The notes beneath the pieces were generated by a model. That model saw only the letters and a list, made by a program, of their open reading frames with translations. It was not told the origin of the DNA and made no database searches. This document shows, piece after piece, positions 1 to 64,000 of a stretch of DNA of 64,000 nt. Every line of letters begins with the position of its first letter. Position 1 is the stretch's first letter. The position numbers and the translations under genes were made by a program. Source of the stretch: Victivallaceae bacterium (GTDB lineage Bacteria; Verrucomicrobiota; Lentisphaeria; Victivallales; Victivallaceae); assembly GCA_024405735.1 (NCBI GenBank), contig JAKSOF010000010.1, forward strand, positions 1-64,000, in the 5' to 3' direction.

Positions 1-2436
1 GGGTTCCGGCTCGGGTTCCGGCTCGGGTTCCGGCTCGGGTTCCGGCTCGGGCGTCGGCTCGGGCGTCGGCTCGGGCGTCGGCTCGGGCTCGGGTGTCAGT
101 ATTTCTTCCGGTTCAGACACCACTTCCTCTACGGCAGTTTGCCGGGCTTTCGCCTTTTTGCGCCGGGAGGGGTTAACGTCCGAAGCGGTTTTTTCTTCCG
201 GAAGCGTTTCCGCTTTTTCTTCCGGCACAGTTTCCGGCACCTTTTCCGCTTCGGGCGCGGGGATCGCCGTTTCCGGCGCGCTCACGGCGGGAACTTCCTC
301 TGCGTTTTCTCCGGCGCTATCTTCCACGCCCTCCCCCGTTTCGCTCTCCGCTTCCGCCGCGAGGAAAGGCGACAATTCCTCCTCCGTCAGATAGCGGTTG
401 TGCGTGATCTTGCTGATCTTTTTGCCGGTCAGCAAAACGCCGCGCGCCTTGGCGGAGCGGATCGGGAACTCCATCAGATTGATCTCGCGCTGTGTAGCGT
501 GATTGCGCCCGTCGAGTTCATCCAAAAGATAAAGGGCATCCGGTCGGGGCGTAAAAAGTTCCAACACCGCTCCGGCGGGGATCAGATGATATTCCTTTTC
601 CAGAATGTATCCGCCGAAACAGGAACGTTTGCAATAACTCTTGCCCGATTTCCTGTCGCGGTAGACGATGGCGAAAACCGTTTTGGCGTCATAGCGGCGG
701 AAATCGTAAAGTTTGTCGACGAAAAGTTTTTCCGGCGGCAACGGGATCACCTTGTAAGTGCCGTTTTTCTCCATGCAGAGGAAGCGGTCGAATTCGTTGC
801 AGACGACGACATCATCGCTCTTGACGGCGGTGCCGATATAACCATTTTTGCGGTCCCAGCCGATTTTGATGTTGTTGAGCGCCGCCTTGGAGCGGTCGAT
901 CGTTTCGATGCTCTCGATCTCGGTGTGACGCGGGAAATCCCTGCCGTAAGTTTCTTTCAGTTTTTCCAGATAGGAGATCGTGTATTCGGTGAGGTGCGCA
1001 AGGTTGTGCCTGATGCTTTTGATCTCCGCGGCGATCTCGCGCAATTCCTGCTGATTTTTTTCAATGTCGAAACGGGCGATGCGGCGCACCGGCAAAGCGA
1101 GCAGTTTGTCGATATCCTCGTGGGTCACGTCGCGCAGCAACTGGTCGCGGAAAGGCGCCAGCCCCGTTTCCACTTCCTGATACTCCGCTTCCTGGCTTTT
1201 GCATTCCTCGATGCGCTTGTAAATGCGGTTTTCAAAGAAAAGCTGGGCGAGCGTTTTCGCGTGGCGCAATTCATACTGACGCTCAAGCGCGATCTCGAAT
1301 TCGCGCTTGAGATAACCGACGAGTTTTGTCACGTTGCGCTTCAAGACCTCGCTGACGCTCATCTGCACGGGCTTGTGGTCGCAGATCACCATCAGTTTCG
1401 GCGAGAGCGACACCGAGCAGTCGGTGTACATAAAAAGCCCCTGCCGCGTTTTTTCGGGGTCGTAACCGCGCGTCGGCGTCACCCGTATCTCGACGTGATC
1501 GCTCGTGAAGTCGTCGACGTTGGAAATTTTGATCTTGTTCTTTTTGGCGGCGCGCTCGATCGATTCGACGAGCGTCGTCGCCGTACAGGTGGCGGGAATT
1601 TCACGGATGACAAGTTCTCTCCCCTCGATGTCGATCTTGGCACGCAAAACGATGCGTCCGTTGCCGTCGTCGTACTCGCGCACATCCATCACGCCGCCCT
1701 GCTGAAAGTCGGGGTACAAATGAAAATCCTCGCCTTTCAGATGAGCGATCTCGGCGTCGAGCAATTCGTTGAAATTGTGCGGCAACACCATCGTCGACAT
1801 ACCGACCGCGATGCCGTCGCTGCCGAGCATCAGCAGACTCGGCACCTTGGCGGGAAGCACCACCGGCTCCATTTCGCGCCCGTCGTAATTGGGGACAAAC
1901 GGCGTAATGTCGTTGTTGAAAAGCGTTTCACAGGCAAGTTTCGTCAGACTGCATTCGGTGTAACGGGCGGCGGCGGCGGGACTGCCGGTCAGGATATTGC
2001 CGAAGTTGCCCTGCTTTTTGATGTAATACGGTACGCTGACGAAAACCGGCTTGCTTTCGCCGGTCTTGGCGTCGCGCTTTTCCATTTCGATGACGCCGCC
2101 CTTGTTGGCAAGCACGACGAGCGCGTCGCCGATGGAAGCGTCGCCGTGCGGGTGAAAGTGCATCGTGTTGCCGACGATGTTGGCGGTCTTGGTCGTGCGG
2201 CCGTTGTCGTAAGCGCGGTAGAGCGTCCACAAAATACGGCGCTGAACCGGTTTCAAGCCGTCGTCGACGTCGGGGATCGCACGCGAACCGATGACGTAAC
2301 TCGCATAATCGAGGAAGTTGCGGTCCATCATCGCGCGGAAGTAATCGTTGCTGCCCTGCTTCTGCGCGGCGACGGCGCCGTTGTCCTCGTTTTCCGTCAA
2401 AGAAAGATCATCGGGAGGAAGCGTTTCGTCACTCAT
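1..2436 (-). CDS. parC: DNA topoisomerase IV subunit A (C-terminus beyond window)
   Basis: Cleavage and religation subunit of a type IIA topoisomerase that works with the ParE-like subunit encoded directly upstream. 812 codons are visible and the frame is still open at base 1, so the end lies outside the window. The breakage-reunion domain is plain: RAIPDVDDGLKPVQRR near residues 52-67, HFHPHGDASIGDAL near 93-106, and the catalytic tyrosine at about Tyr159 in RYTE. No GyrA-box (QRRGGKG type) is seen in the visible C-terminal domain, which favours topoisomerase IV over gyrase. From about residue 685 the protein becomes low-complexity and acidic, ending in Glu-Pro and Thr-Pro repeats. The ATG at 2436 lies inside the parE stop region (8-base overlap), so the two are translationally coupled. 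Confidence 0.93.
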   Translation of the reverse strand, partial: MSDETLPPDDLSLTENEDNGAVAAQKQGSNDYFRAMMDRNFLDYASYVIGSRAIPDVDDGLKPVQRRILWTLYRAYDNGRTTKTANIVGNTMHFHPHGDASIGDALVVLANKGGVIEMEKRDAKTGESKPVFVSVPYYIKKQGNFGNILTGSPAAAARYTECSLTKLACETLFNNDITPFVPNYDGREMEPVVLPAKVPSLLMLGSDGIAVGMSTMVLPHNFNELLDAEIAHLKGEDFHLYPDFQQGGVMDVREYDDGNGRIVLRAKIDIEGRELVIREIPATCTATTLVESIERAAKKNKIKISNVDDFTSDHVEIRVTPTRGYDPEKTRQGLFMYTDCSVSLSPKLMVICDHKPVQMSVSEVLKRNVTKLVGYLKREFEIALERQYELRHAKTLAQLFFENRIYKRIEECKSQEAEYQEVETGLAPFRDQLLRDVTHEDIDKLLALPVRRIARFDIEKNQQELREIAAEIKSIRHNLAHLTEYTISYLEKLKETYGRDFPRHTEIESIETIDRSKAALNNIKIGWDRKNGYIGTAVKSDDVVVCNEFDRFLCMEKNGTYKVIPLPPEKLFVDKLYDFRRYDAKTVFAIVYRDRKSGKSYCKRSCFGGYILEKEYHLIPAGAVLELFTPRPDALYLLDELDGRNHATQREINLMEFPIRSAKARGVLLTGKKISKITHNRYLTEEELSPFLAAEAESETGEGVEDSAGENAEEVPAVSAPETAIPAPEAEKVPETVPEEKAETLPEEKTASDVNPSRRKKAKARQTAVEEVVSEPEEILTPEPEPTPEPTPEPTPEPEPEPEPEPEPEPEP

Positions 2437-4249
2437 AATCGACGACCTCCAGATTCTGCATAATGTATTCCTTGCGCTCCGGCGTGTTGTCGCCCATATA
2501 GAATTTCAGCAATTCGGGCACTCCGCGCATATTGTCGAGCGTCACCGGCGAAAGGCGCATGTTTTCCCCGATGAATTCATCGAAGTCCTCGGGGTCGATC
2601 TCGCCCAAGCCCTTGAACCGGGTGATCTCGGTGCCGCGACCGAATTTTTTGACCGCTTCGTCGCGCTCGGCTTCGCTGTAGCAATAGGCGATGTCGTCCC
2701 GTCCGTGGCGCACACGGAAAAGCGGCGTTTCCAAAACGAAAAGATGCCCCGAAAGCACAAGCTGTTCAAAAAACGTCAGAAAGAAAGTCAACAGCAAATT
2801 CCGGATATGCAACCCGTCGACATCGGCATCGGTCGCAAGGATCACTTTGTCGTAACGCAGATTTTCCGTCGATTCCTCGATCCCGAGCGCCTGCATCAAA
2901 AAGGTGAGTTCCTCGTTTTTGTAGATCATCTCGAAACTTTCGCCGAATGCGTTTTTCGGCTTGCCGCGCAACGCGAAAACCGCCTGATTGTCGACGTCGC
3001 GGCGTTTTTCCAGACTGCCGGCGGCGGAATCGCCCTCGGTGAGAAAAATCATCGTCGTTTTGGGTTCGACCTTGCGCGGCCACTTGGCGCCGACGTGATA
3101 TTTGCAATCCTTGAGTTTCGGGATGCGCAACTGACTTTTTTGCGTCAGCTCGCGCGACTTCTTTTTCACTTCCTGGATCTGGCGGTGCAACTGCTCGTTG
3201 CGGCTGACCTTGTCCAGCACGATCTCGGCGATCTCGCGGTTTTTGTGCAAAAAGTCGGCGACCGCCGCGGAAACGGCGGCGACGATCGGACCGCGCACAT
3301 CGGTGTTGCCGAGTTTGTTTTTGGTCTGCGATTCAAAAATCGGCTCGCGCACCTTGATCGAGATCGCCCCGATCATCCCGTCGCGGATCGCGTCGGCTTT
3401 GAAGGACTTGCCGGAAAATTCGTTGATCCCTTTCAACACGCCTTCCTTGAATGCGGAAAGGTGCGTGCCGCCGTCGCTCGTATACTGCCCGTTGACGAAA
3501 CTGTAGGCGTTTTCCCCGTACTGGTCGCTGTGCGTCAGGGCAAATTCGATTTCCTTGTTGCGGAAATGGATGATGTCGTAAAGTTTTTCCTCGCCCGTTT
3601 CGTTCAGCAAAAGATCCTGCAAGCCGTTGGCGGAGTAATAACGCTCGCCGTTGAGGTAAAGCGAAAGCCCGCTGTTGAGATAAGCGTACATCCAGATGCG
3701 CTTTTTCACATACTCCATCTTGTAACGGTAATTGACAAAAAGCGTCGGGTCGGGAATGAAAGAAATTTTGGTGCCGGTGCGTTCGTCGGTCGAACCGGCG
3801 TCCTCGCTTTTCAGCTTGCCGCACTCGAAACGCGCTTCATGGAATTTGCCGTCGCGCACCGCACGCACGACAAAAGAGGACGAAAGCGCATTGACCGCCT
3901 TGGTGCCGACACCGTTGAGACCGATCGAAAACTGGAAGGCGTCGCTGTTGTACTTGCCGCCCGTATTCATGACCGAAACGCATTCGACGACTTTTTCAAG
4001 CGGGATGCCGCGCCCGTAGTCGCGGATCGAGACCCCCTGCTCCTGATCGACGGATATCTCGATGCGCTTGCCGCACCCCATAATGAACTCATCGACGCTG
4101 TTGTCGACGATTTCCTTGATCAAAATATAGATGCCGTCGTCGGGATGCGCGCCGTCGCCCAGCCGCCCGATATACATACCGGGACGAAGCCGGATGTGAT
4201 CCAGCGATTCAAGCGTTACGATTGCATCTGCATTATATTCTGCGGCCAT
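2429..4249 (-). CDS. parE: DNA topoisomerase IV subunit B
   Basis: ATPase subunit of the type IIA topoisomerase. The GHKL ATPase motifs are visible (EIVDNSVDEF, RDYGRGIP, GLNGVGTKAVNALS), followed by the transducer and the Toprim domain (TEGDSAAGS, DADVDGLHIRNLLL) and the closing FKGLGEIDPEDF and RKEYI segments. About 606 residues is the usual length for this short, insertion-free class. I chose the ATG at 4249 rather than the in-frame ATG at 4267 because AAGGAG lies nine bases before it, inside the longer reading. It is transcribed together with parC and diverges from tRNA-Thr across a spacer of about 150 bases. Confidence 0.94.
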   Translation of the reverse strand: MAAEYNADAIVTLESLDHIRLRPGMYIGRLGDGAHPDDGIYILIKEIVDNSVDEFIMGCGKRIEISVDQEQGVSIRDYGRGIPLEKVVECVSVMNTGGKYNSDAFQFSIGLNGVGTKAVNALSSSFVVRAVRDGKFHEARFECGKLKSEDAGSTDERTGTKISFIPDPTLFVNYRYKMEYVKKRIWMYAYLNSGLSLYLNGERYYSANGLQDLLLNETGEEKLYDIIHFRNKEIEFALTHSDQYGENAYSFVNGQYTSDGGTHLSAFKEGVLKGINEFSGKSFKADAIRDGMIGAISIKVREPIFESQTKNKLGNTDVRGPIVAAVSAAVADFLHKNREIAEIVLDKVSRNEQLHRQIQEVKKKSRELTQKSQLRIPKLKDCKYHVGAKWPRKVEPKTTMIFLTEGDSAAGSLEKRRDVDNQAVFALRGKPKNAFGESFEMIYKNEELTFLMQALGIEESTENLRYDKVILATDADVDGLHIRNLLLTFFLTFFEQLVLSGHLFVLETPLFRVRHGRDDIAYCYSEAERDEAVKKFGRGTEITRFKGLGEIDPEDFDEFIGENMRLSPVTLDNMRGVPELLKFYMGDNTPERKEYIMQNLEVVDYE

Positions 4250-4351
4250 TGCCGGAAACTCCTTCATTGATACCTATTGAATTTACCATTTCTTCCGCGA
4301 TTTTTCAAGTAAAAAAGGGGATGTTTTCCCTAAAAAAACCGGAATCTCCAC

Positions 4352-4380
4352 TTGCACGGAGCCTTTTTAAGGATTATATT
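4352..4380 (+). promoter_or_regulatory. Promoter of tRNA-Thr
   Basis: TTGCAC, a 17-base spacer and TATATT, ending 18 bases before the mature tRNA. The element matches the pattern found at many other units in the window. Confidence 0.75.
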
Positions 4381-4398
4381 GAGAAATGTTCATCACAC

Positions 4399-4475
<77 letters not shown>

Positions 4476-4478
4476 TTT

Positions 4479-4548
4479 CCCCAAAAAGTCAATTGCGCAC
4501 CCGTGAGAGGGTGCGCCCCGCTCCGCGGCTTCGATTGACTTTCCGGGG
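4479..4548. repeat. Nested inverted repeat directly 3' of tRNA-Thr
   Basis: CCCC, two bases, then AAAGTCAAT pairs with ATTGACTTT, two bases, GGGG (13 pairs with a 2x2 internal loop). Nested inside is a second hairpin, GCGCACCC-gtgaga-GGGTGCGC. It begins three bases after the tRNA CCA. It may help end tRNA transcription, although no T-run follows, or it may be the edge of an insertion. Confidence 0.6.
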
Positions 4549-4723
4549 ACCCCGCGCTCTCGCGCATTCCGTCTTCGCCCTGCGGGCTACGCCGTGACGA
4601 GCCGTTCCTCATTTGGCTTGTCCGCCGTAGCCTTGGCGGAGGTGGATACTCGCGGCTTCGCGTATGGTAGTTTTTACATTTTGTTAAAAATCCCCCTGCC
4701 CCCTTAAAATCTCCTGCGCTTTA

Positions 4724-4748
4724 GAGATGAGAGATGAGAGATGAGAGA
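4724..4748. repeat. Short tandem repeat (GAGATGA)3.5
   Basis: Three and a half head-to-tail copies of GAGATGA. A single GAGATGAGAG occurs again near 5111-5120. Confidence 0.85.
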
Positions 4749-4770
4749 AAAACCGCATACTCTTTGATTG

Positions 4771-5161
4771 CTGTCGGATGCGAGTCGGTTGCCGACGAGC
4801 GCGCAGTCGGATGGGAGTGATTTTACGCATTGCAAAGCAATGCGGAAATGCGCAAACAGTTGTTTGCGCAAGCGACCGTAGACGAGCACGGTAGCCGCGA
4901 AAGAGCCGAATGCAATGAGGCGAACGCAGGCGTATGGGAGTAAAAAAAGGGAACATCCACATCCGTCCCGATTACAGACGCACGGGCAAAGGGGTGATCA
5001 AAGAGGGGAAAGCCGTAAGTAAACGGCTGTCCCCTCTTGCGCCGATCCCATCGGGCATACCACAAAACCTCCCTGTCTTTCTTACTCAAAATCTCATTGC
5101 GCCAATTATGAGAGATGAGAGCCGCCCATACGCTCGGCGGCAACCGCCTCGCATCCGACAG
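4771..5161. repeat. 391-bp segment bounded by 31-bp inverted repeats
   Basis: The 31 bases at 4771-4801 match the reverse complement of 5131-5161 at 28 positions; both start from CTGTCGGATGCGAG. The inner part of each arm can fold by itself (GTCGG-TTG-CCGAC on the left, GGCGG-TTG-CCGCC on the right), and the differences keep the pairing. This is the layout of a MITE-like or other small non-coding insertion. I see no clear target-site duplication and no transposase. Confidence 0.5.
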
Positions 5162-5225
5162 TAAATGAAGCGCATGAGGGATTTCCCCGATTTCTTTCGC
5201 GGTAGTATCCGCGAAACTATCCTTT

Positions 5226-5467
5226 GCGTGGGTGGTATGCACATCAGGCAGTCGGGCGGGCGAAGCGGCAGAGCGAAGCATTAGCCCGCGTGGGACGCAG
5301 GTCCTTTTTGCAGTAACAAACAGACGAGCCCGCGGAGATTTGCGGGGATATTCGTTTCAAGCGCGGACAAACGCCTTGTCCGCAAATATCTGCGGCAGGT
5401 ACAGATCCCGCCTGTGGCGGGCGCTTGGGGAGTCAAGAGGGCGCGGCGTGAGCGCCCTCTTGTTCCC
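5226..5467 (+). repeat. Dispersed 3'-end element, copy A
   Basis: One of three related elements (see 43702 and 45327). Shared blocks in order: ATCAGGCAGTCGGGCGG, GCGTGGGACGCAGG, GTAACAAACAGACGAGCC, a left arm CCGCGGAGATTTGCGG (5330-5345), a variable loop, a right arm CCGCAAATATCTGCGG (5380-5395), CAGGTA, hairpin CCCGCC-tgt-GGCGGG (5407-5421), and an 11-bp hairpin (5434-5462). The last hairpin faces the metG stop, about 20 bases away, so seen from metG the element is its 3' untranslated region. Confidence 0.8.
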
Positions 5468-5483
5468 ATCCGGCAACGAACTC

Positions 5484-7394
5484 TTACCCGATCCGGCAAC
5501 CGGCGGGGATCTCGCCGTCAACGGTCACGAGTTTCAACTCTTTGCCGTGTTTGGCGGCAAGCAACATTCCTTCGGATTCGACGCCGCGCAAAACGGCTTT
5601 CTGCAAGTTGGCGACGACGACGATGGTTTTGCCGATCAATGTTTCCGGCGCGTAACTTTTGGCGATACCGGCGACGATCTGACGGGATTCGCCGCCGAGA
5701 TCGAGTTGAAGTTTCAGAAGTTTTTCGGCATCGGGGATCGCTTCGGCGGAAACGATTTTCGCCGTTTTCAGGACGACGCGCGAAAAATCCTCGATCGTGA
5801 TAAGGGGCATTTCGGGGATGGTTTTTTCCGCTTTCTTTTCCTTTTTGGCGGGGGCTTCCTCTTTTTTCTCCTCGACGATGCGGGGGAAAAGGGGTTCGAT
5901 CTCTTTCATCGTGCGATTTGACCAGTCAAACGGCGTATCCAGAGCACTGATCGCGCCGAGTTCATCGGCGTGAATGCCCATCGCCTCGCCGAGCGCCGCC
6001 ATTTTTTCCGGCATCACGGGGCTGAGCAGTACGGCGACGCGGCGCAGGACTTCCGCCGCCGTATGCAAAACGGTATGAAGTCTTTCGGTCTTGCCTTCTT
6101 TGGCGAGCGCCCATGGAGCGCATTTTTCCAGATAGCGGTTTCCGGCGCGCACCGCAGACAAAACGGCGTTGATGCCCTGATCGAGTTTCATCTCGCCGAG
6201 GCTTGTGCGCATCGTTGCCGAAGCGGACTCGATTTCCGCGAGAAATTCCTTGTCGCAATCTTCCAAAGCCCCGGCACAAGGCACGGCGCCGCCCGTCGCG
6301 CGGATGGTCAGCTTGTTGACGCGCGAAAGCAAGTTCCCGAGGTCGTTGGCGAGGTCGCTGTTGTAGCGCGCCGTGAAAGTTTCTTCCGAGAAATTCGCAT
6401 CGTTTCCCGGCGACATTTCGGCGAGCAGGAAATAGCGGAAAGCGTCGACGCCGCACTTGGCGATCATATCCATCGGATTGACCACATTGCCGAGCGATTT
6501 GCTCATTTTGGCGTTTCCGGTCAGCCACCAGCCGTGGGCGAAAATCGTCTTGGGCATCGGCAAGTCCATCGCCTTGAGCATCGTCGGCCAGTAAACGCTG
6601 TGGGTCGTCAGAATGTCCTTGCCGATCAACTCGCAAGTCGCGGGCCACCAGCGGGCAAAGGTTTTATCGTCCTGCAGATAACCGACGCCGGAAACGTAAT
6701 TCAGAAGCGCGTCGAACCAGACGTAGCAGACATAATCCTTGTCAAAGGGCAATTCGATGCCCCACGCCAGACGGGATTTCGGACGGCTGATGCAAAGGTC
6801 GTTCAGCGGTTTTTTCAGGAAACCGAGCGTTTCGTTGGCGCGGAATGCCGGCAGGATGAAATCGGGATGCGTTTTGATGTAGTCGATCAGCCAGTCCTGA
6901 TATTTGCTCATCCGGAAAAAGTAGTTCGACTCCTTGATCGCCTGCACTTCACGGCCGCATTCGGGACACTTGCCGTCGACGAGGTCTTTTTCGGTGAAAA
7001 AGCGTTCGTCGCCGACGCAGTACCATCCGGTGTACTCCGCCTTGTAGATTTCGCCGCGGTCAAAAAGATTTTGCAACACCTGCTGAACGACTTTGACGTG
7101 AAAATCCTGCGTCGTGCGGATGAAGCGGTCATTGGTGATGCCGAGTTTTTTCCAGAGTTCCTGAAACCGGACGACCGTTTCGTCGCAATGGGCGAGATTG
7201 TCCATGCCGCGCTTGGCGGCGGCTTTTTCCACTTTCTGCCCGTGCTCGTCGGTACCGGTCAGAAAAAAGGTGTCGTCGCCGAGACTGCGGTGATAACGGG
7301 CGAGCACGTCCGCGAGCACGGTGGTATAGGCGTGTCCGATGTGCGGACGGTCATTGACGTAATAAATCGGGGTCGTGACGTAAAATTTGGACAT
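5484..7394 (-). CDS. metG: Methionine--tRNA ligase
   Basis: Charges tRNA-Met with methionine in the cytoplasm. The class I signature RPHIGHAYTTV is near residues 16-26, with H18 and H21 in the HIGH position, and KMSKSLGNVV is near residue 300. A single CPECG knuckle is seen in the connective domain. After a Lys/Glu/Ala-rich linker, the last 110 residues form the EMAPII/Trbp111-like tRNA-binding domain (FSRVVLKTAKIVSAEAIPDAEKL, shown here in part: KIVSAEAIPDAEKL; GESRQIVAGIA). The length of 636 fits two-domain bacterial MetRS. It is monocistronic, with its own promoter at 7438-7466 and the dispersed element A just past the stop. Confidence 0.96.
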   Translation of the reverse strand: MSKFYVTTPIYYVNDRPHIGHAYTTVLADVLARYHRSLGDDTFFLTGTDEHGQKVEKAAAKRGMDNLAHCDETVVRFQELWKKLGITNDRFIRTTQDFHVKVVQQVLQNLFDRGEIYKAEYTGWYCVGDERFFTEKDLVDGKCPECGREVQAIKESNYFFRMSKYQDWLIDYIKTHPDFILPAFRANETLGFLKKPLNDLCISRPKSRLAWGIELPFDKDYVCYVWFDALLNYVSGVGYLQDDKTFARWWPATCELIGKDILTTHSVYWPTMLKAMDLPMPKTIFAHGWWLTGNAKMSKSLGNVVNPMDMIAKCGVDAFRYFLLAEMSPGNDANFSEETFTARYNSDLANDLGNLLSRVNKLTIRATGGAVPCAGALEDCDKEFLAEIESASATMRTSLGEMKLDQGINAVLSAVRAGNRYLEKCAPWALAKEGKTERLHTVLHTAAEVLRRVAVLLSPVMPEKMAALGEAMGIHADELGAISALDTPFDWSNRTMKEIEPLFPRIVEEKKEEAPAKKEKKAEKTIPEMPLITIEDFSRVVLKTAKIVSAEAIPDAEKLLKLQLDLGGESRQIVAGIAKSYAPETLIGKTIVVVANLQKAVLRGVESEGMLLAAKHGKELKLVTVDGEIPAGCRIG

Positions 7395-7437
7395 AATAAA
7401 TTCCTCTATGCGATCGGCTTTGATACATTATTATTTA

Positions 7438-7466
7438 AATATACTGCAAAAGGATCTGATATTCAA
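7438..7466 (-). promoter_or_regulatory. Promoter of metG
   Basis: Read on the minus strand: TTGAAT, 17 bases, TATATT. The predicted start gives a leader of about 40 bases. Confidence 0.65.
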
Positions 7467-7494
7467 GAAAAAAGACGAAGTTCCGTCACATTCT

Positions 7495-8421
7495 TCACCG
7501 TTTTTCAAGTCCCAAGCCGTCCTTTTGGAAATTCCGGTGCAAAATGCTCAAAAAATTACGCAATGCTCCCGGGAGTTCGTCGCTCCAGTAAAAGGTGTAG
7601 ACGGGGACGGCAGCCTTACCTCCCGAAGGACGGCAAAAGGCAAGTTTCCGGCGGAACGCCGCTTCGTGACTTGCGGGGACAAAGGTGACGCCGCCAAGCG
7701 TCATCGTGAGATGGAGCGCGGTATAAAAGTTACTGCATTCCTCGGCGACCTGCAACGGAAATTTCCCGCGACTGCGGCAGAGGTCGCGGATCGCATCGTA
7801 AAACGCGCTGGAAGTGCGTTCGGGCACCGTGATGATGCGCTCGTTTTTCAAATCCTTCAAATCGATGAAGCGTTTCCCCGCAAGGCGGTGACCGACCGGA
7901 AGCGCGATGACGACTTCATCGGCAAAAAGCGGATGATGGATCAAATCCTCCTCGGCAAAAAGCCGCGCGTTGAAACGGGAAAGAGCGATATGGATTTCCC
8001 GCTTTAAAATGCTTTCGGCAAGCGCGTCAGAATTGTTTTCGATGATCTCCAGTTTGATCTTGGGAAATTCGGCTTGCATCTCCAGGAGCGTCTTTTGGAA
8101 TGCCACGGTTTCAAGCGTCGAAGTGAGCGCGCCGATGACAAGATGCCCGGCATCGCCGCAAGCGTTTTCCCGTGCGTCGCGCGCCGCAAGTTCAAGTTGA
8201 GTCAACGCCGCCCGTGCGCGGGGCAGAAACGCCTTGCCGCTCCCGGAAAGAAAAAGATTGCGCTTGTTTTTGCGGATAAAAAGTGAAACGCCGAGTTCGC
8301 GCTCCAGATTTTGGATGCCACGGCTCAAAGACGGCTGTGTCACACCGAGTCTTTCGGCGGCGAGCGCGAAGTGCATCGTTTCCGCCGCCGTCACGAAATA
8401 GCGGATCTGAGAAAGTTCCAT
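7495..8421 (-). CDS. LysR-family transcriptional regulator
   Basis: The N-terminal winged helix-turn-helix is typical (ELSQIRYFVTAAETMHF, LGVTQPSLSRGIQNLE), and a two-lobed periplasmic-binding-like effector domain follows from about residue 90 to the end. The start at 8421 (MELSQIR) is preferred over an ATG ten codons upstream because AAGGAAT lies just before it. The gene diverges from the marC-led operon and their promoters overlap, the classic arrangement for a LysR protein controlling its neighbour. The effector is unknown. A D-amino acid or peptide derivative would fit the operon, but that is inference. Confidence 0.9.
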   Translation of the reverse strand: MELSQIRYFVTAAETMHFALAAERLGVTQPSLSRGIQNLERELGVSLFIRKNKRNLFLSGSGKAFLPRARAALTQLELAARDARENACGDAGHLVIGALTSTLETVAFQKTLLEMQAEFPKIKLEIIENNSDALAESILKREIHIALSRFNARLFAEEDLIHHPLFADEVVIALPVGHRLAGKRFIDLKDLKNERIITVPERTSSAFYDAIRDLCRSRGKFPLQVAEECSNFYTALHLTMTLGGVTFVPASHEAAFRRKLAFCRPSGGKAAVPVYTFYWSDELPGALRNFLSILHRNFQKDGLGLEKR

Positions 8422-8454
8422 TTTATTCCTTTTTGCTATTAAAAACGACACTTT

Positions 8455-8482
8455 AATATATTGATGTTTTATAAAAAGTCAA
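8455..8482 (-). promoter_or_regulatory. Promoter of the LysR gene, overlapping the marC promoter
   Basis: Read on the minus strand: TTGACT, 16 bases, TATATT. It shares most of its bases with the marC promoter on the other strand, so the two are probably mutually exclusive and both could be controlled by LysR binding in this spacer. Confidence 0.6.
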
Positions 8483-8489
8483 ATATATT
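8461..8489 (+). promoter_or_regulatory. Promoter of the marC-led operon
   Basis: TTGATG, 17 bases, TATATT, placing the start near 8496 and leaving a short leader with GAGGA before the marC ATG. Confidence 0.65.
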
Positions 8490-8523
8490 ATGCTTTTAAA
8501 AGAACCGCAACCGACGAGGATCC

Positions 8524-9129
8524 ATGAGCATCAACGCAATTTGGGAAAACGCTTTTTATTTGCTGGCATTGCTGAATCCGGCGAGCAAAATGATGTTTCT
8601 CGCTTCCTACGAACCGGCGCTGTCCCGGCGGCAGACGCGGGAACTGGCGTGGAAATCAAGTCTGGCGGCATTGCTGATCCTTTTTCTGCTCGCGGCGGCG
8701 GGGAATTTCGTTTTGTTCCGCATTTTCCGGGTACAACTTTATTCGCTTCAAATCACCGGAGGCGCGGTCGTCTTTATGATCGGCTGGACGGCGATCCGGG
8801 AGGGGCGGTTTCTTTCCCCGCAAACGGGAATACCGCCGCAAAGTTTTACCGATCTTTCGCTCGTGCCCCTTGCCGCGCCGCTGATCGCGGGACCGGGAAT
8901 GATCGCCCAGGCGGTCGCGATGAGTATGGAGCACGGTTTATTTCCGACGCTCGCGGCATTGACCGTCGCGGTCGCCATCAACTTCGCGCTGATGCTTTTT
9001 TCCTCCGGGATCAACCGGACATTGAACCGCGTCCATCTGGTCGGTCCCCTGATCCGGCTGACCGGCTTGATCATCAGCGCGATTTCGATGCAAATGATGA
9101 TCTCCGGCTTGAAAAACGCTTTTTGCTGA
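8524..9129 (+). CDS. MarC-family integral membrane protein
   Basis: A 201-residue polytopic protein with about six hydrophobic segments and the family signatures LLALLNPASKMMFL near the N-terminus and PLAAPLIAGPGMIA in the middle. MarC/UPF0056 proteins sit in the inner membrane. Their transport role is not established, and the old link to multiple antibiotic resistance has not held up. It is the first gene of a six-gene operon, with 29 bases before the next start, so its substrate may be a product or precursor of the downstream enzymes. That is inference. Confidence 0.88.
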   Translation: MSINAIWENAFYLLALLNPASKMMFLASYEPALSRRQTRELAWKSSLAALLILFLLAAAGNFVLFRIFRVQLYSLQITGGAVVFMIGWTAIREGRFLSPQTGIPPQSFTDLSLVPLAAPLIAGPGMIAQAVAMSMEHGLFPTLAALTVAVAINFALMLFSSGINRTLNRVHLVGPLIRLTGLIISAISMQMMISGLKNAFC

Positions 9130-9158
9130 TCCATATTATTGCAGTTAAGGAGAAAAAA

Positions 9159-9980
9159 ATGAAAGAGATCAAACGGTTTCTGATGATCGGCGCGCATCCC
9201 GACGATGCGGACATCCGCTTCGGCGGCACGGCGTTGCAACTGGCGCGCGCGGGGCATGTCGTCAAATTCGTTTCCTTTTGCAACGGCAACTGCGGTCATT
9301 ACGAAATGGCGGGAGCACAACTTGCGGTGCGCCGTTTTCAGGAAACGCAGGCGTCGCGCGAAGTTTCCGGCATCAGCGAATATCAGGTCTTTACCGAAAA
9401 CAACGACTGCGAATTGACTCCGTCGCTTGAAAACCGCAAAAAAATGATCCGGCTCATCCGCGAATTTCAGCCGGACGTCGTTTTGACGCACCGTCTGTGC
9501 GATTATCACGCCGATCACCGCGCAACGGCGCAACTCGTCCTGGACGCGGCATATCTGACGCAAGTGCCGATGTATTGCGCCGATGTGCCGATCCCGCCGG
9601 AAAATCCCGTTTACGCGCACGTTTACGATGACTTCACCGAGCCGCGTCCGCTCCGGTACGACGCGATGATCCCGATCGACGGCGTGATCGACGACAAATG
9701 CCGGATGCTCGACTGCCACGTTTCGCAGGTCTACGAGTGGCTCGCTTGGGAACTCGGCGAGAAATTCGACCATACGACGTGGAGTTGGGCAAAGAAACGC
9801 GAATTTCTGCTCAAAAACTGGGGACAGCGTTTCATCGACGCCGCCAATACGGGACGGGAGAGATTAGTCCAAATCTACGGCGAAGCCGGAAAAAGCGTCC
9901 GTTACGCCGAAGCGTTTGAACTTTCTCCCTACGGGAAGCGCATCACCGCCGATGAATTTCAAGCGTTGATGATGCCTTAG
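9159..9980 (+). CDS. PIG-L family N-acetylglucosaminyl-type deacetylase
   Basis: Zinc-dependent de-N-acetylase fold: GAHPDDADIRFGG at residues 9-21 and the HADH motif in DYHADHRATAQLV. Family members remove acetyl groups from GlcNAc-type sugars or small conjugates. The start at 9159 follows AAGGAG and is far more convincing than a longer frame running back through marC. At 273 residues it is of normal length. It lies second in the operon, so it probably acts on an acetylated intermediate of the same pathway. The exact substrate cannot be read from the sequence. Confidence 0.9.
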   Translation: MKEIKRFLMIGAHPDDADIRFGGTALQLARAGHVVKFVSFCNGNCGHYEMAGAQLAVRRFQETQASREVSGISEYQVFTENNDCELTPSLENRKKMIRLIREFQPDVVLTHRLCDYHADHRATAQLVLDAAYLTQVPMYCADVPIPPENPVYAHVYDDFTEPRPLRYDAMIPIDGVIDDKCRMLDCHVSQVYEWLAWELGEKFDHTTWSWAKKREFLLKNWGQRFIDAANTGRERLVQIYGEAGKSVRYAEAFELSPYGKRITADEFQALMMP

Positions 9981-9985
9981 ACGCA

Positions 9986-11158
9986 ATGAAAAAACGTCTT
10001 AAAATCGCCTTTGCCGCCGACTGGGCGCCGATCCGGGATTTCGCGCCGTTGATGACAAAAAGTCCGGAAGCGTTTTACCATGATCTTTTGCCCCGGTTGC
10101 GGCAATGCGACTACCGGATCGTCAACCTTGAATCGCCGTTGTCAAGTGCGCCTTTTATCGTCAAGAGCGGCGCCGCCTTTGCCGGAGATCCAAAGGCGGT
10201 CAACGCGTTGACGTGCGTCCCGTTTGACGCGGCGCTCCTCGCCAACAATCACGTTTTCGATTGCGGCGACGCGGGATTTCTCGACACGGTTTCCGCCTTG
10301 CGGGAAAACGGCATCGCTTATGCCGGAGCAGGAGAAAACCTCTCCGCCGCGAGAAAACCGCTTGTCATCGAAAAAAATCATCTGCGCATCGCCGTTTTCG
10401 CGATGTCCGAGGGCGAAGACGAAAAAGGCGCGACTTGGTCGCATCCCGGCGTCCGCCCTTGGGAAGTCGATTTACTTGCCGACGAGATCAGGAAAACCAA
10501 GGGTGATTTTGACTTCGTTTTCGTTTCGCTTCACTGCGGTCTGGAGTACCAGCCCTACCCTTCTTGTTACGTCTGGGAAGCGTGTCGGCGACTTGCCGGA
10601 GCGGGCGCCGATCTCATCGCCGGGCATCATCCGCACGTACCGCAGGGAATGACATTTTTCGGTAAAACGCCCGTGTTTTTCAGCCTCGGGAATTTCGGCT
10701 TTTATCAGCCAAGCGCGCTGTTTTACCGCAAGATCGGTTTTTATCTGGAGATCGAAGCGGAAAAAAACGCATCCTTGCGTTGTACCCCGATCCCTTATAA
10801 AATTGCAAACGACGGATTGCATCTTCTTCAAAACGAAGAACTTAAAGAGTTTCAAAAACTGCTGAAAGAACTTTCTGAACCGCTGACGGATGAAAAAAGT
10901 GCGCGCAATGCGTGGCACGCGGTCCTCGCCGCTTGCGGCATCGCCGGATTTGAAGAGGAATTACAGCGTATTTTGTCGCAATGGCAAAACGACCCCGCCA
11001 AAGGCGCGGCGATGCTCCGCAACCGTTTGTTATGTATGCAACACGCGACGCAATGGCGCGACGGATTGAGCCGCATCATCGACGGCACGATCTCCGACGC
11101 TCCGGAAAAATATGTCGAAATGGTGAAACGCTATCTTACGCGCAAGGTGGAAAATTGA
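9986..11158 (+). CDS. CapA/PgsA-like metallophosphoesterase-fold protein
   Basis: A 390-residue calcineurin-like protein of the CapA family, known from poly-gamma-glutamate capsule synthesis. The visible metal and active-site motifs are FAADWAP, RIVNLESPL, ALLANNHVFDCGDAG, VSLHCGLEY and AGHHPHVPQG. There is no signal peptide or membrane anchor, unlike the PgsA subunit of capsule synthetases, so it is predicted to be cytoplasmic. It starts five bases after the deacetylase stop, and its own stop overlaps the start of the racemase. Together with the ligase and racemase it points to gamma-linked or D-glutamyl chemistry, which is inference. Confidence 0.85.
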   Translation: MKKRLKIAFAADWAPIRDFAPLMTKSPEAFYHDLLPRLRQCDYRIVNLESPLSSAPFIVKSGAAFAGDPKAVNALTCVPFDAALLANNHVFDCGDAGFLDTVSALRENGIAYAGAGENLSAARKPLVIEKNHLRIAVFAMSEGEDEKGATWSHPGVRPWEVDLLADEIRKTKGDFDFVFVSLHCGLEYQPYPSCYVWEACRRLAGAGADLIAGHHPHVPQGMTFFGKTPVFFSLGNFGFYQPSALFYRKIGFYLEIEAEKNASLRCTPIPYKIANDGLHLLQNEELKEFQKLLKELSEPLTDEKSARNAWHAVLAACGIAGFEEELQRILSQWQNDPAKGAAMLRNRLLCMQHATQWRDGLSRIIDGTISDAPEKYVEMVKRYLTRKVEN

Positions 11159-12021
11159 AAAGGATCCTCATCTGCGATTCCGGCATCGGCGGGCTCAACA
11201 TCGCCGCGCGCTTTTTCCGTCCCGGCGCAACGGGCGAGGACGCCGAGATCCTTTATTTCAACGCATATCCCACGGTAAACAAAGGATTTAACGCGATCGG
11301 AAATCCCCGCGACCAAGAGAATCTTTTTCGCATCGTCCTCGAAGCCATGACGCCTTTTTCGCCGGACGTCTGCCTGATCGCGTGCAACACGTTATCTATT
11401 ATCGCCCAAAGACTTATGCGGTATTACAAAGCCGCTTTCCCCGTTCAGGGGATCTTGGATCCGGCAACTGAAAAAATGGCAAGCGCTCTGCGCGGAAATG
11501 AAACAATTCCGCTGCTGTTGCTCGGCACCAAAACGACGATGGATTCCGGATTTTATCCGCAACAACTTATCCGGCAGGGAGTTGATAAAAGCAGGATCTT
11601 TTCGCTCGCCGTCCCCGGTTTGGCGACACAACTGGAATCAGGCATCGATACGCCCGAAGTCGCAAAAACAATTGCCGTTTGCGCCGGACAGGCGAAAGAA
11701 CTTCTTCCGCCGGGGACGGAAAAACTCTACCTCGGCTTATGCTGTACGCACTTCGGCTTCGCTTCCCGTATCTGGGAGCGGGAATTTTCCGCCGTTTTCA
11801 AAATGAAACCGACGTTGCTCGATCCCGATCAATGGTTCGGCGGGAATGCCGCCGGCAAAAAATTTCAGTACGTAAGCCGGATCCCCTTTTTCGGCGACGG
11901 GCAAAAGACGATGACGCAGTTTTTTTCCGGCAGTGCGCCGGAAATTTCCAACGCATTGGCAACGGCGCAGGCAGATCCCGGCTTGTTTCAGGTGCCGGAA
12001 AAATTTTTTGATAAACAATAG
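11155..12021 (+). CDS. Aspartate/glutamate racemase, MurI-like
   Basis: A cofactor-independent racemase. CDSGIGGLN at the N-terminus, the first catalytic cysteine in IACNTLS and the second in LCCTHFGF are all present, so both proton-transfer cysteines are kept. The length of about 288 is close to MurI. The start is a TTG at 11155 that overlaps the capA-like stop (TTGA). AAGGTGG lies just upstream, and no in-frame ATG gives the expected beginning. Probably it supplies D-glutamate or D-aspartate to the ATP-grasp enzyme encoded next. It could also be the housekeeping MurI, which I cannot exclude from this window. Confidence 0.85.
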   Translation: MKRILICDSGIGGLNIAARFFRPGATGEDAEILYFNAYPTVNKGFNAIGNPRDQENLFRIVLEAMTPFSPDVCLIACNTLSIIAQRLMRYYKAAFPVQGILDPATEKMASALRGNETIPLLLLGTKTTMDSGFYPQQLIRQGVDKSRIFSLAVPGLATQLESGIDTPEVAKTIAVCAGQAKELLPPGTEKLYLGLCCTHFGFASRIWEREFSAVFKMKPTLLDPDQWFGGNAAGKKFQYVSRIPFFGDGQKTMTQFFSGSAPEISNALATAQADPGLFQVPEKFFDKQ

Positions 12022-12030
12022 AGGCTGAAA

Positions 12031-12999
12031 ATGAAAGATGATTTTACCGTCGTTCTGGTAACGGGTCAAGGCGGCGACGCGCAAGGGTGGGGAAATATGC
12101 AAGTTACGCAAAGCGTCAAGGCGGCGATCGAACGCAATCACATCAACTGCCGGATCGTCCTCGCCGAAAACAAAGAGGAATTGATCCGCGGCTTGCAAAA
12201 CATCAAGTGCCCGATCATCTGGAGTTCGCTCTATTTCTTTTCGGGACGCGGCGACATCGTCGGGGTCCCCGACGATGCCGAATGGGTCTCGGACATTCTG
12301 GATGAACTGCATATCCCCTACATCGGTCCTTCCGGCTCGACGATGAAAAAACTCATTGAAAAATTCGACACGCACGAAGTGATGGCGGCGGCGGGTATTT
12401 CCGTGCCGGAGCATACCTTATGTCCGCCGTCATCCCCGGACGAGATCGGCTATTTCCCCGCGTTTGTCAAGCCCAACGGCGAATCGCGCTCGGTCGGCAT
12501 CAGCGACAAAAGCGTCGTGCAGAACCGCGATGAACTTGTCCGGCAAGTGCGTTTCATCCGGCAGAATTTACGGCAACCGGCATTGGTCGAAGAATATCTG
12601 CCGGGACGCGAATACACGGTGCTGGTGATCGGCAACGGCAAAAAGCGCGAGATCCTCCCCGGCCGCGTCACCGTCGATGCGGCTCATTACGGGAAATACC
12701 CGATCCTGCGCAGTGACTTGCGCGGCGTCGGCTTGACGCACATTTCGCTTCCGGAGGAACACCGCGAAGAGGCGATCGCGCTTGCCGCCGCCGCGTGCGA
12801 CGCGCTCGACTGCCGCGACCACGTCCGCATCGATATGCGCGAGGGTGCGGATGGCAAACTGCGCATCATGGAAGTCAACGGCATTCCCGGCTTGAAACCG
12901 GAAAAAAGCTGGAGCCCGCAGATTTACGCGCTTTATCATCCGATCGACGATCCCTACACCGCGCTGATCGGCGCGATCATTTCCGCCGCAAGGAGATAA
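12031..12999 (+). CDS. ATP-grasp ligase related to D-alanine--D-alanine ligase
   Basis: A 322-residue ATP-grasp protein. It has the Ddl-like hinge IGPSGSTMKKLIEKFDTHE, the ATP-binding FVKPNGESRSVGI, the EEYLPGREYTVLV strand, and the metal-binding end DHVRIDMREG...MEVNGIPGLKP. The N-terminal part keeps only a loose match to Ddl (no HG-x-E-DG motif seen; SSLYFFSGRGDIVG stands there), so the first amino acid bound is probably not D-Ala in the normal way. It lies nine bases after the racemase. A role in joining a D-amino acid to an amine or amino acid is likely, but the product is not known. Confidence 0.85.
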   Translation: MKDDFTVVLVTGQGGDAQGWGNMQVTQSVKAAIERNHINCRIVLAENKEELIRGLQNIKCPIIWSSLYFFSGRGDIVGVPDDAEWVSDILDELHIPYIGPSGSTMKKLIEKFDTHEVMAAAGISVPEHTLCPPSSPDEIGYFPAFVKPNGESRSVGISDKSVVQNRDELVRQVRFIRQNLRQPALVEEYLPGREYTVLVIGNGKKREILPGRVTVDAAHYGKYPILRSDLRGVGLTHISLPEEHREEAIALAAAACDALDCRDHVRIDMREGADGKLRIMEVNGIPGLKPEKSWSPQIYALYHPIDDPYTALIGAIISAARR

Positions 13000-13004
13000 G
13001 CGTC

Positions 13005-13694
13005 ATGAAGCGTCCCGTCATCCTGCTCAACACGGCAGTCGATCTGCACAACGGCAGAGAATGTGAAATTTTGATCAGCCAATATGCGGAGCGCGTCAGC
13101 GACGCGGGCGGAGTCCCGATACTGATCCCGTCGATCGAAAAAGAGGAGATCATTCAGACTTTGCTTGCCCGCGCCGACGGCGTGCTTCTCATCGGCGGCA
13201 AGGATTATCCGCCCTCCTTTTACGGAGAAACGGCACATCCGGCAACGCAGACGACGCGGATGCGCCCCCTTTTCGACCTTGCCTTTGCCCGCGCGGCATT
13301 GCAAAGCGATCTTCCGATCCTCGGCATCTGCGCCGGATGCCAGTTACTCAATATCGCACTCGGCGGCAAATTGATCCAGCACCTCGGCAATGCGGAAAAA
13401 CACACGCAGGGCGCAATGCACGAAGCGACCATTGTGCGCGACGGCTTTTTTCCCCGCGCCGTCGGCAAAAAAGCGGGAGAAAAAATCACGGTCAACAGTT
13501 TTCACCATCAGGCGGTCGATCCCGCGTATCCCGGCAGAGGACTGGTCGTGACGGCGACCGCTTTTGACGGAAGCGTCGAAGCGCTGGAAATACCGGGGGC
13601 ACGGATGGTTGCCGGAGTTCAGTTCCACCCGGAAAGAATGGACGATCTCGCGCCGCTGATTTTTCATCAGCTGATCGCCGAAGCCGCAAAATAG
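13005..13694 (+). CDS. Class I glutamine amidotransferase-like gamma-glutamyl hydrolase (peptidase C26)
   Basis: PuuD-like member of peptidase family C26. The nucleophile elbow is GICAGCQLLNIALGG, the catalytic His/Glu pair is in GVQFHPERMDD, and LLIGGKDYPPSFYGE near residues 65-80 is the usual family segment. 229 residues is normal. AAGGAG precedes the ATG at 13005, five bases after the ligase stop. Known relatives cleave gamma-glutamyl amides such as gamma-Glu-GABA. As the last gene of the operon it could release the final product from a gamma-glutamyl carrier, a scheme inferred from the order of genes. Confidence 0.9.
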   Translation: MKRPVILLNTAVDLHNGRECEILISQYAERVSDAGGVPILIPSIEKEEIIQTLLARADGVLLIGGKDYPPSFYGETAHPATQTTRMRPLFDLAFARAALQSDLPILGICAGCQLLNIALGGKLIQHLGNAEKHTQGAMHEATIVRDGFFPRAVGKKAGEKITVNSFHHQAVDPAYPGRGLVVTATAFDGSVEALEIPGARMVAGVQFHPERMDDLAPLIFHQLIAEAAK

Positions 13695-13695
13695 A

Positions 13696-15465
13696 CTATT
13701 TTTTCTTTTTCCGCTGAAAATTGGCACCGGGGGCAAAACGCTTTTTACCCTGGGTGCGGTCGCGGCGCAAGAGATCGCGCTGATCGCGGCGTTCGGCAAG
13801 CCCCTTGCTGACTTCGATCGGCGTGCCGTCCGGCGCGATCCCGGCGCAGTACATCGCGCATCCCATCGTCATCGCAAGCGGCATGAAATCCTGTACCTGC
13901 TGGGGGCTCCAGTGGTATTTTTCGAGGTATTCGTCGACGACTTTCATCTCTTTCGCAGTACTGCCGGGAAAATTGGAAATAAAGTAAGGCACCATATACT
14001 GCTCTTTACCGCTTTGACGGTTGACGCGGTCGAAAATCTCCTTGAAGGCATCGAATTCCCCCGGTTCGCCTTTGCGCATCAACTGCAGAACTTTTCCGTC
14101 GAGATGCTCGGGCGCGACGCTGATCTGCCCCGAAACGTGATCGCGGATGATCTTTTCCGTCTGGCGCGGCTGTTTCAAGGCGAGATCGAGCCGGACGCCG
14201 GAATTGATGAAAACGTGTTTGACGCGCGGGATCTCACGGAGGCGGTCGAGCAAATCCATCAGCGGCTTTTCCTCAATGCCGTAATTGGGGCAGAAATGAG
14301 GAAACAAGCAACTGCAGCGTTTGCATTTTTTGCATTTTTCAGTATCGACGGGGTGATGTCCGTAAATGTTGCCAGCCGCACCGCCGATGTCGCTCACCGT
14401 CCCGTGAAACCAGGGTTTTTGCGTGAGTTTTTCGACGCTTCGCACGATGCTTGCGCAACTGCGCGAAACCAGATGGTGTCCCTGATGCGCCACGAGTCCG
14501 CAAAAGGCGCATCCCCCCGGACAGCCGCGCACGACCTGAATGGAATCCTTGATGACTTCCCACGCCGGGATTTTTTCCTTGTAACTCCAATGGGGAAGTC
14601 CGGTAAACGGCAGTTCCGAAACGTGGTCGAAAACTTCCGTCGTCATCGGGACGCGCGGCGGTTCAACGAGCAGAATGCGGCCGTTGGTACGCTGGATCAG
14701 ACGGCGGCCGTTCCACGGATTCATCTCGGCTTCGATGATTTTCGTTTCGCGCATAATGGCAAGTTTATCCGTGCACATCTCCTCAAAGGAAGGCAGTTCA
14801 AGGACATTTTCGCCGACGGCAAATTCCGCACTTTCCCTGCCGCCGAGATAACGGCAGGTCCCTCTGATCCCGGCAAGCGTCCGTCGGTTTTTCAGACGGT
14901 CGAAAATTTCCGGCATCGTTTCCTCGCCCAGGCCGTAGCAGAGCAAGTCCGCCTTGGCGTCGACGAGCACCGACGGACGCATTTTGTCCTGCCAGTAATC
15001 GTAATGCGCGACGCGGCGCAAACTTGCCTCCACTCCGCCCAATATGACGGGAAGCCCCGGAAATGCCCGCCGCGCCAGTTGCGCGTAGACTACCGTCGCG
15101 TGGGGCGGACAAAGCCCCGGTTTGCCGCCGGGCGAATAGAGGTCTTCGCGGCGGAGCCGCCGCCCTGCGGTATAAAGTTTGACCATCGAATCCAGGTTGC
15201 CGCTGGCGACGCCGACGCCGAGAAGCGGCCGTCCGAAAGTTTTGAGACTGTCGGGATTTTTCCAGTCCGGCTGGGAAACGATGCCGACGCGGTAGCCTTT
15301 GTCGAGCAGTACGCGGGCGATGAGCGACGGTCCGAAACTCGGATGATCGATATAGGCGTCGCCCGTCACGATCAGAATGTCGATCGCATCCCAGTGACGC
15401 GCCGCCATCTCCTCACGGGTCATCGGGACAAACGAAAACAGGTCTTTGGAAGACAATTCCGCCAT
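13696..15465 (-). CDS. ygiQ: YgiQ-family radical SAM protein
   Basis: Large radical SAM enzyme of the UPF0313/YgiQ family, substrate unknown. The N-terminal cobalamin-like Rossmann region (ILIVTGDAYIDHPSFG, VGVASGNLDSMV) is followed by the cluster-binding CPGGCAFCG (CxxxCxxC) and by family signatures HYDYWQDKMRPS, CSCLFPHFCPNYG and YFISNFPGSTAKEM. The Cys-rich segment KCKKCKRCSC suggests a second metal site. I chose ATG 15465. A GTG 12 codons upstream is possible, and neither has a well-spaced ribosome site. The C-terminus is basic. It ends back to back with the C26 gene, one base apart. Confidence 0.92.
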   Translation of the reverse strand: MAELSSKDLFSFVPMTREEMAARHWDAIDILIVTGDAYIDHPSFGPSLIARVLLDKGYRVGIVSQPDWKNPDSLKTFGRPLLGVGVASGNLDSMVKLYTAGRRLRREDLYSPGGKPGLCPPHATVVYAQLARRAFPGLPVILGGVEASLRRVAHYDYWQDKMRPSVLVDAKADLLCYGLGEETMPEIFDRLKNRRTLAGIRGTCRYLGGRESAEFAVGENVLELPSFEEMCTDKLAIMRETKIIEAEMNPWNGRRLIQRTNGRILLVEPPRVPMTTEVFDHVSELPFTGLPHWSYKEKIPAWEVIKDSIQVVRGCPGGCAFCGLVAHQGHHLVSRSCASIVRSVEKLTQKPWFHGTVSDIGGAAGNIYGHHPVDTEKCKKCKRCSCLFPHFCPNYGIEEKPLMDLLDRLREIPRVKHVFINSGVRLDLALKQPRQTEKIIRDHVSGQISVAPEHLDGKVLQLMRKGEPGEFDAFKEIFDRVNRQSGKEQYMVPYFISNFPGSTAKEMKVVDEYLEKYHWSPQQVQDFMPLAMTMGCAMYCAGIAPDGTPIEVSKGLAERRDQRDLLRRDRTQGKKRFAPGANFQRKKKK

Positions 15466-15530
15466 CGCCGCAACACATCCTTTCCCCGCCAAAGCGGACA
15501 CGCCGTAAACTGCAATATTTTTTCAAAATC

Positions 15531-15577
15531 AAAAAAAGGGGGCGGTGCCAAACGGTGAAGTTCTGCAACGCCCCTTT
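15531..15577 (-). terminator. Terminator after pnp
   Basis: On the minus strand AAAAGGGGCG pairs with CGCCCC and a T-run of seven follows. The loop is long (about 25 bases) and may hold extra pairing. Confidence 0.55.
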
Positions 15578-15596
15578 TCGAGAAACGCAACGGGAT

Positions 15597-17708
15597 CTAC
15601 TCGCCCATTTCCTTGAGCGCGGCCTTGCGGCTCAAACGGATCTTGCCGGTCGAATCGATGTCGATCACCTTGACGGTGACAAAGTCACCCTCGTTGCAGA
15701 TGTCGGTCACCTTGTTGACGCGGTAGTCCGCCATTTCGGAAATGTGGAGCAAACCGTCCAGTCCGGGCAGGATCTCGACGAAAGCGCCGAAATCGCGCAC
15801 GGTGACGACTTTGCCGCGGTAGATCTTGCCGATCTCCGCTTCCGCCGTCGACGCGAGGACGCGCTCCTTGGCGGCGTTGAGCTGATCGAGATTCGACGCC
15901 ATGATCTTGACGGTGCCGTCTTCGGCGACGTCGATCGAAGCGCCGGTCTCGTCGGTGATCGCGCGGATATTCTTGCCGCCGGGGCCGATGAGGGCGCCGA
16001 TCTTTTCCGGATTGATCTTGACGACGTCAAGACGCGGAGCGCGCGGGCTGATCTCGGCGCGCGGTTTGGCGATGCACGCTTCGATCACGTCGAGTATCTT
16101 GAGGCGCGCGACGCGGTCGCGCTCCATGCCCTCGCAGAGCAAGTCGATCGGAATCCCGGGCAACTTCAAATCGAGCTGGAATCCGGTGATGCCGTCGCGG
16201 GTACCGCAGACTTTGAAGTCCATATCGCCGAAGTGGTCTTCCGCGCCGATGATGTCGGTCAACAGCAACCGTTCGCCGTTATCCCCGGTAACAAGACCGC
16301 AGGAAATGCCCGCGACGGGGGCGGTGATCGGCACGCCGGCATCCATCAGCGCGAGCGTCGCGCCGCAGACGCTCGCCATCGAGGTCGAGCCGTTGGAACT
16401 CATGATCTCGGAAACACAGCGGATGACGTAGGGAAAATCCTTGGGCACGACTTTGGAAACGGAACGCTCCGCGAGATTGCCGTGACCGATCTCGCGGCGG
16501 CCGGGACCGGTGATGCGGCCGACTTCGCCGACGCTGAAATTCGGGAAATTGTAGTGCAGATAAAAGCGTTTGACGCCGAGTCCGGTCGGACTGCCGAGAT
16601 CGTCGAATTCCTGCGCATCCTTATCGTTGCCGAGCGTGGCGATGACGAGCGCCTGGGTCTCGCCGCGGCTGAAAAGCGCGCTGCCGTGAACGACGGGGAG
16701 CACCCCGACTTCGGCGGAAAGCGGACGGATCTCGGTGATCGAGCGGCCGTCGGGACGGAACTGCTTGGTCAAAATGACGTTGCGGGTGACGGTGCGGATG
16801 AAATCATCGAAGCCCTTGGCGGTTTCGAGGAGGAAGTCCGCATCGCTCATATCGGCAAATTCGGCGCGGAGTTTTTCACGGGCGTCGGCGAGCAGAGCAT
16901 TCTGCGCGAGCTGACGGTCTTCCTTGCCGGGAATGGTGCAAACGTTTTCGATGCGGTCGGCGCAGACGGCTTCGAGGCGTTTCTGCAGATTTTCCGGCAC
17001 CGGGAAAAGTTTGTATTCCTTTTTCGGACGGCCCGCCTTGGCGGCGAGTTCGATCTGGGCGGCGCACTGCTTCTTGATCGCCTCGTTGGCGGCGTACATC
17101 GCTTCGCGCATCTGCGCCTCGGTGACGAATTCCGCCTCGCCCTCGATCATGATCACCTTGTCGGGACTGCCGGCGTAGATGAGGTCGAGTTTGCTGTTTT
17201 CCATCTCGGCACGGGTCGGGTTGATGACGTATTTGCCGTCGACCAGACCGACGCGGACCGCGCCGATGGGTCCCTGGAAAGGCATATCCGAAAGCATCAG
17301 ACAGACGGAAGCGCCGAGCATCGCGAGCACGTCCGGCTCGTTGACGCCGTCGGCGGAAAGCAACGTCGCGCAGACCTGAACTTCATCGAAAAAGCCTTTC
17401 GGGAAAAGCGGGCGGATCGGACGGTCGATCATACGGCAGGTGAGGATCTCCTTGGTCGAAGGACGGCCTTCGCGCTTGATGTAGCCGCCGGGGAATTTGC
17501 CTGCGGCGCTGTACTTTTCGCGGTAATCGACCTGCAACGGGAAAAAGTCGGAACCTTCGCGCGGAGCGCCGCTGCACGCGGTGACGAGCACGATGGTGTC
17601 GCCGAGGCGCACGAGCGCGGCGCCGTTGGCGAGTTTGGCGACCTTGCCGCTGGAAATTTCCATCGTGCGGTCGCCGTCGAACTGAAAGATCACTTTTTCT
17701 TCAGCCAT
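15597..17708 (-). CDS. pnp: Polyribonucleotide nucleotidyltransferase (PNPase)
   Basis: Phosphorolytic 3'-5' exoribonuclease. Two RNase PH domains are visible (ALVRLGDTIVLVTACSG; FSRGETQALVIATLG), with FNGSTSMASVCGATLALMDAG-like core (GSTSMASVCGATLALMDAG), then a KH domain (IGALIGPGGKNIRAI) and an S1 domain (GKVVTVRDFGAFVEILPG). The start at 17708 (MAEEKVIFQ) matches family members; the frame continues 22 codons upstream without similarity. It is about 703 residues long. It has its own promoter near 17904-17932 and a leader of nearly 190 bases, so leader-mediated control, as in other PNPase genes, is plausible. Confidence 0.95.
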   Translation of the reverse strand: MAEEKVIFQFDGDRTMEISSGKVAKLANGAALVRLGDTIVLVTACSGAPREGSDFFPLQVDYREKYSAAGKFPGGYIKREGRPSTKEILTCRMIDRPIRPLFPKGFFDEVQVCATLLSADGVNEPDVLAMLGASVCLMLSDMPFQGPIGAVRVGLVDGKYVINPTRAEMENSKLDLIYAGSPDKVIMIEGEAEFVTEAQMREAMYAANEAIKKQCAAQIELAAKAGRPKKEYKLFPVPENLQKRLEAVCADRIENVCTIPGKEDRQLAQNALLADAREKLRAEFADMSDADFLLETAKGFDDFIRTVTRNVILTKQFRPDGRSITEIRPLSAEVGVLPVVHGSALFSRGETQALVIATLGNDKDAQEFDDLGSPTGLGVKRFYLHYNFPNFSVGEVGRITGPGRREIGHGNLAERSVSKVVPKDFPYVIRCVSEIMSSNGSTSMASVCGATLALMDAGVPITAPVAGISCGLVTGDNGERLLLTDIIGAEDHFGDMDFKVCGTRDGITGFQLDLKLPGIPIDLLCEGMERDRVARLKILDVIEACIAKPRAEISPRAPRLDVVKINPEKIGALIGPGGKNIRAITDETGASIDVAEDGTVKIMASNLDQLNAAKERVLASTAEAEIGKIYRGKVVTVRDFGAFVEILPGLDGLLHISEMADYRVNKVTDICNEGDFVTVKVIDIDSTGKIRLSRKAALKEMGE

Positions 17709-17875
17709 TTTGATTTGAACCCTTTCATTTTGTTTCTGGTTTTTATGGATAAAACTTTTTGACAGTCGTTGCAAGCGGGAGTTTCGCGCGGAATCCCGGT
17801 ATCAACCGCCGAATGAACCGGCAACTGATAGCGTCCGAATTCCACGACCACGCGCCCGTCGGATGGCTGCGGCAC
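17690..17875 (-). CDS. Possible 61-codon leader ORF overlapping the pnp start
   Basis: An open frame that begins at GTG 17875, six bases after AAGG, and ends 18 bases inside pnp. The product would be rich in Val, Arg and Lys, with two close cysteines (CNDC), and I do not recognise it. It is listed because it fills the pnp leader and overlaps its start, which would couple the two if it is translated. It may equally be chance. Confidence 0.25.
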   Translation of the reverse strand: MPQPSDGRVVVEFGRYQLPVHSAVDTGIPRETPACNDCQKVLSIKTRNKMKGFKSKWLKKK

Positions 17876-17903
17876 AAAAAGCCTTATACCACGGTTGAAT
17901 AAT

Positions 17904-17932
17904 AATATACACGCGCAAAAGCGTTTTTACAA
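17904..17932 (-). promoter_or_regulatory. Promoter of pnp
   Basis: Read on the minus strand: TTGTAA, 17 bases, TATATT. Transcription would begin near 17897, about 190 bases before the pnp ATG. Confidence 0.65.
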
Positions 17933-17945
17933 GTCCAAAAGCACC

Positions 17946-18803
17946 TTAAAGCGCGATAACTTGCGCTTCGGGGTGCTGATGGCGGAACCAGGTGCGCTGA
18001 CGGCGCGCATACTGACAGGTCGACGTGACGATGTTTTCCAGAAGTTTTCCGCGATCATATTTCCCGTCGAGAAATTCGCCGATCGCGCGGTAGCCGATCG
18101 CCTGATGCGCCGTCGGCGTATCAAGAAGTCCTTGAGAAAGAGCAACTTGCGCTTCCTCTATCCATCCTGATGCCAACATCTTTTTTGCCCGGACTTCAAT
18201 CCGTCGGCGCAACGTTTCCGGCGGCATTTCCAGACGGTAGGCTTCCGCATCGTAACGCAAAGCCCCCTGCCCCCGTTGAAGTTCGAGGATCGACTTGCCG
18301 GAAAGAAGCCGCACTTCCAGTGCGCGGATCAGTTTCCGGCGGCAATGTCTCCACTTTTCAAGCCCTTGTGGATCAAGGGTTTCCATTTCTTTCACAAGCA
18401 GAGGACACCCGGCGTCGGAATCGTATTTTTCATCCAGTTCCCGGCGCAATCCGGCGTCGCCGGGCAGATCGTCCAGACCGCGCAGAAGCGCTTTGAGATA
18501 GAATCCTGTCCCGCCGCAGAGGATCGGCAATTTCCCTCTTGCGGCAACACCGGAGATCGCGGCATCGGCGAGTTCACAGTAGCGGAAGACGTCGATCTTT
18601 TCCCCGATCGGGAAACATCCGACAAGATGATGAGGCACTTCAAGTCTTTCATTTGCAGACGGTTGCGCCGTACCGATCTCCAATCCCCGGTAAAGTTGCA
18701 TCGAGTCGGCGGAAATGATCTCTCCGCCGCGCTCTTTTGCCATTTTCAACGCCATTTCGCTTTTGCCGGAAGCGGTCGGTCCCATGATGACGACGATTTT
18801 CAC
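17946..18803 (-). CDS. miaA: tRNA dimethylallyltransferase
   Basis: Adds a dimethylallyl group to A37 of tRNAs that read UNN codons. The P-loop GPTASGKSEMA (residues 8-18), ISADSMQLYRGLEIGTA, and HHLVG are all present, along with the LPILCGGTGFYLKALL strand. The length of 285 is slightly short, lacking part of the usual C-terminal extension, but it ends naturally with RRQRTWFRHQ. The start overlaps the end of the SNF2 helicase gene by four bases (ATGA), so the two are co-transcribed. Confidence 0.94.
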   Translation of the reverse strand: MKIVVIMGPTASGKSEMALKMAKERGGEIISADSMQLYRGLEIGTAQPSANERLEVPHHLVGCFPIGEKIDVFRYCELADAAISGVAARGKLPILCGGTGFYLKALLRGLDDLPGDAGLRRELDEKYDSDAGCPLLVKEMETLDPQGLEKWRHCRRKLIRALEVRLLSGKSILELQRGQGALRYDAEAYRLEMPPETLRRRIEVRAKKMLASGWIEEAQVALSQGLLDTPTAHQAIGYRAIGEFLDGKYDRGKLLENIVTSTCQYARRQRTWFRHQHPEAQVIAL

Positions 18804-21800
18804 GGGCGGGTATCCTCCAGCAGAAAACGCAATTCCTCAAGCGAAAGATCGGTGCTTCCCGGCGCTTCGACCAGTTGATCGAAAAGTTTGCGCTTGCGTC
18901 CCTGCAATTCCAGAATTTTTTCCTCGACCGAGTCGCGGACGACGAGTTTGACCGTCGTCACGCACCGCGTCTGACCGATGCGGTGCGTCCGGTCGGCGGC
19001 CTGCAACTCGACGGCGGGATTCCACCACGGGTCGTAGATGATGACGCGGTCGGCGGAAGTAAGATTCAGCCCCGTACCGCCCGCCTTGAGACTTAAAAGA
19101 AAAAGCGGGATGTCGGGATCGTTGTTGAAACGGTCGACGTGCTGTTGCCGTTTCGTCGTCGCGCCGTCGAGGTACTCAAAGCGGATGTTTTCCGCCTCAA
19201 GCGCGGGGATGAGCGACTGCAAAAGCGTCGTGAACTGGCTGAAAAGCAAGACTTTGTGACGGCTGTCAAAATTTTCGTGAAGCAATTCCGTCAGCAGTTC
19301 CTGCTTGGCGGAAGAAACGTTTTTGCCGCTGCCGTCGGGCAACAATGCGGGGTTACAGCACACCTGACGCAGACGCAACAATGTGGTGAAGATCGCCGCA
19401 TTGCCGCGGGCGTCGCCTTTTTTGCATTGCGCGAGGACGCGCCGCCCCTCGGCAAGCACGGTATCGTAAAGTTTTTTCTGATCGGGTGCAAATTCGCAGT
19501 AGAGCGTCAATTCGCTCTTTTGCGGCAGATCGGCGGCGACTTCCGCTTTGGTGCGCCGTTTGCAGAAAGGCTTGACGCGCAATGCGAGATCCGCGCTCAA
19601 CTCTTCATTCGTCGCAAGATCGGCGTAACGACGGCGGAATTCCGGCAAAGTGCCGAGCATCCCCGGCTGAAGGAAATCCATCACGCTCCACAAATCCTCC
19701 GGCGAATTTTCCAGCGGCGTACCGGTCAGGACGATCCGGTGACGGCCTTTCAGATGCTTGCAGTTTTTCGCATTCCCGGAACCGGGATTTTTGATATGCT
19801 GCGCTTCGTCGAGGACGATGTATTCAAACTGCGTTTTTGCCAATTCCTCGCGGCTCAAACGCGCCGCCGCATACGAGAGGATCAGCAAATTGCAACGCAG
19901 TTTTTTCTTGAGCAACGCGCCGCGTTCCGCACCGAGCGGAGCGGCGACGGTGAGATCGGGGACGAAACGGTGCGCTTCGCGCTCCCAGTTGACGACGAGC
20001 GATGCGGGGCAGACGATCAGCGCCGGAGCGCCGCCGCGCTTGAGCCGCGAAGCGAGCAAAGCGAGCAGTTGCACCGTTTTGCCGAGCCCCATCTCGTCGG
20101 CGAGCAAAGGATTGTAATTGCGGTCGCACATCCATTGGAGAAAACCGACGCCCTCTTTCTGGTAGTCGCGCAATTCCCCCTGAAAACGGAAATCCGGCGC
20201 GGCGGCGACCACCGGCACGTCGTTCGCCAGCAGCGATGCGGGCAACGCACCGGGAATTTCGCGCGCCAATGCGAGGAAATAGTCGAAATGGCAGCGCGGC
20301 AATTCAAACGTCTGCGCGAAGTCGTTGCGGTCGCGCATCACCGACGGCAACGCGCGGAAAAGTCTCCCGGCGGCATCGCCGATGCGCAGGATCTGTCCGC
20401 GCTCCGAAACGACGTAATCCCCGTGGACTGCGGCGCAGTCGGCGATCTCCCGCCAGATCAGTTTTTCGCCATCGCCAAGAATGTCGTAATGCCAAATACA
20501 ACTGTCTTCAAGTTCTTTTTGAAGCGAGAAACGGATCTGCATATCCGGAACTCCTCCGCCGCCGCGGCAAAGTTTGCCGAGCGTCGCACCGAGCGCGATC
20601 TGCGGATAGCGCGCAAGGTAGTCCGGCAGGACGTGATCGAGGAAAAATCCCGCCTGCCCCCACTGGGCGGAGCAATCCAATTTCGCCTCGTTGCCGACGA
20701 ACTGGAAGCCGAAAAGTTCGAGCGCCGTTTCAAACTGATTTTCCAGTTCGCGGTCGCGTTTGTAGAAAAATTTGCCGTTCCTTCCGAGCGAGCCCGAGTG
20801 CATCGGCAACAACTGATCGTCGTAGAGATAACGCACCTGAAGCAACAGCGCGCCGTCGGCGATTTTGCCGTCGAGCAAGATCTGCGGCGGCACGATTTTC
20901 GGCTCCGGAGAACGCATCGCAATGACGGGAAAGGGAAAGTGCTCAAGATACTCCTCGCGCGTCGTATTTTCGGGGACGCGGTGCACTCCCGAGCGGAAAA
21001 AATTGCGTAAAAAGGTGATCTCGCAGGTCGCCGGGACGAAAAAGTATTCCCCGTCGCGGCCGAGCCAGCACCCGGCGCGCCCCGCGACGACTTTGACGCT
21101 GCCGGCGGCGACCGCCGCGCCGCCGACCATAAAGCCGGGATAAAGCGTCGCTCCCGAAGTCAGCAGTACCGGCATCGCGTGTTCGCCGTGAACGACCAGC
21201 GCCTTGCCCGCCTTGAAAAAGCGGGGGAAGTCGATCAGCGTATGAAAAAATTCCGCCGTCGCTTCGGCGTCGAGCGTCACGTGACCGCCGCACACCTCGC
21301 CGTTGACCGCGAGGAAGCGGATGATCTGCTGCTCCTGAAGCGAAAAGTTTTCATAGCGGAGCGAAACGCTTAAATTTTTATCGAAATAAAGTTTGCGCAA
21401 GTTGTTGAGATTGCCCAGATATTTGCGGTTTCCTTCGCCGTAGAGCGCAACGGCGAGCGTGACGTTTTCCCACTTGCTCGGCACGTGCGGAAAATTGCTG
21501 TACGCTTCGATTTCCAGATACGCCTTGGGCAGGCGGCAACGTGCGGCGAGTTTGGAAAAATCCTCCTGTTTCATCCCGGCGTAATAGGTCGGCGGCGGTT
21601 CATCGACGAGGCGGCGGCGCGCGGCAATGCTCCCCGCGTACAATACGAGGGCGGCGCCGTGACTGCAAAGCGGCATTTCGTCGCGGCAACTGCAAACGGA
21701 TCTTGCTTCCTCTCCTGTCTCGACCGCCGTTTCGACCGGAGCGCCGGACAAATTGGCAAAACGGCCGCAGAGGCGGTTTTCCTGATCGCGCCAGGCTCCG

Positions 21801-21892
21801 AGCAGAAGATGATTTTTCAACAGTTGCTTCGCCGCCTTGAGATTCGCCTCGCCGCACCGGGAGATCAACCGTTCTTCAAAACTTGATTTCAT
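18800..21892 (-). CDS. SNF2-family DEAD/DEAH helicase with SWIM zinc finger
   Basis: A 1,030-residue Swi2/Snf2 ATPase. A SWIM-type zinc motif lies near residues 68-79 (CSCRDEMPLCSH), a long N-terminal region typical of bacterial Snf2 proteins follows, then motor lobe 1 (LADEMGLGKTVQLLALL, VLDEAQHIKNP, LTGTPLENS) and lobe 2 (LLFSQFTTLLQSL, LSLKAGGTGLNLTSADRVI, DRTHRIGQ). Such proteins move along or remodel protein-bound DNA or RNA polymerase; the specific role here is unknown. It is first in an operon with miaA. Confidence 0.92.
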   Translation of the reverse strand: MKSSFEERLISRCGEANLKAAKQLLKNHLLLGAWRDQENRLCGRFANLSGAPVETAVETGEEARSVCSCRDEMPLCSHGAALVLYAGSIAARRRLVDEPPPTYYAGMKQEDFSKLAARCRLPKAYLEIEAYSNFPHVPSKWENVTLAVALYGEGNRKYLGNLNNLRKLYFDKNLSVSLRYENFSLQEQQIIRFLAVNGEVCGGHVTLDAEATAEFFHTLIDFPRFFKAGKALVVHGEHAMPVLLTSGATLYPGFMVGGAAVAAGSVKVVAGRAGCWLGRDGEYFFVPATCEITFLRNFFRSGVHRVPENTTREEYLEHFPFPVIAMRSPEPKIVPPQILLDGKIADGALLLQVRYLYDDQLLPMHSGSLGRNGKFFYKRDRELENQFETALELFGFQFVGNEAKLDCSAQWGQAGFFLDHVLPDYLARYPQIALGATLGKLCRGGGGVPDMQIRFSLQKELEDSCIWHYDILGDGEKLIWREIADCAAVHGDYVVSERGQILRIGDAAGRLFRALPSVMRDRNDFAQTFELPRCHFDYFLALAREIPGALPASLLANDVPVVAAAPDFRFQGELRDYQKEGVGFLQWMCDRNYNPLLADEMGLGKTVQLLALLASRLKRGGAPALIVCPASLVVNWEREAHRFVPDLTVAAPLGAERGALLKKKLRCNLLILSYAAARLSREELAKTQFEYIVLDEAQHIKNPGSGNAKNCKHLKGRHRIVLTGTPLENSPEDLWSVMDFLQPGMLGTLPEFRRRYADLATNEELSADLALRVKPFCKRRTKAEVAADLPQKSELTLYCEFAPDQKKLYDTVLAEGRRVLAQCKKGDARGNAAIFTTLLRLRQVCCNPALLPDGSGKNVSSAKQELLTELLHENFDSRHKVLLFSQFTTLLQSLIPALEAENIRFEYLDGATTKRQQHVDRFNNDPDIPLFLLSLKAGGTGLNLTSADRVIIYDPWWNPAVELQAADRTHRIGQTRCVTTVKLVVRDSVEEKILELQGRKRKLFDQLVEAPGSTDLSLEELRFLLEDTRP

Positions 21893-21965
21893 AATATTTT
21901 CCGCAAAAAATCAACAATGCAATTTATTAACATAGCACAACTGTCGGGATTTTTCCAAACAGGAA

Positions 21966-21994
21966 TTGAAAAAATCGCGCGCGCAAAGTATATT
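21966..21994 (+). promoter_or_regulatory. Promoter of the cupin-lysA-tsaB operon
   Basis: TTGAAA, 17 bases, TATATT, about 45 bases before the cupin ATG. Confidence 0.65.
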
Positions 21995-22038
21995 TAAACA
22001 AAGGATGCACCAGGATTTTATTTTTTTGAGGTAACGCA

Positions 22039-22398
22039 ATGATCCGTCATTCCGATCAATACCGGCTCGACCTCCGCGAAGAAATGCGCGGCGGCAACGG
22101 CACCGTCAAAATCGAGCACTTGTGGGAGCCCGGCAAGGAAATGCTTTCGGCGACGCGCATGTGCAGTCGCATCACGCTTGCTCCCGGCAACTCGATCGGA
22201 TTTCACCGTCACGATCAGGAGGAGGAGATCTTTTTCATCCTTTCCGGCACCGCCGAAGCCGATGACGACGGCAAGAAGGGGATCCTCCGCGCGGGCGACA
22301 CGCTTCTTACGGGAAACGGCGCGGGACACGCGATCAGAAACGCCGGAAGCGACGACCTTGTCCTTTTGGCTTTCATCGGCAAATATCCGGAGAAATAA
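22039..22398 (+). CDS. Small cupin-domain protein
   Basis: A 119-residue single-domain cupin. The first metal motif is GFHRHDQEEEIFFILSG and the second is RAGDTLLTGNGAGHAIRN, so the His/Glu ligands are kept. Single cupins of this size include isomerases, epimerases and binding proteins, and the substrate cannot be told. It opens an operon with lysA three bases downstream. Confidence 0.85.
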   Translation: MIRHSDQYRLDLREEMRGGNGTVKIEHLWEPGKEMLSATRMCSRITLAPGNSIGFHRHDQEEEIFFILSGTAEADDDGKKGILRAGDTLLTGNGAGHAIRNAGSDDLVLLAFIGKYPEK

Positions 22399-22401
22399 GC
22401 G

Positions 22402-23616
22402 ATGATTTCCGATTCCTTGCTGACGACGCTTGCCCGGGAATACGGGACGCCGCTTTTTGTCTACGACGCCGACCGCATCGCGGAGCGTTACCGCGATCTT
22501 TTTACTTTCATCCCCTGCGACCGCCTCAAGATCCAGTACGCGCTCAAGGCGAATTACCAGATCGGCATTTTGCAAACGCTCCTCGCGCAGGGCGCCGGCA
22601 TCGACGCCGTCAGCCCCGCCGAAGTCGAACTCGCTCTGCGCCTCGGCTTCCCCAAAGAGCGCATCATCTACACCGCCAACAATATGTCCGACGCCGGATT
22701 TGAAAAAGTGCGGCGGACCGGAGTCTTGATGAATATCGGTTCGCTTTCGCGGTTGCGCAAGATCGCCCGCGACCACAAGGGGATGAAACTTTGTCTGCGT
22801 TTCAACCCCGATGTCTGCGACGGCGACAGCGTCCATACGATGACGGCGGGCGCGCTGACGAAATTCGGCATTCTGCTCGACGACCTCGAGGAAGTCAAAT
22901 CGCTCGTAAAAGCGGGTGATCTTCACATCGTCGGGTTGCACGAGCACACGGGCAGCGGTCTTCAGCACGCGGAATCGGTTTACGCCGCGATGGACAAACT
23001 GATGGCGATCGCGACGCGGGAAAACTTCCCCGAACTCGAAATGCTCGATTTCGGCGGCGGTTTCAAAGTGCCCTACAAGCCGGACGAAGCGGAGATCGAT
23101 TATGTCGCAATGGGCAAAGTCATCGCGGAAAAATTCGCGCGTTTCTGCGAAAATTACGGCAGAAAACTGGATCTGCTCTTTGAACCGGGCAAATTCCTCG
23201 TCGCGCAGTCGGGGCACCTCGTCGTCGAAGTCAACACCATCAAGCACAACCGCGAACGGTTGATCGCGGGATGCGATTCCGGATTTCCACAGCTCATCCG
23301 CCCGATGCTCTACGGAGCGTATCACCAAATCGACAATCTTTCCAATCCCGGCGGGAAAAAATATTGTTACGACGTCTGCGGCAACATCTGCGAAACCGGC
23401 GACCGCTTCGCCGAACAGCGCGAAGTGCCGGAGATCCGCGAATACGACCTTTTGGCGATCCGCAACGCGGGCGCCTACTGTTACTCGATGGGCGGGGTCT
23501 ACAATCTGCGCCCGATGCCGACGGAAGTCGTCGTTTCCGGCGGCGAAGTGATCGCAAAACGCAAACGCCTGAGCGATGCCGAACTTGTCGATCAGATTTT
23601 GAAGGAGAGCCGATAA
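22402..23616 (+). CDS. lysA: Diaminopimelate decarboxylase
   Basis: PLP-dependent fold-type III decarboxylase making L-lysine from meso-diaminopimelate. The PLP lysine is in IQYALKANYQ, with HEHTGSG, DFGGGFKVPY, EPGKFLVAQSG and the second-subunit active-site CGNICETGD all visible. 404 residues is normal. Related carboxynorspermidine decarboxylases are shorter and lack several of these motifs. The ATG lies three bases after the cupin stop, and the stop abuts the tsaB start. Confidence 0.9.
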   Translation: MISDSLLTTLAREYGTPLFVYDADRIAERYRDLFTFIPCDRLKIQYALKANYQIGILQTLLAQGAGIDAVSPAEVELALRLGFPKERIIYTANNMSDAGFEKVRRTGVLMNIGSLSRLRKIARDHKGMKLCLRFNPDVCDGDSVHTMTAGALTKFGILLDDLEEVKSLVKAGDLHIVGLHEHTGSGLQHAESVYAAMDKLMAIATRENFPELEMLDFGGGFKVPYKPDEAEIDYVAMGKVIAEKFARFCENYGRKLDLLFEPGKFLVAQSGHLVVEVNTIKHNRERLIAGCDSGFPQLIRPMLYGAYHQIDNLSNPGGKKYCYDVCGNICETGDRFAEQREVPEIREYDLLAIRNAGAYCYSMGGVYNLRPMPTEVVVSGGEVIAKRKRLSDAELVDQILKESR

Positions 23617-24270
23617 ATGATTTGCGCCGTTTTGAATCCCGAACCGGACGGCATCGCGTTGACCGTTCTCAAGGATGACGCCCTTCTCATTGATGCCCGT
23701 ACCGAAATGTACGGCAGAGAAGCCGCCGCATTGCCCGATTTCATCATAACTGCCCTTGCTGAAAATGCGCTGACGCTTGATGACGTCGATCAGTGGAGCG
23801 TCGGCTCCGGTCCCGGAAGTTTCACCGCGCTCCGCATGGTCGCCGCGCTCGTTTCCGGCTGGTGTTTCGGCAAAAAGAACGTCGTCTGCCGGGGAGTCCC
23901 GGGCGCGGTCGCCCTCGCTTGCGGTGCGCCTCAAAGCGACCGCATCGGCGCGCTCTACGACGGCCGCAACCATGAATTGCTTTATTTCGGCTTGAAACGC
24001 GAAAACGGCGCCGCCGTCCCGACGGGCGAAACGCACGTTCTCAACGCCGGAGAAGCCGCAAGTTTTTTCGCCGGACGCAAGGATGAAGTTTTCGTCTGCC
24101 ATACGCACGATCTGGAGGCGGTCAAGGCGATCCTGCCGAAAAACGTCGGCGTCGTCCCCGTCGCCAAAGCCGACACCGCCGCACTGGCGCGCAACACAAG
24201 CATCGCGTTTGACAACGATCTTACCAAATTGGTCTATATCCGCCCCGCAGTCTACACCCATCTTAAATAA
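23617..24270 (+). CDS. tsaB: tRNA threonylcarbamoyladenosine biosynthesis protein TsaB
   Basis: ASKHA-fold partner of TsaD in t6A37 formation. The signature GSGPGSFTALRM is at about residues 68-79, and the protein ends without the C-terminal metal site of TsaD, as expected for TsaB. 217 residues is usual. Its ATG directly follows the lysA stop. Confidence 0.88.
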   Translation: MICAVLNPEPDGIALTVLKDDALLIDARTEMYGREAAALPDFIITALAENALTLDDVDQWSVGSGPGSFTALRMVAALVSGWCFGKKNVVCRGVPGAVALACGAPQSDRIGALYDGRNHELLYFGLKRENGAAVPTGETHVLNAGEAASFFAGRKDEVFVCHTHDLEAVKAILPKNVGVVPVAKADTAALARNTSIAFDNDLTKLVYIRPAVYTHLK

Positions 24271-24285
24271 AAGGAAGTGCTGATC

Positions 24286-24750
24286 ATGAGCGAAATTCAC
24301 CTGACGAGGCCCGACTGGGATCACTATTTCATGGACATCGCCCACGTTGCTGCGGCGCGCAGCAACTGCTCGCGCCGTCAGGTGGCGGCGGTGCTGGTGC
24401 GCGACCGCCGGATCATTTCGACCGGCTACAACGGCACGCCGCGCGGCATCCGCAACTGCTGTGACGGAGGTTGTCCGCGCTGCAACTCCGATACGCCCTC
24501 GGGGCACGATCTTTCCGCGTGTCTTTGCAGTCACGCCGAAGAAAACGCGATCGTTCAGGCGGCTTATCACGGCATCGCGGTCAAGGGCTCGACGATCTAC
24601 ACGACTTTCAGTCCCTGCCTGCAATGCGCCAAAATGATCATCAACGCCGGGATCGTCGAAGTGGTCTATCATCAGCACTATTCGATCGACGACGTGTCGA
24701 TGAGACTCCTTGACGAAGCGGGCATCATCGTCCGCGGGATGGAGGAATAA
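24286..24750 (+). CDS. Deoxycytidylate deaminase (ComEB-like)
   Basis: Zinc-dependent dCMP deaminase feeding dUMP synthesis. HAEENAIVQ supplies the zinc His and catalytic Glu, and SPCLQCAKMI supplies the two zinc cysteines. A further Cys/His cluster (NCCDGGCPRC and CLCSH) matches the second zinc site of the dCMP deaminase family. The start at 24286 follows AAGGA; a GTG three codons earlier is too close to that site. It lies in the lysA-tsaB operon. Confidence 0.92.
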   Translation: MSEIHLTRPDWDHYFMDIAHVAAARSNCSRRQVAAVLVRDRRIISTGYNGTPRGIRNCCDGGCPRCNSDTPSGHDLSACLCSHAEENAIVQAAYHGIAVKGSTIYTTFSPCLQCAKMIINAGIVEVVYHQHYSIDDVSMRLLDEAGIIVRGMEE

Positions 24751-24751
24751 T

Positions 24752-25225
24752 ATGCCGGACGTCCTGTCGCTCGACGAAGCCGTCGCCTACCGTCATCAAC
24801 TCAAGGCGCAGGGCAAAACGCTCGTCGTCACCAACGGCTGTTTCGACATTTTGCACCGCGGTCACGCAAGTTACCTTGCCGAAGCGCGCAAACTCGGCGA
24901 CGCGCTCCTCGTGCTGGTCAATTCCGACGCTTCCGTGCGCGCGCTCAAAGGTCCCTCGCGTCCCGTCAATGCGGAAAACGACCGCGCCTATTTGCTCACC
25001 CAGCTCAAGGCGGTCGACAAAGCGGTGATTTTCGACGACAGCCGCTGTGACAAAGAACTTGACGCGCTCGCGCCCGACGTCTACGCCAAAGCGGGGGATT
25101 ACACGCTGGAAAAACTCGACGCTTCCGAGCGCGCCGCATTGGAAAAAAATCAGGTCAAAATCGTTTTCATGCCCTTTGTCGGCGGCTTTTCCACGACAAA
25201 GGTCATCGAAAAGATGAAAAGGTAA
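24752..25225 (+). CDS. rfaE2: HldE C-terminal-like nucleotidyltransferase (ADP-heptose synthase domain)
   Basis: Cytidylyltransferase-fold enzyme. VTNGCFDILHRGHASYL contains the HxGH motif, and VNSDASVRALKGPSRPVN with DRAYLLTQLKAVD is the usual RfaE domain II sequence. It transfers AMP to heptose-1-phosphate for lipopolysaccharide core synthesis; the kinase half is absent here and must lie elsewhere if the pathway is complete. GGAGG six bases before the ATG sets the start at 24752, one base past the deaminase stop region. Confidence 0.87.
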   Translation: MPDVLSLDEAVAYRHQLKAQGKTLVVTNGCFDILHRGHASYLAEARKLGDALLVLVNSDASVRALKGPSRPVNAENDRAYLLTQLKAVDKAVIFDDSRCDKELDALAPDVYAKAGDYTLEKLDASERAALEKNQVKIVFMPFVGGFSTTKVIEKMKR

Positions 25226-25228
25226 AAC

Positions 25229-26125
25229 GTGTTTTACGCCATTGATTTTTTGCCGCCGTTTTCGGTAGCGGAGGAAGCCGCCCGCGCCGGAAACGTCCCC
25301 GTTTCCGCTCTGAAAAATCTGAAAAATCTCTACGAAAAAATCGCAACTGACGCCAAACTTGCCGCCCTCACCGTCGAATGCTGTAACGCCATTTCCTGCG
25401 GCAGGGGCAAAACCGACTGCGGCAAGGCGTATTTTTCCCCGGTGGATCTGAAGCGTTTTCACACGCTGCTCATTTTTCTTTCGTATCCGGCGGCAAAGGC
25501 GAATTTCGCCCGCGCGCAGTATGCTCAAAGCGACTTTGAGGAAATCTGGCGCGATCTCGGTCACTGGGCGCAATTCTACCTTGACCTTTACGGTGAAGTG
25601 CGCTTTGACGACAACGTTTTCGGCTGGTATTTCCATCACGTTGCGGCGCAACTTGTTCAATTGGGGAGATTGCAGTTTCAACTGCCCGATTTCTATCAGG
25701 GGGATGTTGACTTGTCACCCTATGTCGCAAAGGGCGATCCCGTCATTGATCTGCACATCTACGCGGGGGAACCGCTTACGCCGGAAGGTTGCCGGGAATC
25801 GTTGCATCGGCTTCAACTCTGGCTCAAGCGTTACCAGAAAACTTACGATTACCGCGCCGTCATCAGCGATTCCTGGATCTTCGACCCCGCATTGGATCAA
25901 TTCCTGCCGCAAAAAAGCAACATCCGCGAAATTTGGAAACTCGGGAAACTGATCCCGACGCATCACGAATCGGACGTTTTATGGCGCATTTTTGCCGGAC
26001 GCGATCCCGAAAGCGTCACCCCCAAAAATCATCTTCAGCAAAAAATATGGGATTTCTACCGCGACGGTGGCAAACTTCACTACGGCTACCTTGTCATTCC
26101 CCGCAAGGATGCGGAAAACTTCTAA
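25229..26125 (+). CDS. Acyltransferase-domain protein (NAT_N/GNAT_C type)
   Basis: A 298-residue protein resembling the two-domain N-acyltransferase-like proteins seen in many gut bacteria. The middle has HLQFQLPDFYQ-like strand (RLQFQLPDFYQGD), LHIYAGEPLTPEGCRESL, and the C-terminal half ISDSWIFDPALDQFLPQKSNI is the strongest match. Function is not established. The start is GTG 25229, seven bases after AAAGG, and the gene ends tail to tail with the adenine deaminase fragment (four-base overlap). Confidence 0.7.
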   Translation: MFYAIDFLPPFSVAEEAARAGNVPVSALKNLKNLYEKIATDAKLAALTVECCNAISCGRGKTDCGKAYFSPVDLKRFHTLLIFLSYPAAKANFARAQYAQSDFEEIWRDLGHWAQFYLDLYGEVRFDDNVFGWYFHHVAAQLVQLGRLQFQLPDFYQGDVDLSPYVAKGDPVIDLHIYAGEPLTPEGCRESLHRLQLWLKRYQKTYDYRAVISDSWIFDPALDQFLPQKSNIREIWKLGKLIPTHHESDVLWRIFAGRDPESVTPKNHLQQKIWDFYRDGGKLHYGYLVIPRKDAENF

Positions 26126-26733
26126 TCAAAATAAAGCGGCACAAACTCGAAATTTTCGCCGTCAAACAATCCTCTGTCGGTCAATTTCAGACTGGGAATG
26201 ACGGGTAATGCGAGAAAAGAGAGCGCCGTCAACGGTTCCGGCAAGGTGATGCCGAGGTGCTTCTTTGCCGCAAATTTCAAAGCGCGATCCTGCGCCGCGA
26301 CGACTTCCGCCGGCTGCGTACTCATCAAGCCTCCGACGGCAAGGGGCATCTCCGCGAGAATTTCACCGTCGAGCACGGCGACGGCTCCGCCGCCCATTTC
26401 ACGCAGGGTCGCGGCGGCGAAACGCATCGACGCGTCGTCTTTGCCCAATATCAGCAGATTATGGGAGTCGTGGGCGATCGTCGTCGCGAAGGCGCCGCGC
26501 ACGATCCCCGTGCCGGAAACGTAGCCGTAACCGATATTGCCGTTTTTGCCGTGCCGCTCGATGACGGCGAGCCGGGCGATGCCGCCCGAAGCAATTTCCG
26601 CAACGGGGACGATACGGTGCTCCGTCACAATTTGACCGGGGACGACGCCGATCACGCGCACATTGCCTTTTTCGGGCGGCAACGGGAAAGCGAATTTTTT
26701 CAGATCCGGCAGTTTAACGGAATTTTCGACCAT
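26122..26733 (-). CDS. Adenine deaminase, C-terminal part (separate reading frame)
   Basis: The last 203 residues of an adenine deaminase: VRVIGVVPGQIVTEH, the RGAFATTIAHDSHNLLI segment and GGAVAVLDGEILAEMPL are characteristic of the family's C-terminal domain. It lies in the +1 frame relative to the N-terminal part and overlaps it by 20 bases. AAGGTGG stands seven bases before its ATG, so it could be translated on its own as a second subunit. Alternatively a small deletion has broken one gene, or the assembly has an error. Confidence 0.85.
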   Translation of the reverse strand: MVENSVKLPDLKKFAFPLPPEKGNVRVIGVVPGQIVTEHRIVPVAEIASGGIARLAVIERHGKNGNIGYGYVSGTGIVRGAFATTIAHDSHNLLILGKDDASMRFAAATLREMGGGAVAVLDGEILAEMPLAVGGLMSTQPAEVVAAQDRALKFAAKKHLGITLPEPLTALSFLALPVIPSLKLTDRGLFDGENFEFVPLYFD

Positions 26734-27556
26734 TTTTCACCACCTTGACGATCTCGAAATCGCGAGTTTCATCGAGCAATACGTAAGTCGTTTCGTCGTT
26801 CGGCAAACGGAAATAACGCCGCGGATTGTCGCAGGCGATCTTGAGCGCAAGAGCCGTATCCATACCGAGTTTGACCGCAAGTTTCACACAATGCAGAATA
26901 TCTCCACCGTCAAGGAGATCGGCGGCGGAAATATCATCGGCGCAAAAGCAGAAAAAATCAGCGTTTTCCCGCGTGACGGCGCCGATCGTTTCCGTAAGAT
27001 TTTTCGCCGCCGAGCCTTCGCGCAAAAAAACCGTCTGACCGCAGGAAACTTTTTCCAATGCTTCCTCGCGCGTCAAACTTTCGTGGTCGGAGGTGATGCC
27101 CGTTGCGGCGTAACGGTGCAACGCCTCGCCGCTTCCCCCCGGGAAATGCCCCTCGATGATCTTGTGACGGCTTTTTGCCGCGTTGATTTTGGCGAGGACT
27201 TCCAAATCGCCGTCGAGGACGCCGGGGACATTCATCAATTCGCCGAGTCCGATCAACTCCGGATAGCGGTCGAAAAGTTCCGCCGTATCCTTTGCCGTCA
27301 ACACCGCGCCCGAAGTCTCAAATCCGGTCGCCGGAATGCAACTGGGCAATTCAAAATAAAGATCGCAAGGCGATTTTTTGGCGTTTTCGAGCATAAAGCG
27401 CAATCCCGCTTCGCCGGAAACGTTGACGATCTCGTGCGGATCGCAAATTGCCGCCGTCGTGCCGTGCCGGAGCAACAGTTTGCCGAATTCCTCCGGCAAA
27501 AGGTGGGAAGACTCGATATGGACGTGCGCGTCGACGAAACCGGGAATTCTGATCAT
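26714..27556 (-). CDS. Adenine deaminase, N-terminal catalytic part (separate reading frame)
   Basis: Amidohydrolase domain that converts adenine to hypoxanthine. The metal and catalytic motifs are all present: GFVDAHVHIESS, CDPHEIVNVSG, GLGELMNVPGV, EGHFPGGSGE, TSDHES and CADDISAADLL. It starts where the amidohydrolase barrel starts, so the usual N-terminal segment of about 60 residues (small beta domain) is missing. Only ten bases separate it from the nucleosidase gene, leaving no room for it. The frame ends at a TAA soon after KVVKNG, and the C-terminal half continues in another frame. It is co-transcribed with mtnN, whose reaction yields adenine. Confidence 0.85.
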   Translation of the reverse strand: MIRIPGFVDAHVHIESSHLLPEEFGKLLLRHGTTAAICDPHEIVNVSGEAGLRFMLENAKKSPCDLYFELPSCIPATGFETSGAVLTAKDTAELFDRYPELIGLGELMNVPGVLDGDLEVLAKINAAKSRHKIIEGHFPGGSGEALHRYAATGITSDHESLTREEALEKVSCGQTVFLREGSAAKNLTETIGAVTRENADFFCFCADDISAADLLDGGDILHCVKLAVKLGMDTALALKIACDNPRRYFRLPNDETTYVLLDETRDFEIVKVVKNGRKFR

Positions 27557-27566
27557 GGGGAAACTT

Positions 27567-28235
27567 CTACTTTACCGCGGCGAAAAAACCGGGGATCGCC
27601 GCCGCCAGTTTTTCCAGCGCGACGGAAAGATTTTTCAGATACTGCTCCGTCGTCGAAGCGCTTCCGGCGACGTCGGAGACCCCTTTGAGCGAATAGCAGG
27701 GAACTTGCGCGCGCAATGCCACGTGGGCAATGGCGCCGCCTTCCATATCGCGCAATGTAGCGCCGATTACCGAAGTAAGCAATTTGAAATCATCCGCATC
27801 GTCGTTGAAACGGTCGCCGGTACCGAGGATCGCGGAGGGGAATTTTCCCGTCACGGCAAGCGGCAACTCCGGCGTCTGATATTCATTGAGCGTCCCCATC
27901 GGGGTATGATTGAGTTGCGTCAAGTCAAAATCGTACTGCACCGCCGCTTTGACTTCGTAAAGTTCGGCGACGCACATCGACTTTTGCAAACCTCCGGCGA
28001 CTCCGGCGTTGAGGAGGATTTTTGCGTCAAAGAGTGAGAGCGCAAGTTGCGCCGCCGCCGCCGCGTTGCTTTTGCCGATACCGGAAACGACAACGGCGCA
28101 CATTTCGTCATTCAGTTTGCCCGTCACGACCCGATGTCCCCAGCGCGTCGTTTCGGCAATATCGGAAAGATGGCGCGTCACCGTTTCGGCTTCGCAATCC
28201 ATCGCGACCACAAACACTTTATCGATTTTTTGCAT
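27567..28235 (-). CDS. mtnN: 5'-methylthioadenosine/S-adenosylhomocysteine nucleosidase
   Basis: Splits the adenine off methylthioadenosine or S-adenosylhomocysteine. The nucleoside phosphorylase-like fold is shown by VVVSGIGKSNAAAA, LLNAGVAGGLQ, and DMEGGAIAHVA with the substrate-binding Glu, then SDVAGS with the catalytic Asp. The length of 222 is typical. It is upstream of the adenine deaminase halves, so the pair would pass adenine straight to hypoxanthine. Confidence 0.87.
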   Translation of the reverse strand: MQKIDKVFVVAMDCEAETVTRHLSDIAETTRWGHRVVTGKLNDEMCAVVVSGIGKSNAAAAAQLALSLFDAKILLNAGVAGGLQKSMCVAELYEVKAAVQYDFDLTQLNHTPMGTLNEYQTPELPLAVTGKFPSAILGTGDRFNDDADDFKLLTSVIGATLRDMEGGAIAHVALRAQVPCYSLKGVSDVAGSASTTEQYLKNLSVALEKLAAAIPGFFAAVK

Positions 28236-28258
28236 ACAGGGATCTCCTTCTGCGCCAT

Positions 28259-28287
28259 ACTATACTCAATACCGGGCGTTTTTTCAA
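28259..28287 (-). promoter_or_regulatory. Promoter of mtnN and adenine deaminase
   Basis: Read on the minus strand: TTGAAA, 17 bases, TATAGT, 23 bases before the mtnN ATG. Confidence 0.65.
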
Positions 28288-28297
28288 GCCGGGATCG

Positions 28298-28326
28298 TTG
28301 ACTTTACCCGATTTCTTATATATAGT
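28298..28326 (+). promoter_or_regulatory. Promoter of the esterase gene
   Basis: TTGACT, 17 bases, TATAGT, divergent from the mtnN promoter and 10 bases away from it. Confidence 0.65.
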
Positions 28327-28358
28327 ATAAGGATGACAAAGCAAGGAGTTCTTTATCT

Positions 28359-29168
28359 ATGACGAAATACACCCGTTATCAGGAAATTTTCCTCTGGGAA
28401 AAAGAGGTGCCTTTATCCACCGCCGCCGAAACAAAATCATCCGGGCATTTTATGCCGGGAAACGACGGCATCGAGCGTCTGACCGATGTCGATCGTCCCT
28501 CGATCACTTTTTATCCCGTCAGCGGCAAAGGCCCCCATCCGGCGGTACTGGTCGCACCGGGCGGCGGTTATCAGTTTCTCGCGTGGAATCACGAGGGATG
28601 CGACATCGCAGGTTTTTTCAACGCGATCGGCTTTTCCGCATTCGTCCTCAAATACCGCGTCCCCGACTGCCGCAAAATGGCGCACGCCGACGCGGTACGC
28701 GCGCTCCGGCTGATCCGCGCCGAAGCGGCGGGATTCAACGTCGATCCCGCGCGGCTCGGGATGCTCGGCTTTTCAGCGGGGGCGCATTTGACGGCGACGG
28801 CGGCATCTTCCGTTGATGCTCAACCTTACGCGCCGCAGGATGAGATCGACCGCTTCTGCGGCAAACCCGATTTCACGGCGTTGATCTACCCCGCCTACCT
28901 CACGGAAAATCCGCTTGCGCTGAAAGACGAATTCAAAATCGACGACTCGACGCCGCCCGCTTTTTTGCTTCAGGCGGAAAACGACCCCATTCAAGTTGAA
29001 AATGCGCTCGCTTACTTTTACGCGATGAAGCAAGCCGGTCGTCCGGCGGAGTTGCATTGCTACGCCGACGGCGGTCACGGTTACGGCTTGCTCCGCACCG
29101 GCAATGCCGTTTCCGGCTGGGGAAACCTCGCCGCGCGCTGGTTCCGGGAAATGGCGCATCTGCAATAA
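28359..29168 (+). CDS. Alpha/beta hydrolase, acetyl-esterase-like
   Basis: A 269-residue cytoplasmic alpha/beta hydrolase of the esterase/lipase type found in carbohydrate-degrading bacteria. The oxyanion segment APGGGYQFLAWNHEG, nucleophile elbow GFSAGAHLT (Ser near residue 147), an acid in the ENDPIQVENA segment and the catalytic His in GGHGYG are all there. No signal peptide is seen. Removal of acetyl groups from imported sugars is a reasonable guess. The hrpA ATG follows 18 bases later. Confidence 0.82.
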   Translation: MTKYTRYQEIFLWEKEVPLSTAAETKSSGHFMPGNDGIERLTDVDRPSITFYPVSGKGPHPAVLVAPGGGYQFLAWNHEGCDIAGFFNAIGFSAFVLKYRVPDCRKMAHADAVRALRLIRAEAAGFNVDPARLGMLGFSAGAHLTATAASSVDAQPYAPQDEIDRFCGKPDFTALIYPAYLTENPLALKDEFKIDDSTPPAFLLQAENDPIQVENALAYFYAMKQAGRPAELHCYADGGHGYGLLRTGNAVSGWGNLAARWFREMAHLQ

Positions 29169-29186
29169 GTTGCCCGTCTTTTACCG

Positions 29187-32100
29187 ATGACCGACGAATT
29201 ACGGCAGAAATTCGATGACGCGTGGCGCACTTTGCGCCGCCGCGACCAGTTGCGCCTCGCCGCCGGACGCGAAAAACTGCTGAACTGGGAAAAAGAAGGC
29301 AACGGCGCCCTTCACGCCGCCGAAGTGAATGCGTTTTTAGCGCGATTTGCTTCCGCCGCCGAATCGAGCATCGCCGCCAAAGCCGACGCGCTTCAATTTG
29401 AATTTCCCGACGAACTTCCGATCTCGCCATTGATTCCCGAAATCGTCGGATCGCTCAAAAAAAATCCCGTCACCATCGTCTGCGGTTCAACGGGCAGCGG
29501 CAAGACCACCCAGCTCCCCAAAGCCGCGCTCGCGGCGGGACTGGGACGCAACGGATTGATCGGTTGCACGCAACCGCGCCGCATCGCCGCGACCGCCCTC
29601 GCCTGCCGCCTTGCCGAAGAACTTCACGTCGAGTGCGGCAAAGAAGTCGGCATCAAGATCCGCTTCGACAACCGCACGGACAAAAGCACCGTCGTCAAAT
29701 TCATGACCGACGGGATCCTGCTCGCCGAGAGCCGTTCCGACCGCAATCTCGACGATTACAGTTGCATCATCCTCGACGAAGCGCACGAGCGGAGCCTCAA
29801 CATCGATTTTCTCCTCGGCTGTTTCAAGACCATTTTGACACATCGCCGCGATTTGCGCATCGTCATCTCGTCGGCGACGCTCGAATCGAAGCGCATTTCG
29901 GAATTTTTCGACAACGCTCCCGTCTTTGAGATCCCCGGCGGCTTGCACCCGATCGAAGATTGCTATTTCCCCGAACTCGCCGAGATCGAACTGCCGCAGG
30001 CGGTCGCGCGCGCCGTCGATTTCGCAAGCGGCATCGACCCGCGCGGCGACGCCCTCGTTTTCCTGCCCGGCGAACGCGAAATACGCGACACGATGGAAGT
30101 TCTGAAAAAGGGAAATCTGCGTCAGACGGAGATCCTGCCGCTTTACGGGCGGCTGACGTCGGATGAGCAGCAGAAAATTTTTCACCGCGGAAATTTGCGG
30201 CGGATCGTCCTCACGACCAACGTCGCCGAAACCTCGCTGACGATCCCCGGCATCCGCTTCGTCATCGATTCCGGACTGGTGCGCCTCAGCCGTTACAATC
30301 CGCGGTTGCGATTGCAGGAACTGCGCGTCGAATTCGCTTCGCAGGCGGCGATCCGTCAGCGGCGCGGACGGTGCGGGCGCGTTTCCGACGGCGTGTGCCT
30401 CCACCTCTACGGCGAAGAAGCGTTGAAACAAGCCCCGGAGTACACCGCGCCCGAAATTCAGCGCGCCAGTCTTGCGGGCGTCATTCTGCAAATGGCGGAA
30501 TTGCGTTTGCCCGACATCGAAAACTTCCCCTTTCTCGACCCGCCGGGCGCGGCATTGATCAAAGAGGGACGCACGACGCTGACGGATCTGCGCGCGATGA
30601 CGCCCGATCTCAAGATCACGCCGCTCGGGCACGAGTTGGCGAAACTGCCCGTCGACCCCCATCTGGGGAAACTTCTCATCGACGCCCGCAAGGTCGGCGA
30701 GATCCCGGTGATGGCGGTCATCGCCGCGGGATTGAGTCTGCCCGATCCGGCGGAGCGTCCCTTTGAGGAAGCGAAAAAAGCGGACGAGTGTCACCGCAAG
30801 TTCAGCCACGAGAAATCCGATTTTCTCGGCATGGTCAAACTCTGGCGCGCCTTTCACGACGGCGAAAACCGTCCGGCAAACGAAACGCTCCGCAATTTCT
30901 GTAAAAAGAATTTCTACAACTTCCGCCGTTTGCGCGAATGGCGCGCGCTCGTCGGCGATCTGCTTGAAATCTTTGCCCCCGGCAAGGAAAAGATCACCGA
31001 ATCCGAAACGCGCGACACCGATTTGAAGTACGACCTCATCCACAAACTCCTTCTCGGCGCGATGCCGCGGCGGCTTGCCGTTTACGACCCGGAGCAGAAA
31101 AATTATTTTGATATGAATGGCAAACGCTTTACGGTTTTCCCCGGTTCGGGACTGGCGCGGTGCAAAACGCCGCCGCCCTGGCTTCTCGTCCTCACGCTGA
31201 TGGAAACCAGCCGCGTCTGGGCGCGGTGCGTCGCCGAAGCGAAACCGCAATATCTGGTCGAAGTCGCGCCGCAACTTTGCCGCATGCAGTACGATCAAGT
31301 CCGCTTCGAAGCGGAGCGCGGCTATGTGACGGCGCGCGAACGCATCACGGCGGGCGCGTTGCCGATCCATCCCGGCCGCCGCCGTCATTACGGCTCCGTC
31401 GATCCCGAAAAGGCGCGCGAAGTCTTTCTCGCCGACGGCATCGCCCGGGGACTTGCCCGGTCGCGGACGTGCCTTTGGATCGACCGTTTCAATGAGATGC
31501 GCAAAAAAATCGAAAATCTTGAGATCCGTATGCGCTGTCCCGGACATCTGCTTGACGAAGAGGCGATCACCGCCTTTTTCCGGGAAAATCTGCCTCCTGA
31601 CATCATCAGCGTCGACGCGGCGGAAAAGCGTTTTCAAAAAGACCGTCGCGACTACGCACCGCCCGAAGATGTCCTGATCGCGGGAAATGAGGATATTTCC
31701 GATGACTTGCGGCGTTTCCCCTCGCATTGGACGGCGGGCGGCGTCAAGATGGCGCTTCACTACGAATTTGCCCCCGGCGAAGAAAACGACGGGGTCACGG
31801 CGCTCGTCAGGGAGCGTGAATTGGAGCAGTTGCCCGTGGATTTCGGCGAGTGGAATGTCCCCGGCTATCTCGCGTGGAAAGTCGAATTTCTCCTCAAAAA
31901 ACTCCCGCGCGAGGAAAGGCGCAAAATCTCCCCCCTTGCCGGATGTGCCGCTTCCTTTGCCGACGGCGTCCTCGACGGCTCCATTTTCACCGACCGCGAT
32001 CTCGCCGGTGCGCTCGCGGAATATCTCGCAGGATACTGCAATGTCCATGTTTCCGCATCGCTCTTTGACGGCGTCGAATTGCCGGATTTTACGCAACTCA

Positions 32101-33056
32101 AACTTGCCGTCACCGATTCCCGCCAACGGGTGTTGAAAATCCTCACCGAAGTTCCGGCATCGGCGCGCGGGGCGTCGCGCCTTGCGATCCGCCGCAACGG
32201 CAACGTTGACACAGGACCGTGGGAATTTCTGCCGTCCGACCTTGAGATCCCCGGAACAGTCACGCTCCGGCCCTCCGGCAAAATCGTCTATCCCGCGCTC
32301 GTCGTCGACGATGACGGACATTTTTCCCGGGCGGACTTCCTCGACGAGAGCGAAGCGAAATACCGCCACCGGCTCGCGATCCTCGCGCTCTACCGCAAAA
32401 AGTTTTCCCAGCAAGTCACTTATCTCGAACGCAAAGTCACCTTTGCCAACGAGATCGTGATGACGCTCTTTCTCGATTACGAAGAGTGGCGGCACGATCT
32501 TGCCGACCTCGCCATTCTCGCCGCGCTTGAAGCCGCGCCGGAAACGCTGCGCGACGCTTCAGCGATCGAACGCGCGCTCTCTTCGGCTTCGCAGAATTTC
32601 GGCAGGGCTTTCGATTCCGTCACGGACAAGGTGAAAAAATTCTATTTCCTCTTTGAAGCGGCGAAAAATCTCGCCAAGCGGTTGAAAAAGGATACCTGGA
32701 GCCGCGACGACGTCGATTACGAATTGATTTTTCTCGCCCGCGACGGCTTCCTGCGCGCGCCCGAAATCTTCTACGAATCGGAACGATTTCTGAAAGCCCT
32801 CCGGCAACGGCTCGACCGTGCGGTCAGCGCGCCGCTTGACCGCGACGGGCAAAAGGGCGAAGCGATCGCCCCCTACATCGAGCGTTTTCAGCTTGCCGCA
32901 TCGGAATACACGCTCGAAGACCACGGGCATCTCGCTGATTTTTATTTGCTTCTCGCCGAAGCCCGCATTGCCTGTTTCGCGCCCGAGATCGGCGTCAAAA
33001 TCAAGTCGGCGGCCGCCAGACTTCCGGAAGCGTGGCAGTCGTTGAGATTGAGTTGA
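29187..33056 (+). CDS. hrpA: ATP-dependent RNA helicase HrpA
   Basis: DEAH-box RNA helicase of 1,289 residues, the normal HrpA length. Motif I GSTGSGKTTQLPK, Ia TQPRRIAA, II DEAHERSLN, III SSATLES, V LTTNVAETSLTIPG and VI QRRGRCGR are all visible in the first 420 residues. The winged-helix, ratchet and OB-type domains and the long HrpA C-terminal domain follow. Known HrpA proteins rescue stalled or collided ribosomes and process mRNA. Confidence 0.95.
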   Translation: MTDELRQKFDDAWRTLRRRDQLRLAAGREKLLNWEKEGNGALHAAEVNAFLARFASAAESSIAAKADALQFEFPDELPISPLIPEIVGSLKKNPVTIVCGSTGSGKTTQLPKAALAAGLGRNGLIGCTQPRRIAATALACRLAEELHVECGKEVGIKIRFDNRTDKSTVVKFMTDGILLAESRSDRNLDDYSCIILDEAHERSLNIDFLLGCFKTILTHRRDLRIVISSATLESKRISEFFDNAPVFEIPGGLHPIEDCYFPELAEIELPQAVARAVDFASGIDPRGDALVFLPGEREIRDTMEVLKKGNLRQTEILPLYGRLTSDEQQKIFHRGNLRRIVLTTNVAETSLTIPGIRFVIDSGLVRLSRYNPRLRLQELRVEFASQAAIRQRRGRCGRVSDGVCLHLYGEEALKQAPEYTAPEIQRASLAGVILQMAELRLPDIENFPFLDPPGAALIKEGRTTLTDLRAMTPDLKITPLGHELAKLPVDPHLGKLLIDARKVGEIPVMAVIAAGLSLPDPAERPFEEAKKADECHRKFSHEKSDFLGMVKLWRAFHDGENRPANETLRNFCKKNFYNFRRLREWRALVGDLLEIFAPGKEKITESETRDTDLKYDLIHKLLLGAMPRRLAVYDPEQKNYFDMNGKRFTVFPGSGLARCKTPPPWLLVLTLMETSRVWARCVAEAKPQYLVEVAPQLCRMQYDQVRFEAERGYVTARERITAGALPIHPGRRRHYGSVDPEKAREVFLADGIARGLARSRTCLWIDRFNEMRKKIENLEIRMRCPGHLLDEEAITAFFRENLPPDIISVDAAEKRFQKDRRDYAPPEDVLIAGNEDISDDLRRFPSHWTAGGVKMALHYEFAPGEENDGVTALVRERELEQLPVDFGEWNVPGYLAWKVEFLLKKLPREERRKISPLAGCAASFADGVLDGSIFTDRDLAGALAEYLAGYCNVHVSASLFDGVELPDFTQLKLAVTDSRQRVLKILTEVPASARGASRLAIRRNGNVDTGPWEFLPSDLEIPGTVTLRPSGKIVYPALVVDDDGHFSRADFLDESEAKYRHRLAILALYRKKFSQQVTYLERKVTFANEIVMTLFLDYEEWRHDLADLAILAALEAAPETLRDASAIERALSSASQNFGRAFDSVTDKVKKFYFLFEAAKNLAKRLKKDTWSRDDVDYELIFLARDGFLRAPEIFYESERFLKALRQRLDRAVSAPLDRDGQKGEAIAPYIERFQLAASEYTLEDHGHLADFYLLLAEARIACFAPEIGVKIKSAAARLPEAWQSLRLS

Positions 33057-33088
33057 CAAAAAAATTCCCCGTTTTTCGCGCCGGAAAT

Positions 33089-33117
33089 TTGCATTTTTTC
33101 CGAAGTGGTAGTATATT
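33089..33117 (+). promoter_or_regulatory. Promoter of the SSS symporter gene
   Basis: TTGCAT, 17 bases, TATATT, about 48 bases before the ATG, with AGGAG in between. Confidence 0.7.
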
Positions 33118-33164
33118 GGCGATCATCCGTTGAAATGAACTCAAAACAATAACAGGAGTAAGAT

Positions 33165-35465
33165 ATGTCTTGGATTGATTGGCTCATCACGTTGATTCCC
33201 ACCGCATTTGTGATGTATCTGGGCTTTCACAGCCGCAAATACATCGTCGGCGTTTCCGACTACCTCGTCGCGGGGCGGCTCGGCAGACGCTATATGCTGA
33301 CCACCGCCGACACCGTAGCGGCGCTGGGACTTGTGACCGTCGTCATGTACGTCGAAGTTTATTACAAAAGCGGATTTTCACTGGCGTTCTTTCAGACGCT
33401 GCTGTTGCCGGTCACGGTTATCCTGGGCTTGATCGGCTTCATGACTTACCGTTTCCGCGAGACCCGCGCGATGAGTATCGGGCAATTCATCGAAATGCGC
33501 TACAACCGCAGTCTGCGCGTCTTTGCGAGCATTTTGCGCGTCATCGCCGATATTCTCGCCAACGTCATCATGCCCGCGATCGCCGCGCGCTTTTTCATCG
33601 CGTACTTGAATCTGCCGATCAAGACCTGCATTTTCGGTTATCAGATCGACACCTTTCTCATCGTCGTACTGGTCACGCTGGCACTGGCGATCAGTCTGAT
33701 CCTCGCCGGCGGAACTCTTTCCATCACCGTCACCAACACGGTGCAGTGCGTCATCATCATGCCGCTGTTGTTGACTTTCATCATCTTCATTCTCTGCAAA
33801 TTCAACTGGAGCCACGAAGTCGCTCCGGTGCTGATGGACCGGGTCGAGGGGGAAAGTTTCCTCAATCCTTTCGACGTTTCCAAACTGCGCGATTTCAACC
33901 TTTTCACTTTGTTGCTCTTTCCGATCATTCAGCAGTTCCTGCACCGCGTCAGCGGTATGACCGGCTCCGCCAACAGCGCCATCAGCGCGCACGAGGGTAA
34001 AATGGGCTCCATCCTCGCGGCGTGGAGCAACGCTTTCACCGTCATTTTCTACGTCGTCATCGCGCTCGGCGTCATCGTCATCATGAACCACAAAAACTTC
34101 GCCGACGACGCCAAGGAGATCCGCACCAACATCACCTACAAGATCACCGAAGAACTCGCCTCTCCGCAGGAGCGCGCGATGATCGATGAAAAAGTCAAAA
34201 ACCTGCCTCCCAACATCCACGAGATCGGCAAGGATGCGCCGCTTTCCAACCGGAACACCCTGGACGACAAAGTTTTCGCGGAAGCGGAGAGCGTTTTCGG
34301 CAAGGATGCGGTCGGCAGCAGCAAGACGAAGCAGTTCCAGACGCTTTTCCGTCAGATGATGCTGCCCTTCGCGATGCGCAAAATGCTCCCCGTCGGTCTG
34401 ATCGGACTTTTCTGTTTGATGATCGTCCTTTTCATCATCTCGACCGACGATCAGCGCATTTACGGCTCCGTCACCACCTTTGTACAGGACTGTATCGTCC
34501 CGTTTGTCAGCGTGGAAAAACTCACTCCCGAACGGCACATCAAACTCATCAAGATCTTCGCCGTCGTGGTCGGATTAGTCTACCTCGTCGCCTCTTACTA
34601 TATGTCGCAGCTGGACTACATCAAAATGTTCGTCGACGGCGTTTTCGGCATCTGGCTTTCCGGTTGCGGACCGATGTTCCTTTTCGGCTTCTACAGCCGT
34701 TTCGGTACGGCGGCGGGCGCGTGGGTGTCGCTGGCGACCGGCTCGCTGTTGAGTTTTCTCGGAGTTCTGACCAACTTCTGCTGGGCGGGTACGCTCTATC
34801 CTTACCTCGTCCAGAAAGGCTGGGCGGATCCCATTGCCAGATTCTTCCTTGACGCGCGGCATTTCAGCAACGGTTATCTTTTCAAGGAAATGAGCAACAC
34901 GCAATGCCCCGTCAACACGATCGAGTGGAACTTCTTCGCGACGATCCTCTCCCTCTTGCTTTACATCGTCGTTTCCTGGCTCACCTACCGCAAACCCTAT
35001 AACTTGGAGCGTATGCTTCACCGCGGCAAATACGCCATCGCCGGCGAAGAAAAACCCGCGCCGATGGTCTGGAGCTGGAAAACCGTCTGGGGCAAACTCA
35101 TCGGCATCACCGAGGAATACAAGACCGGCGACAAGATCATCGCCTGGGGTGTTTTCGTCTACACTTACATTTATAAGTTTTTCATCTGCTTTGTGATCGT
35201 CACGCTCATCCACCTGGTCCACCCGTTGAGCATCAAGGCGTGGAGCGTCTACTTCCTGATCACGACGCTCGTCATCCCGGGGATCATGGCGGTCATCACG
35301 GCATTCTGGTTCGGCTACGGCGGTACGACCGACCTCATCAAATTCTTCCGCGACCTCAAAGGGCGCGTCGCCAACCCGCTTGACAACGGAATGGTCGTAG
35401 GCGGCGTTTCGCTCTCCGAAAAGACGCACATGGAAGAAATCGACAAAGACGCCAAAGAAAAATAA
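33165..35465 (+). CDS. Sodium:solute symporter family transporter
   Basis: A 766-residue polytopic inner-membrane protein of the SSS (APC-superfamily) type. Early helices carry SDYLVAGRLGRRYMLTTAD, a sodium-solute-symporter-like entry. The core continues through GTLSITVTNTVQCVI and the region around FLHRVSGMTGSANSAISAHEGK. A soluble insert of about 80 mostly charged residues lies near residues 310-390, and a long C-terminal extension adds about three more helices. The substrate is unknown; sugars or sialic acid are common for the family. It has its own promoter and a strong terminator. Confidence 0.85.
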   Translation: MSWIDWLITLIPTAFVMYLGFHSRKYIVGVSDYLVAGRLGRRYMLTTADTVAALGLVTVVMYVEVYYKSGFSLAFFQTLLLPVTVILGLIGFMTYRFRETRAMSIGQFIEMRYNRSLRVFASILRVIADILANVIMPAIAARFFIAYLNLPIKTCIFGYQIDTFLIVVLVTLALAISLILAGGTLSITVTNTVQCVIIMPLLLTFIIFILCKFNWSHEVAPVLMDRVEGESFLNPFDVSKLRDFNLFTLLLFPIIQQFLHRVSGMTGSANSAISAHEGKMGSILAAWSNAFTVIFYVVIALGVIVIMNHKNFADDAKEIRTNITYKITEELASPQERAMIDEKVKNLPPNIHEIGKDAPLSNRNTLDDKVFAEAESVFGKDAVGSSKTKQFQTLFRQMMLPFAMRKMLPVGLIGLFCLMIVLFIISTDDQRIYGSVTTFVQDCIVPFVSVEKLTPERHIKLIKIFAVVVGLVYLVASYYMSQLDYIKMFVDGVFGIWLSGCGPMFLFGFYSRFGTAAGAWVSLATGSLLSFLGVLTNFCWAGTLYPYLVQKGWADPIARFFLDARHFSNGYLFKEMSNTQCPVNTIEWNFFATILSLLLYIVVSWLTYRKPYNLERMLHRGKYAIAGEEKPAPMVWSWKTVWGKLIGITEEYKTGDKIIAWGVFVYTYIYKFFICFVIVTLIHLVHPLSIKAWSVYFLITTLVIPGIMAVITAFWFGYGGTTDLIKFFRDLKGRVANPLDNGMVVGGVSLSEKTHMEEIDKDAKEK

Positions 35466-35481
35466 TCAACGGTAACACGAT

Positions 35482-35510
35482 CGACCCTCCCTTGTGGAGG
35501 GTCGTTTTTT
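35482..35510 (+). terminator. Intrinsic terminator after the symporter gene
   Basis: Nine-base stem CGACCCTCC/GGAGGGTCG with a five-base loop, followed by six T. Confidence 0.92.
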
Positions 35511-35519
35511 CAATCCGAA

Positions 35520-36242
35520 ATGACAAAACACTCCGGTATCATTTATTTCATTCTGCCGGCTTACGACCCGGATGAAAAGATCCTTGCCGTCGTCCGCGAA
35601 CTGACGGAGAAAAAAAGCGCAGACGCGCAAATCCTCATCGTCGATGACGGCTCGACGCCGATGCACAAAAAAACGTGCTTTGCGCCGTTGGAAACACTTC
35701 CCGGCGTCACCGTCTTGCATCACGAAGTCAATCGCGGCAAAGGTGCGGCGCTCAAGACGGCATTTTGCTTTATTTTACAGCAAAACGCCCCTGCCCTCGG
35801 CGGCGTCACCGCCGACTGCGACGGACAGCACTCGGTCGAAGACATGCTTAAAGCGGCAAAATTTCTGCGGCAGAATCCCGATTCTCTCATTCTCGGATGC
35901 CGCCGCTTTTCCGATGATCTCCCGTGGAAAAGCCGCGTCGGGAACCGCCTCACCAAATGGATATTCCGCGTTTTATTGCACCGTCCGCTTGCCGACACGC
36001 AAACGGGATTGCGGGGCATCCCCGCATCGCAAATGACAAGTTATGCCGGACTTCCCGGCAACGGCTTTGAGTTTGAAACGCAAATGCTCCTTGCCACGCC
36101 GCAGGGGAAATTTTTTGAATTTCCGATCGAAACGATCTATTTCGATCAGAATTCCGGCACGCATTTTCATCCGGTCAAGGATACGTTGCGCATTTACGGC
36201 GTGATTTTCCGCTTCTTTTTCCGGCGGGGTAAACAAAAATGA
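35520..36242 (+). CDS. Glycosyltransferase family 2
   Basis: GT-A fold transferase of 240 residues resembling dolichol-phosphate-mannose synthase-like enzymes: FILPAYDPDEK, IVDDGST, HEVNRGKGAALKTAF, then the metal-binding TADCDGQH (DxD-like) and DTQTGLRG. No membrane helices are obvious, so it would act on the cytoplasmic face. It overlaps the next gene by four bases (ATGA). The two likely form a lipid-linked sugar donor and membrane transferase pair. The ATG lies only ten bases past a terminator, with no clear promoter, so read-through may be used. Confidence 0.85.
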   Translation: MTKHSGIIYFILPAYDPDEKILAVVRELTEKKSADAQILIVDDGSTPMHKKTCFAPLETLPGVTVLHHEVNRGKGAALKTAFCFILQQNAPALGGVTADCDGQHSVEDMLKAAKFLRQNPDSLILGCRRFSDDLPWKSRVGNRLTKWIFRVLLHRPLADTQTGLRGIPASQMTSYAGLPGNGFEFETQMLLATPQGKFFEFPIETIYFDQNSGTHFHPVKDTLRIYGVIFRFFFRRGKQK

Positions 36243-38065
36243 TGTTTCCGCTCTTTTTGGGGATGCTCCTTTTTCTCTTTTCCGGGAGTTTCGCCATAAC
36301 GCTTTGGAGCGGAGAAAAACCGGAGCGCGTCTGGCTGCCGGTGCTTTTTGTCAACGCATTGCTCCTTTACGTTGCGATTTCCTTTCATATCGGAGAATCC
36401 GGCTTCGCTTTGATTTACGCGGTCAATCTGCTTGCGCTTGCTTCCGCAGCCGGACGGAAAATCATCCGCAAAGAAGCGATCCCGTACCGGCAGATTTTTA
36501 CGCCGGGCACGATCTTTCTCCTCGTCGGGCTTACGGCGGCATTCTGGCTCAATTGCTATCCTTATTTTACCGGATGGGATACGATTTCGCACTGGGGGGC
36601 ATATGCGAAACTGCTCTTTCAGGAAGGGAAACTTTCCTGCGAATATCCGCAAAGTATTCTGCTTCACGCCTCTTATCCACCGGGACAGGCGATCCTTTCG
36701 CTTCTGGTGCACAAGTGCTTTTTCTCCCTGCCCTTTGAGGAAAGGATCGTCCTTTTTGCCCACGACCTCGTGATGTGGGGCGTTTTCGCACGGATTTTCG
36801 ACCGCTGTGAGCACGGGGAATGGAAAAAAATGCTCCTTTTGACCGCCGCGTTGCTCGGCGTCGCATTGCCGATGGTCTCCTATTACGTCTACGCGACCGG
36901 ATACAGCGATTGCGCGCTTGCGATGCTCTTTGCCGTCACGATGTACGACGTAGCGACAACGCCGTTTGAAAATCCCTGGAAATTCCTGCAACTTGCCGTT
37001 ATGACCGCGTTTCTTTTTATGATCCGCAATGCGGGCTGGGGATATGCCGTTGGACTTTTGATCCTCTACTTTATCCGCGTCGCCAAAAATTTCCGCGCCG
37101 CGACCGATTCGCCGCTCAAAAAAAGCGCAATGGCGGCGATGTTTTTATTGCCCGTTGCCGTCAAAATCTCCTGGGCGGCGCAACTGAAAATCTACCATAC
37201 GGCGCTCCGCTTCGGCGGCAATCACATCACCCGGGCGGCGCTCCGGGATCTCGTCGTCAACCAGACACCCGATTTCCTCTATACGCTGAAACTTTTCGGC
37301 ATCCAGCTGGTCAGCGGCTACATCGAAGCGCTGTTGCTCATACTTCTCGCGTTGCTCGGGATCGCCAAACTTTGTAAAACACGGGAAAAACTGCAAAGCG
37401 CGAAAATGCTCGTTTTTTTCAATCTGGCAAGTTTCGTCCTTTTTTGCGTCACACTCTACATCTACTATCAATTTGAATTTCAGGAAAAGGCGAATTTCCC
37501 GTCGCTTTGCCGCTATTGCAGCAGTTTTCTGTACTCGCCGCTCGTTGTTCTCCTCTTTTTTCTCGGAGATATTCCCATTCGGCAATCATCGGCAGACAAA
37601 TGCAAAGGATGGCTCTTTCTCTGCGCGGTCGCCGTCTTTCTCGGTTTTTATCTGCCCTACCGCAGTTATCATTTCGACAACTGCTACCACTGGCGGCAAC
37701 AAAACGAAAAGATCGCGCGTTTCGACGCGTTACTGCTCGCACCGGGGAAACATTATACCTCCATCGGACTTTCTGGAGCAGGGTTCAAGACGCTTTGCTT
37801 CATCTACCGCACCCCGTACCATTACCGCCGGGTCGCCGAAGTGCTCGACGAACGCTGTCTGGATGTGATCCCGACGAAAACCATCCGGCAGGCGCTTTTG
37901 CGGGAAAAGATCGATTATGTCTACTTCACCGACAAATTGCCGCAATTCGCCGCGATGCACCCGACGCTTTTTGCACCGGAAAAATTCGACTCTCTGGAAG
38001 ATACGCTCTTTCAGGTCGACGCATACGGCAACTTGCGCCGCGTCGCCGAGCCGGCGGCAGAGTAA
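36239..38065 (+). CDS. Polytopic membrane protein, possible GT-C-type glycosyltransferase
   Basis: 608 residues with about 12 hydrophobic segments and a soluble C-terminal tail of about 110 residues. YFTGWDTISHWGAYAK lies in the first large loop, where GT-C enzymes carry acidic catalytic residues, and YPPGQAILSLL follows. This topology and its coupling to a GT2 suggest transfer of sugar from a lipid carrier at the outer face of the inner membrane. I do not recognise a specific family, so the assignment is tentative. Confidence 0.6.
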   Translation: MMFPLFLGMLLFLFSGSFAITLWSGEKPERVWLPVLFVNALLLYVAISFHIGESGFALIYAVNLLALASAAGRKIIRKEAIPYRQIFTPGTIFLLVGLTAAFWLNCYPYFTGWDTISHWGAYAKLLFQEGKLSCEYPQSILLHASYPPGQAILSLLVHKCFFSLPFEERIVLFAHDLVMWGVFARIFDRCEHGEWKKMLLLTAALLGVALPMVSYYVYATGYSDCALAMLFAVTMYDVATTPFENPWKFLQLAVMTAFLFMIRNAGWGYAVGLLILYFIRVAKNFRAATDSPLKKSAMAAMFLLPVAVKISWAAQLKIYHTALRFGGNHITRAALRDLVVNQTPDFLYTLKLFGIQLVSGYIEALLLILLALLGIAKLCKTREKLQSAKMLVFFNLASFVLFCVTLYIYYQFEFQEKANFPSLCRYCSSFLYSPLVVLLFFLGDIPIRQSSADKCKGWLFLCAVAVFLGFYLPYRSYHFDNCYHWRQQNEKIARFDALLLAPGKHYTSIGLSGAGFKTLCFIYRTPYHYRRVAEVLDERCLDVIPTKTIRQALLREKIDYVYFTDKLPQFAAMHPTLFAPEKFDSLEDTLFQVDAYGNLRRVAEPAAE

Positions 38066-38067
38066 AA

Positions 38068-39819
38068 TTATTTTTTGCGCTTCGGACGCTTGGCTTTCAA
38101 CTCCACGCCGGAAGAAACTTCCTCGATCCACGCCTTGAGTTTGCGGGAATCTTCCTGTTTGTCCTTGTGCTTTTTTTCCGGAGCGGGCGACGACGGACGC
38201 GGCGCCGGAGCGTGATTTTCCGGCACGTCCTCCGCATAGGCGATGCGCGGAAACATCTTTTCGCCGCGCTTGATCAGAAGTTTCGCATCCTCCGCCGTCA
38301 GATTGACGAAACTGAAGCGGTCGAAACAATCGATGCGCCCGACCCGGCTCTTTTTGATTTTCGCGCGTTCCCAGAGGAAATCAAGCATCCGCACCGCGCC
38401 GTAGCCGTCCGTCTTGCCGACGCCGATATAAACGCGTTTTCCGGCGGGGTCGTCGGGCGTTTCCTGCCAGTTTTTGCGCTCTTTTGCTTTGCGCGCCGCC
38501 CCGATTTCCGGATAATGCGACGCAAGCAGTGTATCTTTGAAACGCAATTTGAGCATCGCTCCGATCACGTCGGCTGGATTGTCGCACACGCTACAGAGTT
38601 CCTCGGCGAAATTAAGATAATCCAAGTGTTTGCCGCTTGAGATCATCTCCAAAATCAGCGTGAAAAAATCCGCTTTTTTCCCTTCGATCAACGCCGCGAC
38701 GCCGGGGATCTCCGCTTTTTTGATCTCCACCTTGACGCTTTGCCGGATCAGGGAAAAGCGGTGCGCCTCTCCGGGCGTCACCAGAGTCACCGCGCATCCG
38801 CGCTTGCCCGCGCGCCCCGTGCGGCCGATGCGGTGGATGTAGATTTCCGCATTGAGCGGCAATGCGTAGTTGATCACGTGCGTCAGATCGTTGACGTCGA
38901 TGCCGCGCGCGGCGACGTCGGTCGCGACGAGAAGCGGGAATTTCCTTTCCTTGAAATGCTGGATCGTGCGCAGACGCTGTGCCTGCGAAATTTCCCCGTG
39001 AAGCGCTTCCACGGCAAAATTGCGCGCTTTGAGTTTTTCGACCAGATCGTCGACGTCGAGCCGCGTCCGGCAGAAAATCAATCCGTAACAATCGCGGATC
39101 GTCGATAATATCCGGCAGAGCGCTTCCAGTTTTTCCTCGCGGCGCACCTCAAAGTAAAACTGATCGGTAAGTTCCCCGGAAACGACCTCGGGTTCCGCGC
39201 GGACGATCTCGGGATCGCGCATGAATTTTTCCGCGATCGCGCGGATCGCATCCGGCATCGTCGCCGAAAACATCATCGTCCGGCGCAAAGGATTGCACTC
39301 GGCAAGGATCGCTTCGATGTCCTCGATGAAGCCCATATCCAGCATTTCATCCGCTTCGTCGAGCACGGCAAAATCAATTTTATCGAGTTTCAAGACGTTG
39401 CGGCGCATCAAATCGAGGATCCGCCCCGGCGTACCGACGACGACATCGATGCCCGATTTCAGCTCCCGTATCTGCATTTCGATCGGCTGTCCGCCGAAAA
39501 AGGGGGCGATTTTCACTTTGCGTGCGCCGCAAAACGAAGTCATTTCATCGGCGATCTGAATGCTCAATTCCCGCGTCGGAGCAAGGATCAGCGATTGCAC
39601 CCCCTGCCCCGGAGAAACCTTTTCCAAAATCGGCAGTCCGAATGCCGCCGTCTTGCCGGTCCCCGTCTGCGCCTGACCGATCAGGTCGCGTTCACCGGCG
39701 AGCAATTTGGGGATCACAAGTTTCTGGATCGGCGTCGGCGCGGTAAAGCCTTTGGCTTCCAGCGCAACCAGCGCCGGCTCCGTGATGCCGAGCGCGGCAA
39801 AGCAGGATAAATCATTCAT
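38068..39819 (-). CDS. deaD: DEAD-box RNA helicase with DbpA-type RNA-binding domain
   Basis: Q motif FTAPTPIQ, motif I AQTGTGKTAAF, Ia APTRELS, DEAD, SAT in FSATMP, and ATDVAARGIDV, HRIGRTGRAG in the second lobe. A DbpA/RRM-like domain lies near residues 465-535 (VYIGVGKTDGYGAVRMLDFL...SRVGRIDCFDRFSFVNL read in part), followed by a basic tail. It fits CsdA/DeaD proteins that unwind structured RNA and assist ribosome assembly. It is monocistronic and ends two bases from the neighbouring membrane protein gene. Confidence 0.92.
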   Translation of the reverse strand: MNDLSCFAALGITEPALVALEAKGFTAPTPIQKLVIPKLLAGERDLIGQAQTGTGKTAAFGLPILEKVSPGQGVQSLILAPTRELSIQIADEMTSFCGARKVKIAPFFGGQPIEMQIRELKSGIDVVVGTPGRILDLMRRNVLKLDKIDFAVLDEADEMLDMGFIEDIEAILAECNPLRRTMMFSATMPDAIRAIAEKFMRDPEIVRAEPEVVSGELTDQFYFEVRREEKLEALCRILSTIRDCYGLIFCRTRLDVDDLVEKLKARNFAVEALHGEISQAQRLRTIQHFKERKFPLLVATDVAARGIDVNDLTHVINYALPLNAEIYIHRIGRTGRAGKRGCAVTLVTPGEAHRFSLIRQSVKVEIKKAEIPGVAALIEGKKADFFTLILEMISSGKHLDYLNFAEELCSVCDNPADVIGAMLKLRFKDTLLASHYPEIGAARKAKERKNWQETPDDPAGKRVYIGVGKTDGYGAVRMLDFLWERAKIKKSRVGRIDCFDRFSFVNLTAEDAKLLIKRGEKMFPRIAYAEDVPENHAPAPRPSSPAPEKKHKDKQEDSRKLKAWIEEVSSGVELKAKRPKRKK

Positions 39820-39869
39820 CGGTAAAATCTTTCCGGAATTGAGTGAAACATATTGAAAAAGGGACTTAT

Positions 39870-39898
39870 AATATACCGCCGAAGCGGTGCTTTTACAA
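39870..39898 (-). promoter_or_regulatory. Promoter of the DEAD-box helicase gene
   Basis: Read on the minus strand: TTGTAA, 17 bases, TATATT, about 50 bases before the ATG. Confidence 0.65.
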
Positions 39899-39905
39899 GA
39901 AAAAC

Positions 39906-39934
39906 TTGATTTTATTTCGATCGCATCCTATATT
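39906..39934 (+). promoter_or_regulatory. Promoter of the VOC protein gene
   Basis: TTGATT, 17 bases, TATATT, seven bases from the divergent helicase promoter. Confidence 0.65.
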
Positions 39935-39968
39935 AGCGGCAGAACAAAAAACAGGGAGAATAATCATT

Positions 39969-40343
39969 ATGAAATTCCGCATGGTCCACAATAATTTCAA
40001 CGTTCTTGATCTTGAAAAAAGCCTGAAGTTTTACGCCGACGCCTTCGATATGCACGAAGTGCGGCGCATCGAGCCTGAAGACGGCAGTTTCATCATCGTC
40101 TATCTTTCCGACGGCAACAGCGCGCATCAATTGGAATTGACCTGGTTGCGCGACCGCACCGAAGCCTACGACCTCGGCGACGACGAATTTCATCTCGCTT
40201 TCACCGTCGACGACTTTGCCGCCGCTCACGCACGCCACGAAAAAATGGGGTGCATCTGCTACGAAAATCCCGCGATGGGCATCTACTTCTGCGAAGACCC
40301 CGATCACTACTGGCTCGAAGTCATCCCCGAAAAAAGATCGTGA
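39969..40343 (+). CDS. VOC-family protein, glyoxalase I-like
   Basis: A 124-residue vicinal-oxygen-chelate protein. The four metal ligands of glyoxalase I line up: His in MVHNNFNV, Glu in HQLELTW, His in DEFHLAFTV and Glu in YWLEVIP, with DLEKSLKFYADAF and FCEDPDHYWLE as family signatures. It would detoxify methylglyoxal adducts, but related dioxygenases and resistance proteins share the fold. The ATG at 39969 follows AGGGAG; the frame extends upstream without similarity. Confidence 0.83.
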   Translation: MKFRMVHNNFNVLDLEKSLKFYADAFDMHEVRRIEPEDGSFIIVYLSDGNSAHQLELTWLRDRTEAYDLGDDEFHLAFTVDDFAAAHARHEKMGCICYENPAMGIYFCEDPDHYWLEVIPEKRS

Positions 40344-40423
40344 TTTTTCATCATTTCCCGGAATTTTGTTTTCCGTTTTCAAAAGAATTCACAAAAAAAT
40401 TTCATTTTTTACCAAGTGCGGCA

Positions 40424-40452
40424 TTGCTTTTACAAAAATTAAGTATTATATT
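40424..40452 (+). promoter_or_regulatory. Promoter of the structured RNA gene
   Basis: TTGCTT, 17 bases, TATATT. Transcription would begin at about 40459, at the very edge of the closing stem. Confidence 0.75.
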
Positions 40453-40457
40453 AATTT

Positions 40458-40607
40458 CGTGCGGAATAAAAATGCGGCAAGTCAAAGGTCTTTCCGGTTT
40501 CCGGTTTGGAAGAGTTCCGGCAAACTGCAAGGCTTCTGACTTGCGTACAGCAGATGCTGTCTGACGCATTTCCGCACGGCGGAGCGGCGTTTGCCGCTCC
40601 GCTTTTT
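40458..40607 (+). ncRNA. Free-standing structured RNA of unknown family
   Basis: No protein frame, but a complete transcription unit of about 150 bases. The closing stem CGTGCGGAA (40458-40466) pairs perfectly with TTCCGCACG (40570-40578). After a five-base bulge TAAAA the stem continues ATGCG/CGCAT. Inside are an eight-base stem GCAAGTCA/TGACTTGC (40477-40484 with 40537-40544), capped by a pyrimidine-rich loop holding TTTCCGG twice and GGAA-gag-TTCC, and a small hairpin ACAGC/GCTGT (40547-40560). The terminator follows directly. A small hairpin in the 3' strand next to the closing stem recalls 6S RNA, but it is short and I cannot name it. It does not look like SRP RNA, tmRNA or a known riboswitch. 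Confidence 0.75.
40579..40607 (+). terminator. Intrinsic terminator of the structured RNA
   Basis: Ten-base stem GCGGAGCGGC/GCCGCTCCGC, loop GTTT, five T. It ends 12 bases before the next promoter, which separates this RNA from the fucosidase transcript. Confidence 0.92.
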
Positions 40608-40619
40608 CCATTTTCATCC

Positions 40620-40648
40620 TTGTATAAAACTCCTTGATATGCTATATT
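40620..40648 (+). promoter_or_regulatory. Promoter of the fucosidase operon
   Basis: TTGTAT, 17 bases, TATATT, about 27 bases of leader and AAGGAG before the ATG. Confidence 0.7.
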
Positions 40649-40681
40649 TATACTGTCACCTGTAACCTGAAGGAGAAAAAA

Positions 40682-41950
40682 ATGGAAAATCAACCGAAGC
40701 CGTTGCCGCGTATCACCGCATTTGAAAATATGGGACTTGGTCTTTTCGTCCACTGGGGGCTTTACTCCCAGCTCGGCGTCGGCGAGTGGACCTGGAAGAT
40801 CCACGAGCGTCCGCGCGAAGATTATTTCCGGCTCGCTGAAACGTTCACCGCCGCCGACTTCGATGCCGAAGACTTGGCGCGGACGGCGAAAAACGCGGGA
40901 ATGAACTACATCGTGTTGACCACCCGCCATCACGAGGGATTTTCCCTTTACGACACCTGCGGCCTCAACACATACGACGCTCCGCACAGTCCGGCGAAGC
41001 GCGACCTCGTCAAGGAATTTGTCGAGGCCTGCCGCAAATATGACATCGTGCCTTTCTTTTATCACACGACGATCGACTGGCACTGGGAAAACCGCCAGAC
41101 CTTTGAACTTTCCGAAGAGGATTTCAAGCGTTATCTCGATTATCTCTGCGCTTCGGTCGAGATCCTCTGCAAAAACTACGGCAAGATCGGCGGATTGTGG
41201 TTCGACGGCAACTGGTCGCGTCCGCAGTCGGACTGGCAGCTTGACCGGATGTACGGCATCATCCGGCGTTATCAGCCCGATGCGATCATCATCAACAACA
41301 CCGGATTGAACAACCTCGGCGAATACGGTCATCCCGAGATCGACAGCGTCACCTTTGAAAACAACACGGCGAAACCGATGGACCGCACGGGGCGCAAAAA
41401 GTATGTCGCCGCCGAAGTCTGCAAAACGATGAACGCCCACTGGGGTCACGCGGAAAACGATTTCGCGTTTCTCTCGCCGCACGCCTTGATCGAGCGCGCC
41501 GCGCACAGTCGCGGTTGCGGCGCCAATTTCCTGCTCAACATCGGTCCGGAAGCGCAGGGACGCATCCCCGATTACGAACGCGCCGCGCTCGCGATCCTCG
41601 GCAAATGGGCGCGTCTCTATCAGGAAGCGGTCTACACACCGCGTCCGGTGCCCGGCATCAAATATCCCGGCCGCGACTTTATGCTCAAGGAAGGGAGCAA
41701 TTATTACTACTTCACCTATGATCTTGACCGCCTCGGCGACAACAACGTGACCTTTGGCACGCACGGCACGGCTTTCCGCGGCGCATACGGTTTCAATGCG
41801 ACGGTCAAAAAGGCATACTGGCTCGACGACAAAAGCGAAGTATCCGTCATTCAGGACAAAAAAGAGGGGCTCCTCAGTTTCTACACGGCGGGCTTCCCGT
41901 ATGGGATGGATACCGTCGTGCGCGTACTCAAGATCGAAACGGAGGAGTAA
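40682..41950 (+). CDS. Alpha-L-fucosidase, GH29
   Basis: Retaining glycoside hydrolase of family 29, removing L-fucose from glycans. The N-terminal barrel begins RITAFENMGLGLFVHWGLYS, TRHHEGFSLYD is the substrate-binding turn, and the nucleophile is probably Asp175 in GGLWFDGNW. There is a C-terminal beta domain of about 70 residues. No signal peptide is seen, so it is predicted to act inside the cell on imported oligosaccharides. The ATG at 40682 follows AAGGAG. It is immediately followed, with no gap, by the lipoprotein gene. Confidence 0.92.
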   Translation: MENQPKPLPRITAFENMGLGLFVHWGLYSQLGVGEWTWKIHERPREDYFRLAETFTAADFDAEDLARTAKNAGMNYIVLTTRHHEGFSLYDTCGLNTYDAPHSPAKRDLVKEFVEACRKYDIVPFFYHTTIDWHWENRQTFELSEEDFKRYLDYLCASVEILCKNYGKIGGLWFDGNWSRPQSDWQLDRMYGIIRRYQPDAIIINNTGLNNLGEYGHPEIDSVTFENNTAKPMDRTGRKKYVAAEVCKTMNAHWGHAENDFAFLSPHALIERAAHSRGCGANFLLNIGPEAQGRIPDYERAALAILGKWARLYQEAVYTPRPVPGIKYPGRDFMLKEGSNYYYFTYDLDRLGDNNVTFGTHGTAFRGAYGFNATVKKAYWLDDKSEVSVIQDKKEGLLSFYTAGFPYGMDTVVRVLKIETEE

Positions 41951-43699
41951 GTGTTGAGAAAAATTCTCCCTTTTTTCGCGCTTGCGTTGCTGACAGGCTG
42001 CTGTTGCGATCCCGCGCGGCAGGAGTTTCAGACGCAATACCGCAAACTTTGGAATGAAAAAATTTCCGTCGCGGAGCGTACAAAAATCGAAAATTCCATC
42101 CTCGCCGCCGCCGACAAAATGCCGAGCGGCGACGATTTCATCTTTTACACGCACGAAAGGATGCTCCCCTGCGAAGTCAAAGCGTACCGCGACAAATACG
42201 CGATCCTCGACTTCTACGAGGAGGCTTTTGAGCAAGTCTTAAAGGGAATCAAAAACGACAAAGTCGCCCCGGGGAAGCTCAATTTCTACTATCTCTACAA
42301 TATGGGCTTCGTCGTCAAGACCCCGACGGCGACTTTCGGCGTCGATCTCTGCCACCGGCGCGCGGCGGAACTTGTCCCCTACCTTGACTTCGCCGTCGTC
42401 ACCCACAATCACGAAGACCATACGTCCTGGCATTTTCTGCAGGCGATGAACAAGGCGAAAAAGCAAGTCTACTCCAATTTCTGGAGTTGCTCCGCCGCCA
42501 AACTCAAGTTCGAGCCGGGATACTCCAAAGAACCTTTCCGCGAAATCGTGATGCCAAGTGTCACGCTCCGCACCTATGAAAGCGACCACCTCAATTACAA
42601 GTGGTACAAATTCAATATGCCCGTCGAGATCGTCTGCCAAAGCGGCGATAAGGAATTCGTGCTCTTTTCCGGCGGCGACAGTTGCGACACGATGCAGTGG
42701 CAGTGCAAAAAATCCCCCGATCTTGCGATCATGCATCCGCGCGTCGGCGGCGACATCGTCCACGGCGCAATGCTGATCGACGCGAAACTCACTTTGGTCG
42801 CGCATTTACTGGAAATGCAGCACAGCCCGACTTCGCGCTGGCCCTTTGCCGTCGGGTACAGCGAGCAGAATCTCCTTTTGCTCAATCACAAACTCGGCGC
42901 AGTGCCGCACTGGGGCGACAAGATCGTGTTGCCGATTTCCGAAGCGGAAACGGGAAATCACAATCTGCACATCCCCGCCCTGCCCGCGAAAAAACCGGTC
43001 CGCATCATGCCGATCGGCGATTCGATCACGCGCGGGAATTTCATCGGCGAAAGCAATCATCACGCCGATGTCAACGGCGGCGGCTACCGTCTGCCGTTGC
43101 AGAAAATGCTCAAAGCGGAAAACTTTTCCTATCAATTCGTCGGGGAACTCGGTTACTGGGCATACGGCACACTCGGCGAGTGCGATCCCGATTTTCAGCG
43201 TTATCACCACGGCTTGTCGGGTTTCGGCAACCGGGCGATCCGCAGGGGTATGGCATTGCCGCCCTCGGATATGCGAAAAATCGCCCGTCCGGAAAAACCG
43301 ATCAAAGTGCCGGGCATCGTCGATGCGCTCCGCCGCTGGTCGCCCGACGTGATTTTGCTGATGTCCGGCAGCAACGGCTTTATGCCGGAAGAACGCGATC
43401 TCCTCATCCAGACGATCGCGGAAAATTTCACGGGCGTTCTTTTCGTCGCGACGATCCCGCCCCAGTGCGCGCCGCGTCCGGGATTTGAAAACGTCGATGC
43501 CTACAACGCTTCGCTTAAAGACGGCATCGCCAAAGTCAAAGATCCGAAGTGCAAAATCTACTGTGTCGATATGAATAGCGCACTCACGACCGACGATCTC
43601 CTGCCCGACGGCGTCCACCCGAAAAAATCAGGCGAAGAAAAAATCGCCAAACGATGGTTCGAGACGCTGATGGAGCATCGCAAAGAAATCGAAAAATAA
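41951..43699 (+). CDS. Lipoprotein with metallo-beta-lactamase-like and SGNH hydrolase domains
   Basis: A 582-residue two-domain protein. The N-terminus is a lipoprotein signal (LALLTGC, Cys17). Residues about 110-340 look like a metallo-beta-lactamase-fold hydrolase: THNHEDHTSWH (151-161) is the HxHxDH signature, FSGGDSCDT and the later HP residues fit metal ligands. Residues about 350-580 are an SGNH/GDSL esterase: block I IGDSITRG with Ser358, block III GSNG, and the DGVH dyad at Asp553/His556. Both activities appear intact. Start is GTG 41951 or TTG 41954; GGAGG lies just before. It probably deacylates or cleaves a glycan or other polymer at the cell surface, with the fucosidase acting later. 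Confidence 0.75.
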   Translation: MLRKILPFFALALLTGCCCDPARQEFQTQYRKLWNEKISVAERTKIENSILAAADKMPSGDDFIFYTHERMLPCEVKAYRDKYAILDFYEEAFEQVLKGIKNDKVAPGKLNFYYLYNMGFVVKTPTATFGVDLCHRRAAELVPYLDFAVVTHNHEDHTSWHFLQAMNKAKKQVYSNFWSCSAAKLKFEPGYSKEPFREIVMPSVTLRTYESDHLNYKWYKFNMPVEIVCQSGDKEFVLFSGGDSCDTMQWQCKKSPDLAIMHPRVGGDIVHGAMLIDAKLTLVAHLLEMQHSPTSRWPFAVGYSEQNLLLLNHKLGAVPHWGDKIVLPISEAETGNHNLHIPALPAKKPVRIMPIGDSITRGNFIGESNHHADVNGGGYRLPLQKMLKAENFSYQFVGELGYWAYGTLGECDPDFQRYHHGLSGFGNRAIRRGMALPPSDMRKIARPEKPIKVPGIVDALRRWSPDVILLMSGSNGFMPEERDLLIQTIAENFTGVLFVATIPPQCAPRPGFENVDAYNASLKDGIAKVKDPKCKIYCVDMNSALTTDDLLPDGVHPKKSGEEKIAKRWFETLMEHRKEIEK

Positions 43700-43701
43700 G
43701 G

Positions 43702-43955
43702 AATCAGCCAGAGGGGGCTTGTTTCGCCCCCTCTGGAACTCCCCTCAACCAGCCACGGGCTGGACTTTATACCTGCCGCAGATATTTGCGGACTGACGCT
43801 TTTATTGCACTCCCAGCGAATATCTCCGCAAATCTCCGCGGGCTCGTCTGTTTGTTACCGTAAAATAAGTTGCGCCCCACGCGGGCTAATACTTTGCGCT
43901 TTCGCGCGCCGTCCGCCCGACTGCCTGATGTGCGACACGCCCCACGCTAATGGTT
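43702..43955 (-). repeat. Dispersed 3'-end element, copy B
   Basis: Same element as at 5226, reversed. Blocks seen on the plus strand from the lipoprotein stop: 11-bp hairpin 43708-43718/43726-43736, hairpin CCAGCC-acg-GGCTGG (43749-43763), arm CCGCAGATATTTGCGG (43776-43791), arm CCGCAAATCTCCGCGG (43826-43841), GGCTCGTCTGTTTGTTACC and GACTGCCTGATGTGCGA. Compared with copy A, the CCCGCC hairpin has become CCAGCC/GGCTGG, a compensated pair. It starts two bases after the stop. Confidence 0.8.
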
Positions 43956-44154
43956 GTCTCGCCCTTCCGGGCGAAATAAAGGCAAAACGGACGGTAACGG
44001 ACTTCTACGGACGATAACGTGATGGTGAAATGACCAAATCACGCGATGATGACGCATCCGTTTTGTCCGACAAATTGCCCGATGCCCTGTTTTCCCTTTG
44101 AAAATCTTTGGGTGTTCTAGTTGCTATTTGCGCTTTGAAGACTCTTGAAATATA
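43956..44154. other. Short intergenic stretch with direct repeats
   Basis: Contains the direct pair ACGGACGGTAACG (43987-43999) and ACGGACGATAACG (44007-44019), spaced 20 bases apart, and a hairpin CGTGATGGT...ACC-AA-ATCACG near 44018-44045. No gene is seen. Base composition turns AT-rich here. Confidence 0.55.
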
Positions 44155-44679
44155 TTAACGAGTGTCGTCGTCAAATATACTAATGAGTGTCGTTGTCAAA
44201 AACATTGTAACAAGTAGTGACGCTCCCCATAGCAAACACCCCAAAAAGAAAGAACGATTGCCACCATTGTGCAATCTATATATCGCCCATATTGATACAA
44301 AAAAGCCGATTGCATAGGCGAAATCATTGGTAATGCCATAATCATCCCAAGAAGTGCCTCTATTCTGTGCTGCGGCTATTCTATCTATGACAGTTCCAAA
44401 AAGAAACAGAATAAGCAAAATTATAAAAGCGCCCCAGAGTATTTCCGGATAGTAGCCTTTTGTCGCATATGAAAGAGATACCATCGAAGGAATTACTGTC
44501 AAACAACCAGCGCCAGAAAAAGAATAGACCACGAATAATCCTAATACGAAAAAGAGTCCAAACAAGAAAGTATGAATTTCCTCGTTGGTGGTATGGTCCC
44601 ATACCACCCATCCAATAACCCAAATAACCAACCAAGTAAAAAAACATCCTCTTGACAAATTTTTGCGAACGTAGTTCAT
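44155..44679 (-). CDS. Small membrane protein of unknown function
   Basis: 174 residues with about five hydrophobic segments (near 12-30, 36-55, 60-72, 80-97, 117-135 and 143-165) and an acidic end FDDDTR. AAGGAG stands eight bases before the ATG, so it is very likely expressed. Base composition is clearly more AT-rich than its neighbours, and its last codons are part of a 25-base tandem near-duplication (around 44150-44200). I recognise no family. It lies between inverted copies of the dispersed element, which suggests it was acquired. Confidence 0.7.
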   Translation of the reverse strand: MNYVRKNLSRGCFFTWLVIWVIGWVVWDHTTNEEIHTFLFGLFFVLGLFVVYSFSGAGCLTVIPSMVSLSYATKGYYPEILWGAFIILLILFLFGTVIDRIAAAQNRGTSWDDYGITNDFAYAIGFFVSIWAIYRLHNGGNRSFFLGCLLWGASLLVTMFLTTTLISIFDDDTR

Positions 44680-45326
44680 TATATTGTCTCCTTGTTTTCA
44701 AGATTAATCGCTATTGCTTAACAAAAATTGCCGGACTTGATTGATAATGACGCTCCTGCATCGTGTTAAAAGTGTCAAACGTCTTTTATTTGAGCGCGGG
44801 AGCCCCGATAATGCTATACGAAGATGGCATCTTTCAGCAACTTTTCAAGTTTGAATCATTGGAATCTGCTACCGTTGCAATTTCCTTAAAATCTCTCTTA
44901 CACTTGTACGAATTTCTACAATAAAATTCGCCATTCTCAATAAACTTACTACGGAAAAATGACGCATTCTTACGCTCAATGGATAAAAAAGGCACGTTCC
45001 CGAACTTCCCCGTAACAAAAGGTACTTGCAAACCTGTCCAGCGAAGAAGAGGGAGCGTGCCAATGCACAGTTTTGTGCATAGCACGCCCAGTTCCGGTAT
45101 TCGCGGGGATTTGAAAAATTGCAAGTTTCTTTGTTGCGAACAACCTTGATCTGACGATCCGGATTGCCTTTTCTCCGGCAATCCGTCATTAAAATATCAC
45201 GTAAAATCAGGAATTTCAAGAAAATTCCTTAAAATGTTTTTTCTGCTAATGCCTTGAAGAAAATCTTATAATATCCGTCTCGCGATATAGAAAAGTGCAT
45301 TAAAAGGAATCGGCTTGTACTTAAAT
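44680..45326. other. AT-rich stretch without a convincing gene
   Basis: Two overlapping minus-strand frames of about 115 codons (44834-45181 and 44869-45219) exist, but neither has a recognisable product or a clean ribosome site. The first opens within a hairpin CGGATTGCC/GGCAATCCG (45160-45185). A second strong hairpin, GCGTGC-CA-ATGCACA...TGTGCAT-A-GCACGC, lies near 45053-45090. The stretch could hold a decayed gene or an RNA. Confidence 0.4.
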
Positions 45327-45566
45327 GGGGAGTATCGCATATCAGGCAGTCGGGCGGGCGAAGCGGCAGAGCGGAGCATTAGCCTGCGTGGGACGCAGGT
45401 CCTTTTTGCAGTAACAAACAGACAAGACCGCGGAGATTTGCGGGGACAAACGTTTAAAGCGCGAACAAAGCGATCATCCGCAAATATCTGCGGCAGGTAC
45501 AAAGCCCCGCCCCTGGCGGGTTGAGAGAGCCACGAGAGGCGAAACCAGCCTCTCGTGCTCCCATTA
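45327..45566 (+). repeat. Dispersed 3'-end element, copy C
   Basis: Same order as copy A. Left arm CCGCGGAGATTTGCGG at 45428-45443, right arm CCGCAAATATCTGCGG at 45478-45493, hairpin CCCGCC-cct-GGCGGG at 45506-45520, last hairpin CACGAGAGGC-gaaacca-GCCTCTCGTG at 45531-45557. The last hairpin faces the aconitase stop about 30 bases away, so orientation to the gene is the same as in copies A and B. Confidence 0.8.
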
Positions 45567-45596
45567 CATCAATTTTTGACACTTTAAGGCGTTTTT

Positions 45597-47537
45597 CTAT
45601 TTCACGTTGAGCCGGCCGCCGGCGAGGATGATGTCGATGTCCTCGCGACTTAAGGTGTGGTGGAAACTAAGTTCCTTGACACTGCCGTCGGCTTTGCGCA
45701 ATTTGCCGCAGACACCTTTGCCTTCGGCAAGCTGTTCGCGGATGCGGTCGATCTCGATGGCGTCGCCTTCTTCGATGGCGTCGTATTGGGCAACGTCGTC
45801 AAAAAGCAAGGGAACGATGCCGAAATTGACGAGATTCGCGCGGTGGATGCGCTCGATGGCGAGTGCGGCGACGACCTTGACGCCGAGGTACATCGGGCAG
45901 ATCGCGGCGTGTTCGCGGCTGGAGCCCTGCCCGTAACTGTCGCGGCCGACGATGATGCCGTGACGTCCGGAATCGCGGACGTTTGAAGCGCGTTCGGCGA
46001 AACTCGGTTTGCCGTTGACGGTGAAGCATTCAAAAACGACTTTGGAGTATGCCGGGATATTGCTGCGCAACTTGAGGTGGACACCGGCGGGCATGATGTG
46101 ATCGGTCGTGATCTTGTCGCCGACTTTGATGACGACGACGCCGTCGATCTTTTCGGGAAGCGCGGCGTTGCGGGGCGGTTCGCCGATGGTCGGCTTGCGG
46201 ACGATCAAAGTTCCGGCTTTCGGCTGTTGCAAAAGCGCATCTTCGTTGATGAATTCGGCGGGCTCCTCCGGCACCGGCGCCGCGAAACCGAGCATCCGGG
46301 GATCGGTGAAAACGCCGGTCAGCGCGGTGGCGACGGCGGTTTCAGGGCTGACCAGATAGGACTGATCGCCCTTGGTGCCGCTGCGTCCGGCGAAGTTGCG
46401 GTTGAAAGTCCGCACCGTGATCGTATCGTTGGCGGGGCTTTGCCCCTGCCCGATGCAGGGACCGCAACCGACTTCGAGAATACGGGCTCCGGCGGCGACG
46501 AGGTCGGCGAGCATCCCGTTGGAAGCGAGCATTTCCAGCACGGCGCGGCTGCCGGGGGCGATCGCCAGCGTCACATCGGGACTGATGCGGCGGCCGTGAA
46601 GCGCCATCGCGACGAGCGCGAGGTCGCGGTAACCGCCGTTGGTGCAACTGCCGATCAAGACCTGATCGACCTTTTTTCCGGCGAGGTCGGAAACCTTGAC
46701 GATGTTGTCGGGACTGGAAGGCGCGGCGGCAAGCGGCTGAAGCGTATCCAGGTCGATTTCGATGACGCGGTCATATTCCGCATCGGGATCGGCGGCAAGC
46801 GCGACGAAACCTTCTTCGCGGTGCTGTTGTTTGAGCCAGCGAAGCGTCGTTTCATCCGAGGGGAAAATGCTCGTCGTCACGCCGAGTTCCGCGCCCATAT
46901 TGGTGATCGTCGCGCGCTGGGGCACGCCGAGCGAAGCGACGCCGTCCCCGAAATATTCGACGATGCACCCGACATTGCCCTTGGTCGTCAAGATGGAAAG
47001 CAGTTTCAGGATCACATCCTTGGCGGCGCACCACGGCTGAAGTTTGCCGGTCAACTTGACGCCGATGACTTTGGGATAAGGAATATGAAAGGCCTTGCCC
47101 GCCATCGCCAATGCGACATCGAGACCGCCCGCACCGATCGCCATCATCCCGATGCCGCCGCCCGTCGGCGTATGGCTGTCGGAGCCGATCAGCGTCTTGC
47201 CCGGCAAACCGAAACGCTCCAGATGCAACTGATGGCAGATACCGTTGCCGGGGGGCGAAAAGATCACGCCCTTGTCGGCGGCGACGCTTTGCAGATAAAG
47301 GTGATCGTTGCGGTTTTCGGGACCGTTCTGCATCATATTGTGGTCGACGTAGGAAACGGAAAGTTCAGTCGCGACTTTGGCGGTGCCGATCGCTTCCAAT
47401 TCGAGATACGCCATCGTGCCGGTCGCATCCTGCGTGAGCGTCTGGTCGATCCTGATCGCGACGGGTTCGCCGGGGACCCGGCTGCCGGAAACAAAATGCG
47501 CGTCGATGATTTTCTGGGTTACTGTGCCGTGAGCCAT
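45597..47537 (-). CDS. acn: Aconitate hydratase
   Basis: Iron-sulfur enzyme that isomerises citrate to isocitrate. About 646 residues, the short (Aquifex-like) aconitase class. Substrate and cluster residues are seen in IGSDSHTPTGGGIG, LIGSCTNGGYRD and VGCGPCIGQGQSP (the cluster cysteines), then the swivel domain with TTDHIMPAG and RDSYGQGSSREHAA. The start at 47537 (MAHGTVTQ) is chosen because the frame runs upstream without similarity and the promoter lies there. It ends facing dispersed element C. Confidence 0.94.
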   Translation of the reverse strand: MAHGTVTQKIIDAHFVSGSRVPGEPVAIRIDQTLTQDATGTMAYLELEAIGTAKVATELSVSYVDHNMMQNGPENRNDHLYLQSVAADKGVIFSPPGNGICHQLHLERFGLPGKTLIGSDSHTPTGGGIGMMAIGAGGLDVALAMAGKAFHIPYPKVIGVKLTGKLQPWCAAKDVILKLLSILTTKGNVGCIVEYFGDGVASLGVPQRATITNMGAELGVTTSIFPSDETTLRWLKQQHREEGFVALAADPDAEYDRVIEIDLDTLQPLAAAPSSPDNIVKVSDLAGKKVDQVLIGSCTNGGYRDLALVAMALHGRRISPDVTLAIAPGSRAVLEMLASNGMLADLVAAGARILEVGCGPCIGQGQSPANDTITVRTFNRNFAGRSGTKGDQSYLVSPETAVATALTGVFTDPRMLGFAAPVPEEPAEFINEDALLQQPKAGTLIVRKPTIGEPPRNAALPEKIDGVVVIKVGDKITTDHIMPAGVHLKLRSNIPAYSKVVFECFTVNGKPSFAERASNVRDSGRHGIIVGRDSYGQGSSREHAAICPMYLGVKVVAALAIERIHRANLVNFGIVPLLFDDVAQYDAIEEGDAIEIDRIREQLAEGKGVCGKLRKADGSVKELSFHHTLSREDIDIILAGGRLNVK

Positions 47538-47578
47538 AAAAAATACTCCTGAAATGGGGTTGAATATACCGTTTTTAT

Positions 47579-47607
47579 AATATAACGGAAAAACGCCTTG
47601 CTTGCAA
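47579..47607 (-). promoter_or_regulatory. Promoter of aconitase
   Basis: Read on the minus strand: TTGCAA, 17 bases, TATATT, about 42 bases before the ATG. Confidence 0.65.
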
Positions 47608-47625
47608 CTTGAAAGGCGTAAAAAA

Positions 47626-48471
47626 TCAGCGCTTCCTCGCCGCGAGCGTCGCGAACGCATCGTCGGGAACGGCAAGTCCTCCCATGCCCGTACCGAGTTG
47701 CGCCGTCGAGTGTTCCCCGTGAAAGTCGCTTCCGCCGCTGATGCCGAGGCCGAAATCCTGCGCCGTCTGCAAAAGCATCTGCGTTTCGGGGGGGCCGAAA
47801 AGGGAGTAGTAGCACTCCAGCGCATCCAGTCCGAGCGGCGCGAATTTCTTACAGAAACGGCGGACAAAGGCGGATTCGTTGCGCTGACGGTAGACGGGAT
47901 GCGCCCAGACGGCGACGCCGTGCGCCGCGTGAATGACGTCGATCGCCGTTGCGGGATCGGGCGTCTTGCGCCGGACGTAAGCGGGACGGTCGCGCCCGAG
48001 CAGTTTGCGGAAAACTTCCTGCAAATCCGAAAAACCGTAGATCCGGCGGAGCGCGGCGGCAAAATGCGGACGTCCGATGGCGGAAGCATCGGAAAAACGG
48101 GAAAATTCCGGCTCGCCGGCGTCAAGCGGATAGCCGAGCGAAGCAAGTTTCCGGAAAATCATTTCGTTGCGGCGACACCGCTCTTCGCGCTGACGCTCCA
48201 GAAACTCCAGCAAAACATCGTTGTGCGGATCGATAAAAAGTCCGACGATGTGGATCTCCTTGCCGGAATAATCGGTGGAAATCTCCACCCCCGGCACGGC
48301 GATCAGATCGGGATACGCTTTTGCCGCTTCGCAAAAAGCGTCGATGCCCGTCACCGTGTCGTGATCGGTCAGCGCGACGGCTCCAAGCGGGATCGCGGCG
48401 GCGAGTTCCGGGATCTTTTCCGGCGGTACGGTCCCGTCGGATGCGCAACTGTGGGTGTGCAAATCGATCAA
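47626..48471 (-). CDS. PHP-domain phosphoesterase (TrpH/YciV-like)
   Basis: A 281-residue polymerase-histidinol-phosphatase domain protein. Metal motifs IDLHTHSCASDG, LTDHDTV, PGVEIST, IHIVG, WAHPVY and GGSDFHGE are all visible. E. coli YciV (RNase AM) of this family hydrolyses 3',5'-nucleoside bisphosphates and trims short RNA 5' ends. It follows the amino-acid-binding lipoprotein gene by 35 bases and may share its transcript. Confidence 0.88.
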   Translation of the reverse strand: MIDLHTHSCASDGTVPPEKIPELAAAIPLGAVALTDHDTVTGIDAFCEAAKAYPDLIAVPGVEISTDYSGKEIHIVGLFIDPHNDVLLEFLERQREERCRRNEMIFRKLASLGYPLDAGEPEFSRFSDASAIGRPHFAAALRRIYGFSDLQEVFRKLLGRDRPAYVRRKTPDPATAIDVIHAAHGVAVWAHPVYRQRNESAFVRRFCKKFAPLGLDALECYYSLFGPPETQMLLQTAQDFGLGISGGSDFHGEHSTAQLGTGMGGLAVPDDAFATLAARKR

Positions 48472-48506
48472 CGCGCCGCCTCCCCGGTCGGGATAAAAAG
48501 CCGGAT

Positions 48507-49256
48507 CTACCGGGAAATGTGTTTCCCGATGATCTCCTGCAAGCGACCGGATCGTTTCAGTTTTTCCACCTCGGCGTTGAATTGCCGGAGCAATCCGGCA
48601 TCGTTTTTGTTCAAGCCGAAAGCATATTCCTCCTCGGTCAGCGCACCGGGAAGAATTTTCAGTTTGCCGTTGTATTCCGCGAGAAGTTCTTTGACCGGAT
48701 CGCCGTCGTAGACAACGGCGTCCAAAGTCCCTGCCGCCAACGCCGCCACGGCAAGTTCGGCATTTTCAAAACGCTCCGGCTCGTGAAGATTTTTGGAAAC
48801 AAACGCGTCTCCGCTCGTACCCTGCTTTACGCCGATGCGGATATTGGCATCTTTCAGCGCGTCTGCATTGGCGATCGCGGAATCCTGCGGGACGACGACC
48901 ACCTGACTCCCTTTGCGGTAAGGCTCGGAAAAAGCGATCTGCTCTTTGCGCGCTTCCGTGACCGTGATGCCGGATGCGGCGATGTCGCATTTTCCCTTTT
49001 CGACCGAAAGGATCACCGAATCGAATTTCATCACGACGATCTCCAGTTCGCACCCGATATTTTGTGCGATTTCCCGGGCAATATCGACGTCAATGCCGGT
49101 AACTTCGCCGTTTTTAACGCTGACATAAGGCGGGAAGGACGTTTCCACCGCCATACGCAAGACCCTTTTTTTCCCGTCGTTTTTGCCGCATCCGGAAAGA
49201 ATCAACGCTCCGGCGGCAAAAACCGCCGTCAGCGACAACATCATCCACTTTTTCAT
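48507..49256 (-). CDS. Amino-acid ABC transporter substrate-binding lipoprotein
   Basis: Family 3 solute-binding protein, about 249 residues. The lipobox is LILSGC near residues 17-22. The binding domain shows MAVETSFPPYVSVKNGEVTG-like start (ETSFPPYVSVKNGEVTGID), FDSVILSVEKGKCDI, GITVTEARKEQIAFSEPY and VGVKQGTSG-like strand (IGVKQGTSGDAF), typical for polar amino acids. No permease or ATPase gene adjoins it, so it serves a transporter encoded elsewhere or acts as a sensor. The start at 49256 gives a standard signal peptide; the frame upstream does not. Confidence 0.9.
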   Translation of the reverse strand: MKKWMMLSLTAVFAAGALILSGCGKNDGKKRVLRMAVETSFPPYVSVKNGEVTGIDVDIAREIAQNIGCELEIVVMKFDSVILSVEKGKCDIAASGITVTEARKEQIAFSEPYRKGSQVVVVPQDSAIANADALKDANIRIGVKQGTSGDAFVSKNLHEPERFENAELAVAALAAGTLDAVVYDGDPVKELLAEYNGKLKILPGALTEEEYAFGLNKNDAGLLRQFNAEVEKLKRSGRLQEIIGKHISR

Positions 49257-49296
49257 ACTCCTGCTTCCTTTCACAGCGAAAATAAACACATATTAT

Positions 49297-49325
49297 AATA
49301 TGCCGTACCTTTACCGCTTTTTCAA
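49297..49325 (-). promoter_or_regulatory. Promoter of the substrate-binding protein gene
   Basis: Read on the minus strand: TTGAAA, 17 bases, CATATT (a one-base variant of the usual TATATT). Confidence 0.55.
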
Positions 49326-49353
49326 GTGATCTGATGATTTTTCATACCGGCAT

Positions 49354-49380
49354 AAAAAACGGGCGGCAAACTGCCGCCCG
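49354..49380 (-). terminator. Intrinsic terminator after the repeat protein gene
   Basis: On the minus strand CGGGCGGCA/TGCCGCCCG with a three-base loop, followed by six T. It lies about 20 bases past the stop. Confidence 0.92.
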
Positions 49381-49398
49381 GTGGAAATGAAATTGCGA

Positions 49399-52300
49399 CT
49401 ATTTGATGACCGCAAAGAATTGGTTCTTCTCCGGAGCATCGTTCCAGTCGGTATCGACCTCAATGCTGCCGCTCTTGATCTCCTTGGCGAACTTCTCTTG
49501 CACAAAGTCATACAACTCACCATCGACGAGGTGCAACTTCGCACCTTTGCCGACCGTCATCTTGAAGCCGTCGTCGATCTCGTCGGCGCCGAGCCAGACT
49601 TCAGCATTCTTGCCGACCGAGAGCGTATCTTTGCCGACGCCGAAATCAAGATCATCGATCCGGGCTGTCATATCGTTGCCGAAAGTCAACGTATCGTTGC
49701 CCGCGCCGAGATCAAGCCTTTCCGCCGTAAACACACCGCCAGCCAGCGTCACTTTATCGTTGCCCGCACCCAACGTGATCGCTTTGGCGGCAAAGACCGA
49801 ATCCTTGCCGACGCTCAATGTATCGTTACCCTTTTTCATCGTGACATTGCCGACATTAACCTTGCTGTAATTGCCGAAGGTCATTTTTGCGCTCTTGGCT
49901 TCGTCATCAAACGCCACGTTTCCTGCGGTCAATTCCGTTTCATTGCCGTCGCCGATCTTGCCCGACGCACTCGTCAACGTCGTAACATTTGTGATGTCAC
50001 CATTGATCGTAACTTCCGCCAACGCGCCGATCGTCAATGTATCCGTACCATCGCCGAAATCAAGCGATGCCGCCGTAAACGTACCGCCCGAAATCGTCAG
50101 CTTGTCGTTGCCCGCGCCGAGTTTGATCTCTCCGGCGCTGAACGTACCGCCACCGAAACTCAAGGTGTCGTTACCCGCGCCCATTTCGATCGCACCGCTT
50201 TGCCAAACGCTATATTTGCCGACGCTCAATGTGTCGTTACCTTTTTTCATCGTGACATTGCCGACATTAACCTTGCTGTAATTGCCGAAGGTCATTTTTG
50301 CGCTCTTGGCTTCGTCATCAAACGCCACGTTTCCTGCGGTCAATTCCGTTTCATTGCCGTCGCCGATCTTGCCCGATGCCGCCGTCAGCGTCGTGATGTC
50401 CGCGATGGTACCGCCGGTAAATTTTTCATCCTCGGATATTTCACCGATCTTGACTTCCGCCAACGTGCCGATGCTCAACGTATCGTTGCCCTTGCCGAAG
50501 TCAAGCGATGCCGCCGTAAACTCGCCGCCCGAAATCGTCAGTTTGTCGTTGCCGCTGTAGAAATTAATTGCGCCGCTTTCCCAAACGCTGTCTTTGCCGA
50601 TAGTCAACGTATCGTTGCCGTCTGTCATATTGACCTTTGCCACATCGACTTTATTGTAATTACCGAACGTGAATTTTGCACTGTTTCCGGTAGCACGGAG
50701 AGTTCCGGAGGCTGTCAATTGCGTGTATTGCGGCTTACCGTTCTTGCCGACACTTCCGTTGGCAAACGTCAAATTGCTGACTTTGACCACATCTCCCGTT
50801 AACGATTTTTCTTTGTTTCCCTTTATCGTGACAACAGAATTCGAGCCGACGGAAATACTGTTCTTTTGACTTTCGCGGAAGATGATTTCATCCACCGTGA
50901 AAGTCGAATCTTTGCCGATGCTCAACGAACCGCCCATCGTCGGCATATCAAGATATGCCAACTCGACGACGCTGTTGTTGCCAAACGTCATTTTTGCATT
51001 CTTGGCGCTGGTGTCAAACGTCACCGTACCGGCGGTCAATTTCGTTTCGTTTCCGCTCTTGCCCGCCGAGGAAGTCAGCGTCTCGACATCCTTGATGTCA
51101 CCATCGATCGTAACTTTTGCCGACGCGCCGATGCTCAACGTATCGTTGCCCGCGCCGAAGTCAAGCGATGCCGCCGTAAACTCGCCGCCCGAAATCGTCA
51201 GCTTGTCGTTGCCGCCGAAGAACTCAATCGCGTCGCTTTCCCAGACGCTGTCTTTGCCGATAGTCAACGTATCGTTGCCCGACGTCATCTCAATGCTTTG
51301 AAGCGTCAGGTTGCTGTCGTTTCCTGCCGAAAACTTGGCGTTTTTCACCTTGAACGACAGCGCACCGTTGATGGCAAGAGAGGAAGCAACCTGCTTCCCG
51401 GCAGCGACCGACAGCGAATCGACCGCGACCGCACCGTCGATCACATTGCCCGCATCGGAAACCGACAATTTGCCGACGTTTATCTTGCCGGGATCGTCCG
51501 CAACAGTTCCGCTCTTGAGGACCAACTCTTTGGCTCCGACGGAAGCCGTGCCGCCAAGCAACACGCCGCCGTTTTGCACCGTCAGTTTCTTAAAATCCTG
51601 TCTTAAAAATTTTGCGTCGATCGTTTCCTCTTTTCCGTCGATCACATAGGTCGAACCGTAAGTCACAGTCAACGTGCCGGGGACAACGGTGATATCGTAC
51701 TCGTTTGACACGTCGGTTTTGCCGCGCATGACCTGCAAAGTCGCCGTATTTTGCGCCTCGCCGATGTCGGTGATACTTCCCGTCACCGTCACGATCAACT
51801 TGTCGCCTTTTTGCGTTTTGCCGGAAACGGTGTATTTCTTTGCCGTCAGCGCCTTGCCGTTGTAAGCCTTTTGGGCATTCGCCGTAGAGATCGTGATCGC
51901 AGTGCGCGGCAACACCGTCAAATCGCCCGCAACTTGCGTGATATTATAGTTCGACGGTTTTGTATTGTCGGCAAGAGTATAAGTGAATTCGTTTTTGCTT
52001 GTACCGACTTCCGTCTGACTGCCCGTTACGGTATAAGTTGCGCCCTCGCCCGCCGCCCATCCGGCGCCAGAAACCGTGACCGTGTCACAGGTCAACGGCG
52101 TTCCGTCGTATACCTTTTGGGCGCTTCCACTCGTCAACGTCACTTGACGCGGCGTCACCGTCAACGTCCCGTCGTACGTTGTAACCGCGTATTCTCCGGT
52201 CACGTCCACTTCTCCGCGCATCACTTTGTAACTTGTGACTTTATTCGCCGTTTCCCCGGCATCCGTGATCGACCCCTCAACTGTCGCATTGACCGTGTCG

Positions 52301-52815
52301 CCTTCCTTCACTCCGGCAAACGTATACCCTGCCGTCAAGGCTTTGCCGTCATAGACCTTGCTGCCGCTATCGGCAGTGATTGTGATCGCGGTGCGCATAT
52401 CCGTGTTCAAACTTACAGAAGGAGTGTAAACCGGTTTCTCGGAGGAACCGGCAAAAACGTCCGCGCGGAAAACCCATATGCCGGGATCATACCCATACTT
52501 GTCAAGTACGTAACTTGTGGAGGTTCCGCGCCCCTCCTCTTTATTTACCCATGTTTCCGCACCGCCGTTGATACTCAAATAAAGATCGTAAGTATGAAAA
52601 CCTTCCTGAAAATTCCCAAAGACAAGATCGACTTGTGTGGCATTCTGCGTCGCGCTTAACGTAACGGGGAGATCGACCTCGTCGGAACCAGAACAAAGCT
52701 CATCTGCCGAAGTACCGCAAAGGTCATCAGTCGGACAGTCAACATAACATTCTCCTCCATTACTCTTGCTGGAAAAGACGAAAAGTTGAGGGGACCCATA
52801 GGCAAATGATTCCAT
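49399..52815 (-). CDS. Large repeat protein with MBG and GNDxL repeats
   Basis: 1,138 residues. An N-terminal region with four close cysteines (residues 23-41) and a beta domain is followed by three MBG/YDG-type repeats at about 141-222, 223-303 and 304-386 (SGSKVYDGKALTAGYTF, SAQKVYDGTPLTCDTV, NAQKAYNGKALTAKKY). From about 500 to 1,090 come many units resembling RTX nonapeptides (SGNDTLTIG, AGNDKLTISGG). The repeats resemble surface adhesins that bind calcium, yet no signal peptide or anchor is visible. A C-terminal type I secretion signal is possible. A near-identical 411-bp-offset duplication is listed separately. Preceded by AGGAG and only 27 bases from the WecA-like gene, so probably in its transcript. 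Confidence 0.75.
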   Translation of the reverse strand: MESFAYGSPQLFVFSSKSNGGECYVDCPTDDLCGTSADELCSGSDEVDLPVTLSATQNATQVDLVFGNFQEGFHTYDLYLSINGGAETWVNKEEGRGTSTSYVLDKYGYDPGIWVFRADVFAGSSEKPVYTPSVSLNTDMRTAITITADSGSKVYDGKALTAGYTFAGVKEGDTVNATVEGSITDAGETANKVTSYKVMRGEVDVTGEYAVTTYDGTLTVTPRQVTLTSGSAQKVYDGTPLTCDTVTVSGAGWAAGEGATYTVTGSQTEVGTSKNEFTYTLADNTKPSNYNITQVAGDLTVLPRTAITISTANAQKAYNGKALTAKKYTVSGKTQKGDKLIVTVTGSITDIGEAQNTATLQVMRGKTDVSNEYDITVVPGTLTVTYGSTYVIDGKEETIDAKFLRQDFKKLTVQNGGVLLGGTASVGAKELVLKSGTVADDPGKINVGKLSVSDAGNVIDGAVAVDSLSVAAGKQVASSLAINGALSFKVKNAKFSAGNDSNLTLQSIEMTSGNDTLTIGKDSVWESDAIEFFGGNDKLTISGGEFTAASLDFGAGNDTLSIGASAKVTIDGDIKDVETLTSSAGKSGNETKLTAGTVTFDTSAKNAKMTFGNNSVVELAYLDMPTMGGSLSIGKDSTFTVDEIIFRESQKNSISVGSNSVVTIKGNKEKSLTGDVVKVSNLTFANGSVGKNGKPQYTQLTASGTLRATGNSAKFTFGNYNKVDVAKVNMTDGNDTLTIGKDSVWESGAINFYSGNDKLTISGGEFTAASLDFGKGNDTLSIGTLAEVKIGEISEDEKFTGGTIADITTLTAASGKIGDGNETELTAGNVAFDDEAKSAKMTFGNYSKVNVGNVTMKKGNDTLSVGKYSVWQSGAIEMGAGNDTLSFGGGTFSAGEIKLGAGNDKLTISGGTFTAASLDFGDGTDTLTIGALAEVTINGDITNVTTLTSASGKIGDGNETELTAGNVAFDDEAKSAKMTFGNYSKVNVGNVTMKKGNDTLSVGKDSVFAAKAITLGAGNDKVTLAGGVFTAERLDLGAGNDTLTFGNDMTARIDDLDFGVGKDTLSVGKNAEVWLGADEIDDGFKMTVGKGAKLHLVDGELYDFVQEKFAKEIKSGSIEVDTDWNDAPEKNQFFAVIK
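49832..50376. repeat. Near-identical internal duplication in the repeat protein gene
   Basis: Bases 49832-49965 and 50243-50376 are identical over 134 bp, with only two differences in the preceding 21 bases. The offset is 411 bp, or 137 codons. Lack of synonymous change suggests a recent duplication or gene conversion. Confidence 0.9.
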
Positions 52816-52842
52816 TTTACACTCCTATATTATGATCTGACA

Positions 52843-54720
52843 TTACATTGATTTGTTTTCCGCCTGCGAAAAGTCAAGGATCTCCTCCTGGACCGAGAAA
52901 CGCATCACCTGCAGATGATGCCGCATGGCAAATTCATTGACGGTCCGAAGTTTTTCCTCCGGGATATTCCGGGAAGCGACGATGATGATGTCAAACGGCG
53001 TTTTCTCGTAAATTCTGTCGAAGTCGGAGGATCTGCCGATCACCGGAAGACTGTTGATCCGCATATTCTGCAAGGCGGGTTCATCGTCCACGATACCGAT
53101 GAAATCACAGGGACGCTGGACGTTGCCGATCCGGAAATGATAGGTCACAAACAGACGGCAAAAAAGACCGCCTCCGTAAATCAGCGCCCGCAATCGCTCC
53201 GTGTTTGACAGCAAACGGCTTTGCTGAAGTTTGAAAAGCCACAAGCCTTCCGCGTAGCGGATAAAGAAACGTTCCCCCACGATGAGGCAAAGCGAGAGCA
53301 GGATAAAGAGCAGCAGCAACACCACAAAACGCCCCGCCGGGATCAGGATCCATTGCTGATGTCTGGCAATTCCGAAAATTGCACAGGCAATCATCGCACC
53401 GCCGAGAAAAAGCCACAGCAACCGGCTGTAATCGGTAATGCTCGCCCGCAACCAGTAGACCCGGTAAATGCCGGAAACATACAGCAACAGCAAAATCGGT
53501 GTCAGCATCATCACGGCGATCAATCCGTGAATGTGAAAATGCAGAATTCTGCAACTGAAAAAGAGCGCGCCGCTGATCATCGCCAGATCAAAAAGCGGAT
53601 GAAAAACGTTGATCAAAATTCCTTTGCGCGGCAGAGAAAAACCTTTGCCCACCAGATTTGCCGATGCCATCAGTTCGGGGATCGCCAGATGACGGATCGC
53701 GACGATGATCCCCGCCACCAGCAGAAAGAAAGCGACCCCAGGCGCCGTATCCAGGAAAAACGTCAGCAAAATCGACAAAAGCGCGAAGCCGCCGGCGAGA
53801 CAGTAGAGAACGAACGCCGCTTTGCTCTGCCCCCCCGTTTCGCGGAGCAACCGGTGGTGCAAGTGATCCTGATCGGCTGACATCACCCCCTGCGCCGTGG
53901 GATTGAGCAATTTCCGCACGACCCGCCGCCAGACGGCAAGCGCTTCGTCAAAAATCGGCACCCCGATCGCCAGAAGCGGCACCAGCAAACTGGTGAGCGT
54001 CGCCGCGCGATCCTGTCCCGACAGCGCCGTCACGGCAAAGACGAAACCGATAAAGGTACTGCCGACATCGCCGAGAAAAATTTTCGCCGGATGGAAATTA
54101 TAACGCAAAAAACCGAGACAGCTGCCGAGCAAAACCAGCATTACGACCACTTCGTCCTGATGTCCGCCGCGGATCAGAAACCATATGGCAAGACATCCTG
54201 CCGACACCGAAGAAATTCCGCCGGCGACACCGTCCATACCGTCGATCAGATTGAATGCGTTGATGATGCCGACGACCCACAAAACCGTAAAACCGAGCAT
54301 CAGGAACCAGGGGAATTCCCATCCGGCGATCGACATCGCGCACGGCGCCATAAAACAAACGGTGGCGGCGCACAGGATCTGTACGATCAATTTGAGGCGC
54401 GCGGACAAATCGTAACGGTCGTCCACCACTCCGAGGATCGCCAATACGCCCCCCGGCAAGAGCAACCGGAAAAAGAGATTGCTCGTCGGCGGCGACCACA
54501 AAAAATAAGCGCCGAGCGAAAGGAAAAACGCTACGACGACCGCGATACCGCCGCCGCGCGGAACCGGTTGCTTATGGATATGACGGCCGCCGGGCTGATC
54601 CAGCATTCCGAATTTCGGCAATATCTGAATCGCAAGTTTCGTTCCGGCTAAAGAAATAAAAAATGCGATCAAAGGGAATGTCAGCAATCTGACGACAGCA
54701 AGAATTTCCGGGAACCTCAT
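52843..54720 (-). CDS. WecA/MraY-type sugar-phosphate transferase fused to a CapD/FlaA1-like membrane Rossmann region
   Basis: 625 residues, nearly twice the size of WecA. The first ~310 residues carry the UDP-sugar:undecaprenyl-phosphate transferase motifs: GGRHIHKQPVPRGGG, VDDRYDLSARLKL, NAFNLIDGMDGVAGG, FLGDVGSTFIGF and DQDHLHHRLL. Next come about four more helices and, from about residue 510, a cytoplasmic Rossmann-like domain (IYGGGLFCRLFV, FIGIVDDEPALQ, DIIIVASRNIPEE). That second half matches the N-terminal half of membrane nucleotide-sugar epimerases and polyprenyl-phosphate sugar transferases, without their catalytic ends. It probably starts the lipid-linked glycan for this locus. 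Confidence 0.85.
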   Translation of the reverse strand: MRFPEILAVVRLLTFPLIAFFISLAGTKLAIQILPKFGMLDQPGGRHIHKQPVPRGGGIAVVVAFFLSLGAYFLWSPPTSNLFFRLLLPGGVLAILGVVDDRYDLSARLKLIVQILCAATVCFMAPCAMSIAGWEFPWFLMLGFTVLWVVGIINAFNLIDGMDGVAGGISSVSAGCLAIWFLIRGGHQDEVVVMLVLLGSCLGFLRYNFHPAKIFLGDVGSTFIGFVFAVTALSGQDRAATLTSLLVPLLAIGVPIFDEALAVWRRVVRKLLNPTAQGVMSADQDHLHHRLLRETGGQSKAAFVLYCLAGGFALLSILLTFFLDTAPGVAFFLLVAGIIVAIRHLAIPELMASANLVGKGFSLPRKGILINVFHPLFDLAMISGALFFSCRILHFHIHGLIAVMMLTPILLLLYVSGIYRVYWLRASITDYSRLLWLFLGGAMIACAIFGIARHQQWILIPAGRFVVLLLLFILLSLCLIVGERFFIRYAEGLWLFKLQQSRLLSNTERLRALIYGGGLFCRLFVTYHFRIGNVQRPCDFIGIVDDEPALQNMRINSLPVIGRSSDFDRIYEKTPFDIIIVASRNIPEEKLRTVNEFAMRHHLQVMRFSVQEEILDFSQAENKSM

Positions 54721-54763
54721 ATTTACCTCATAATTTCATGCAAAAGAACGCTTGCTTCGCCGT

Positions 54764-54792
54764 AATATAGTCATATTTGCAATTTTTGTCAA
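54764..54792 (-). promoter_or_regulatory. Promoter of the WecA-fusion gene
   Basis: Read on the minus strand: TTGACA, 17 bases, TATATT. It stands back to back with the promoter at 54800. Confidence 0.7.
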
Positions 54793-54799
54793 ACGAAAT

Positions 54800-54828
54800 T
54801 TGACATCACATACTGGATATGCTATATT
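54800..54828 (+). promoter_or_regulatory. Promoter of the UDP-sugar dehydrogenase gene
   Basis: TTGACA, 17 bases, TATATT, with the start about 28 bases before the ATG at 54863. Confidence 0.7.
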
Positions 54829-54862
54829 ATTGCACCGAATCGGAGAAGTAAGGATATCTGAA

Positions 54863-56149
54863 ATGTTGAAAAAAATCACGGATGGTACAATCAAAGTCGC
54901 GGTGGTCGGACTGGGGTATGTGGGGCTTCCGCTCGCCGTTGAGTTCGGAAAAAAATTCGATACGGTCGGATTTGACAAAAAAACGGAACGGCTGGAAAGT
55001 CTGCGCGGCGGTATCGATGCGACGCTGGAAACCTCCTCCGAGGAGTTGAAAAGCGCAAAATTTCTGCGTTACAGCGACGATCCCGAAACTCTGCGCGACC
55101 GGGACATTCTCATCGTAGCCGTACCGACGCCGGTCGATAAATACAACCGTCCCGATCTCACACCGCTTTACGGCGCGAGCGAGACCATCGGCAAAGTGAT
55201 GAAGCCGGGCGCCATCGTGATTTACGAATCGACGGTCTACCCCGGTTGCACCGAGGAAGAATGTGTTCCCGTCCTGGAGCGCGAAAGCAAGATGAAATTC
55301 AACCGGGACTTCTTCTGCGGCTACAGCCCGGAACGGATCAACCCCGGTGACAAGGAGCGTACGCTGACCAAGATCAAAAAGATCACCTCCGGCTCGACTC
55401 CCGAAATCGCCGAGGTCGTTGACAAACTCTACAACTCTATCCTGCTCAACGGGACGCACCGTGCCAGTTCCATAAAAGTCGCGGAAGCGGCGAAGGTCAT
55501 CGAAAACAGTCAGCGCGACATCAACATCGCTTTCGTCAATGAGCTTTCCAAAATCTTCCATTTGATCGGCATCGACACCAATGAAGTCCTCGATGCCGCA
55601 AGCACCAAGTGGAACTTCCTCAAATTCAAACCCGGTCTCGTCGGCGGTCACTGCATCGGCGTCGATCCTTACTATCTTACTCACAAGGCGCAGGAACTCG
55701 GCTATCTGCCGGAAGTGATCCTTGCCGGTCGCCGCATCAATGACGGGATGGGACAATTCGTCGCTTCGGAAATCGTCAAACTGATGATAAAAAAGGATCA
55801 TAAAATACGCGGTGCAAAAGTGTTGCAACTCGGGATCACCTTCAAGGAAAATTGCACGGACATCCGCAACAGCCATGCCGTCGATGTGGTAAAAGAATTG
55901 CAGAAATTCGGTTGCAACGTCGACATTTTCGACCCCTGGGCGAAACCGGAGGAAGTGGAAAAAGTCTATCAGTTGAAATCGCATCAGGATGCGGCAAAAC
56001 TGCCGTTGCACCAATATGACGCGATCGTACTTGCCGTTGCCCACAAAGAATTTCAGGCACTTGACATTATGCAGTACGGGAACGGGACTCCGGTCATCTA
56101 CGACATCAAATGCGCATTGCCGCGTGAAATCGTGGACGACAGATTATAA
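54863..56149 (+). CDS. UDP-N-acetylhexosamine 6-dehydrogenase (WbpA/TviB type)
   Basis: Converts a UDP-HexNAc to its uronic acid for surface polysaccharide. The NAD-binding GLGYVGLPLAVEFG is at about residues 17-30; PTPVDKYNRPDLTPL, ESTVYPGCTEE and FCGYSPERINPGD are typical for this class. The catalytic cysteine lies in GGHCIGVDPYYLTHKA. FKENCTDIRNS is in the C-terminal domain. About 428 residues is normal. It is followed 23 bases later by the nucleotidyltransferase-kinase fusion. The precise stereochemistry (GlcNAc or GalNAc) cannot be told. Confidence 0.9.
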   Translation: MLKKITDGTIKVAVVGLGYVGLPLAVEFGKKFDTVGFDKKTERLESLRGGIDATLETSSEELKSAKFLRYSDDPETLRDRDILIVAVPTPVDKYNRPDLTPLYGASETIGKVMKPGAIVIYESTVYPGCTEEECVPVLERESKMKFNRDFFCGYSPERINPGDKERTLTKIKKITSGSTPEIAEVVDKLYNSILLNGTHRASSIKVAEAAKVIENSQRDINIAFVNELSKIFHLIGIDTNEVLDAASTKWNFLKFKPGLVGGHCIGVDPYYLTHKAQELGYLPEVILAGRRINDGMGQFVASEIVKLMIKKDHKIRGAKVLQLGITFKENCTDIRNSHAVDVVKELQKFGCNVDIFDPWAKPEEVEKVYQLKSHQDAAKLPLHQYDAIVLAVAHKEFQALDIMQYGNGTPVIYDIKCALPREIVDDRL

Positions 56150-56172
56150 ATTTTGTGCATACAGGAACGTCG

Positions 56173-57315
56173 ATGAAGAAAAAAGTTTTTGTTTCCGGCT
56201 GTTACGACATGCTCCACTCCGGGCACGTCGCATTCTTTGAAGAGGCGGCGAGTTACGGCGACCTTTACGTCGGACTCGGTTCCGATCAGACGATCTACGA
56301 ATTGAAAGGGCGGCGCACCATCAACTCCGATGCCGAACGCCTTTATATGGTCAAGGCGTTGCGTTGCGTCAAAGATGCCTGGATCAGTTCCGGCAGCGGC
56401 ATTATGGATTTTGAAAAGGAAGTCCGCGAACTCAAACCCGATATTTTCTTTGTCAATTCCGACGGATTCACCCCGGCGAAAGAAGCCTTCTGCAAGGAAC
56501 TCGGCATCGAACTTATCGTCAGTAAACGGATCCCGAGCGCGGGACTTCCGGCGCGTTCGACAACGGCGATCCGGCAGGAATGCCGCATCCCCTACCGCGT
56601 CGAACTTTGCGGCGGCTGGCTCGACCAGCCGCGGGTCAATCATTTGTGCAAAGGCTCCGTCATCGTGATGAGCATTGAGCCGACGATGGAATTCAACGAC
56701 CGCAGCGGGATGGCGACAAGTTCGCGCAAAAAGGCGATCGAATTGTGGCAAACGCAAATTCCAGTCGGCGACCGCGAGCAACTTGCCAAAATGCTCTTTT
56801 GCGTCGACAATCCTCCGGGGACGGTGGCGATCAGCGGTTCGCAGGATCAACTGGGATTGCTTTTGCCCGGATTGAATAAACTCAATTACGACAACGGCTT
56901 CTGGCCGGTTTCGATCGATTCCGTGACCGATCCGGAAAAACTGAAATTCGTCGCCGATCATTTGTATCTGGTCGCGATGCCCCAGCGGCGCAACGGCTAC
57001 GACGTGCTCGGAGATACGCATATCGACCTTGCGACGGCACAAATCATGGCGGAAACGACCGACCGCGCGTGGAATTCCATTATGAATGGCGACACCAAAG
57101 CATGGGGCGAAGCGACCAGGGAATTTCTCGACGCGCAGCTTAAAATGTTCCCGCGGATGCTGACGCCGGAAATCAGTGAAGCGATCGAATTCTACCGCAA
57201 CACCGCCTACGGCTGGAAAATCACCGGTTGCGGCGGCGGCGGTTATCTCGTGCTGATTTCGGACAAACCGATCTCCCACGCAATCAAAGTCGTCCCCTGC
57301 CAGGTTAATTTTTAA
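56173..57315 (+). CDS. Cytidylyltransferase-like domain fused to a GHMP kinase
   Basis: 380 residues in two domains. Residues 1-130 are a nucleotidyltransferase: VSGCYDMLHSGHVAFFEE holds the HxGH motif, and GSDQTIYELKGRRTIN follows. From about 140 on it is a GHMP-type sugar kinase: CGGWLDQP near the start, GMATSSRKKA at the place of the phosphate loop, SGSQDQLGLLLPGLNKL in the middle and GWKITGCGGGGYLVLIS near the end. The phosphate loop is not the textbook GxGSS. It could phosphorylate a sugar at C1 and then couple it to a nucleotide. The sugar is unknown; heptose or fucose-like are options. It lies between a UDP-sugar dehydrogenase and alr. Confidence 0.78.
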   Translation: MKKKVFVSGCYDMLHSGHVAFFEEAASYGDLYVGLGSDQTIYELKGRRTINSDAERLYMVKALRCVKDAWISSGSGIMDFEKEVRELKPDIFFVNSDGFTPAKEAFCKELGIELIVSKRIPSAGLPARSTTAIRQECRIPYRVELCGGWLDQPRVNHLCKGSVIVMSIEPTMEFNDRSGMATSSRKKAIELWQTQIPVGDREQLAKMLFCVDNPPGTVAISGSQDQLGLLLPGLNKLNYDNGFWPVSIDSVTDPEKLKFVADHLYLVAMPQRRNGYDVLGDTHIDLATAQIMAETTDRAWNSIMNGDTKAWGEATREFLDAQLKMFPRMLTPEISEAIEFYRNTAYGWKITGCGGGGYLVLISDKPISHAIKVVPCQVNF

Positions 57316-57336
57316 CGGGACATTGCGATATCGTTT

Positions 57337-58419
57337 ATGATACGGCGTTCCTGGGTTGAAATCGACTTGCAGGCGATTGCCCGTAATTATGCGGTCTACA
57401 AATCGCAACTTGCCCCGCAATTGAAGGTGATGGCGGTCGTCAAAGCCGACGCCTACGGGCACGGCGATGTCGAAGTCGCGAATGTACTACAAACGCAGGG
57501 GTGCGGCGATTTCGCCGTTTCCAATATTGAAGAAGCGATCAAACTCCGCGAAGCCGGCATCAAAGGGCAGATCCTGATCCTCGGCTACACCCCGATCGAC
57601 TGCGTCGAACTGCTGAAGCAGTACGACATCACACAGGCGTTGCTTTCCGAAGATTATGCGCAACGCCTTGCCGGACAAAACATCAAAGCACAATTTGCCA
57701 TTGATACCGGAATGAACCGTATCGGGCTCGACTCCGACGATCCCAAAGAGTGCGAACGCATCATCCGCCAATATCAGACGCAATTTAAGTTGACGGGGCT
57801 TTTTACGCATTTATGCGTTGCCGACACCCCCGCCGAAGAAGCGTTTACCTCCGGGCAAATCGAAAATTTCAAAGCCGTTGCCGAAAGTGTCCAAGATTTG
57901 CATTTGCCTTTCATCCACTGTATGAATTCCGCGGGCGGTTTATGGCAAAAGCCTTACGGCAATCTCGCGCGGCTCGGCATCGTACTTTACGGGTTGAAGC
58001 CGGATTATGACAATCAACTTCCCGACGGCATTTCCCCTGCCCTGCAATGGAAATCGGTGATCTCGCTCGTCAAGACGCTCCGCATCGGCGAAACCGTCGG
58101 TTACGGACGTACTTTCACGGCGAAAAGGGAAATGCGCATCGCGACGATTCCGACGGGATATGCCGACGGCTACAACCGGTTGCTTTCCAACCGCGGGTTC
58201 GTTTTGATCCACGGCAAAAAAGCGCCGCTTGTCGGCAGGGTGTGCATGGATCAAATTACCGTCGACGTGACGGAGATCCCCGAAGCGCAGTTCGAGGACG
58301 AAGTCACCTTGCTCGGCGATGGCTTCAATGCGGACGATATGGGCAAGATGATCAGCACGATCGGTTACGAGATCATCTGCGGCATCAGCAAGAGAGTCTC
58401 GAGAGTTTACAAAAAGTAA
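57337..58419 (+). CDS. alr: Alanine racemase
   Basis: PLP enzyme that makes D-alanine. VVKADAYGHGD carries the PLP lysine and PTGYADGYNR is typical of the second half; the catalytic Tyr of the partner subunit is in VGYGRTFTA, and GRVCMDQITVDVT is the usual C-terminal strand. Length 360 is typical. It lies 21 bases after the fusion kinase, inside a polysaccharide locus. It may serve peptidoglycan in general or supply D-Ala to the glycan; the sequence does not decide. Confidence 0.93.
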   Translation: MIRRSWVEIDLQAIARNYAVYKSQLAPQLKVMAVVKADAYGHGDVEVANVLQTQGCGDFAVSNIEEAIKLREAGIKGQILILGYTPIDCVELLKQYDITQALLSEDYAQRLAGQNIKAQFAIDTGMNRIGLDSDDPKECERIIRQYQTQFKLTGLFTHLCVADTPAEEAFTSGQIENFKAVAESVQDLHLPFIHCMNSAGGLWQKPYGNLARLGIVLYGLKPDYDNQLPDGISPALQWKSVISLVKTLRIGETVGYGRTFTAKREMRIATIPTGYADGYNRLLSNRGFVLIHGKKAPLVGRVCMDQITVDVTEIPEAQFEDEVTLLGDGFNADDMGKMISTIGYEIICGISKRVSRVYKK

Positions 58420-58538
58420 TTTCACTTGCCCGATAGATACGTCCGAGAAACTACGCACATATTAAAGACAGAGCTTAAAAAACATGAGGCTCGGCAACAA
58501 ATGTGCGCAAATATCGGACACGCTCCGGAGAAGACGAT

Positions 58539-59363
58539 TCAATTACATTTATTTTTCTGTCCCGGCACGCGGGCAACGATTTTTCCGGCGGGACGGAAAA
58601 GACAGGCGACGTAATCAAACAATACGCAGAAACACAAAAGCGGAATCGCTTTCATATTGCGCATAAAGATCCTGCGTCCCCCGCAAAAAGTACGGTAGAC
58701 CCACTCCGCCCCCCACTTGCGGACAAAGCGGGGAGCCCACTGCCGACGTCCGGAATGAAAGTCAAACGCCGCGCCGACACCGAGCATAACGGGCACATTG
58801 ATGTTATTCAAATGCTTTTTCATCCAAAATTCCTGTTTCGGTCCCCCTAATCCGACCCAGAGCAAATCGGCGTGACTGTTTTCGATCATTGTCTTGACTT
58901 GAAGTTCTTCTTCCTCCGTTAAATCCCGAAACGGCGGCGTATAACACCCCGCAACGATCATTCCGGGATTTTTCGATTTCAGATTGTCGGCAAGCTTCTG
59001 CACAACGCCATCCCCTCCTCCGAGAAAGAAATGCCGCCATTGACGTGCGACACCGTATTCGCATGCATGCAGCATAAAAGACGGACCGGAAACGCGTGAT
59101 ACGGGCCGCCGCAGATTCCATTCCATTTCCTTTTGAAGAACGATCCCATCCGGATAGATCAAACTCGCGTCAGCGATCACATCGTGCACTTTTTTATCAA
59201 AAAGAGCGTGAAAAAAAAGATTGCCTTCAAAAAAGCATACATAATGATGCTCATTCAATTGGATCAACATTTCGATTTCAGACAAAGCCTGCTCGACACT
59301 TGAAACGTTAATGGGAATATTGTGAATTTTCCCCGTCTGAAAAAGAGTTTGGGATTGAATCAT
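58539..59363 (-). CDS. WecG/TagA/CpsF-family glycosyltransferase (GT26)
   Basis: 274 residues. Signatures of the family: EGNLFFHALFDKK, YPDGIVLQKEM, DLLWVGLGGPKQEFW and GVGAAFDFHSGRRQWAPRF. These enzymes add the second sugar, for example an N-acetylmannosamine-type residue, to undecaprenyl-PP-HexNAc in enterobacterial common antigen, teichoic acids and other polysaccharides. This fits as the step after the WecA-like fusion. It is last of the minus-strand polysaccharide gene run. Confidence 0.9.
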   Translation of the reverse strand: MIQSQTLFQTGKIHNIPINVSSVEQALSEIEMLIQLNEHHYVCFFEGNLFFHALFDKKVHDVIADASLIYPDGIVLQKEMEWNLRRPVSRVSGPSFMLHACEYGVARQWRHFFLGGGDGVVQKLADNLKSKNPGMIVAGCYTPPFRDLTEEEELQVKTMIENSHADLLWVGLGGPKQEFWMKKHLNNINVPVMLGVGAAFDFHSGRRQWAPRFVRKWGAEWVYRTFCGGRRIFMRNMKAIPLLCFCVLFDYVACLFRPAGKIVARVPGQKNKCN

Positions 59364-59379
59364 TGTCCGCTATTCCTTT

Positions 59380-60663
59380 TTAATACAAAATAAAATCGTC
59401 AAAATAAACATCTCCGGAAAGAAAATGCAACACAAGAAAACAGGTATCTCCGCCCCGCAACGTCTGACTGTCAAACACGATCTGCCGACGATGCCAATTA
59501 CTGTCATTATGATACCCGAACCAATAGTGCACATTCGGCATACGGGTTTCCCGGTTATATACAAAAAATGTAATGATGTATTGGGAATGCGGAATTCCTT
59601 TGGCATAGAAAGACAAATACTTTTTCTCACCAAGCGGGATCTTGGACAAATAGCGAAAATAAAGCGATAAATCATTCCCCCGAAGATGCAATGCCTCGCT
59701 TTCCTTGCCGTCGTGATCCAATACTTTCGTTTTTTCGAAAAAGAAATCACAGGGTCTGACGGGGCTGCAGTCAAAACCCCAATGCGCGGGGATATCCCAT
59801 TTTTCATCTTTCATTTCCGGGATGCGGCAACTGTTGGCGAAAATTTCCCGCATCGCATCTTTTTCCTTTTCTCCGGCGGAAATTTCAAAATTCCCGTTCT
59901 GTATTTCCTGCCGCCTCCCCGCCAAAGAGGGAACCTCCATCGGAGGAGTTTCGCGCTTCAAGAGAATAGTGAAGCGATCCTTTTTGCGGCGATTGGTATA
60001 GGACTGGTAAACGATCTCCCATTTCTTTTGCGGATCGTTTTCCAACAATTTTTCGATTTCAGAGGGGACTCGACAATTTTTTTCCGTAAAAATCAGATAG
60101 AGCGGTTTTTCATAGCGATCGAGCATCTTCAAAAAATCAGCCTGCTGCATTCCCATATCGGAATACTTCAAAGCCGTCACGTTTTCCGCGCCGGTGTAGT
60201 ATCGGATCCGCCAAAAATCCTTTCCGTCAGGATAGAGAAGCGTCACGGAATGATCCGGATTTTTTTGCATACTCCTTTTCAGTGCGTCCATCCCGCGAAG
60301 AAAATAATTATCCTCTGTACGAAACAATTTTCCGCAACAAGCTACAATCAAACAAAACAACAGCAAAAAAGACCACGCCTTCGGTTGAAACACACCAAGA
60401 TAACGGGTAAAACGCGGGCTGATGATCCATATCGCATACGGGATCGCAAATCCAATCAGGATCAAAGCATAACGCGACGACGATACTTGGACTATCACCC
60501 GAAAAAGCAATATATATATGCTGATAACCGCAAAAAAAGCCAGGATACTGTCGCTCTTTTGTTTTTTCCACATCAAAATGGAAATGAGCAATCCGGCGAA
60601 ACCGAAAATCGCAACCGGAGGAAACAAAAGTTCCGGAATCTTCTGGAATAAAAACTCTATCAT
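59380..60663 (-). CDS. Second part of a GT39-like membrane glycosyltransferase, with a C-terminal beta domain
   Basis: 427 residues. The first ~115 are three or four hydrophobic segments including SSSRYALILIGFAIPYAI, which resembles the last helices of ArnT/PMT-type GT-C enzymes. The rest is soluble, with a beta-rich C-terminus (residues ~270-427) like a carbohydrate-binding module. It is in the same frame as the preceding gene, and only a single TAA codon plus three codons lie between them. AAGGG lies six bases before its ATG. It may be a separate subunit or the second part of a gene cut by a stop. Confidence 0.65.
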   Translation of the reverse strand: MIEFLFQKIPELLFPPVAIFGFAGLLISILMWKKQKSDSILAFFAVISIYILLFRVIVQVSSSRYALILIGFAIPYAIWIISPRFTRYLGVFQPKAWSFLLLFCLIVACCGKLFRTEDNYFLRGMDALKRSMQKNPDHSVTLLYPDGKDFWRIRYYTGAENVTALKYSDMGMQQADFLKMLDRYEKPLYLIFTEKNCRVPSEIEKLLENDPQKKWEIVYQSYTNRRKKDRFTILLKRETPPMEVPSLAGRRQEIQNGNFEISAGEKEKDAMREIFANSCRIPEMKDEKWDIPAHWGFDCSPVRPCDFFFEKTKVLDHDGKESEALHLRGNDLSLYFRYLSKIPLGEKKYLSFYAKGIPHSQYIITFFVYNRETRMPNVHYWFGYHNDSNWHRRQIVFDSQTLRGGDTCFLVLHFLSGDVYFDDFILY

Positions 60664-60672
60664 ACTTTTCCC

Positions 60673-61485
60673 TTAATGAAAGTGCGGCAGGATCCGCTCA
60701 ACGACATAATAATTCAGAGCGTTCCACAAGCTGATATTCCCCAATGCACAAATCAGAATGATCGTTCCGAGCATAGTCGAAAGAAAAACCGATAAAGGAA
60801 TACCGCTTCTTTTGAAAAAAGGTTTCAAAAAGAAACACATTGCCGTCACCATAAATAAAATGAATTCAAAACCTTCAATTCTCGTCACAATAGCAAAACC
60901 CGTAAAAATACCGCACAAGACAACATATCTGTTTTTCAGAGACTTGATCCAGCAGAAAAGAAAAAGGAAAAAACAACCGCAACACAAAAAGTAAGTCGTA
61001 TCACGCAAAACAGTCGCAGAATACTCGCACAAAGACGGATGCACTGCCACCAAAAGAGCACAAGCCAAAGCAAAAATCCGTTTCTGTGGCCAAAGCACCT
61101 GAATGCTGAAAAAAATCACCGGAACCAACAGCGTACCGACAACGATATTGTACCACACCGCCGTCGGCTCCAGCGGAAAATTAAATTTTTCAATCAGTAT
61201 CCCGGGCACTATAAACGCCCCCGGTAAAATCGGATGGGATGCGAATTCGCCATTTCCCAGACAAAGCGCATTCCACGACACTCCGGTTGTCCACTTTTGT
61301 AAAAAAAGCAAATAAAAACAGGCATCCCGAAAGAGTTGCCGGCAAAGCATATAGCGAAACCAACGGACAAGAGTCCCGCCGATAACGATCAGAAATAAAA
61401 CCAGACCGACCCGCTTTTGCATCCACTCCGTGACTACGGCAAGCCACTGCTCTATTTTTGTGGATACGCTACTTATAGAACACAT
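60673..61485 (-). CDS. First part of a GT39-like (ArnT/PMT family) membrane glycosyltransferase
   Basis: About 270 residues, N-terminal half of a GT-C enzyme. FRDACFYLLFLQKW is in the place of the catalytic acidic residue of the first loop, HPILPGAFIVPG and SATVLRDTTYFLCCG are typical of the family, and hydrophobic helices follow. It ends at TAA just where the next helices would begin. The ATG at 61485 overlaps the end of the GT2 gene by 17 bases. Confidence 0.7.
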   Translation of the reverse strand: MCSISSVSTKIEQWLAVVTEWMQKRVGLVLFLIVIGGTLVRWFRYMLCRQLFRDACFYLLFLQKWTTGVSWNALCLGNGEFASHPILPGAFIVPGILIEKFNFPLEPTAVWYNIVVGTLLVPVIFFSIQVLWPQKRIFALACALLVAVHPSLCEYSATVLRDTTYFLCCGCFFLFLFCWIKSLKNRYVVLCGIFTGFAIVTRIEGFEFILFMVTAMCFFLKPFFKRSGIPLSVFLSTMLGTIILICALGNISLWNALNYYVVERILPHFH

Positions 61486-62362
61486 AACGTATGATCTCAG
61501 AAAAAGAATTACCGGACACACCGCGCCAGGAATTTATCATGGTAAAACACTGACGACGTTCAGAATAATAAATCAACGGTGTTTTATAGTGCACAAAAAG
61601 CCTCATCAACGCCCTTATCACTGACACTTTTGCGCCGATCCTCCACAAAAACGACGGATACTTTTTCTTGCCCCGCAAAATGATTTTCACTTCGTCTTCG
61701 TATGTAGAATCACGACGGGATAAGGAATCCGCACGCTTCATGAAAGCGGAAAACGGAATATCGACCGTCGCCAAGTCCGCATACTGCGCAAAACGGGTCC
61801 ACAATTCAAAATCACCGGCGGCACGATAAGAAGAGTCAATGCCGCCGGCTCTTTCGTACAAACTTTTGCGCCAGAACATATTTTCCTGTTGAAGCAAGCC
61901 CCGCACATCACTGCGGCACCATCCGTTTTGAATATATTTCCTGGGGATCGCGGCGGGTTGCGTATAGATTTTCGTCAACTGATATTTTTCATTGAGAAAC
62001 GCCGGCACCCCCATGACCCAATCCACGTCCGGGTGATTTTCAAAAATTTCACTGATCGTCCGCAATGTCCACGGCATGGATTGATCGTCGGCATTCAGCC
62101 AGCACAACACATCTCCCGTCGCCCGCGCGAAACCTTTCCGGATCGCGTCATACATTCCCTTGTCCGGTTCGTGGATCACGCAGGTGATCCTGTCGCGATA
62201 CCTTTCTATCACATCCATCGTATGATCCGTCGAAAAGCCGTCTACGATGATATATTCCAGGTTTTCATACCCCTGGGAAAGAATGGATAAAATCGATCTC
62301 TCGATATTGTTTTCCGCATTGTAACAAGGCGTTACGACCGTGATTTTAGGGCAAGGACTCAT
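61469..62362 (-). CDS. Glycosyltransferase family 2
   Basis: 297 residues. VVTPCYNAENNIERSI, YIIVDGFSTDHTMDV, GMYDAIRKGFARATGDVLCWLNADD (metal-binding DD) and GLLQQENMFWRKSLYE are all as in GT2 enzymes adding sugars to lipid-linked glycans. A start at 62362 (MSPCPKI) is favoured by AAGGA eight bases before; it overlaps the polymerase gene stop by four bases (ATGA). Confidence 0.9.
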   Translation of the reverse strand: MSPCPKITVVTPCYNAENNIERSILSILSQGYENLEYIIVDGFSTDHTMDVIERYRDRITCVIHEPDKGMYDAIRKGFARATGDVLCWLNADDQSMPWTLRTISEIFENHPDVDWVMGVPAFLNEKYQLTKIYTQPAAIPRKYIQNGWCRSDVRGLLQQENMFWRKSLYERAGGIDSSYRAAGDFELWTRFAQYADLATVDIPFSAFMKRADSLSRRDSTYEDEVKIILRGKKKYPSFLWRIGAKVSVIRALMRLFVHYKTPLIYYSERRQCFTMINSWRGVSGNSFSEIIRYVFYK

Positions 62363-63663
62363 CCGATATTTCCTTTTTTCCAATCCTCTTCCGGCTGTCC
62401 CGCCAAAAGATCGCTGTTGCTCTCCAAAAATTTATTTTGAAACAGGGAATACTTCCGCTGTTCCGCCGCAATGATCATTCCTATCACAATTAAAATGTAA
62501 GCCGGATACGACGGATAAATGATAATGTGGCTTACCAAAGATAAAACGAAAAAAAAGATCCAGGCGGAAAAAAACGGAGCAAAGTATTCCGATCGACGAC
62601 GCTTCAATTTAATGCAGTATACCAGAAGCAGGAGATGCAACAAAACGTAAAGTGCAAATCCCAGGATGCCGAAATCATAAATCATTTCCAGAAAATCATT
62701 GTGCGCACTGCGGAACATCGTACCGAATATCGAAGAAAAATACTGCTGAACCGCGTTCGGACCGTGCCCGATCATCCACTCGGTTTCGGTATTGGTTTCG
62801 ATCTCCGTCCAAAGATCCTCGTAAATATCGATCCGTCCGCTTCCCCCGTCCTCCTCTATCGCCTCCAATCGATCCAGCGCCTGTGCGCCATAGGTCGAAT
62901 AACAGAAAACACCTGCGATGACGACCAGAAGCGATATGCAGATCAGGATATTTCTCAACGCTTTTTTCTTTTGCAGACTCGGTCGGCAAAGACTGTAAAC
63001 GATGATGGATAAAACCGATACGATAAGCAAACTGCGTTTCATCCCGATAAGACCGGCTGCCATAAGGATGAAAAGAATGATATTTTTCCGGATTCCGCTT
63101 TTCAGCATCAGACCCCCCGGCAGCAACAGGACGATGAAAAATATCGTCGAAATAATTTCGATCCCCTCCTTTTCCTGATCGTGAGAAACCTGCACGGAAA
63201 AATCATAAAATATCAGCATGAGAGTTAAATGTATCGCCCAAAGCCACGGCAACAACTTCACAAATTTGTCCAAACACTGCGGCCTTGTATAAGCAACGGC
63301 ATAGCTTCCGCTCAAACACAGCACCCAAAAGATCGCCTGAAAATAATCTTTTACGAAGTTCTGATAGGACGGCAGGATCGGAATAAGTATGGTATAGAGC
63401 AAAAGAATGAGAAACGTACAGATAAAAATCCAACCGCCGACGCCGCTGCTGTTTTTCGGGAAAAAGAAGAGCAAAACGACGAGGGAGATCATATCAAAAA
63501 CGCAAACCATCGCCAAGCGGACAAAGGAAAACAAAACGCTGTCGGGGAAATAATACACCAATTGCGAAAATATCGTATTCACCGAGAGACAAAGGAGCAA
63601 AGCCGTACAAAACTGATTTGCCTTTGATTGACGCAAAACGACTGCCGAATCTTCCATAATCAT
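62359..63663 (-). CDS. O-antigen ligase/polymerase-like membrane protein
   Basis: 434 residues with about 11-12 hydrophobic segments. The large periplasmic loop carries SGRIDIYEDLW and GHGPNAVQQY, then SAHNDFLEMIYDFGILG, the diagnostic segment of the Wzy/WaaL (O-antigen ligase) superfamily. It could polymerise the repeat unit or join it to an acceptor. Its ATG overlaps the previous gene's TAA by one base, and its stop overlaps the GT2 start. Confidence 0.87.
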   Translation of the reverse strand: MIMEDSAVVLRQSKANQFCTALLLCLSVNTIFSQLVYYFPDSVLFSFVRLAMVCVFDMISLVVLLFFFPKNSSGVGGWIFICTFLILLLYTILIPILPSYQNFVKDYFQAIFWVLCLSGSYAVAYTRPQCLDKFVKLLPWLWAIHLTLMLIFYDFSVQVSHDQEKEGIEIISTIFFIVLLLPGGLMLKSGIRKNIILFILMAAGLIGMKRSLLIVSVLSIIVYSLCRPSLQKKKALRNILICISLLVVIAGVFCYSTYGAQALDRLEAIEEDGGSGRIDIYEDLWTEIETNTETEWMIGHGPNAVQQYFSSIFGTMFRSAHNDFLEMIYDFGILGFALYVLLHLLLLVYCIKLKRRRSEYFAPFFSAWIFFFVLSLVSHIIIYPSYPAYILIVIGMIIAAEQRKYSLFQNKFLESNSDLLAGQPEEDWKKGNIG

Positions 63664-64000
63664 TAACTTCTCATACTCTTTGCTTTATGCCATTCCATAA
63701 AAAGACGGCTGTGGACGCGCGGGATCCAAAACAAATCCCGCAGAGAAGGATTCACAGTTCCCGGGATCGCGGAAAACGCCATCTCGTACCCTGACTGACG
63801 GGCGACATCCCGGCTTTTTCCGGAAACCGCCATCGGAGTTCCGTAAGGGTAAGCAAAAAAGCGTACCGGCACGTGAAACATTTCGCGCAAGTGCTCCCCC
63901 GACCCCTGAATTTCTTTTCCCATTTCCGGGCTGAACCGCAACATACCGTGACTCATACTGTGACCGCCAAGAGTGCACAACGGATCGCAGACGATCTCCT
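63663..64000 (-). CDS. Polysaccharide deacetylase (NodB-like), cut by the window end
   Basis: Only the last 112 or so residues are in the window. GGHSMSH is the HSxxH metal motif of NodB-type deacetylases, FFAYPYGTP is the usual conserved block, and the end SRLFMEWHKAKS resembles known members. It would remove acetyl groups from a surface glycan. It belongs to the minus-strand polysaccharide operon. Confidence 0.85.
   Translation of the reverse strand, partial: EIVCDPLCTLGGHSMSHGMLRFSPEMGKEIQGSGEHLREMFHVPVRFFAYPYGTPMAVSGKSRDVARQSGYEMAFSAIPGTVNPSLRDLFWIPRVHSRLFMEWHKAKSMRS

Follow-up and report, generated by a model that had tools for sequence, protein, structure and literature searches.

A folded RNA of about 145 bases in Victivallaceae that very probably has a gene of its own

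Between a glyoxalase/dioxygenase superfamily gene and an alpha-L-fucosidase gene, the stretch of Victivallaceae DNA analysed here (64,000 nucleotides, referred to as the window) carries a strongly folded segment with a promoter before it and a terminator behind it. What does this segment encode, and does it serve the gene that follows? We conclude that it is very probably a stand-alone gene for a folded RNA of about 145 bases, which looks real, is undescribed, belongs to an ordinary kind and has two members. Our preferred reading, at a probability of roughly 0.6, is a free-standing small non-coding RNA gene, narrowly distributed and independent of its neighbours, the strongly folded product of which most likely acts as a regulator in trans.

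Along positions 40424–40608, the promoter comes first, then a stem that begins at the predicted +1 and has five A-rich bulged bases next to it, another stem, a three-way junction and, last, the terminator (Table 1). The predicted transcript runs from 40458 to near 40608 and measures about 145–150 nt including the terminator. The −35 element is weak (3/6), and the promoter was not flagged by a consensus scan. The closing stem P1 has nine pairs, the outermost of which shares the first G of the terminator, leaving eight pairs independent of it. Near the apical loop, a GGAAGAG motif lies at RNA position 51. An earlier note, made from the letters of this DNA, had described the promoter TTGCTT-17-TATATT, a nine-pair closing stem at the predicted start, a five-base bulge with five more pairs, and a three-way junction with an eight-pair stem and a small hairpin. 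All of these are present, the bulge being TAAAA and the further pairs ATGCG/CGCAT. The terminator, described there as having ten pairs, counts 11, and the apical loop UUUGGAAGAGUU is an addition to that description. Sequence and comparison together establish the predicted anatomy and the separate transcription unit.

Table 1. Predicted elements of the RNA locus and the adjoining genes (window positions)
Feature	Position	Strand	Details
Glyoxalase/dioxygenase superfamily gene (PF00903)	39969–40343	+	Upstream neighbour, outside the unit
Promoter	40424–40452	+	−35 TTGCTT 40424–40429, 17-nt spacer containing TTAAGT, −10 TATATT 40447–40452; read from sequence
Structured RNA body, ~120 nt	40458–40577	+	z −5.9 to −6.5; alignment to the G008 RNA
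P1 closing stem, 5′ strand	40458–40466	+	CGTGCGGAA; partner TTCCGCACG 40570–40578
5-nt A-rich bulge TAAAA, 5′ side	40467–40471	+	Predicted fold
P2, 5′ strand ATGCG	40472–40476	+	Partner CGCAT 40565–40569; predicted fold
Long arm of three-way junction	40477–40544	+	GCAAGTCA 40477–40484 with TGACTTGC 40537–40544, plus inner helices
Apical loop UUUGGAAGAGUU	40505–40516	+	Tip of long arm; predicted fold
Small 3′ hairpin of junction, ACAGC-AGAT-GCTGT	40547–40560	+	Predicted fold
P2 and P1, 3′ strands	40565–40578	+	Sequence and predicted fold
Intrinsic terminator	40578–40608	+	11-pair hairpin 40578–40603, then T tract
Separate promoter of the fucosidase	40620–40648	+	TTGTAT 40620–40625, 17 nt, TATATT 40643–40648
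Alpha-L-fucosidase gene (PF01120)	40682–41950	+	Downstream neighbour, outside the unit

The fold is stronger than that of shuffled sequences. With the terminator, the RNA has a minimum free energy of −79.7 kcal/mol (z = −7.0, reached by 0 of 200 shuffles), and the z-score is −5.9 when the terminator is left out. In a fold scan tiling the whole 64-kb window, the locus ranks first of 534 tiles (z = −6.5). Meanwhile, a perfect 8-bp partner for the 5′ end of the RNA arises in 0.2% of shuffles. We notice that a terminator hairpin of almost identical sequence (GCGGAGCGGC-loop-GCCGCTCCGC) lies 3′ of an unrelated gene in another species, genome G015 (L003 1501–1529); the terminator sequence may be a type that recurs in the genus.

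BLASTN against 60 genomes revealed a single meaningful match to the locus, which comprises the promoter and the start of the RNA. It is found in a horse-faeces MAG, Victivallaceae bacterium Horse_feces171 (contig JAKSOG010000009.1; hereafter G008). The promoter region is 88% identical over query positions 13–53, and the G008 promoter, TTGACT-17-TATATT, has a good −35 and equal spacing. In G008, P1 is formed by GCGCGGA...TCCGCGC and is followed by the five bulged bases AAAAA. A further stem then leads to a junction, from which a long arm and a 3′ hairpin extend, and the locus closes with a hairpin resembling a terminator. The junction hairpin there has eight pairs and locates at the place corresponding to ACAGC-AGAT-GCTGT. 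The RNA body is 116 nt long in G008 versus 120 nt here. GGAAGAG is again at the apex of the G008 RNA, at position 48, and the apical loop reads AAGAGGAG there versus UUUGGAAGAGUU here.

Comparing the paired positions of the two RNAs, we observed a compensatory change at one pair of P1 (U-A to C-G) and a change at one pair of P2 (A-U to G-C). For the covariation check that had been proposed earlier, ten P1/P2 pairs were counted: two differ in both bases, and all ten are still able to pair. With two sequences only, the signal falls short of significance (125 of 500 shuffles). Such two-sided changes are consistent with covariation and are not proof of it. The innermost two P2 pairs of the present RNA have no counterpart in that register in G008. 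When the whole RNA without its promoter is compared, 0 of 1000 shuffles align equally well (z 3.9), while the RNA interiors stand only marginally above shuffles (z about 2, 34/1000). Taken together, the closing stem, bulge, length, junction and apical motif make it very likely that the G008 copy is homologous.

The comparison also bears on whether the segment is a small mRNA. An ATG at 40472 begins a frame of 30 codons (MRQVKGLSGFRFGRVPANCKASDLRTADAV) that stays open to a stop at 40562–40564, with a GGA six bases upstream of the ATG. However, the aligned site in G008 reads GTG CGC TGA, a two-codon frame, and the putative Shine-Dalgarno sequence is buried in P1. We give translation of this frame a very slim chance.

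The RNA of G008 is flanked by a gene or operon on one side and a convergent gene on the other, which from reading their translations we take to be cstA-like and dinG-like, respectively. The place is unrelated to the present locus, and the RNA is free-standing there because a convergent gene comes next. On the other hand, the present RNA is followed by the fucosidase gene, and 79 bases separate the end of the terminator hairpin from the start codon, an arrangement like that of a riboswitch, so that the segment might be read as a leader or attenuator acting in cis on the fucosidase operon. Against this, the fucosidase has its own promoter, which starts 17 bases past the terminator hairpin. G026, the closest relative by neighbouring proteins (88% identity for the fucosidase, 93% for the glyoxalase), retains that promoter as TTGCAC-17-TATATT, and upstream of its fucosidase lies another gene and no such RNA; the RNA is therefore not the fucosidase leader. 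The fucosidase of G008 likewise has no RNA in front of it, and the gene downstream of the G008 RNA is encoded on the opposite strand. Neither G008 nor G026 showed the same gene downstream of, and co-transcribed with, the RNA. These comparisons bring the leader reading close to refutation and uphold the free-standing unit of the earlier note.

Further out, the locus is flanked by a DEAD-box helicase gene upstream (minus strand) and by a gene for a GDSL-domain protein beyond the fucosidase. The intergenic region 40344–40681 is a synteny breakpoint relative to G026. The RNA thus sits at a point of rearrangement, because G026 holds the helicase and glyoxalase genes on one contig and the fucosidase and GDSL genes on another. 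Elsewhere in the window, 36239–38065 encodes a hydrophobic, membrane-like protein of 608 residues with no Pfam match.

Some of the identity shared by the RNA loci here and in G008 reflects the promoter type, because the extended promoter core TTAAGYNNTATATTAAT also precedes an unrelated operon. In G000, it stands before a prophage-like terminase small subunit-portal operon (G000:C25:30408-30424; L065 ~1516–1532), and in G008 it likewise lies upstream of a like gene (G008:C1; L064 near 1515, minus strand). Judged by these occurrences, TTAAGYNNTATATTAAT is a shared promoter type that accounts for some of the identity. At the prophage-like operon, a palindrome CGAAT-N4-ATTCG lies just 5′ of the core, and it could be a LexA-type site.

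The recurrence of the core before an unrelated operon and the position of the RNA at a breakpoint whose flanking gene pairs lie on separate G026 contigs would both suit a functionless remnant. Under this explanation the segment is a chance hairpin-rich intergenic piece, perhaps left by a rearrangement, and its likeness to G008 is promoter type plus coincidence. We regard this as unlikely. The fold is the first-ranked of the 534 windows, the 8-bp closing partner is rare among shuffles, and G008 shares the closing stem, bulge and length besides the promoter, at a similarity that none of the 1000 shuffles attains.

How widely is the RNA distributed? By sequence, 2 of the 34 species sampled from the genus carry it, that is, one relative is recognisable among 33 sister species. 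Pattern searches and a covariance model found no copy in the other 32 genus genomes. A promoter-plus-start pattern with at most 3 mismatches, or at most 2 in a shorter core, was accompanied by a closing stem only at the G008 match. The covariance model, comprising promoter, P1 and P2 and trained on two sequences, was run over the 34 genomes; after both training sequences its best score was 32 bits (L048), and the next matches that were read show no RNA. In 84,980 species genomes, the exact pattern occurred 8 times, with the fold only in the G008 record. The other Victivallaceae match (L083) was rejected for want of a closing stem, and one match on a viral contig was rejected since the fold is absent.

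Homologues at the same place in related genomes, which the earlier note had suggested collecting, did not appear: synteny across the genus at the glyoxalase, fucosidase and G008 dinG loci yielded no further copies, and the G008 copy lies elsewhere. The new family that it had envisaged stands in a thin sense, with two members, and fails in that the stems were not found in the 32 other genus genomes. Absence from incomplete, diverged MAGs counts for little. G026, the closest relative, is 95% complete, and no copy of the RNA was found in it; a conserved housekeeping RNA should have been visible there. Judging from the two loci, the position of the RNA is not tied to adjacent genes. Narrow spread and shifting position suggest a fast-evolving regulatory sRNA rather than a housekeeping RNA.

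Does the RNA belong to a known family? With cmscan, Rfam 15 gave no family match reaching the gathering score at this locus or for the G008 copy, and the RNA is undescribed in this respect, as had been supposed. Acido-Lenti-1 RNA (RF01687), an orphan structured RNA of Acidobacteria and Lentisphaerae (PMC2864571), is included in Rfam, and cmscan finds no match to it here.

The earlier note had also considered a divergent 6S RNA. Our RNA might be a 6S RNA that has diverged strongly, or might take over the function of 6S; P1 together with the junction would then mimic an open promoter and be bound by the RNA polymerase holoenzyme. Many 6S RNAs carry a small 3′ hairpin near the junction, and our RNA has a similar one 3′ of its central region. 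It further resembles 6S RNA (RF00013) in being free-standing, in having its own promoter and in the closure of both ends by stems. RF00013 detects 6S in 103 of 195 sampled genomes of the phylum versus none of 60 relatives in the order, genus included, which leaves room for a diverged form in these bacteria. However, RF00013 has no match at the locus even at E ≤ 10. A phylum-specific model (R2), built from 24 of the phylum's 6S RNAs, had no match in the window, at L001 or L002, or at the G008 locus, and in 40 relatives it gave scattered weak scores only, of at most 22 bits. The conserved 6S elements of the phylum (5′ CCUGC-GUGUUCG, GCACCCACCU and 3′ CGGCA-GCGG) are absent from both RNA copies. 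Instead of a long hairpin with a two-sided central bubble, the minimum free energy and centroid structures give a one-sided 5-nt bulge and a three-way junction. The RNA, with a body of 120 nt and about 145–150 nt with its terminator, is also shorter than 6S RNA, the length of which is about 160–200 nt (PMC9130861). Finally, it is not genus-wide, being carried by only 2 of 34 genomes. The 6S assignment is not borne out by these results, and we consider it highly improbable.

Within Victivallales, 6S was undetected in the 60 relatives searched with the Rfam model, and nothing convincing emerged from the 40 searched with the phylum model. On these searches, 6S is apparently absent from the order, and for this reason a non-homologous replacement keeps a very small probability: the lineage would have lost 6S, or 6S would have diverged beyond recognition, and our RNA would bind RNA polymerase in the manner of Ms1. 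The Ms1 RNA of Actinobacteria sets a precedent, binding RNA polymerase in a phylum in which no 6S can be detected (PMC9130861). It is ~300 nt long in Mycobacterium and differs in anatomy.

We return to the reading of a small RNA that acts in trans. By sequence, the locus is an independent intergenic unit with a promoter and a terminator. Like trans-acting bacterial sRNAs, it is a ~145-nt intergenic unit with its own promoter and intrinsic terminator, an exposed loop and a narrow spread; unlike a typical base-pairing sRNA, it is more completely paired. From this anatomy we infer transcription, stability through the stems that seal the ends, and action in trans. A sigma-70-type promoter would start transcription at about 40458, and transcription would stop at the terminator near 40608. 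P1 would seal the resulting transcript of about 145–150 nt, and together with the terminator it would protect the ends. The purine-rich apical loop (GGAAGAG) would remain exposed, and would most likely act by base pairing with target mRNAs or as a binding site for a protein.

To our knowledge, few small RNAs have been described from Lentisphaerae or Victivallales. A clean stand-alone RNA gene in an order without detectable 6S provides a concrete probe for RNA-seq and pull-down, and its narrow, position-independent distribution suggests a regulator with fast turnover rather than a housekeeping RNA.
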